27,060 bases of DNA from a virus: IMG/VR virus record IMGVR_UViG_3300025083_000184, positions 1 to 27,060 of that record. The stretch is one strand, 5' to 3'. The notes under the pieces are model-generated. The model worked only from the letters and a program-made list of their open reading frames with translations, was not told where the DNA came from and made no database searches. Below, one piece after another: positions 1 through 27,060 of the stretch. Every line of letters begins with the position of its first letter. Positions within the stretch are counted from its first letter, which is position 1. Both the position numbers and the translations under genes were made by a program.

Positions 1-2
1 CT

Positions 3-48
3 CATGTTGTTTGTTTTATATTATAACGTTGTGTTGTTTGGTTTATTG
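3..48 (-). promoter_or_regulatory. Leader of a gene leaving the window on the left (copy 1 of duplicated leader)
   Basis: On the minus strand this AT-rich stretch ends in ATG at 5-3, so it is the leader of a gene whose body lies outside the window. Nearly the same sequence is found at 376-426, again ending at the ATG of a leftward gene. Shared parts are AACGTTATAATA in the middle and an AACAAAC-rich tail just before the ATG. There is no Shine-Dalgarno sequence, which fits Bacteroidota translation starts. I infer a duplicated promoter plus leader. Confidence 0.5.
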
Positions 49-51
49 TGT

Positions 52-378
52 TTACCCGTTTTTAATTGCTCTTTTAAATGCTGACTTGATATGTCGTAGG
101 TTGTAGCTTAGACCTTGTTTTTGGTCTTCGACCATCCAATATTCTTGTTCGGGGTTTAGGTCGAAGCATTCGACAGGGTCAATTGCCTGGTAGCGTCCAC
201 TCCCTCCGCATATTGTAACTTCTAATCCGTCCACTTCTATTGGCTTTGATAGCTCCATGTAGAATTCATGAGTGCTTCCCATGTAGCTGAAAGCCATAAG
301 CCCTTGCTCGTTTATTACTTTCAACATTTCATTAATCTCGGCGATTGAGTTGAGGTATCTTTTAGGTAGTTTTTTCAT
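52..378 (-). CDS. Hypothetical protein, 108 aa
   Basis: I do not recognise this protein. It is a soluble-looking 108-residue product with no signal peptide or membrane segment. The N-terminus is basic (MKKLPKRYLN), the middle mixes short beta-like runs around an ICGGSGR turn, and the C-terminus is a basic helix (HIKSAFKRAIKNG). It is read leftward in the same direction as the gene at 450-731 and the gene that begins at position 5. Its ATG at 378-376 lies at the end of the duplicated leader, which supports this start. Open frame, typical codon use and conserved leader make it a likely real gene of unknown function, possibly in an early or middle transcription block that continues left. Confidence 0.75.
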   Translation of the reverse strand: MKKLPKRYLNSIAEINEMLKVINEQGLMAFSYMGSTHEFYMELSKPIEVDGLEVTICGGSGRYQAIDPVECFDLNPEQEYWMVEDQKQGLSYNLRHIKSAFKRAIKNG

Positions 379-426
379 ATTGTTTGTTTTTATATTATTA
401 TAACGTTGTATTGTTTGGTTTTATTG
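376..426 (-). promoter_or_regulatory. Duplicated leader/promoter, copy 2
   Basis: This matches 3-48 apart from a few substitutions and short insertions. Read on the minus strand it runs CAATAAAACCAAACA, then a TACAACGTTATAATA core, then an A/C-rich tail into the ATG. Both copies sit at the same distance from a start codon. The TATAAT-like core and identical placement suggest a promoter used by both genes. The exact transcription start cannot be read from sequence. Confidence 0.5.
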
Positions 427-446
427 CCCCCCGTAGGGGGCTTTTT
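426..446 (+). terminator. Strong hairpin with T-run on the plus strand
   Basis: A 6-bp GC stem (GCCCCC at 426-431, GGGGGC at 436-441) closes a CGTA tetraloop and is followed by TTTTT at 442-446. The T-run makes it an intrinsic terminator for rightward transcription. Yet it lies just past the stop of the leftward gene at 450-731, and on that strand no T-run follows. See findings. Confidence 0.55.
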
Positions 447-449
447 GAT

Positions 450-731
450 TTATTCTCCTGCAAATTCGTTTTCCTCTACATGAAACCTCCCTTGACTAGT
501 ATTTAGTCTGTCCTGTTGTAGTGTAGATACTAGGTCTTGAGCATTCTCAATCATGTTGAGGATTAGCCCCTCAATGGTTTCTTTACAACGGGTCTTTGAT
601 TCTTCTTCTGTTGCTACCTTTGGTAAAATAGTCTCCACCATTGCCTCGAGGTATTGGGCGTCCTGTCCTAAGACCTTCATTAATTGCTTTGTCCATTGCA
701 TGTCAACTCCTTTTCTAAATCCGTTATTCAT
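450..731 (-). CDS. Hypothetical protein, 93 aa
   Basis: This is a predicted all-helical, acidic-C-terminal protein of 93 residues with no signal peptide or membrane segment. I do not recognise the family. The chosen ATG at 731-729 has an A-rich leader (AACAAACAGAAAAT) like its neighbour. An internal ATG ten codons on (MQWTKQ) is preceded by AAAAGGAG, an unusually good Shine-Dalgarno match here, so an 83-residue form is possible. It is read leftward, upstream of 52-378. A rightward 75-codon frame on the opposite strand (553-780) is a shadow. Confidence 0.7.
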   Translation of the reverse strand: MNNGFRKGVDMQWTKQLMKVLGQDAQYLEAMVETILPKVATEEESKTRCKETIEGLILNMIENAQDLVSTLQQDRLNTSQGRFHVEENEFAGE

Positions 732-842
732 ATTTTCTGTTTGTTTGTTAGATAATTGGCTTCCGCCCTTGTCACTATAAAGACGCCCTAGGTATGGGTT
801 ATATTGTGCGATATTGTATTTATTTTTAAATTAATTTACAAG

Positions 843-859
843 TCGTTGATAATCAATGA
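843..859. repeat. Near-perfect palindrome in the intergenic region
   Basis: TCGTTGATAATCAATGA pairs 7 of 8 positions around the central A at 851. The inner TTGATAATCAA is a perfect palindrome. It is a plausible operator for a dimeric regulator. No second copy was noticed in the window. Confidence 0.35.
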
Positions 860-1330
860 GTTACGGGGCAAAAAAAGTTTAAAATATTTGCGCGCATGGG
901 CGCATGGGGCTATCTAAAGGTCTAAATTGCGTCTAAGGGCAAAAGTCAAGGGGCCGTGTATGATTGGTCATCGAAAGGGAAAAAGGCCTTAAATCGCATC
1001 TATGGCCTTCGGTGAAAATCCCATTAAACGTAAAACGTCCGACTATATTGTGTAGGAATAAAAATAAATTTTGGTGGTTGGGTTGGTTGGTCCTTAATTA
1101 GAATGATTCTAAATAAGACGTGGAATGTCTAGATGCAACCGTGTTGCAAGTAGGCAGTAACGTATATGTCTGTATATTATTGTGTATACATAGTAAAAAA
1201 AGCAAAAAAATTTACCCGACCCTATTTTTATTTGCACCCCCCCTATCAACAAAAAAATCATTTTCTTTTTGCAAAATTTTCTGTAATATGCGCATACAAC
1301 CCGTTACCCCTAAGTGTCTCGTCAAATTTG

Positions 1331-1338
1331 TACCTTTA
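1331..1338 (+). promoter_or_regulatory. Possible -7 element, 4 nt before ATG
   Basis: TACCTTTA matches TAnnTTTG except for the last base and ends four bases before the ATG at 1343, the same spacing as at 8819 and 21011. No clear TTG -33 box lies 17-19 bases upstream. Confidence 0.35.
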
Positions 1339-1342
1339 CCCT

Positions 1343-1522
1343 ATGACGGACCTAAGATTAACACCACGGGGTATGATGAGCACCGCTCGACCAGGCCAAA
1401 CTGAGATTCAGCGATTGGCGGCCCTTAAGAAGATGCAGAAGAGAGAGGATAAGATATCTATGATGACTTCAGCGATGAACCGCAAAGACATGATGGATGA
1501 GTTTAGACAACATTACAAGTAG
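1343..1522 (+). CDS. Small basic hypothetical protein, 59 aa
   Basis: A 59-residue, Met- and Lys/Arg-rich, helix-forming protein (QRLAALKKMQKRED, then MNRKDMMDEFRQHYK). The frame stays open upstream to an ATG at 1166, but that extension is low-complexity and AT-rich. I therefore start at the ATG at 1343, which has the short-leader promoter-like element described at 1331. MM at residues 11-12 could be a later start. Its last 20 bases overlap the 3' end of the convergent gene 1503-2153. I do not recognise the family. It is moderately likely to be real because composition changes sharply to coding-like at the chosen start. Confidence 0.5.
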   Translation: MTDLRLTPRGMMSTARPGQTEIQRLAALKKMQKREDKISMMTSAMNRKDMMDEFRQHYK

Positions 1523-2153
1523 TATAAAAATAGTTGTCGCTGTCCTCGGTAATCCACTTACCGTGCGACTCAGCATTGTATGTTTGGGTGCATACCTTGT
1601 AGTCAGGCTTCTTTGGAAAATCTTTCGTGGTGAATGATGGTTCAATCCATCGCACCCTATTGTTAGGTTGCAAGGCAAAGCATCCATTATCCAATATTAT
1701 TATATGATGTGACTTATGCTCGTGCGGACTCTCGCTTAGTGTGAGGTCAGCATTCTCATTTGTTTCACACGCCCATTGTATCGTACACAGGTATTCACCG
1801 TCATACCACTTACGGTCCTTCATGAATACTGATGATGTGGTGTCTGCAATATATGCTAGCTCTACAATAGAGAACGTCTTACTGAAGCTATTCCATAGGC
1901 ACAGCTGATGGAACGGCATATGCGGAACATCGTTAGGGTTCTTGTCTCTGTCTATCAGCGCAGAGCACGGAAGCTTATCCCTCATCACGCCATTCTCAAG
2001 AAGAACCTGAAACAGGGGCACTTGACCTGGAAGACATCTGACGGATACAATCCGCCCTAGGAAGAACTCACCGTGGTGAGATTTCATATCATATAAGTAT
2101 TCAGCACGTACCCATACATCTACGGGTGGGAAGCTAGATTCTATGTAAGCCAT
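1503..2153 (-). CDS. Hypothetical phage protein, 216 aa
   Basis: A soluble 216-residue protein without signal peptide. The N-terminal half reads like a small beta-barrel: a WVRAEYLYD strand, then FFLGRIVSV and FQVLLENGV strands and a conserved-looking KLPCSALID. The second half has aromatic and His-rich segments (KSHHIIILDNGCFALQPNN, RVRWIEPSF). I have a general impression of similar hypothetical proteins in marine phages but know no function. It is the last gene of the leftward operon. It overlaps the gene before it by 20 nt and the convergent gene 1343-1522 by 20 nt. Confidence 0.8.
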   Translation of the reverse strand: MAYIESSFPPVDVWVRAEYLYDMKSHHGEFFLGRIVSVRCLPGQVPLFQVLLENGVMRDKLPCSALIDRDKNPNDVPHMPFHQLCLWNSFSKTFSIVELAYIADTTSSVFMKDRKWYDGEYLCTIQWACETNENADLTLSESPHEHKSHHIIILDNGCFALQPNNRVRWIEPSFTTKDFPKKPDYKVCTQTYNAESHGKWITEDSDNYFYTTCNVV

Positions 2154-2316
2154 TGATATAGTTTAGTATTAAGTTAATTGCCTGCCTATCGTCTTTAGAC
2201 TTGCTTATGATATCATTAATCTTTCCTGCAATATAATATCTTTCAGACGATGTGGCTCTGTATTTGGCCGACTGTATAAGCGGGGTTATATTTTCGTCCC
2301 ATCTTGGATTTTGCAT
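2134..2316 (-). CDS. Small hypothetical protein, 60 aa
   Basis: A 60-residue, probably helical protein (SSERYYIAGKINDIISK, DDRQAINLILNYINGL), no membrane segment or signal. Overlaps of 20 nt with the next gene and 31 nt with the previous one place it inside a tightly packed leftward operon. That packing and the continuous frame are the main evidence that it is translated. Function unknown. Confidence 0.6.
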   Translation of the reverse strand: MQNPRWDENITPLIQSAKYRATSSERYYIAGKINDIISKSKDDRQAINLILNYINGLHRI

Positions 2317-2486
2317 GATACTAGTTTGTAAGTTGTATTATTATCCGAGTTCCTATTTAGTATGTTAACCAGCTCCATCGCTTCGCCAGACCTTTCAATC
2401 TGAAGAATCTCGCTCATTCCATTTAGCAGGTACACGTTTATGGACTTCGGCCCTACGTATACTTCCTTTAATATCTTATACCCCAT
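2286..2486 (-). CDS. Small hypothetical protein, 66 aa
   Basis: A 66-residue protein with alternating beta-like segments (YKILKEVYVG, INVYLLNGM, TYKLVSCKIQDGTK) and a short helix (GEAMELVNILN). It resembles a small mixed alpha/beta fold but I recognise no family. ATG at 2486-2484 overlaps the 3' end of the M23 peptidase gene by 11 nt, indicating translational coupling in the leftward operon. Confidence 0.6.
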   Translation of the reverse strand: MGYKILKEVYVGPKSINVYLLNGMSEILQIERSGEAMELVNILNRNSDNNTTYKLVSCKIQDGTKI

Positions 2487-3138
2487 AGTCGTATCTGTCT
2501 TTGATTAATGTTAACGTATCCCCCTGTACTAGGTCAGGGTCTATAGGCACACCCAAGAACCGAACCTCGAAGTGTAGGTGTGGCCCTGTTGACCTTCCTG
2601 TCGAACCTATTACCCCTATCCCATCGCCTGCGCTCAGGGTGTCCCCTTCTTCTACTAGAAGCGACCAATGATGAGCGTAGTAAGTCTCAAGACCGTTGAA
2701 GTGTCTTACCACAACTAGATTACCGTACCCGCCATTGTAACCTCTCTCAGCATACCGCACTACTCCATCCCATACGGAGCGAGAGGTGTCTCGGTTACAT
2801 CCAGCGTAATCTATTCCGTAGTGCATCCTGCCCCATCTCCATCCATAGCCACTAGACACATGACCCGTTGAGTGGAACTCAAACGAATCCAAGTGTAGTG
2901 TTATGGAGTCAATGGTACTGTCGTGGGAATAGTGTATGTATGGACAGTGGTCATTATACATAGTGTCCAAAAAAAGAGGGGGCTCTTCAACCTCAACGGT
3001 ATCCAAGTCCCCCTCACCTACACATAAGAAGAAATCCGTATCAAAGGTATGTCTATTAGGCATAGACATGTATACATTAATCAACATTAGCCCCACAATA
3101 AAGGAGCATACAAGGGCGTTTAAAATAAAATTTCTCAT
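2476..3138 (-). CDS. Membrane-anchored M23 (LytM-type) metallopeptidase, likely endolysin
   Basis: A 220-residue protein. Residues 4-24 form an uncleaved-looking signal anchor, residues 25-90 a linker, and 90-200 the M23 peptidase domain. The zinc and catalytic residues are visible: H106 and D110 in MHYGIDYA, H156 in YYAHHWSL, and H187/H189 in GPHLHFEV. M23 enzymes cut peptide cross-links in peptidoglycan. The anchor would hold the domain on the periplasmic side, suiting a phage lysis enzyme, though a virion-associated role is not excluded. ATGA overlap (3135-3138) couples it to the small exported protein upstream. The holin and spanin-like genes lie some 7 kb away on the other strand, so lysis genes are split between two operons. 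Family assignment is strong, role is inferred. Confidence 0.9.
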   Translation of the reverse strand: MRNFILNALVCSFIVGLMLINVYMSMPNRHTFDTDFFLCVGEGDLDTVEVEEPPLFLDTMYNDHCPYIHYSHDSTIDSITLHLDSFEFHSTGHVSSGYGWRWGRMHYGIDYAGCNRDTSRSVWDGVVRYAERGYNGGYGNLVVVRHFNGLETYYAHHWSLLVEEGDTLSAGDGIGVIGSTGRSTGPHLHFEVRFLGVPIDPDLVQGDTLTLIKDRYDYGV

Positions 3139-3371
3139 TCTTCCTTTCTATATATTATATATGACGGCAGTTCGCTGATAGGAGAGTAGGACACTACAAT
3201 TCTGTCCCATCCATTTGTAAGAGTATATACGACATTGCTATCTATAATTTGAGTCATAACTCGATAGCCGTCACGATTGGATTCCTTCATGAGCTGCGAT
3301 TGTGTTAATCCAAAATACGAATGTTGTCCGTAACAACAAGACGTAATCAAAAAAAATATTAAAATTTTCAC
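3135..3371 (-). CDS. Small exported protein or lipoprotein, 78 aa, GTG start right after tRNA
   Basis: A 78-residue protein opening with a signal peptide (KILIFFLITSCCYGQ). ITSC could be a lipobox giving a lipoprotein; otherwise signal peptidase I could cut after CYG. The mature part is short and beta-rich (YRVMTQIIDSNVVYTL, WDRIVVSYSPISELP). The start is GTG at 3371-3369; the next ATG would remove the signal peptide, so GTG is preferred. Only four bases separate this GTG from the 3' end of the tRNA-Arg gene on the same strand. It overlaps the M23 gene by four bases. It may act with the peptidase at the envelope, for example as an outer-membrane lysis accessory, but no family was recognised. 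Confidence 0.65.
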   Translation of the reverse strand: MKILIFFLITSCCYGQHSYFGLTQSQLMKESNRDGYRVMTQIIDSNVVYTLTNGWDRIVVSYSPISELPSYIIYRKEE

Positions 3372-3375
3372 CTCG

Positions 3376-3449
3376 TACTTCCAGAAGGACTCGAACCTTC
3401 AACCTACTGCTTAGAAGGCAGTTGCTCTATCCAGTTGAGCTATGGAAGC
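3376..3449 (-). tRNA. tRNA-Arg (anticodon TCT)
   Basis: A full 74-nt cloverleaf reads on the minus strand. Acceptor GCTTCCA pairs with TGGAAGT (one G-T pair). The D stem is GCTC/GAGC, the anticodon stem ACTGC/GCAGT with loop CTTCTAA (anticodon TCT, reads AGA and AGG), and the T stem GAAGG/CCTTC with loop TTCGAGT. The discriminator is A and CCA is not encoded, as is usual in Bacteroidota and many phages. AGA/AGG is the main arginine codon class in the capsid gene (about 16 of 25 by eye), so the tRNA would help late protein synthesis. Confidence 0.95.
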
Positions 3450-3452
3450 ATA

Positions 3453-3624
3453 TTATGACGAAAGTTATCATATTTTATGACGACTTTATGACGATAGAAT
3501 TGTTATATATCAACATTTATGACAACCTGACGACTTTAGTAGTCAAAAAATTAGTATTAAAAAAATATTTGAAGAATAAATATATAAGAGAGTATATAGT
3601 GGAAAAAAGTTGTCATCTCGTCAT
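3453..3624. promoter_or_regulatory. Repeated TTATGACGA motifs in the groEL/tRNA divergent control region
   Basis: TTATGACGA occurs at 3453, 3475 and 3486, a variant TTATGACAA at 3517, and CTGACGA at 3527. The TGAC cores are spaced 22, 11, 31 and 8 bases apart. Inverted forms lie at 3610 (TTGTCAT) and 3618 (TCGTCA), again 8 bases apart. The region is very AT-rich and must hold the divergent promoters of the leftward tRNA operon and groEL. I infer binding sites for a regulator. The winged-helix protein at 5468-5890 is one candidate. Confidence 0.5.
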
Positions 3625-3662
3625 GTTTTATTTCTATATTAGTGGCATAAATTAAATTTAAT

Positions 3663-5261
3663 ATGAATTACCAACCAAAGAACTTGTCTTTCGATGACAA
3701 GGCACGAGAAAGCTTAGTTAGTGGCATTAATCAGATAGCTAAGGCAGTGAAGTCAACCCTCGGCCCAAGAGGCCGTACGGTCCTTATAGAATCTAACGAG
3801 CATACGCATGGCATTACAGTCACGAAGGACGGAGTCACCGTGGCTCGCTCCATCGACCTCCTCGACCCTGTCGAGAATCTCGCTGTTCGCATGGTAAGAG
3901 AGGCAGCCGATAGGACGGCCCTATCGTCTGGTGATGGAACTACAACAGCCATCGTATTGACGGAAGCCATTGTAATGGAGGGACTAAGGCTGATTGAGCC
4001 CCACCATAATATGACCGAGGTTATACGTGCAATTAACAAGGAAGCTAAAAAAGTTATAGAGTCACTAGAAAAGGAGTCTATAAAAATAAATCAACGTAGA
4101 CTACAGGATGTGGCTACTGTTTCTGCAAATAACGACGAGGAGATAGGTAAGGTTATTGCCGACACCTATAAGAAGGTAGGGTTGAAGAACGGGATTGTTA
4201 CCGTAGAGAAGAGTCAGACTCCTAGCACCACCTCTGAGGTTACTCAAGGTATACAGCTAGATAGGGGGTACACCTCTCCATTGTTTGTAAATGACCAGAA
4301 GCGGGACGAGTGCATACTTGAAGATGTGCATGTTCTTGTAACAGACCAAGAGATATCGAATCTAATAAGCGTAGAAAACGTTTTAAAGCAGGTTATTAAC
4401 GACCAGAAGAAGCTTTTGATTATCGGCCCGTGCTCAACTAACGTTATTAACACTTTAGCGGCCAATGTAGTCAGAAATGGACTAAAATTCTGCAATATTA
4501 TACCACCAGACTTCGGATATCGCAAGCACGAGCTGATGGGGGACATTGCATTGGCTCTTGGGGCTAAGTATTTCTCCGAGCAGACGGGTGATAACATACA
4601 ATTTGCCAATTTCAAAGACCTAGGGCACGCAGAGAAGGTAATTGTTAGTCGTGATAAGACTATTATTATCAGAAATGAGTCTCATAAGGAGGATATTAAG
4701 CAAAGAGTGGAGGAATTAGAGGTCCAAAGGGAAGAGGCAACTAAAAAACAAGACAAGGACTTCATTTCTAAGCGCATTGCGGGGCTCCAGGGAGCCATTG
4801 GAGTGATTTACGTAGGGGGTAACTCCGATATAGAGCAGAAAGAGCTGTATGACAGGGTAGATGACGCTGTATGTGCAGTTAATTCGGCTCTAGAGGAGGG
4901 AATATTGCCTGGTGGAGGGGTTGCTTTGTATGACAAGAGTTTTCATCTAGATACAGATGGAGGTCCTGAGGAGCAACGAGTTGCAAACAACGTTTTGTTT
5001 AACGCACTACGCTCTCCAATGAGTCAGATAATGAAAAATGCTGGATATGACGTTGACGAGATAATATCGGAAATTTTCTTTGACGGCACGCAGGGGTATG
5101 ACGTTAAGAACAATCAGTATGGGGATATGATTGAGATGGGAATTGTTGACCCCACCAAGGTGACGAAGAACGCATTGCAGAACGCAGTGTCGGTTGCCAC
5201 GACAATACTTAGTACAAATGCAATAGTAACTTTAGCAAGAACATATGAAAGCGGTGAATAA
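3663..5261 (+). CDS. groEL: Phage-encoded GroEL-type chaperonin (Cpn60)
   Basis: A full-length 532-residue group I chaperonin (host proteins are usually about 545). It would assemble as a double-ring ATPase that folds proteins in the cytoplasm with GroES. ATPase residues are intact: TKDG at 54-57, GDGTTTA at 90-96, the catalytic Asp in RVDDAV (D401, matching D398 of E. coli) and LPGGGVAL at 415-422. The equatorial halves look canonical. The apical domain (about 190-375) diverges: PGFGDRRK of E. coli reads PDFGYRKH, the segment after LLII reads GPCSTNVINTL, and the substrate-binding tyrosine/phenylalanine pair reads SPLF. The GGM-rich tail is absent. groES overlaps its last 17 nt. Divergence is greatest where substrates and GroES bind, suggesting specialisation for phage proteins. 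Confidence 0.97.
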   Translation: MNYQPKNLSFDDKARESLVSGINQIAKAVKSTLGPRGRTVLIESNEHTHGITVTKDGVTVARSIDLLDPVENLAVRMVREAADRTALSSGDGTTTAIVLTEAIVMEGLRLIEPHHNMTEVIRAINKEAKKVIESLEKESIKINQRRLQDVATVSANNDEEIGKVIADTYKKVGLKNGIVTVEKSQTPSTTSEVTQGIQLDRGYTSPLFVNDQKRDECILEDVHVLVTDQEISNLISVENVLKQVINDQKKLLIIGPCSTNVINTLAANVVRNGLKFCNIIPPDFGYRKHELMGDIALALGAKYFSEQTGDNIQFANFKDLGHAEKVIVSRDKTIIIRNESHKEDIKQRVEELEVQREEATKKQDKDFISKRIAGLQGAIGVIYVGGNSDIEQKELYDRVDDAVCAVNSALEEGILPGGGVALYDKSFHLDTDGGPEEQRVANNVLFNALRSPMSQIMKNAGYDVDEIISEIFFDGTQGYDVKNNQYGDMIEMGIVDPTKVTKNALQNAVSVATTILSTNAIVTLARTYESGE

Positions 5262-5523
5262 TTACGTAATAATCGAGAAGATTCAGGAGGAGCTCAAGAA
5301 CGAGAGCGGTTTGTTATTGTCCGAGGACGATGCACTACACTTCAGGTATAACAAGGGACTTGTTCTAGGGGCTGGAGACAAAGTAACCTCTGTAAAGGAG
5401 GGTGATGTTATTTATTATGACAAGAGTGCAGGGCACGATGCCATGTTTGACGGAATGGTTATCACCGTTATTCGTGACCGTGACGCAGTAATTGTATGCG
5501 CTCCTGATTCAGATTCTCAATAA
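5245..5523 (+). CDS. groES: Phage-encoded GroES-type co-chaperonin (Cpn10)
   Basis: A 92-residue GroES-like protein, the lid for the chaperonin chamber. It shows YVIIEK in the first strand, a mobile-loop region at about 15-33 with the hydrophobic triplet LLL (23-25) that corresponds to IVL in E. coli, KGLVLGAG, the KEGDVIYYDK strand typical of the barrel, and the final DAVIV strand. The dome-loop part is shortened. It starts inside groEL (17-nt overlap), so expression is coupled. The order groEL before groES is the reverse of the usual bacterial groES-groEL order. Its 3' end overlaps the convergent regulator gene by 56 nt. Identity is supported by both the motifs and the partner gene. Confidence 0.85.
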   Translation: MKAVNNYVIIEKIQEELKNESGLLLSEDDALHFRYNKGLVLGAGDKVTSVKEGDVIYYDKSAGHDAMFDGMVITVIRDRDAVIVCAPDSDSQ

Positions 5524-5890
5524 ATCGGCGATATCTTTTGGCTTGGTAACCAGCGTCATTACGGTAGAGGGGGTTCGACTCGTCGAACACCTCTCCGTAG
5601 AGGCGTTTATACATTTCTGTTAAAGCTCGCTTTCCTTTTATTGTTAGTCTATATGTGGTGTTGCGCTTGGGCGTTCTTGCTACCAGCAATGCAATCCATC
5701 CACTATCCATAAGTCGCTGTTGGCGCTTCCTATCCCACGATAGTAATTTTTCAAACTTCACTAGGTCTGCTTGTCTAAATGTACCCTCGTCATAGAGGAA
5801 TAAAAGCATATCTAGGTCAGCCTGAGTTAGGCCGTGCTTGGCCTTCATCCACTCCCTGACCACCTTCCAGTACTTGAGTATATTTTCCAT
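5468..5890 (-). CDS. Winged-helix (MarR-like) DNA-binding regulator, 140 aa
   Basis: A basic 140-residue protein. Residues about 20-80 have the pattern of a winged helix: LTQADLDMLLFLYDEGTF, then a helix-turn-helix (RQADLVKFEKLL then RKRQQRLMDSGWI), then a wing with the typical hairpin (ARTPKRNTTYRLTIKGKRAL). The TYRLTIKGK segment is characteristic of MarR/PadR-like wings. The C-terminal 40 residues are Arg-rich and helical. The gene converges on groES (56-nt overlap) and diverges from the small-protein operon with only 14 bases between start codons. It is well placed to control its own promoter, the late operon and possibly the TGACGA repeats. Fold is fairly certain, targets are inferred. 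Confidence 0.75.
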   Translation of the reverse strand: MENILKYWKVVREWMKAKHGLTQADLDMLLFLYDEGTFRQADLVKFEKLLSWDRKRQQRLMDSGWIALLVARTPKRNTTYRLTIKGKRALTEMYKRLYGEVFDESNPLYRNDAGYQAKRYRRFIENLNQERIQLLRHGHE

Positions 5891-5897
5891 ATCTTTG
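5890..5897 (+). promoter_or_regulatory. TAnnTTTG promoter element of the small-protein operon
   Basis: TATCTTTG is a perfect flavobacterial -7 box. It ends seven bases before the ATG at 5905, so the 5' leader would be only a few bases. It touches the start codon of the divergent regulator gene. No TTG box stands at the standard 17-19 base spacing (a TTG lies 13 bases upstream). Confidence 0.55.
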
Positions 5898-5904
5898 CTA
5901 ATAT

Positions 5905-6147
5905 ATGAGTCGTACCTCGGAATATTACAAGAAAAACCCTGAAGCTCGCAAAAAAAGGCTTGAGTACCAGAAAGAGTATAACAAGCGCCCTGGGCAAAAA
6001 GCCAAGAGAGCAGAGCTGAACAAGCTCAACAGAGAGAAGGGTACTTATGGCAATGGCGACAATAAGGATGTGTCTCATAGAAAGAATGGGTCTACGTTCT
6101 TGGAAGCGCAGAGTAAAAACAGAGCACGAAACAGAAGTAGAGCATGA
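5905..6147 (+). CDS. Small basic protein, 80 aa, Lys/Arg-rich
   Basis: An 80-residue highly basic protein. The first part is a charged helix (YYKKNPEARKKRLEYQKEYN), followed by KAKRAELNKLNREKGTYGNG and a C-terminal DVSHRKNG and NRARNRSRA. I recall similar proteins in marine phages and large algal viruses, often hypothetical. The Arg/Asn-rich tail and net charge suggest nucleic-acid binding or packaging inside the virion. First gene of the small-protein operon, with the promoter-like element at 5890 and a 4-nt ATGA overlap to the next gene. Function unproven. Confidence 0.8.
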   Translation: MSRTSEYYKKNPEARKKRLEYQKEYNKRPGQKAKRAELNKLNREKGTYGNGDNKDVSHRKNGSTFLEAQSKNRARNRSRA

Positions 6148-6461
6148 AAGAACCAGGATTAATAAAAACGGGAGGCCCCTTTTCAATGAGATTCAGGGAT
6201 TTTAACCCTATGTACAATCAGTACTCTGGGGATGCAACCTTGAACTTCAGAAACAGAAGAAGAGGCATATCATCTTCTTTTACTGGTAGCATCAGGAATG
6301 CAGAGCCTAGCCCTATTATGACGGGTGGTAAATACAGGCCTGCGGCTAGCTTCGGAGCGAACTTCAACAAGAGATTTAAAAACAGTAACTTAAACCTTAA
6401 TATTAACGTAGACCCAAAAGGACCACAGAAGGTCTCTGCGGGAGTTAGATATACATTTTAA
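6144..6461 (+). CDS. Small beta-rich protein with outer-membrane-like C-terminus, 105 aa
   Basis: A 105-residue basic protein starting in a 4-nt overlap with the gene before it. From residue 30 on it is built of alternating-pattern strands (DATLNFRNRR, GISSSFTGSIRN, AASFGANFNKRF, NLNLNINVDP) and ends in VSAGVRYTF. A final strand with alternating hydrophobics and terminal Phe is the classic beta-signal of outer-membrane proteins. There is no signal peptide, so a real membrane barrel is doubtful. It could be a virion protein that inserts in or mimics outer-membrane strands. I do not know its family. Confidence 0.75.
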   Translation: MKEPGLIKTGGPFSMRFRDFNPMYNQYSGDATLNFRNRRRGISSSFTGSIRNAEPSPIMTGGKYRPAASFGANFNKRFKNSNLNLNINVDPKGPQKVSAGVRYTF

Positions 6462-6471
6462 AAACAAAACT

Positions 6472-6702
6472 ATGGCAAACGGAAACAAAAGAAAGAAAGT
6501 GGTTAAAGGAGGCACAAATATGTCTAATAAACCAGATTACGAAGGAATTAACTTCAAGAACAAGGATATTGACAGGATTTCAAGCAGACTTCGGATATCG
6601 AACGGAACTCGAAGGTTTCTAGCAAAGAGAACGACGCATGTGCCACCGATGCCATCGACTGGAAAGGTTCTAGCAAAGAGAACGACGCATGTGCCTGATT
6701 AA
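6472..6702 (+). CDS. Small basic protein with C-terminal 17-residue duplication, 76 aa
   Basis: A 76-residue basic protein. The leader before the ATG is A-rich (AAAACAAAACT). A second in-frame ATG (residue 17, MSNKPDYEG) is preceded by AAAGGAGGCACAAAT, a good Shine-Dalgarno match, so a 60-residue form is possible. The C-terminus carries LAKRTTHVP twice, encoded by a perfect 28-base repeat at 6617-6644 and 6668-6695, offset by 51 bases. Family unknown; it belongs to the small-protein operon. Confidence 0.65.
   Translation: MANGNKRKKVVKGGTNMSNKPDYEGINFKNKDIDRISSRLRISNGTRRFLAKRTTHVPPMPSTGKVLAKRTTHVPD
6617..6695 (+). repeat. Tandem 51-base repeat inside a small basic gene
   Basis: A 28-base block beginning TTCTAGCAAAGAGAACGACG is identical at 6617-6644 and 6668-6695. 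The 51-base offset keeps the reading frame, so it duplicates LAKRTTHVP. The perfect identity suggests a recent duplication or selection on the DNA itself. Confidence 0.85.
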
Positions 6703-6726
6703 AGGCCCTAGAAAACGAAACCAATA

Positions 6727-6966
6727 ATGTCAAACGGAGGTCCAAAAAATAAACCGAACTTACCTAAGTACAGAAAGGTAAAGGGAACATCTTATAATTT
6801 TAAGAAGGACCTTAAAACCAGTGCGGGCTCATCAGACCAACCCTTTGTTGTTTATGATATGCAATTCAAAAGCAGACCACCAAAGAAGGAGCTTGATAAA
6901 ATAAAGGCAAATACTCCAATGCGAAACGGAGCTATTGATAAACTTATTTATAGATACGAACCTTAA
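6727..6966 (+). CDS. Small basic hypothetical protein, 79 aa
   Basis: A 79-residue basic protein with a Pro/Asn/Lys-rich N-terminus (GGPKNKPNLPKYRKVKG), a central DQPFVVYDMQFKSRPPKKE and a C-terminal IDKLIYRYEP. There is no membrane segment or signal. The leader is A-rich (AAAACGAAACCAATA) without Shine-Dalgarno. It sits 24 bases after the previous gene and 3 bases before the next. Family unknown. Probably a structural or DNA-associated protein, judging only from its operon. Confidence 0.7.
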   Translation: MSNGGPKNKPNLPKYRKVKGTSYNFKKDLKTSAGSSDQPFVVYDMQFKSRPPKKELDKIKANTPMRNGAIDKLIYRYEP

Positions 6967-6969
6967 AAA

Positions 6970-7134
6970 ATGGCAAAAGGAAGAACTAAAAAGAAAGGAA
7001 ACAAAATTTGTGCTGCGGGCATAGCGTGGGCAAAGAGGAAGTTTGACACATACCCATCAGCGTATGCGAATATGGCGGCTTCTAAGTATTGTAAAGACCC
7101 TAACTATGCTAAGGGTGCAAAAGGAAAAAAGTAA
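6970..7134 (+). CDS. Small basic protein with conserved Cys pair, 54 aa
   Basis: A 54-residue protein. The core ICAAGIAWAKRKFDTYPSA, then YANMAASKYCKDPNY, carries two cysteines (14 and 41), flanked by Lys-rich ends (GRTKKKGNK, KGAKGKK). The pattern is familiar to me from small hypothetical proteins of marine phages. It may be a small helical DNA- or capsid-associated protein. Its stop TAA shares its last A with the ATG of the next gene (TAATG), a sign of coupling. Confidence 0.75.
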   Translation: MAKGRTKKKGNKICAAGIAWAKRKFDTYPSAYANMAASKYCKDPNYAKGAKGKK

Positions 7135-7259
7135 TGAAAAAGTTAACACCAGCACAGCAAAAGATTGCTAAGAAGGCAAAGCCTTACGACAAAATTACAT
7201 CTGAAGATTTCAAGGCTCTACGCAAGAGCAATAGAAAGAATAATAATGGGAGAGCTTAA
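7134..7259 (+). CDS. Tiny basic protein, 41 aa
   Basis: A 41-residue protein (MKKLTPAQQKIAKKAKPYD, then KITSEDFKALRKSNRK). It is a Lys-rich amphipathic helix followed by a second basic helix. The LTPAQQKIA/KITSEDFK pattern resembles tiny phage proteins I have seen annotated as hypothetical. Its ATG is fused to the preceding stop (TAATG) and its last 14 bases overlap the next gene, so it fits the operon exactly. The overlapping ATG at 7165 belongs to a rejected extension of the next gene. Confidence 0.7.
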   Translation: MKKLTPAQQKIAKKAKPYDKITSEDFKALRKSNRKNNNGRA

Positions 7260-7500
7260 GAAATGGAGGGACGAGAAATGGGTAAGGATAGGTGCAGACG
7301 GCTCGATAAAGGGTGCTTGCGGAACAAGCAAGGACAAGAAGAACCCAGACAGGTGTCTTCCTCTAGCGAAGGCTCGGAGCATGAGCAAGGCGGAGCGTGC
7401 AGCCACTGCAAAAAAGAAGAAGCGTGCGGGTGCGAGAGGGAAGACTGTGGTTGCGAACACCCGTGCAGGAAGAGTAACTAAGAAATATACTAAAAGATAA
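7246..7500 (+). CDS. Basic protein with WVRIGADGSIKGACG motif (DUF5872-like), 84 aa
   Basis: An 84-residue basic protein. W7 and W12 precede the motif WVRIGADGSIKGACGTSKDK, then NPDRCLPLAKARSMSKAERA and an Ala/Lys/Arg tail ending in KKYTKR. This matches my memory of DUF5872, a short domain found in phages, giant viruses and algal proteins. Two cysteines (about 26 and 37) may bind metal. The frame extends upstream to an ATG at 7165, but that would bury the preceding gene, so I start at 7246. Function unknown. The basic tail suggests nucleic-acid binding. Confidence 0.8.
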   Translation: MGELKKWRDEKWVRIGADGSIKGACGTSKDKKNPDRCLPLAKARSMSKAERAATAKKKKRAGARGKTVVANTRAGRVTKKYTKR

Positions 7501-7504
7501 TCAG

Positions 7505-7512
7505 TATATTTA
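7505..7512 (+). promoter_or_regulatory. Possible -7 element upstream of the histone-like gene
   Basis: TATATTTA differs from TAnnTTTG only in its last base and lies 17 bases before the ATG at 7530, in one of the few gaps of the operon. It could give extra transcripts of the downstream basic gene. No good -33 box is seen. Confidence 0.3.
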
Positions 7513-7529
7513 CATTATAAAATAAAAAA

Positions 7530-7871
7530 ATGGCAGTACAACCCAAAAGGCTAACTAAAAAAGTAGCAAGAAAAACAGCAAAGGCTGTAGGAAGAGCGAC
7601 AATTAAGGCGGGCAAAACCTCTGGAGGCAAAGCTTTAAGCAAAAGAGATAAAAAAATTGTTATGGCTGCGGCTAGAGCAGTTGGACGCACAGTTGCAAAA
7701 GGTGGTTCTAAAAAAGGACTAACATCAGCAGAAATGTCTAGCATCGCTCAAGATGCTGCTAGCAAGGCAATTAATTCAGCGGTAAGGCCTAAAGCAGGTG
7801 GCGGTGGAAGTAAAAGAGGTGGTCGAAGAACAGGTCGTACTCGTGGTGCAGCAGGTCTTAGAGGCAAATAA
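7530..7871 (+). CDS. Histone H1-like basic Ala/Lys-rich protein, 113 aa
   Basis: A 113-residue protein in which 31 residues are Lys or Arg and Ala/Gly fill most of the rest. Repeated KKVARKTAKAVGRATIKAG-type segments resemble the tails of histone H1-like and Hc1-like DNA-compacting proteins. A short possible helix lies at TSAEMSSIAQDAASKAI, and the C-terminus is Gly/Arg-rich (SKRGGRRTGRTRGAAG). I infer a DNA-condensing protein, either packed with the genome or acting on host DNA. Low complexity means homology by eye is unreliable. Its ATG has an A-rich leader (AAAATAAAAAA). Confidence 0.7.
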   Translation: MAVQPKRLTKKVARKTAKAVGRATIKAGKTSGGKALSKRDKKIVMAAARAVGRTVAKGGSKKGLTSAEMSSIAQDAASKAINSAVRPKAGGGGSKRGGRRTGRTRGAAGLRGK

Positions 7872-8045
7872 ATGAAAAAGCTAAACGAAATATTAAAGTG
7901 GGTTACTAGCGATTTAGCAGTGGCTTTGTACGCTTCGGTTATTGCAGGAATTTTGTTGGCTAAGGGTGTTACTGTTATTGGCGGTGCAGGCTTGGGAATT
8001 GCTGCCACAAAGTTGTGGTCTGCCACAAAATCATTAATAAAGTAG
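7872..8045 (+). CDS. Small membrane protein, 57 aa
   Basis: A 57-residue protein starting directly after the preceding stop. Two hydrophobic segments are visible: residues 15-30 (LAVALYASVIAGILLA) and 33-50 (VTVIGGAGLGIAATKLW), joined by a short turn and flanked by Lys at both ends. It could be a small holin or antiholin, or a membrane-embedded virion protein. The dedicated 3-TM holin at 11258 makes a second holin less necessary. Being the only membrane protein in the basic-protein operon is notable. Confidence 0.7.
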   Translation: MKKLNEILKWVTSDLAVALYASVIAGILLAKGVTVIGGAGLGIAATKLWSATKSLIK

Positions 8046-8047
8046 AC

Positions 8048-8368
8048 ATGATGTATAAAAGAACACCATTTAGGGATAGGGCTATTGACGTAATGAAAGG
8101 CAAAGAGCCTCAATCTACAATGTCTACTGACGGAGAGAATGTCGGGGGACCATTATTCCCTAAGCTCAGGGAAAAGATAAGACAAAGAAGAGAAGAGCGC
8201 CAACGTGGCCTAGGTGGTAAAGACACAGAGTCAACTGGAAGAACTTTTGAGGAGTACATAGAGGAAGGTGGGGCGACTAAGTCTCGACCTGAAAACCAGG
8301 TTGCTAATCAGCCATTAACTAAGGAACAGCGAAAAGCTCTAAGAAGAAGAAAAAAACAAGGATTATAA
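8048..8368 (+). CDS. Charged hypothetical protein, 106 aa
   Basis: A 106-residue protein with an N-terminus YKRTPFRDRAIDVMKGK, a GGPLFPKLREKIRQRREERQ helix, an acidic middle (TFEEYIEEGG) and a very basic end (RKALRRRKKQGL). The frame extends to an ATG at 8015, but that would overlap the membrane-protein gene by 31 bases, so I start at 8048 (the next codon, 8051, is also ATG). The next gene begins immediately after the stop. No family recognised. Composition suggests an RNA- or DNA-associated virion protein. Confidence 0.7.
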   Translation: MMYKRTPFRDRAIDVMKGKEPQSTMSTDGENVGGPLFPKLREKIRQRREERQRGLGGKDTESTGRTFEEYIEEGGATKSRPENQVANQPLTKEQRKALRRRKKQGL

Positions 8369-8659
8369 ATGGCTGCCAAAGCCTCCATGCCATGTAACAA
8401 GCCTAGGCCTTCAGATAGGGCTGGCAAAAAAAAGATGGTAAAGGCCTGCGAAGGAGGCAAGGAGAAGCTGATACATTTCGGAGCGAAGGGTTATGGGCAT
8501 AACTATTCTGCCGCTGCTAGGAAGTCATTTAAGGCTAGACACAAGTGTGGGACAGCAAAAAGCAAACTAACCGCTCGATATTGGGCATGTAAAAACCTTT
8601 GGGCAGGCAAGGGTGGCTCAACGAAGTCCTCACCGAAAGGTAAAAAAGGAAAGTACTAA
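8369..8659 (+). CDS. Small basic Cys-containing protein, 96 aa
   Basis: A 96-residue basic protein with an ordered pattern: MPCNKPRPSDRAGKKKMVKAC, then EGGKEKLIHFGAKGYGHN, then ARKSFKARHKCGTAKSKLTA and RYWACKNLWAGK, ending in Ser/Lys/Gly. Four cysteines (9, 27, 60, 73) could bind zinc. I recall the FKARH...YWA pattern from small phage and giant-virus proteins (possibly DUF6321, unverified). It may bind nucleic acid. The stop and the next ATG share one base (TAATG). Confidence 0.75.
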   Translation: MAAKASMPCNKPRPSDRAGKKKMVKACEGGKEKLIHFGAKGYGHNYSAAARKSFKARHKCGTAKSKLTARYWACKNLWAGKGGSTKSSPKGKKGKY

Positions 8660-8817
8660 TGAAGTCAAGAGGACTAGGCGATAGCATAGAGAAGTTTACT
8701 AAGGCTACGGGCATCAAGCAAGTTGTCGAAAAGGCATCTGAGGTGACAGGTAAGCCATGTGGATGTGGTGAGCGTAGAGACACCCTTAACAGGCTGTTTC
8801 CGTATAAGAGAAAATAG
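8659..8817 (+). CDS. Small protein with CGCG motif, 52 aa
   Basis: A 52-residue protein reading GLGDSIEKFTKATGIKQVVE, then KASEVTGKPCGCGERR and DTLNRLFPYKRK. An amphipathic helix precedes the CGCGxR motif. I recall this arrangement (GLGD...TGI...GKxCGCG...LN..FPY) as a recurring small protein of phages infecting Bacteroidota, usually hypothetical. Two close cysteines are too few for a full zinc site in one chain, so a dimeric zinc site is possible. Its ATG is fused to the previous stop (TAATG). It is the last gene of the small-protein run. Confidence 0.75.
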   Translation: MKSRGLGDSIEKFTKATGIKQVVEKASEVTGKPCGCGERRDTLNRLFPYKRK

Positions 8818-8818
8818 T

Positions 8819-8826
8819 TAACTTTG
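8819..8826 (+). promoter_or_regulatory. TAnnTTTG promoter element, 4 nt before ATG
   Basis: TAACTTTG is a perfect -7 box and stops four bases before the ATG at 8831. It overlaps nothing but the two bases after the previous stop. GTTTC at 8796-8800 lies at the position expected for a -33 element, with a 19-base spacer after the TTT. The transcript would start at or almost at the ATG. Confidence 0.6.
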
Positions 8827-8830
8827 CACT

Positions 8831-9316
8831 ATGGCATACCAAAAACTACAACCAGAAAGAGCTATACAAGTAATACCTCACACTTCTATACCTGTACCAG
8901 ACCCAGCATTGGAAGTTATATCTGGAGAGGCTGACACATATACGGGCCCCGCAATCACTAATCCTTTTCAGGACGATAATGCAACATTTGTAACCTCAGA
9001 CGTTAAGGTTGGAGACATAGTATTCAATACAACCGACAAAACGATAACACAGGTGGCAGAGGTAGTAAGTGAAACTGTACTTAGGCTTGACGACGCTATT
9101 ATGGCGAATGGAGAGACTTACGCTATTTATAGATACACAGACAAGTCTGCTTGCTTACTTTACGTTGGCGGTGCAGGGAACGTGGGAGTAACAACTATAG
9201 GTGGCGACCAAGTTATATTTTATGGTGTCCCAGCAGGAACGTTTATACCTGTTCAAGTAACTAACGTTGGACCTACAGGAGTTGTTACAGCAACTGACAT
9301 CATAGCTTTACGATAA
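8831..9316 (+). CDS. Probable virion structural protein, 161 aa
   Basis: A 161-residue beta-rich protein. The opening YQKLQPERAIQVIPHTSIPVP is a pattern I associate with small phage structural proteins. The middle holds a VGDIVFNTTDKTITQVAEVV strand region, and the C-terminal part (LLYVGGAGNVGVTTIGGDQV then GTFIPVQVTNV and TATDIIALR) resembles beta-sandwich capsid-decoration or head-fibre domains. It has its own promoter-like element and overlaps the LamG gene by one base, so it may form or anchor a surface fibre with it. Exact virion location unknown. Confidence 0.7.
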   Translation: MAYQKLQPERAIQVIPHTSIPVPDPALEVISGEADTYTGPAITNPFQDDNATFVTSDVKVGDIVFNTTDKTITQVAEVVSETVLRLDDAIMANGETYAIYRYTDKSACLLYVGGAGNVGVTTIGGDQVIFYGVPAGTFIPVQVTNVGPTGVVTATDIIALR

Positions 9317-10041
9317 TGATAGCCATCTTTAATGGCATATCGGTTGGGCGGCCTTGCATCCCGATGGAAGCAGGAGAAGATATAGTTACAGATAGTTTAA
9401 TCTTTAGAGTTGATGCAGGTGATGCATCAAGTTATGGAGGCACAGGTACAACGTGGACCGATGTAATAAACGGTAACAACGGAACAATAAACAACGGTGC
9501 AGTTTACAACTCAGCACAAGGTGGATACTTTGAGTTTGATGGCGTAGATGACCAAGTCGACTTTGGTCAGCCTGCAATTCTTGAATCTTTCCCAATGTCC
9601 ATTGATTTGTGGTTTTATGCTGATGCAGACAATGACGGATTGATTACCAAAGGAACAACAAGAGGCGATACTTCATTACGAGATTGGGATATTACAGGAG
9701 CAGGTGCGAATTTAGGTTGGTTTGTTAGTAATGGTTCAGGATATCCTGTTAACGTAAAGGATACTTATCCGTCATTAAATAATTGGCATCATTTAGTTTG
9801 CTTATGGGATGGAACAACAAGCACTAACGGAGCAAAGATGTACTTAGACGGTTCACTGTTTAAAGAGGGAACTGCAACCGCTGCAACATACACCACCTTA
9901 CATAATATTTTTGTAGGTGGTAACAGAGCAGGCTATTACTTTGATGGACGTATCTCAATGGTTAAGATGTACAGCAAGGTATTGAGCGCAGCTGAAGCCT
10001 TACAAAATTATAACGCATCAAAAGACAGATACGGATTATGA
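9316..10041 (+). CDS. LamG/concanavalin-like lectin domain protein, 241 aa
   Basis: A 241-residue protein. Residues about 25-235 form one LamG-like jelly roll: SLIFRVDAGDASSYGG, WTDVINGNNGTINNGA, YFEFDGVDDQVDF, FPMSIDLWFYADA, NWHHLVCLWDGT, KMYLDGSL and a final DGRISMVKMYSKVLSAAE. The DGVDDYV-type strand, NWHHL motif and closing YSKVLSAAE are typical of LamG_3-type domains, which often bind glycans. No signal peptide. In a phage this is most likely a surface-exposed adhesin that attaches to host polysaccharide or displays weak binding to mucus or algal glycans. It starts on the last base of the previous stop and overlaps the next gene by four bases. Confidence 0.9.
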   Translation: MIAIFNGISVGRPCIPMEAGEDIVTDSLIFRVDAGDASSYGGTGTTWTDVINGNNGTINNGAVYNSAQGGYFEFDGVDDQVDFGQPAILESFPMSIDLWFYADADNDGLITKGTTRGDTSLRDWDITGAGANLGWFVSNGSGYPVNVKDTYPSLNNWHHLVCLWDGTTSTNGAKMYLDGSLFKEGTATAATYTTLHNIFVGGNRAGYYFDGRISMVKMYSKVLSAAEALQNYNASKDRYGL

Positions 10042-10277
10042 TAACCTATGTAATAGTAAACACATCGGACTTAGAGCTGCTTGACTATGAGCAACTATTG
10101 ACAACAAGTATTGAAACTACAATACGTAATGTTGATGAGGACAAGGCTATTGTAAAGTATAAGGGTGATATGCCACCTACAATTGAGTCGTTATCCGATA
10201 AAACACTACACAATCATGATGAGATAATTGTCATTGTAAAAAGTGATGAATGGAGACCCGAACCTGACGATGCATAA
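10038..10277 (+). CDS. Small acidic hypothetical protein, 79 aa
   Basis: A 79-residue acidic protein (ITYVIVNTSDLELLDYEQLL, then KAIVKYKGDMPPTIESLS and EIIVIVKSDEWRPEPDD). I recall similar sequences beside tail-fibre-type genes in many phages, always hypothetical. They may be a fibre chaperone or cap, but this is unproven. It starts in a 4-nt overlap with the LamG gene, which supports a functional link. Its stop overlaps the ATG of the next gene by 8 bases. Confidence 0.75.
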   Translation: MITYVIVNTSDLELLDYEQLLTTSIETTIRNVDEDKAIVKYKGDMPPTIESLSDKTLHNHDEIIVIVKSDEWRPEPDDA

Positions 10278-11010
10278 TAGGGATAAGTGGTCAACCTTTA
10301 ATTTGAAGGAGGCAGTTCCATACATGTTCTGCATATTCCTTGCGCTAATGCTAATAAATAAGTGTGAGCAGGAGAAGGAGTATCAGCAGGAGATACAGCG
10401 AATTGAAAACAATAACGTTGCGTTATTAGACACTATCCGAAACTACATGGATGACGATGGGATGTACGCTGCTGATATCAGGGCACTGAACCTAAAGTTA
10501 GATGAATTAGGCGACAGCATATCAGTAGATAGGTCTCAGCCACCTGTTACTATAACCAATCAGACAACAGAGATACGAGAGACTATTGAAGTCCCTTCGT
10601 TTATATACGACACGATTACTATAGTAAACACTGATACGTTCTACAAGCAGATATACGTGGAGCAGACTGATACCTTCGGCAATAGCAATAGGTCCATCGA
10701 GGTTACGATACCAACTGATGGCGTGGTAGTGGCGGATGCCATAATAAACTTGGAGCAGGACATATGGGTTGAGAACACTGTGGAGCAGAACAATAAGACG
10801 GGTGAGGTGTTCTTCAGAATGAGAACTGACTACCCAGGAGTTACGTTCAATAATGCAAGTGCTATACTAGTAGACCCGAAGCAACTTGTAAAGGTACGCA
10901 AATCTTTTGGTGTTGGTTTTCAGACGGGTATAGGCATCACAACAACGGGCCAAACAAGGCATTACATAGGTGTGGGTATTCACTATTCGCCTAAGTTTTT
11001 ACAATGGTAA
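10270..11010 (+). CDS. Spanin-like inner-membrane coiled-coil protein with beta C-terminus, 246 aa
   Basis: A 246-residue protein. Residues 14-31 (EAVPYMFCIFLALMLINK) form an N-terminal membrane segment. Residues 33-75 make a charged coiled coil, followed by a Thr/Val-rich extended region. The last 35 residues (FGVGFQTGIGI then HYIGVGIHYSPKFLQW) form an alternating, Gly/aromatic outer-membrane-like hairpin. The plan recalls DUF6808-type proteins of Bacteroidota phages. Neighbouring holin genes suggest an envelope-spanning lysis protein linking inner and outer membranes. The longer ATG at 10243 would give a 35-nt overlap; the ATG at 10270 gives an 8-nt overlap and is preferred. Confidence 0.65.
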   Translation: MHNRDKWSTFNLKEAVPYMFCIFLALMLINKCEQEKEYQQEIQRIENNNVALLDTIRNYMDDDGMYAADIRALNLKLDELGDSISVDRSQPPVTITNQTTEIRETIEVPSFIYDTITIVNTDTFYKQIYVEQTDTFGNSNRSIEVTIPTDGVVVADAIINLEQDIWVENTVEQNNKTGEVFFRMRTDYPGVTFNNASAILVDPKQLVKVRKSFGVGFQTGIGITTTGQTRHYIGVGIHYSPKFLQW

Positions 11011-11031
11011 AAAAGTATTAATTTTAAGGGC

Positions 11032-11292
11032 ATGAAACTGATAACGAAAGAGACCGTTGTCGGCATGCCAATGTCAACCTTTGTATGGATAATGGGAATT
11101 ATATTCTCAGTATTCGTGGCATACTTTGAATTGAAAGCTGGAATAGATGAGGCCAAGAAGATGCCTCCGCAGGAGATATCTGCTGATGAGATTAAAGTTT
11201 CTCTCGACGGAATCCAAAAACAGCTTGACTTAATGAATAATAAAATCGACAAACTAGATGAAAGACTTTACGAGCTCAATTCTGGAGAGTAA
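11032..11292 (+). CDS. Membrane protein with C-terminal coiled coil, 86 aa (lysis accessory)
   Basis: An 86-residue protein with a membrane segment at about 14-34 (MSTFVWIMGIIFSVFVAYF) and a C-terminal coiled coil (IQKQLDLMNNKIDKLDERLY). This resembles hemolysin XhlA-type or Rz-type accessory proteins, which sit beside holins and help damage the membrane or connect it to the wall. It follows the spanin-like gene by 21 bases and overlaps the holin gene by 35 bases. Assignment rests on architecture and context, not on a specific motif. Confidence 0.7.
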   Translation: MKLITKETVVGMPMSTFVWIMGIIFSVFVAYFELKAGIDEAKKMPPQEISADEIKVSLDGIQKQLDLMNNKIDKLDERLYELNSGE

Positions 11293-11512
11293 AGGTTGGG
11301 AGATGTTTCGTGCTGGCTGGAGACCAACTATAGGTTGGGTTTGCGGGTTGGCACTTTTATACAACTTTATCGCTAGAGATATTATTGTTATCTTCACGGA
11401 ACGCTTAGGAGAGCCTGTGCAGATGGACCACTTAATAACCGTCCTTGTAACAATGCTTGGTCTAAGCGGAATGAGAACATACGAAAAAGTAAAAAATGGG
11501 AAAGATATCTGA
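11258..11512 (+). CDS. Holin of the 3-TM (GTA-type) family, 84 aa
   Basis: An 84-residue protein. FRAGWRPTIGWVCGLALLY followed later by HLITVLVTMLGLSGMRTYEK is the signature I associate with the 3-TM phage/GTA holin family (WRP near the first helix, LGxxxxRTxEK after the last). Hydrophobic segments lie at about 21-40 and 57-72, with a shorter one between. Holins make holes in the inner membrane at the end of infection, releasing or activating the peptidase. The start at 11258 gives a 35-nt overlap with the previous gene. ATG at 11303 (MFRAGWRP) would give 69 residues and is a reasonable alternative. It overlaps the next gene by 17 bases. Confidence 0.8.
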   Translation: MKDFTSSILESKGWEMFRAGWRPTIGWVCGLALLYNFIARDIIVIFTERLGEPVQMDHLITVLVTMLGLSGMRTYEKVKNGKDI

Positions 11513-11771
11513 TACTTCGAAGTACGCATCGGTAACGCCAGATGCCGCTGACTATGTAATAGGAACTGATGCAGGGTCTTCAAACGCTACCAAAACATTT
11601 ACGATAGCTAATATAACTAGTTACGTTGGCTCTAATTTAATTATCAGTTCTTCCGTACCATCAAGTGCTTCGGATACAGGAACAGCTGGACAAATAGCAT
11701 TTGATTCTACTCACTTTTATGTTTGTGTCGCTACAGACACTTGGAAGAGAGTAGCCATAAGCACTTTCTAA
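11496..11771 (+). CDS. Small tail or fibre-type structural protein, 91 aa
   Basis: A 91-residue protein. The N-terminal DTSKYASVTPDAADYVIGTDAGSSN with a TKTFTIANI strand is typical of repeating units in phage fibres and virion surface proteins. The C-terminal GTAGQIAFDSTHFYVCVATDTWKR motif is the short segment commonly found at the ends of fibre or adhesin chains. No signal peptide. It is read between the holin and hypothetical genes with overlaps at both ends. I infer a small virion surface protein. Confidence 0.7.
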   Translation: MGKISDTSKYASVTPDAADYVIGTDAGSSNATKTFTIANITSYVGSNLIISSSVPSSASDTGTAGQIAFDSTHFYVCVATDTWKRVAISTF

Positions 11772-11989
11772 TGCAAATAAGAAAAATTTCAATAGGAGCG
11801 GACTACAAGAGTAGTGCGATGCACTACATCGTGGGGCAAGAGGTGCTCGGCGGTGGATATAAAATACATTTGATACAGGCTGATGATAATCAGCACAAGG
11901 TTTGGGTTGAGAAAAACAATGAAGTGTTATTGTGGAAGTCCTTTGGGCCTGCAATGCCTGTGTCAATAGAATATAATATAAATTTTTAA
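11771..11989 (+). CDS. Small hypothetical protein, 72 aa
   Basis: A 72-residue protein with beta-rich pattern (IRKISIGADYKSSAMHYIVG, YKIHLIQADDNQHKVWVE, EVLLWKSFGPAMPVSIEYNI). I start at the ATG at 11771, whose A is the last base of the previous stop codon (TAATG). A longer frame to 11723 would overlap the previous gene by 49 bases. The next gene begins right after its stop. Similar small proteins occur beside phage structural genes in my memory, but the function is not known. Confidence 0.75.
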   Translation: MQIRKISIGADYKSSAMHYIVGQEVLGGGYKIHLIQADDNQHKVWVEKNNEVLLWKSFGPAMPVSIEYNINF

Positions 11990-12559
11990 ATGCAATCAAT
12001 TCATTCGTTTTTAGTAAAACCTAAAGGCGGACGGAGATACAACAACACTAAAAGCATAGGTGACGTTGATTTTATTATAAGTATATCTCCTGAAGACCAT
12101 ACGGTTACAAATAGAGAGGCAATCGTTGTCTCAGTTCCAGTTAATTATGAGGGAGACGTTAAGGTTGGAGATACAATCTTAGTTCATCACAATGTGTTTA
12201 GAACCTATCACGACATGAAGGGTAGGCATCGAAGCGGCAAGAGTTTCTTCAAGGATGACTTATTCCTAGTTGACCACGACCAATTCTACCTATACGATAA
12301 TGGAGATGGATGGAAGGCTCCAGGCAAGTATTGTTTTATAGAGCCTGTTGCTCCTGAGAACAATTGGTTGATTAGTTCTTTCTCGGAACAACCTCTTGTG
12401 GGTAAGATTCGCTATATTAATAATGAGCTATTAGAAATGGGCTTGAGGGTTGGTGACAGAATATCATTCAGTCCTGATAGCGAATATGAGTTTAGGATAA
12501 ACGAAGAGAAGCTTTATAGGATGTTCACTGAAAACATTACGATTCATTGGAAAAGATAG
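11990..12559 (+). CDS. Protein with two tandem GroES-like beta-barrel patterns, 189 aa
   Basis: A 189-residue protein of no known function to me. Its sequence can be read as two successive GroES-type barrels. First: SFLVKPKGG (first strand), IVVSVPVNYEGDVKVGDTIL (the GxV...VKVGDxV signature), then FKDDLFLVDHDQFYLY (final strand). Second: YCFIEPVAP, then PLVGKIRYINN, GLRVGDRISFSPDSEYEFRI, EEKLYRMFTENITI. The spacing of these elements parallels GroES. A long basic loop (HHNVFRTYHDMKGRHRSGK) sits where the first barrel carries its dome part. The phage also encodes GroEL and GroES, so a dedicated co-chaperone or capsid-folding role is possible. A non-chaperonin beta protein remains possible. Confidence 0.6.
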   Translation: MQSIHSFLVKPKGGRRYNNTKSIGDVDFIISISPEDHTVTNREAIVVSVPVNYEGDVKVGDTILVHHNVFRTYHDMKGRHRSGKSFFKDDLFLVDHDQFYLYDNGDGWKAPGKYCFIEPVAPENNWLISSFSEQPLVGKIRYINNELLEMGLRVGDRISFSPDSEYEFRINEEKLYRMFTENITIHWKR

Positions 12560-12726
12560 AAAGGTGGCTTCAGTGCGGATGCAAACTAAAAAGAATAAAA
12601 GGAAAGTATAGATGGCAGAGATGCCCTGACGCAGTATGGATTTATGAGCAATACGAAAAAACAGGAGACTGGAGTTGGCAAGACAAGTACAATAAACACT
12701 TCAGAGATAAAGAAAAAGATTATTGA
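12547..12726 (+). CDS. Possible overlooked small Cys/Trp-rich protein, 59 aa, TTG start
   Basis: In the gap before the small terminase gene one frame is open: EKIERWLQCGCKLKRIKGKY, then RWQRCPDAVWIYEQYEKTGD and WSWQDKYNKHF. It has a C-x-C pair, a third Cys and many Trp, and looks like coding sequence rather than noise. There is no ATG; the only good start is TTG at 12547, inside the preceding gene. It overlaps the small terminase by 83 bases, so one of the two readings in the overlap could be a shadow. I treat it as a candidate only. Confidence 0.35.
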   Translation: MEKIERWLQCGCKLKRIKGKYRWQRCPDAVWIYEQYEKTGDWSWQDKYNKHFRDKEKDY

Positions 12727-12955
12727 TGCGGGCTACAAGGCTGTGCAGCAACTTATCAAGGTGGCTGAGGAGAATATCATTAAGCCAGACCCTGATGATG
12801 AGCTAGCAGCCGACAGACTAAAGAATGCTGCTGCGTCAAAGAAGCTAGCCATATTCGATGCGTTTGAGATACTATCAAGAATCGAGGCGGAGAAGGAGGC
12901 ACTTAACGAGATTAAAAGTTCAAATAGAGGATTTGCTGAACGAAGGTCAAAATAG
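12644..12955 (+). CDS. Probable small terminase subunit, 103 aa
   Basis: A 103-residue helical protein immediately before the large terminase gene. It begins with a Ser/Thr-rich flexible stretch, continues with IKKKIIDAGYKAVQQLIKVA, a DPDDELAADRLKNAAASKKLAIF segment and an acidic helix (DAFEILSRIEAEKEALNEI). The segment with DxELAADRxKNAAxxKK and the gene position match small terminases I recall in phages of this type. It would recognise viral DNA and help the large subunit start packaging. No HTH is obvious. The large-subunit frame starts within it. Confidence 0.7.
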   Translation: MSNTKKQETGVGKTSTINTSEIKKKIIDAGYKAVQQLIKVAEENIIKPDPDDELAADRLKNAAASKKLAIFDAFEILSRIEAEKEALNEIKSSNRGFAERRSK

Positions 12956-15176
12956 CTTATATCGAGTTGTAGACTCAGGTATTCCCAAGCAAGTAATAAG
13001 GCAAAAGAACAAGGGGAGAAGCTGGGTGTATGGCTACGACGAAAAGTATGATATCATAATTATTTCTCGTGATGGTACGCTAGGGGAGGTGTATAACATT
13101 AATGGCCTAATTATAGGCTTACCAAAAGCACCCAAAGAGGTGCACTCAAGAAGCAACAAAAAGGACGAGCAATATTGGGAGCGTAAGGAATACCCCAAAC
13201 AGTTAAAGAGAATAAGGTCAATATTCCAATGGAACGAGATGTTATCCGATTTTAAATCGATGTGGGTTGACTACATAGAGCAGGAGTTCGACAATAGGGA
13301 GGGTGGCTTCTGGTATATGAACCACGGCAAGCCAACCTATCTTACAGGCTCGCACTACATGTACTTGCAGTGGACTAAGATTGACGTTGGCTATCCTGAC
13401 TTCAGGGAGGCTAATAGGATATTCTATATATTTTGGGAGGCGTGCAAGGCGGATAAGAGGTGCTTTGGTATGTGCTACCTAAAGATTAGGCGGTCAGGGT
13501 TCTCGTTTATGGGGGCGTCAGAGTCTGTTAATCTTGGAACGCTGGCTAAAGACTCTAGGCTTGGAGTGCTGTCAAAGACAGGGGGTGATGCTAAGAAACT
13601 ATTCGTAGATAAGATTGTACCAATAGCCAATAACTATCCTTTCTTCTTCAAGCCTATTCAGGATGGTATGGACAAGCCAAAGACAGAGTTAGCTTTTCGT
13701 GTTCCTGCATCTAAGATTACTAAGAAGAACATGCACGAGGTCATGGACGATGATATGGATGGCCTCGACACCACCATTGACTGGAAGAACACAGCAGACA
13801 ACAGCTACGATGGTGAGAAACTGAAACTACTAGTACACGACGAGAGTGGTAAGTGGGAAAAGCCTGAGAATATTTTAAACAACTGGCGTGTGACCAAGAC
13901 CTGCCTGAGGCTAGGTAGTCGTGTCGTTGGTAAGTGCATGATGGGCTCTACTTGCAACGCACTAAATAAAGGGGGTAATAACTTTAAGAAACTATACACG
14001 GACTCTGACCCTTCCACTAGAAACCCTAACGGTCAAACTAAGAGTGGCTTGTACTCTTTGTTCGTTCCAATGGAATGGAACTTCGAGGGGTATATCAATA
14101 AGTTTGGGTGGCCTGTGTTTGAAAACCCCACCACATCCTTAGAGGGTGTTGACGGAGAGATGATATCTACGGGTGCTATCACATATTGGGATAACGAGGT
14201 AAAGTCCCTTAAGAACGACGCAGATGCCCTGAACGAGTTCTATCGTCAGTTCCCTAGAACAGAGTCTCACGCCTTTAGGGATGAGAGTAAGTCATCCATA
14301 TTCAACCTAACCAAGATATATCAGCAGATAGACTACAACGACTCGGTTATAAGAGACCACTATGTTACGAGGGGTAAGTTTTATTGGAAGGATGGGCCTG
14401 ATAGCAAGGTTGTTTGGAGTCCTGATAGTAGGGGTAGATTTTTGGCGTCCTGGATTCCACCTAAACATCTTCAAAACAAGATTGTGGAGAAGGGCGGGAG
14501 GAAAAGACCAGGTAATGAGCATATGGGCTCTTTTGGATGTGACCCCTATGACATATCAGGTACTGTTGGTGGAGGTTCTTCAAATGGCTCACTGCATGGG
14601 CTCACTAAGTTTCACATGGACGAAGGGCCATCCAACGAGTTCTTCTTGGAGTATATAGCAAGGCCACAGACCGCCGAGATATTCTTCGAGGATGTGCTTA
14701 TGGCATGTATATTCTATGGAATGCCAATACTTGCGGAGAATAACAAGCCAAGACTATTATATCACTTTAAGAATAGAGGATACAGGGGGTACTCTATGAA
14801 TAGACCCGACAAGGCCCTTAACAAGCTCTCTAAGACCGAGAAAGAGCTAGGCGGCATACCTAACTCATCTGAGGACATAAAGCAGTCTCACGCAGCAGCT
14901 ATAGAGTCTTATATTGAAAAGCACGTAGGCCTAGATACTACAGGTGAGCATAGGGAGGCTGGCGATATGGGTTCTATGCCTTTTATAGTTACGTTGGAAG
15001 ACTGGGCTAAGTTTGATATAAATAATCGTACAAAATACGATGCGTCGATTAGTTCTGGATTGGCTATAATGGCTAATCAAAGACACCTATATAGACCAGA
15101 GGTTAAGCAATCAAAAATAAAGATTAACTTTGCAAGGTATAATAACAAAGGGAACACAAGCGAATTGCTGAACTAA
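12858..15176 (+). CDS. terL: Large terminase subunit (packaging ATPase-nuclease)
   Basis: Up to 772 residues. YLTGSHYMYLQWTKIDVGYP and the following DFREANRIFYIFWEA are typical of large terminases of crAss-like phages. The ATP-binding loop at about 209-221 (IRRSGFSFMGASE) is a deviant Walker A. Walker B is KLLVHDESG at about 323-331. The RNase H-like nuclease domain starts at GCDPYD (about 559-564). The first ATG (12858) gives an Arg-rich N-terminus lying in the small-terminase frame and may be an artefact; a TTG at 12933 (747 residues, 23-base overlap) is a good alternative. It packages DNA into the head and cuts it. The portal gene follows with no gap. Confidence 0.9.
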   Translation: MRLRYYQESRRRRRHLTRLKVQIEDLLNEGQNSLYRVVDSGIPKQVIRQKNKGRSWVYGYDEKYDIIIISRDGTLGEVYNINGLIIGLPKAPKEVHSRSNKKDEQYWERKEYPKQLKRIRSIFQWNEMLSDFKSMWVDYIEQEFDNREGGFWYMNHGKPTYLTGSHYMYLQWTKIDVGYPDFREANRIFYIFWEACKADKRCFGMCYLKIRRSGFSFMGASESVNLGTLAKDSRLGVLSKTGGDAKKLFVDKIVPIANNYPFFFKPIQDGMDKPKTELAFRVPASKITKKNMHEVMDDDMDGLDTTIDWKNTADNSYDGEKLKLLVHDESGKWEKPENILNNWRVTKTCLRLGSRVVGKCMMGSTCNALNKGGNNFKKLYTDSDPSTRNPNGQTKSGLYSLFVPMEWNFEGYINKFGWPVFENPTTSLEGVDGEMISTGAITYWDNEVKSLKNDADALNEFYRQFPRTESHAFRDESKSSIFNLTKIYQQIDYNDSVIRDHYVTRGKFYWKDGPDSKVVWSPDSRGRFLASWIPPKHLQNKIVEKGGRKRPGNEHMGSFGCDPYDISGTVGGGSSNGSLHGLTKFHMDEGPSNEFFLEYIARPQTAEIFFEDVLMACIFYGMPILAENNKPRLLYHFKNRGYRGYSMNRPDKALNKLSKTEKELGGIPNSSEDIKQSHAAAIESYIEKHVGLDTTGEHREAGDMGSMPFIVTLEDWAKFDINNRTKYDASISSGLAIMANQRHLYRPEVKQSKIKINFARYNNKGNTSELLN

Positions 15177-17621
15177 ATGAAAGATGTCAAAGTAAACATT
15201 CCGTCAATGTACTTCCCTAGTCAGTTTGCCTCAGACGAGGAAAAGGCTAGTTTGGAGTATGGATTAAAAATAGGTCAAGCAATTCAATATGAATGGTTTC
15301 GAAGGGACGGCAACAATGGTAGGTATTACGATAGGTATCGAAACTTCCACAAACTAAGACTATATGCTCGTGGTGAGCAGTCGGTGGCTAAGTACAAAAA
15401 AGAACTTGCCGTAGATGGAGACCTTAGCTATCTAAACTTAGACTGGACACCTGTACCTATACTTCCAAAGTTTGTTGACATTGTGGTTAATGGTATGTCT
15501 AGTAGACCATTTACCGTTAAGGCAGAAGCGCAGGACGCAATGTCTGCCGATGAAAAGAACGCATACCAAGAGATGGTTAAGGCGGATATGATTGCTCAGC
15601 CTGTTCTTCAAAAGATAAAAGATGAGTTTGGTGTTGACACATTTAACTTAGAACCTGAGCAGATACCCGCAAACGATGATGAGCTAAACATTCACCTTCA
15701 GTTGAATTACAAGCCTGCGATAGAGATTGCTGAAGAGACGGCGATTAATACCATTCTTGAAGACAACGACTATGATGACACTAGGAAGCGTATAGATTAC
15801 GACTTGGCGGTGTTAGGGATGGCGGTTGCAAAACATGAGTTTAACCCTGGGTCTGGAGTTGACGTTAAGTATGTAGACCCTGCGAACGTAATTCATAGTT
15901 ACACGGAAGACCCTAATTTTAACGATTGTTTCTATTGGGGAGAGATAAAGACAGTTCCAATCACTGAGCTTGTCAAAATTGACACTTCTTTGAAACAAGA
16001 AGACTTAGAGAAAATATCCAAGTACAGTCAAAATTGGAATAATTATTATAACGTTCAGCAGTATCATCAGAGTGATTCATTTTACAGAGATACCGCTACT
16101 TTGTTGTACTTCAACTACAAGACAACCAACACATTTAAGTACAAGAAAAAAATATCTGAAGGTGGTGCTGTAAAGATGGTAGAAAAGGACTCTGCGTTTA
16201 ATCCTCCGCCAGAGATGCTAGAGGAGGGAAGGTTTGAAGTAATCGAAAAGACTATTGATGTTTGGTATGATGGCGTAATGGTTATGGGTACTGATATTGT
16301 TCTTAGATGGGATATGATGGAAAACATGGTTAGGCCAGCATCCGCATCTCAGCACGCTTTATCTAACTATGTTGCCGTTGCCCCAAGAATGTACAAGGGT
16401 AATGTAGAATCACTAGTTAGACGTATGATTCCATACGCTGACCTCATTCAGATTACACACCTAAAGATTCAGCAGGTTATGAATCGAATGACTCCTGACG
16501 GAGTATTTATTGATGCGGATGGCCTTAGCGAAGTAGACCTAGGAACAGGCGCGGCATATAATCCTGAAGATGCACTAAGGCTATACTTTCAAACAGGTTC
16601 TGTTATTGGCAGGTCGTACACTCAAGATGGGGAGTTTAACAACGCTAGAGTACCTATTCAACCCATTACAGGTCATTCCAGTCAAAGCAAATTACAAGCA
16701 TTGCTAGGTAATTACAATTACTACCTAGATATGATTCGAAGTGTGACAGGTCTGAATGAAGCTAGAGATGGCTCAAGCCCTGACCCCGACGCATTAGTCG
16801 GAGTTCAGAAACTAGCCGCTGCTAATTCAAACACTGCCACTAGACATATTATGGAGTCTAGTATGTTTATTATAAAGAGATTGTCTCAGGCGATATCTTG
16901 CAGAATAGCAGACATACTTGAGTACTATGAGTTTGCAGAAGAGTTTGCAATGCAGATAGGGAAGTATAATGTCTCTATGTTGGAGGACATCAAAGACCTG
17001 TATATGCGTGACTTTGGTGTATTCATACAAGTCGCACCAGATGAGGAGCAAAAAGCAATGCTTGAGCAAAACATTCAGATGGCGTTAAGTAAGAATGACA
17101 TTAACCTTGAGGATGCTATTGACATAAGAGAGATAAACAACACTAAGGTTGCGAATCAACTTCTCAAGATAAAAAGAACGAAAAATAAAGAGGCTGAGCA
17201 ACAGCAGCAAATGGCTCAACAGCAAATGCAAATGCAGATGCAGATGCAGTCTCAACAGCAGGCAGCACAAAGCGCTCAGCAAAAATTATCTATGGAGCAT
17301 CAAGTTACTCTTAGAGAGCTTCAGGCAGATGTGGCTTTTCAAATTGAGAAGTTAAAGAACGAGGCTCAAATAAAGAGTCAGTTAATGCAGCAACAATTTC
17401 AACACGATTATCAGATAGCCATGGTTAAAGAGCAAAGTCTTGACCAAAGAAACAAAGAAAAGGAAGAGGCTAAGGATGAAAGAATCGACAGACAAAACAC
17501 TCAGCAATCAAGGTTAATTGACCAAAGAAAGAAGGGTGGGGCTCCTATTGATTTTATGGAGGAGTCTGAAGACCTTAACAAAGTTGCAGAGGGTGTAGGA
17601 GACCCATTCGCCCCAAAATAA
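15177..17621 (+). CDS. Portal protein, 814 aa
   Basis: An 814-residue protein starting immediately after the terminase stop. Long size, position between terminase and scaffold, the IDYDLAVLGMAVAKHEFNPG and VDPANVIHSYTEDP segments and a long C-terminal helical region fit portal proteins of short-tailed crAss-like phages. The portal forms the dodecameric DNA channel of the head. From about residue 650 it is Lys/Glu-rich coiled coil, with a Gln/Met-rich stretch at about 668-705 (QQQMQMQMQMQSQQQ) and a charged tail. Such tails can sit inside the head as a barrel. No frame problem seen. Confidence 0.9.
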   Translation: MKDVKVNIPSMYFPSQFASDEEKASLEYGLKIGQAIQYEWFRRDGNNGRYYDRYRNFHKLRLYARGEQSVAKYKKELAVDGDLSYLNLDWTPVPILPKFVDIVVNGMSSRPFTVKAEAQDAMSADEKNAYQEMVKADMIAQPVLQKIKDEFGVDTFNLEPEQIPANDDELNIHLQLNYKPAIEIAEETAINTILEDNDYDDTRKRIDYDLAVLGMAVAKHEFNPGSGVDVKYVDPANVIHSYTEDPNFNDCFYWGEIKTVPITELVKIDTSLKQEDLEKISKYSQNWNNYYNVQQYHQSDSFYRDTATLLYFNYKTTNTFKYKKKISEGGAVKMVEKDSAFNPPPEMLEEGRFEVIEKTIDVWYDGVMVMGTDIVLRWDMMENMVRPASASQHALSNYVAVAPRMYKGNVESLVRRMIPYADLIQITHLKIQQVMNRMTPDGVFIDADGLSEVDLGTGAAYNPEDALRLYFQTGSVIGRSYTQDGEFNNARVPIQPITGHSSQSKLQALLGNYNYYLDMIRSVTGLNEARDGSSPDPDALVGVQKLAAANSNTATRHIMESSMFIIKRLSQAISCRIADILEYYEFAEEFAMQIGKYNVSMLEDIKDLYMRDFGVFIQVAPDEEQKAMLEQNIQMALSKNDINLEDAIDIREINNTKVANQLLKIKRTKNKEAEQQQQMAQQQMQMQMQMQSQQQAAQSAQQKLSMEHQVTLRELQADVAFQIEKLKNEAQIKSQLMQQQFQHDYQIAMVKEQSLDQRNKEKEEAKDERIDRQNTQQSRLIDQRKKGGAPIDFMEESEDLNKVAEGVGDPFAPK

Positions 17622-17629
17622 AAAAGTAG

Positions 17630-17637
17630 TAACTTTA
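17630..17637 (+). promoter_or_regulatory. Possible -7 element before the scaffold-like gene
   Basis: TAACTTTA lies in the 31-base gap between portal and scaffold-like genes, fifteen bases before the ATG at 17653. It matches TAnnTTTG in all but the last base and could boost expression of scaffold and capsid. Confidence 0.35.
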
Positions 17638-17652
17638 CACGAAATTTAATCT

Positions 17653-18723
17653 ATGGAAATCAAAGTAAGGGCTTTAGACTCTGGAGAACAGAAGTCTAAG
17701 CAAGAAGTGGAACAGGAATTATTGGCTAAGCACGAGACCGAGCAGTCTCAAGCTGAATCACAAGAATCTAATACACAACAAGGAGGGCCCAAACAAGAAG
17801 ACAAGTCACTTAGTGACGAAGACGTTCTTTCATATATATCGGAAAGGTATGGTAAGAAAATCGAATCGTTCGATGAGCTAACCGCCGAGAGAAGTCAATC
17901 TGAGGAATTGCCAGAGGATGTTAAGGCGTACTATGAGTACAAAAAACAAACTGGCAGGACCATGGAGGACTTTTTGAGGCTTAATAGCAGTACGGATGAC
18001 TTAACGGAAGACCAAGTTTTATTTTCTTATTACAAGGAAGTAGAGCCCGACCTAGACGATACAGACATAGACATACTTATTTCTGATAGGTTCGACACTG
18101 AGGATAATAACAGTAAAGAGTCTAAAAGAAAGCAAGTAGATAAGAAAAGAGAATTAGCTAAAGCTAAAAAGCATTTCGAATCTCAGAGAGAGAAATATAA
18201 TGCGCCACTTGAGTCAAGGGCAGATGCAATTTCTAGCGAAGAGATGGAGGCTTATAGAGAGTATGTTAATCAGGCGAAAACTTATGAGGAGCGGTCAAAG
18301 CGCCAAACAGAGTTTTTCAATGAGAAAACAAAAGATATTTTCAATGATGATTTCAAAGGTTTTGAAATTAATATCGGAGAAGCTTCTTATACTTACTCAC
18401 CTGGCGAAGCGAGTCAAATTATGAATGACCAGTCTAGTCTAAACAACTTCGTATCGAGGTACTTAGATGATGATGGCATGATTAAGGACGCCCGCGGATA
18501 CCATAAAGCTTTAGCTGCGGCCATGAATCCCGAAAAGTTCGCCAAGTTCTTTTATGAACAGGGGCGTTCTGAGGCCATAGAAAATGATGCAAGGCGTGCT
18601 AAAAACATCAACATGGATGTTAAGCAAGCTCCACAGTTTTCTAGTAAAGGGGGATTCAACGTTCGTAGCGTCGCCCAAAATCGAGGCAACGGACTTAGGA
18701 TAAAAAGTATTAAAAAATCATAA
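17653..18723 (+). CDS. Scaffold-like prohead protein, 356 aa
   Basis: A 356-residue very charged, coiled-coil-rich protein located directly before the major capsid gene. Residues 10-60 are Gln/Glu/Ser-rich and probably disordered. A SLSDEDVLSYISERYGKKIE segment, a LTEDQVLFSYYKEVEPDLDD helix and a KRKQVDKKRELAKAKKHFES coiled coil follow. The C-terminus is basic (NVRSVAQNRGNGLRIKSIKK), as in scaffolds that contact capsid protein. Composition and position fit an internal scaffold that shapes the prohead and is then lost or cleaved. No protease motif was noticed. Confidence 0.75.
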   Translation: MEIKVRALDSGEQKSKQEVEQELLAKHETEQSQAESQESNTQQGGPKQEDKSLSDEDVLSYISERYGKKIESFDELTAERSQSEELPEDVKAYYEYKKQTGRTMEDFLRLNSSTDDLTEDQVLFSYYKEVEPDLDDTDIDILISDRFDTEDNNSKESKRKQVDKKRELAKAKKHFESQREKYNAPLESRADAISSEEMEAYREYVNQAKTYEERSKRQTEFFNEKTKDIFNDDFKGFEINIGEASYTYSPGEASQIMNDQSSLNNFVSRYLDDDGMIKDARGYHKALAAAMNPEKFAKFFYEQGRSEAIENDARRAKNINMDVKQAPQFSSKGGFNVRSVAQNRGNGLRIKSIKKS

Positions 18724-18733
18724 AACATAAAAA

Positions 18734-20182
18734 ATGGCAGGTTCATTAGCGAGCACTCCAGGTTTTAATTTACAACCTAGTGCAGAGAGGGTCGCAACCT
18801 CATCAAATTATTTAACTGACTTCAACTTTTTGAATCAGTATTTACCAGACGTTTACGAGGCTGAGTTCGAGCGTTATGGCAACCGTACTATCTCTTCTTT
18901 TTTAAGAATGGTAGGTGCAGAGATGCCAACTAACTCTGACTTAATCAAGTGGGCTGAACAGGGTCGTCTACACGTAAAGTACACTGAGTGTACTACTGCT
19001 CAAGCACCAGCAACTATTGCTACTGTAGTTACATGGACTATTGGTGATAGCTTGACGGGCTTAGGATTCGTTGATGGTCAGATAGCACTTAGAGAAGGGC
19101 AGACAATCATGATTTCAGACAATACGCCTGGTTCTTCATTATCAAACAAAGCGGTCATCACTACTGTAGACTATACATTAGGTACTATCGGTGTTAGATA
19201 CTACGAAGCAGCTCAAGTTGTTCCAGCGAGCACTAACTGTTCAATTTTCGTATATGGTTCTGAGTTCCAAAAAGGAACAGACGGAATGGTTGAGTCTTTA
19301 GAGTCTGATGGTTTGATTTTCGAAAACAAGCCAATCATCATCAAAGACAGATTTACTGTATCTGGTTCTGACATGGCTCAAATTGGATGGATTGAAATCA
19401 GCACTGAAGACGGAGGGACAGGATACTTATGGTATCTAAAATCAGAGCACGAAACAAGACTTCGCTTCGAAGACTACTTGGAGACTGCAATGATTGAGGC
19501 TGTACCTGCTGCTGACAGTTCTGGAGCAGAAGCTGCTCTTGGATATGCTGCTGCTGGTAAAACAACTGCTGGTTCTGAGGGTGTATTCCACGCTGTAGAA
19601 AACAGAGGAAATGTTTGGAGTGGTGGTAACCCAACTACACTTTCTGACTTTGACGCTGTTATTCAGAGACTTGACAAGCAAGGGTCTATCGAGGAGAACG
19701 TATTGTTCTTAAACAGACAATTCTCTTTCGACATTGACGATATGCTTGCTGCTCAAAACTCTTACGGTGCAGGAGGTACTTCTTACGGTCTTTTCGACAA
19801 CGACGAGGAGATGGCATTAAACCTTGGATTCTCAGGATTCCGCAGAGGTTATGACTTCTACAAGACTGACTGGAAATACTTGAATGACCCAACAATGAGA
19901 GGTGGTCTTACAGGTGGTGGCGTGAACGGACTTTTAGTTCCTGCGGGTTCTACAACTGTTTACGACCAAATTCTTGGTAAAAACGCTACTAGACCATTCT
20001 TACACGTTAGATACCGTGCATCAGAAACTGAGAATAGACGATACAAAACGTTTATTGTTGGTTCTGCTGGTATGGTTGATGGCCGTGTTGGAACGAGCTT
20101 AGATGCTATGCAAGTACACTTCCTCTCTGAAAGAGCGGTATGTGTAATGGGAGCTAACAACTTCTTTATTTTCAAAGGATAA
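18734..20182 (+). CDS. Major capsid protein (HK97 fold), 482 aa
   Basis: A 482-residue protein. The N-terminal part with YLPDVYEAEFERYGNRTISS, then FLRMVGAEMPTNSDLIKWAE and GRLHVKY closely recalls the major capsid proteins of crAss-like phages as I remember them. A large insertion domain with the VGDIV-like beta pattern (residues 90-150) and a C-terminal MQVHFLSERAVCVMGANNFF strand complete the shell fold. Codon use is highly regular and A-rich, as for a strongly expressed gene. The ATG follows the scaffold gene by ten bases with an A-rich leader. A very strong terminator follows at 20199-20224, so its transcript can end here. Confidence 0.93.
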   Translation: MAGSLASTPGFNLQPSAERVATSSNYLTDFNFLNQYLPDVYEAEFERYGNRTISSFLRMVGAEMPTNSDLIKWAEQGRLHVKYTECTTAQAPATIATVVTWTIGDSLTGLGFVDGQIALREGQTIMISDNTPGSSLSNKAVITTVDYTLGTIGVRYYEAAQVVPASTNCSIFVYGSEFQKGTDGMVESLESDGLIFENKPIIIKDRFTVSGSDMAQIGWIEISTEDGGTGYLWYLKSEHETRLRFEDYLETAMIEAVPAADSSGAEAALGYAAAGKTTAGSEGVFHAVENRGNVWSGGNPTTLSDFDAVIQRLDKQGSIEENVLFLNRQFSFDIDDMLAAQNSYGAGGTSYGLFDNDEEMALNLGFSGFRRGYDFYKTDWKYLNDPTMRGGLTGGGVNGLLVPAGSTTVYDQILGKNATRPFLHVRYRASETENRRYKTFIVGSAGMVDGRVGTSLDAMQVHFLSERAVCVMGANNFFIFKG

Positions 20183-20198
20183 TATTCCTTAACCTTAT

Positions 20199-20224
20199 GG
20201 GGGGAGGCAACTCCCCCCTTTTTT
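20199..20224 (+). terminator. Intrinsic terminator after the major capsid gene
   Basis: An 8-bp stem GGGGGGAG / CTCCCCCC with a GCAA tetraloop (20207-20210) is followed by six T. It is the strongest terminator in the window and lies 16 bases after the capsid stop. Confidence 0.93.
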
Positions 20225-20236
20225 AAATTAAATCAA

Positions 20237-20965
20237 ATGAAAAATAAAATATACGTTTTAAAGAGTAAGGCTGCACCGTTAAGCTTTATCTTGGCTTCTA
20301 GAAATACTCACAGAAAGCCACTTCTACATTTCGACGGAAAAACTAACAGAGCGCTTCGATACGCTTCAAATCAAAAAAGCCCATTTGAGGACGAACAGGA
20401 TGGCAATGCCATATTACAACCTGTTGTTTTTGAAAATGGGTTCTTAACTGTTTCTGAAACAAATCCTGTATTACAGAAATTTCTTGACCTTCACCCAGGC
20501 AATGGGCAAGTGTTCGAAGAAGTTAATACAGAGAGAGATGCTCAGGAAGAACTAGACATTATAAACTACGAAGTAGATGCTCTTATCGCTGCGAAGCAAA
20601 TGGATATCTCTACAATGGAAACCGTGGCTAGGGTACATCTCGGTCTAAGAGTAGACTCAATGTCTTCAGCTGAAATCAAAAGAGACGTGTTGATGTTTGC
20701 TAGGCGACACCCTCAAGCATTCTTAGAGTCTATGGAAGATTCTACTATTGAGATTCAAGATTTAGTGGCTAGACTATTTAATAATGGCTTACTATCTCTT
20801 AGAAATAAAAACAAAGAGGTGTACTATAATCTCCCAAACAATAAGAAAAAGCTAACTAACGTTCCTTATGGCGAAGACCCAAGGGATATTGTACTTGGCT
20901 TACTTATCAAAGACGAGGAGGTTATGAATGCACTCGAAAAACAATTGACGAAAATAGAAGGATAA
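20237..20965 (+). CDS. Head-associated protein of crAss-like type, 242 aa
   Basis: A 242-residue protein directly behind the capsid gene and its terminator. The segment PLSFILASRNTHRKPLLHFD, then NRALRYASNQKSPFEDEQDG and NAILQPVVFENGFLTV recalls a conserved protein that follows the capsid gene in crAss-like phages (usually a structural protein of unknown role). The middle is helical (AQEELDIINYEVDALIAAKQ). It may assist head maturation or bind capsid. Its ATG has an A-rich leader, with no promoter box seen, so it is probably transcribed by readthrough. A second terminator follows. Confidence 0.75.
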   Translation: MKNKIYVLKSKAAPLSFILASRNTHRKPLLHFDGKTNRALRYASNQKSPFEDEQDGNAILQPVVFENGFLTVSETNPVLQKFLDLHPGNGQVFEEVNTERDAQEELDIINYEVDALIAAKQMDISTMETVARVHLGLRVDSMSSAEIKRDVLMFARRHPQAFLESMEDSTIEIQDLVARLFNNGLLSLRNKNKEVYYNLPNNKKKLTNVPYGEDPRDIVLGLLIKDEEVMNALEKQLTKIEG

Positions 20966-20982
20966 TAAATATCATTGTTTAG

Positions 20983-21007
20983 AGAGCCCTTCGGGGCTCT
21001 TTTTTTT
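20983..21007 (+). terminator. Intrinsic terminator after the head-associated gene
   Basis: A 7-bp stem AGAGCCC / GGGCTCT closed by a TTCG tetraloop is followed by seven T (21001-21007). It overlaps the first codons of a falsely extended frame for the next gene, which rules out that extension. Confidence 0.93.
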
Positions 21008-21010
21008 GCT

Positions 21011-21018
21011 TATATTTG
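21011..21018 (+). promoter_or_regulatory. TAnnTTTG element, 4 nt before ATG and 3 nt after a terminator
   Basis: TATATTTG is a perfect -7 box ending four bases before the ATG at 21023. The -33 position falls inside the terminator hairpin and holds no TTG, so recognition may depend on the -7 box alone or on a phage factor. The transcript would begin at or next to the ATG. Confidence 0.6.
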
Positions 21019-21022
21019 CGTC

Positions 21023-21643
21023 ATGGAAAAATATTTACGTATAAACTCATTAGCTGTAGCCAAGGCCGCAGATACAACTGCCGCTCCTGGGGCTGATAAT
21101 CAATTAAAAGGCTCAGCCGCTGTTAATTTTGAAACTCTTCCCGTTGAAGCTGGGGACTTTGTCTTAATTTCAACAGGTGGCAGCAATGGCCCTGCGTATT
21201 CGCTTGACAAAGTGGTTACTAGAGATTCAGCTACAACTCTAACGCTAAACACAACGTCTACATTCGCGATACCAGCAAGCAAGCAGTACCAAGTATACGA
21301 CAAGGACACTCGAAGAGATAACATTATTAGATGTAATGATATTGTATCTATAGTTCAAATAGGAGGGGCTAGAGATGTAGACATTTCAGGTTCTCCAATT
21401 TTAGGGCTGATATATAATGGTATTGAGATTCAGTATACGGGCGGGGCTATGTTAACGATTGTGTTTGAAGGTAATGACCCAAACGAAACCAAGGCAGGGC
21501 TTTTCCTAGATGCTCTTATCAATCAGATAGAAACACACTTGCAATCTAGTGCCACCAAGGTAATGGCAGACTTTGTTATTCCTCCAGGCTCAGAAGATTT
21601 TGTGGCTATACAGAGAGGTTCAGCAGCAGTTGCAGTTTCTTAG
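21023..21643 (+). CDS. Virion protein of unknown role, 206 aa
   Basis: A 206-residue beta-rich protein. An N-terminal YLRINSLAVAKAADTTAAPG, a middle VEAGDFVLISTGG with DKVVTRDSATTLTL strands (a short barrel-like unit) and a helical C-terminal part (KAGLFLDALINQIETHLQSS) are visible. I have no firm family. The frame extends upstream to 20975 across a terminator, so I start at 21023, where the promoter element sits. Location between capsid and connector genes suggests a capsid decoration or minor head protein. Confidence 0.75.
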   Translation: MEKYLRINSLAVAKAADTTAAPGADNQLKGSAAVNFETLPVEAGDFVLISTGGSNGPAYSLDKVVTRDSATTLTLNTTSTFAIPASKQYQVYDKDTRRDNIIRCNDIVSIVQIGGARDVDISGSPILGLIYNGIEIQYTGGAMLTIVFEGNDPNETKAGLFLDALINQIETHLQSSATKVMADFVIPPGSEDFVAIQRGSAAVAVS

Positions 21644-21651
21644 TATATTTG
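21644..21651 (+). promoter_or_regulatory. Possible TAnnTTTG element at the end of the preceding gene
   Basis: TATATTTG starts directly after the stop codon of the previous gene and lies 34 bases before the ATG at 21686. Unlike other cases it leaves a longer leader that is A/T-rich. Confidence 0.4.
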
Positions 21652-21685
21652 CAGAGTATTTTTTAACAACCAAAATTTTTTTATC

Positions 21686-22027
21686 ATGGTTAAATTTTTA
21701 AAAGTAGCCGTTGGCGGTCAAGATTATTTAATTCCTTGCCATAAGGTTATAGCCGTAAGGCCTAATAGTACTGATACCAAAGTTGATATTTTATTCGACG
21801 CTCCATTGCAAACTAATGCAGCTGCGGGCGCAGGAGAAGTAGCAGCACTTCAGTTGGTGGCAACCGCAGCATCTGATGCACCTAAGACAAAGGTTTTTGC
21901 AAACGAAGTCATTGCCGCTATAGGTAAAGCATTAGAGCATTCTTGGACAGAGCCGATTGTATCTCTAGGAGGATTGACTTATCCAGTGACTGGAGCTGGT
22001 TATCTTCACCTAGATTATTCTTCTTAA
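21686..22027 (+). CDS. Small head-region protein, 113 aa
   Basis: A 113-residue protein with an N-terminal strand pattern (VKFLKVAVGGQDYLIPCHKV, then VRPNSTDTKVDILFDA), an Ala-rich helical stretch (AAAGAGEVAALQLVATAASD) and a C-terminal VSLGGLTYPVTGAGYLHLDY. No membrane segment or signal. It is followed by a strong terminator. It may be a minor capsid or decoration protein because of its place among head genes, but I recognise no family. Confidence 0.75.
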   Translation: MVKFLKVAVGGQDYLIPCHKVIAVRPNSTDTKVDILFDAPLQTNAAAGAGEVAALQLVATAASDAPKTKVFANEVIAAIGKALEHSWTEPIVSLGGLTYPVTGAGYLHLDYSS

Positions 22028-22051
22028 TAAAGAGTAATACTCAACTAACTA

Positions 22052-22077
22052 AAGGGGTCGGTTTCGACCCCTTTTTT
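22052..22077 (+). terminator. Intrinsic terminator before the connector genes
   Basis: A 9-bp stem AAGGGGTCG / CGACCCCTT with a GTTT loop (22061-22064) runs into six T (22072-22077). It lies 25 bases after the stop at 22027. Confidence 0.93.
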
Positions 22078-22083
22078 ATTTTG

Positions 22084-22091
22084 TATCTTTA
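22084..22091 (+). promoter_or_regulatory. Possible -7 element, 5 nt before ATG
   Basis: TATCTTTA matches TAnnTTTG except for the last base and ends five bases before the ATG at 22097. GTTTC at 22061-22065, inside the terminator loop, has the same 19-base spacing after its TTT as GTTTC at 8796. The shared spacing is the only hint of a -33 box. Confidence 0.5.
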
Positions 22092-22096
22092 TCGTT

Positions 22097-23071
22097 ATGA
22101 TTAACGAGGTTCGTCAAACTGTACTCGCTATAGCGAATAAAAACAACTACGGATACATACCACCAGAGGATTTCAATAACTATGCAAGACATGCTCAGAT
22201 GGATGTGTTTAAGGAGTTTTTCTATGACTATAATGACCAAGTAAATAGACTTAATAAAAGAGTTGCGGTCAATCAGTCTACTGCGGTAAGTGCTTCAACA
22301 AATGAGGCGTATGGAGACCTAGCAGAGCGCAAGAGACAGGTTATAGAGATATTCTCAGAGATTAAGTCTTTGGGCAATATCACAAGTAGTGGTAGTCACG
22401 TTTTTGATAAACCTAGTGACCTATACCTTCTTAATAAGTTGGTATACTACAACACGCAAAATGCTTCTGGCACACAGACAGCCTTTAGTGCAACACCATC
22501 GGCTCCCACGCTTACTGATACTGGCGCTACATTTACCACCTCAGCAACTGTTGGTGACTTAGTAGTAAACACATACACATTTGACACGGCCTTTGTAACA
22601 TCCGTCACTGATACCGTGTTAGGTCTTACAGAAGACATATTCAAAGATTTAGGGGGCGGATTATCTATGACATATAAAATATTCAATCCAAGCAAATATG
22701 CCGAGATTGAGATTCAAGACCCATCAAAGATTTGGTCTCTTGACTCGTCTAACCTAACGAAGCCCACAACTATGTTCCCATCGTGCTTAATGCAGGGGAA
22801 CAACGTAATTATGTATCCCAATAGTATAACCAATAAGGGTAGTGTAATTTCACAATATATTAGAGAACCACTTGACCCTGCGTGGACAGGATTTGCTGAG
22901 GGTTTATTTAACCCTTCAGAGCCTGGATATCAAGACTTTGAGTTACCTGAATCAGAGCTTCCGCTACTTGTAAATAAGATATTGCAGTTGGCTGGTGTTT
23001 CAATCAGGGACGAGCAAATTTATCAGTATACGGTGGGGCAAGCATCAATTGAAGACACACAAGATAAGTAA
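22097..23071 (+). CDS. Probable head-tail connector (adaptor/ring) protein, 324 aa
   Basis: A 324-residue protein. Residues 1-55 are helical (MINEVRQTVLAIANKNNYGY, PPEDFNNYARHAQMDVFKEF), a beta insertion carrying TATVGDLVVNTYTFDTAF lies near 150, and the C-terminal part has ELPLLVNKILQLAGVSIRDE. An N-terminal helical bundle that starts with NEVRQTVLxIxNK and a PEDFNxYA segment is familiar from gp4-like or crAss ring and connector proteins. It starts a new transcription unit after a terminator and overlaps the next gene by one base. I infer that it sits between portal and tail. Confidence 0.7.
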   Translation: MINEVRQTVLAIANKNNYGYIPPEDFNNYARHAQMDVFKEFFYDYNDQVNRLNKRVAVNQSTAVSASTNEAYGDLAERKRQVIEIFSEIKSLGNITSSGSHVFDKPSDLYLLNKLVYYNTQNASGTQTAFSATPSAPTLTDTGATFTTSATVGDLVVNTYTFDTAFVTSVTDTVLGLTEDIFKDLGGGLSMTYKIFNPSKYAEIEIQDPSKIWSLDSSNLTKPTTMFPSCLMQGNNVIMYPNSITNKGSVISQYIREPLDPAWTGFAEGLFNPSEPGYQDFELPESELPLLVNKILQLAGVSIRDEQIYQYTVGQASIEDTQDK

Positions 23072-23994
23072 TGGCATATTTGACAGGATACCAATATTAT
23101 GAAAATGCAGGAGCTAGTCCTGAAAACGCTAACTGGGGGTCTTATCAGTATGTATCCCTATCGGACATCGTAAAGAACTTTATGGTGATGTATACGGGCC
23201 AAGAAAAGATGCTTGCTAATGTGTCTAGGGCTCAAGTTATATTTCACGCCAAGCGTGGCATTCAAGAACTAAACTATGATGCATTCAAGGAGATTAAAGC
23301 TTTGGAGCTAGATGTTTGCGAAAACTTAAGATTTGTATTGCCTAACGACTACGTAAATTGGGTTAGAATATCTATGTTTAAAGACGGATGCCTATATCCG
23401 CTCACTGAGAATATTCAGATAAATAGTGCAAAGGCATATCTTCAGGATAACGACTGTAGCATATTGTTTGATGAGTTAGGTAATATTATTCAGCCTGAGC
23501 AGTCTGGACTAGATGTAGGAAGAATAAACAAAACAAATAAAAGTATATACTTAAACGAGGGTAGCAAGTATCACGGTCAAGAGGGATATCTTATAAACAA
23601 CAGATATTACTTTGACTTCCCAATTGGGGCGAGATATGGCCTAAATTCAGAGACGGCGAACTCAAACCCTACGTTTAGGATTGACAATAAGAGTGGCGTA
23701 ATAAATTTCTCATCAGGAATGGGTGGAGAAACTTGCATTCTTGAATATATATCTGATGGCATGGAGGGTGGAGATGATTCACTCGTGAGTGTGAACAAGT
23801 TGTTCGAGGAATATATTTACGCTTACATAAAATATATGATAGTTAACTCTAGGGTGGGCATTCAGGAGTATGTGGTTAAAAGGTCTCAAAGAGACAAATC
23901 TACACTACTTAGAAACGCCAAGATTAGAATGAGCAATATTCATCCTGGCAGACTACTAATGAATTTAAGAGCACAGGGAAACATAATTAAATAA
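23071..23994 (+). CDS. Ring/tail-adaptor protein of crAss-like type, 307 aa
   Basis: A 307-residue protein. The segment YQYVSLSDIVKNFMVMYTGQ, then RAQVIFHAKRGIQELNYDAF, KALELDVCENLRFVLPNDYV and NWVRISM closely recalls ring proteins of crAss-like phages, distant relatives of P22 gp4 and T7 gp11. The C-terminal YIYAYIKYMIVNSRVGIQEY helix fits too. Such proteins stack below the portal to close the head and hold the short tail. Its first A is the last base of the upstream stop and its last base is the first A of the next ATG, so the connector and hub genes are translationally coupled. Confidence 0.8.
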   Translation: MAYLTGYQYYENAGASPENANWGSYQYVSLSDIVKNFMVMYTGQEKMLANVSRAQVIFHAKRGIQELNYDAFKEIKALELDVCENLRFVLPNDYVNWVRISMFKDGCLYPLTENIQINSAKAYLQDNDCSILFDELGNIIQPEQSGLDVGRINKTNKSIYLNEGSKYHGQEGYLINNRYYFDFPIGARYGLNSETANSNPTFRIDNKSGVINFSSGMGGETCILEYISDGMEGGDDSLVSVNKLFEEYIYAYIKYMIVNSRVGIQEYVVKRSQRDKSTLLRNAKIRMSNIHPGRLLMNLRAQGNIIK

Positions 23995-26900
23995 TGAAAG
24001 AAACTAGGTCTTTCCTTAAAGGGCGCATGAATAAGGGCGTCGATAAGCGCATCCTACCCGAAGGTGAGTATATTGACGCTATGAATATCAGGGTAAATAG
24101 CCCTGGTAATAACGACGATATAGGCGCTGTGCAAAATGCAAAAGGAAGCAGGAGGCTAACCGAACTAGAGTTTGCGGGGGAAAGATTGTCATTTGGCGCT
24201 AAGTGTATTGGGGCTTATTCCGACGACACTAAAGAAACCATATATTGGTTTGTTTATGACCCAGGAGGCACAAATACTGATGGGCAGACTACCGATGCGG
24301 TAGACATGATTGTGTCTTACAATATGAATACAGACCAACTTGTATATCATGTCATGTCGGTTAGCGTATTAAACTTCAATCCTCAATATTTAATTACGGG
24401 AGTAAATAAAATTGGGGACTTGTTGTTCTTTACTGACGACTTAAATCCTCCTAGAAGAATCAATGTAACAAGGCACTATCAGTTCCCTTCAGGAAGTCCG
24501 TTTTCGGATAACATTACTGAAGATGACATCAGTGTCATTGTGAAGCCACCAGCACTACCACCATCAATCAATATGGTAAAGACGGGTGCTGAGGAGAACT
24601 TCATTGAGGACAAGCTGATTGCATTCGCATATAGATATAGATACAGAGACGGAGAGTATAGCGCATTGTCTTCATTTAGTGAGTTGGCTTTTAACGCAAA
24701 GGAGTTTGAGTTTAATCGCTCTTCCTATGACAATGGCGGAATGGAAAATAGATTTAACGCTGCTGAGGTAACTTTCAATACAGGACCCAGTAACGTTGAC
24801 AAGATTCAATTGTGCTATAAGATAAGCGATACTAATACCATAAGTGTTATTCAAACATACGACAAAGCAGACCTTGGCTATACCGACAATACTGACAAAA
24901 CAATTGTATTTGATAACAGTAAGGCCTATGCTGCGCTGCCATCGAATCAGTTGGCTAGGGCATATGATAATGTGCCACTAAAGGCAAAGGCACAGACCAT
25001 ATCAGGTAATAGGCTTGTATATGGAAACTATAATGATGGAAGGGACTTGACCGATGAGGATGGCAATGATGTTAAGATAGCATACACTTCAGAGCGCAGA
25101 ACAACAACGTCGGCTGTTTTTAAAGAGTCTGCGCCGACCACGTTTAATACAATATCGTATGACATTGAAACGCCATCTGTTAGTAGGTCAGTTGAAGGTA
25201 AGGCTACTATAAACTTTAATGGAATCAATCTATCAAAAAACAATGTGCTGAGCCTTGTTTTCATTTTCACCAGGGACAACTCTGTGTCTACATATGTAAA
25301 GACTCTTGACGAAGGAAATGAGTTTGAGTTTGAGATGAGGTATACACTGCCTAGAGACTATAGCTCGGTTCATGAAATATTTTCTAGTCGTGAATTTAAA
25401 GATGCTTTAGGCTTTGACATAACCTCTCAAGGTCACACCAACATACGTAACATAATAACAACAGAAACCGTAAATAACAATTCATTCTGCAATGGTGGAA
25501 CTACATTCACAGACCAATATATGTGTGCCTATGAAAGTTCAAGAAGCAGAAGTAATCTTTCAGTAATAGCAAATGGCATTGATAGTATTGGAACGAGCAT
25601 TAGTAGTCTTGTTGAAACAAGGCAGATAGAGGTTTCTAGTACTGCTGGAAGCACAGAGGTGTCTTTTAGCTTTCCTATGTTCAAGCTAAATCACGATAGT
25701 GCAGATTACTACGAATACTTTGATGTAACCGCTCTTGACTTCTTTTCTTCACAAGGGGGAAATGGTAGCAAGTCTCTTCATAGTAACAGGGATTATGACC
25801 TTGGCATTGTTTATTTGGACGAACACAATAGAGCCACTACAGTACTCACTTCAGAAAACAATACTACATATGTCCCTGCGAGTGGTAGTGATGAAATCAA
25901 TATAGTTAGAGCTAGGGTTCCTATAACACAGAAGCCACCTTTGTGGGCTAGTAAGTACAAGTTCTTTTTGAAAAGCTCAGGAGGAGACTATGACTCTATA
26001 TTCTCTGATGTGGTATATGTAGATAGTGCCGATGGAACTTGCTACTTCAAGTTAGAGGGTGATAACCAAAACAAAATGAAGACGGGTGATGTGCTCACCG
26101 TTAAGTCGGATTCTTCGGGAACTTTAAATAAACTTTCTAAGGTTACTGTTTTAGATATTGAAGCATTTGGAGAGAACCAAATACCAGGCAACTCTACTTC
26201 ACTTCAAGGGCTTTATATGTCCATAAAACCTGGAGCCTCAATGAGCGTAGACAATGCAGGGACTGCTGTTTATTCCATAAACCCAGAATCGGTTAAAACA
26301 AAAGCATATAAGCAGCCCCCCATAGAAATAGAATTATTCCTTAATAGCTCAGATGACGTTCCAATAAACTCAGGCGATAGGGTTTTTCTAAGAATAACTC
26401 ACCAAAGGGAGGGTACTACCGCTAGGTGCGAAGAGATAGTTGACGAGTTTAGAATAGACAACTTTGTGGCTCAAGTTGATTACGCCAACTTCAAAGAGTT
26501 TTTTGATGGCCACAATGGAGGCTTAAATTGGGAAGATATTAAGTTTGATTCAGGGGTAGCAACTCTTCCTGCTAGGTACTATGGTAATACAGGGACGTCT
26601 TCTTCCAACAGCATACTTACGACACTTACTGGTCCAAGTTACCCAAATGGCATTCCTAGAGAAACAAACAATGAGCATAGGTTTCAGTTTATAACTAATT
26701 CTAATGGCAGGTTGGTGTTGCTTGCTCAGGCAGGTGCAGAGGGATGCAGGGGAGCTAAAAAAATGAAAACAACCGCAAAGGTTGAAATTATAAGAAACTC
26801 AGGGTTCTATGCATTTGAAACACAGCCTGAGGAAATAACGTCAGAGATATACTATGAAGGTAATCAGGTCTTTGATGTATCTACTGATGGCGCAGGAAAA

Positions 26901-27060
26901 CTAGTTCATAAGGGAAACACTCAGGACCAAAACACCGCCACTAGCGCAGACGCTATATGCGACCTAAACTTCCACAATTGCTACACATTCTACAATGGCG
27001 TAGAGTCATTAAGCATAGGAGACAGGATAGCCTCTCACAAGTTCTTCTTAGGGGAGCGAG
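23994..27060 (+). CDS. Giant tail-hub/stabilisation protein, partial (>1022 aa)
   Basis: The frame is open from the ATG at 23994 to the right edge (at least 1022 codons, cut off). The start, RSFLKGRMNKGVDKRILPEG, then EYIDAMNIRVNSPGN, GAVQNAKGSRRL, an ETIYWFVYDP strand and a VNKIGDLLFFTDDLNPPRRI unit, matches the beta-propeller tail protein of crAss-like and T7-like short-tailed phages (tail tubular protein B-type). The later part has long beta-rich domains with repeating fibre-like motifs. The protein probably forms the tail hub and binds fibres or receptor-contact modules. It overlaps the ring-protein stop by one base. C-terminal end lies outside the window. Confidence 0.85.
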   Translation, partial: MKETRSFLKGRMNKGVDKRILPEGEYIDAMNIRVNSPGNNDDIGAVQNAKGSRRLTELEFAGERLSFGAKCIGAYSDDTKETIYWFVYDPGGTNTDGQTTDAVDMIVSYNMNTDQLVYHVMSVSVLNFNPQYLITGVNKIGDLLFFTDDLNPPRRINVTRHYQFPSGSPFSDNITEDDISVIVKPPALPPSINMVKTGAEENFIEDKLIAFAYRYRYRDGEYSALSSFSELAFNAKEFEFNRSSYDNGGMENRFNAAEVTFNTGPSNVDKIQLCYKISDTNTISVIQTYDKADLGYTDNTDKTIVFDNSKAYAALPSNQLARAYDNVPLKAKAQTISGNRLVYGNYNDGRDLTDEDGNDVKIAYTSERRTTTSAVFKESAPTTFNTISYDIETPSVSRSVEGKATINFNGINLSKNNVLSLVFIFTRDNSVSTYVKTLDEGNEFEFEMRYTLPRDYSSVHEIFSSREFKDALGFDITSQGHTNIRNIITTETVNNNSFCNGGTTFTDQYMCAYESSRSRSNLSVIANGIDSIGTSISSLVETRQIEVSSTAGSTEVSFSFPMFKLNHDSADYYEYFDVTALDFFSSQGGNGSKSLHSNRDYDLGIVYLDEHNRATTVLTSENNTTYVPASGSDEINIVRARVPITQKPPLWASKYKFFLKSSGGDYDSIFSDVVYVDSADGTCYFKLEGDNQNKMKTGDVLTVKSDSSGTLNKLSKVTVLDIEAFGENQIPGNSTSLQGLYMSIKPGASMSVDNAGTAVYSINPESVKTKAYKQPPIEIELFLNSSDDVPINSGDRVFLRITHQREGTTARCEEIVDEFRIDNFVAQVDYANFKEFFDGHNGGLNWEDIKFDSGVATLPARYYGNTGTSSSNSILTTLTGPSYPNGIPRETNNEHRFQFITNSNGRLVLLAQAGAEGCRGAKKMKTTAKVEIIRNSGFYAFETQPEEITSEIYYEGNQVFDVSTDGAGKLVHKGNTQDQNTATSADAICDLNFHNCYTFYNGVESLSIGDRIASHKFFLGER

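Follow-up and report, generated by a model that had tools for sequence, protein, structure and literature searches.

Homologs of both GroEL and GroES have already been described for some phages (PMC7185714), and the chaperonin of phage AR9 has been demonstrated to be a single ring (PMC9598537). In chloroplasts, mixed lids with seven domains are assembled from Cpn10 together with Cpn20, most likely in the proportion of one Cpn10 to three Cpn20 (PMC4242682, PMC5780408). Tandem co-chaperonins of this kind have been described as unique to chloroplasts (PMC5780408), and a related Cpn20 is known from the Plasmodium apicoplast (PMC3542282). The groEL-groES pair of the cultured Flavobacterium phage Elemovirus is already annotated. 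Gene order is reportedly linked to GroEL phylogeny in the main paper on viral chaperonins, that of Marine and colleagues in the ISME J of 2017.

The DNA analyzed here, a stretch of 27,060 bases from an IMG/VR virus record (hereafter the window), appears to encode a three-gene phage group I chaperonin system, in which GroEL is accompanied by a single-domain lid (GroES1) and a tandem lid (GroES2), and which probably serves virion morphogenesis. The probability of this reading is put at roughly two in three. The initial annotation described the groEL-groES pair and missed both the groES2 gene and an eroded ring-ring interface in GroEL; both alter the picture of the machine.

The groEL-groES1 pair and its relatives

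The pair and its relevant segments are located as follows:

3663-5261, + strand: groEL, phage group I chaperonin large subunit, 532 aa, without a GGM tail (PF00118, phrog_5725, conserved catalytic residues)
4275-4286, + strand: GroEL apical segment SPLF (SPYF in E. coli; Y203 to L), with L in 50 of 57 phage GroELs (alignment)
4425-4445, + strand: GroEL apical segment GPCSTNV, the region before helix I (alignment)
4506-4529, + strand: GroEL apical segment PDFGYRKH (PGFGDRRK in bacteria; PDB alignment)
5245-5523, + strand: groES1, single-domain co-chaperonin, 92 aa (PF00166; AF2 model resembling Cpn10 structures)
5287-5346, + strand: mobile loop of groES1, its hydrophobic triplet lying in GLLLS; across the family alignment G22 and L25 do not vary

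The ORF calls confirm that both genes are intact, overlap by 17 nt and lie in the order groEL-groES, as first reported. Judged by its full-length homology and its ATP-site residues, the groEL product is a group I chaperonin (GroEL/Cpn60). PF00118 matches it at 213 bits with 487 of 490 positions covered and phrog_5725 at 461 bits, and it passes the GroEL subfamily models NF009487 (512 bits) and NF000592 while falling under the cut-off of the GroEL equivalog TIGR02348 (483 vs. 582 bits), which marks it as a divergent member of the family and not a bacterial ortholog. The conservation of ATPase residues proposed in the initial annotation is borne out by the alignment, in which T30, G32, D52, G53, G86-T91, S151, D398, G415-G416, and D495 are conserved; the GDGTTT motif is kept. 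The three apical segments singled out there are present as quoted and differ from host-type residues in the alignment, and at positions that contact substrate or GroES in E. coli the window GroEL carries Y203 to L, L234 to E, and V263 to A. The GGM tail is indeed missing, the C-terminus reading ARTYESGE with no GGM repeats.

The smaller protein is a GroES/Cpn10, with a Cpn10 domain (PF00166 at 34.8 bits against a cut-off of 21.1; phrog_3188 at 51 bits) and a mobile loop bearing a hydrophobic triplet. Its AF2 model, of modest confidence (pLDDT 69), has the shape of Cpn10 structures (1wnr, Z 10.6). The roof region is 9 residues shorter than that of E. coli GroES. Roof loops are absent from T4 gp31 (PMC6318259), and an open roof of that type was considered as a phage adaptation and dropped: host-type GroES is shortened as well, by 9 residues in Campylobacterota and 5 in Bacteroidota, so that the short roof of groES1 is not diagnostic. 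The groEL-groES pair is real and of a known kind.

Several further features lie upstream of the pair. A tRNA-Arg (TCT) at 3375-3449 (- strand), the only match in an Rfam search, occupies the stretch between divergent genes immediately ahead of groEL. The Bacteroidota promoter motif TANNTTTG showed no excess over chance and did not occur directly upstream of groEL. An M23 peptidase, which has a hydrophobic stretch at its N-terminal end and may be related to lysis, is encoded at 2476-3138 (- strand), and a 216-aa ORF at 1503-2153 (- strand) matches phrog_3704 'ferredoxin', of the host-takeover/auxiliary class, at 231 bits.

A scan of viral contigs yielded 57 loci with GroEL relatives, to which the phages ctfjg026 and Elemovirus add two for a total of 59. 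A GroES-like ORF follows groEL on the same strand in all 59, and with the window the genes are adjacent and co-directional in 60 of 60. The spacing between them ranges from -44 (overlap) to +1256 nt, and small ORFs frequently separate the two; adjacency is thus conserved and overlap is not, and the 17-nt overlap is ruled out as a conserved device. In a subset of relatives the gap measures 471-474 nt and holds a conserved 170-aa ORF (MSHSNCRKCDKEF...), found at 10574-11089 of locus L014 and in similar form in L019, L021, L024, L032, L035, and L052; it is possibly a mobile zinc-finger/endonuclease gene. The relatives of the window's terminase and portal belong to phages of Flavobacterium, Cellulophaga, Maribacter, and Tenacibaculum, making a Bacteroidota host likely.

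Quick maximum-likelihood trees bear on the ancestry of GroEL. The closest cellular GroEL is at most 41% identical to that of the window, as against 53-88% for members of the viral clade. The window clade forms one side of a branch with an SH-aLRT of 95 in one tree and 100 in another, and a clade uniting it with the GroELs of Bacteroidota hosts is rejected (AU test, p=0.006). By these comparisons the phage GroEL is an old viral lineage, which has probably long evolved in phages of Bacteroidota. Long branches make the placement of Elemovirus and Panino uncertain. Recent captures do happen in other phages, as the GroELs of Bacteroides phage DAC20 and Vibrio phage SRILMA group inside bacterial clades. 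For the window, the idea that a host groE operon was recently captured, or that the contig was misassembled, finds nothing in its favor beyond the identity of the genes, and its probability is negligible: dozens of independent contigs share the arrangement, and the low cellular identity together with the AU test rules out recent host capture. The initial annotation had foreseen that a near-identical host placement would tell against it, and GroEL has none. Its picture of an old, phage-adapted pair with re-patterned apical contacts and no recent host origin accordingly stands. Its premise that finding both genes together is unusual in phages does not, given 59 other viral loci with a pair in the same order, among them the annotated cultured Elemovirus; rarity and gene order were both over-stated, as carrying the pair is the rule throughout this viral family and has precedents outside it.

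GroES2 and the packaging genes

A third gene of the putative system lies within the packaging block:

11990-12559, + strand: groES2, 189-aa homolog of tandem (two-domain) co-chaperonins of the Cpn20-like type, a short way ahead of the terminase gene (phrog_13932, AF2 model, Foldseek, VIA)
11990-12304, + strand: groES2 N-terminal domain, about residues 1-105, with the mobile-loop-like segment TKSIGDVDFIISIS (weak profile colinearity; fold resembling the first half of Cpn20)
12308-12559, + strand: groES2 C-terminal domain, residues 107-189, Cpn10 fold (profile E 6.8e-10; VIA Z 9.2 to 4v4o_P)
12858-15176, + strand: terminase large subunit, context (phrog_6681, 615 bits)
15177-17621, + strand: portal protein, context (phrog_6547, 505 bits)

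GroES2 matches phrog_13932 'co-chaperonin GroES' at 75 bits and PF00166 only below the cut-off, although PF00166 exceeds it in the C-terminal domain of the phi18:3 and phi38:1 homologs. The AlphaFold2 model (mean pLDDT 77.7, pTM 0.74) has as its best Foldseek match in the PDB the Cpn20 chain 7ekq_R (E 1.5e-5), followed by 7ekq_Q (E 2.4e-4), both of which are tandem co-chaperonins from the ClpP complex of Chlamydomonas. VIA-align places 162 residues, spanning 1-188, on Cpn20 (Z 10.7), and single GroES chains align to residues 107-189 alone. Against a profile of 77 bacterial GroES, the C-terminal half scores E 6.8e-10 (reversed control 0.15) and the N-terminal half a weak E 0.0016 (reversed control 0.087); neither Pfam nor a profile comparison with groES1 detects the N-terminal domain. 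The C-terminal domain is thus secure while the N-terminal domain depends mainly on its predicted fold, and the model places two Cpn10 folds in one chain. Domain 1 keeps a mobile-loop-like segment, which reads KTESGLEL in phi18:3, and in domain 2 a hydrophobic triplet is not clearly seen. A limited literature search found no paper on a tandem phage GroES; this is weak evidence, and a tandem lid beside a phage pair appears to have gone unrecognized until now. In Bacteroides phage DAC20, the 206-aa hypothetical protein DAC20_146 (L246, 4687-5307) weakly resembles Cpn10 over its C-terminal half (PF00166 at 15.4 bits, below cut-off) and is possibly a further tandem GroES from a different phage group.

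The position of groES2 is shared widely. The genomes in which it precedes terL and portal at a short distance are, besides the window, ctfjg026, Elemovirus, Panino, and phi38:1, together with the three Pachyviridae phi18:3, phi19:3, and phi13:2, a siting that ties GroES2 to morphogenesis. Between GroES2 and TerL the window has a 103-aa ORF (12644-12955) that overlaps the called TerL start and is a possible small terminase or fusion; ctfjg026 and phi18:3 also have a small gene at this position, and in Elemovirus and phi38:1 a longer TerL (about 876-879 aa) follows GroES2 directly.

Single-domain GroES occurred in 20 of 20 records with GroES2 in a first set and in 14 of 15 further records picked for GroES2 alone, the exception being a 44.7-kb fragment. 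Together these make 34 of 35 virus records, counts that are not independent since the records share ancestry. The complete genome of phi18:3 encodes a single-domain and a tandem-length GroES and no GroEL, so that the lids need not go with a GroEL of the phage's own, a point against the three-gene reading. Its record carries an MS/MS proteomics note on many virion proteins and on neither GroES, which suggests that the GroES proteins are an assembly factor more than a part of the virion.

This neighborhood also lends itself to a different explanation, in which GroES2 is no lid at all, having the GroES fold but being put to use in packaging DNA or assembling the portal, with only GroES1 serving GroEL. 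The fold is found in non-chaperonins too, such as alcohol dehydrogenases, and in different genera and families alike its gene keeps its place next to terL and portal, away from groEL-groES1. Such a role is nevertheless unlikely, as the top structural match is a tandem co-chaperonin, Cpn10 profiles match, GroES1 is nearly always encoded with it, and its N-terminal domain retains the loop-like segment.

The ring-ring interface and the proposed machine

The interface between rings was compared in 56 viral and 80 bacterial GroELs at eight ring-ring contact positions of E. coli GroEL. Conservation in the bacterial set is good at the contacts K105, A109, R452, E461, S463, and V464. In the viral set it is not: 33 of 56 have E at position 105 and 39 of 56 have D or E at position 109, and entropy over the eight positions is 2.68 bits as compared with 1.23 in bacteria. 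The two sets are equal in overall divergence (mean identity 68% vs. 66%) and in equatorial entropy (1.08 in both), and the difference lies above every random draw of equatorial positions (0/100,000). Entropy in the viral set is low at the ATP site (0.16 bits) and in the intra-ring stem loop (0.22 bits), both of which stay conserved. Positions 452, 461, 463, and 464 are those mutated in a single-ring GroEL variant (PMC5575113). AR9 GroEL shows losses at ring-ring residues comparable to those of the window family, and DAC20 GroEL, which groups with bacteria, mostly retains these residues.

Since the ring-ring contacts drifted while other equatorial residues did not, a single ring or a rebuilt interface is predicted, and the eroded contacts argue against a canonical double ring. 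It may still be that GroEL remains a double ring, its interface rebuilt and fast-evolving rather than lost. Co-evolution can make contacts variable, and the divergent phage EL chaperonin makes double rings that separate with ATP (PMC7185714). Acidic residues at 105 and 109, however, fall where the rings meet, and similar changes accompany the single ring of AR9; retention of two rings is accordingly a minority reading, though one of some weight.

In the proposed machine, groEL and groES1 would be co-transcribed, and a GroEL heptamer, single-ringed or with a rebuilt interface, would catch non-native phage proteins of the late phase, virion proteins presumably among them. With the use of ATP, the client would be enclosed under a lid of GroES1 and/or GroES2. 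A role in virion assembly is favored because groEL-groES opens a rightward gene block and GroES2 sits within the packaging block.

How the two lids would share this work is less certain. They may be alternative homo-oligomers for different clients or for different GroELs, of phage or host. Homo-oligomers of chloroplast Cpn10 alone or of Cpn20 alone can be active in vitro (PMC4242682), the groES1 and groES2 genes stand about 6.5 kb apart in the window, and phi18:3 has both lids without a GroEL; near-constant joint presence would follow equally from a mixed lid, and we hold separate lids to be possible at somewhat less than even odds. A mixed lid in the manner of Cpn10 and Cpn20 is also possible. 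In its specific, chloroplast-like form, three tandem GroES2 and one GroES1 would supply seven domains to cap a single-ring phage GroEL. Single-ring GroEL is functional once two or three of the seven lid sites are weakened (PMC5575113), and weak-loop GroES2 domains would loosen the lid and allow client release from a single ring. A 3+1 lid would hypothetically fit both the make-up of the chloroplast lid and the need of a single ring for weakened contacts, yet joining GroES1 and GroES2 in one lid is the least certain step of the scheme, and this arrangement is a long shot.

The tandem architecture is fixed beside packaging genes in several groups of cultured marine phages and offers a tractable system. 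With it one can ask how a seven-fold barrel accommodates even-numbered lids, how a chaperonin operates when a canonical second ring is missing, and what virion proteins depend on it.

Comparison with known systems

Caudoviricetes sp. ctfjg026 (MW202828) shares the module and its order (GroEL 56%, TerL 72%), but the virus is uncultured and its GroES2 is annotated as a hypothetical protein. Flavobacterium Elemovirus (NC_055854) has the same three genes (gp43, gp44, gp30), the groEL-groES order and a tandem-length GroES beside terL. It differs in that its GroEL is 36% identical, the pair lies on the strand opposite the structural genes, and gp30 is annotated as a plain GroES. The Cellulophaga phages phi38:1 (Pervagoviridae) and phi18:3 (Pachyviridae) each have a single-domain and a tandem-length GroES; in phi38:1, however, groES is upstream of groEL with one gene between, and phi18:3 is without GroEL.

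Phage T4 also encodes a GroES, gp31, and groES1 shares its shortened roof, but T4 relies on the host GroEL. The chaperonins of phages EL, OBP, and AR9 are likewise phage GroELs, with ring-ring residues lost in AR9 as here; they reportedly work without a co-chaperonin (PMC9598537), whereas the window has co-chaperonin genes. Chloroplast Cpn20/Cpn10 (7ekq; PMC5780408, PMC4242682) offers the parallel of two Cpn10 folds per chain with a single-domain partner. Identity to Cpn20 is about 14% in the structural alignment, so divergent that the likeness is one of architecture, seen in a predicted fold, and the hetero-oligomer known from chloroplasts is hypothetical for the phage. Taken together, these comparisons place the pair itself among known systems, and the new part is the three-gene set with its tandem lid and eroded ring interface.
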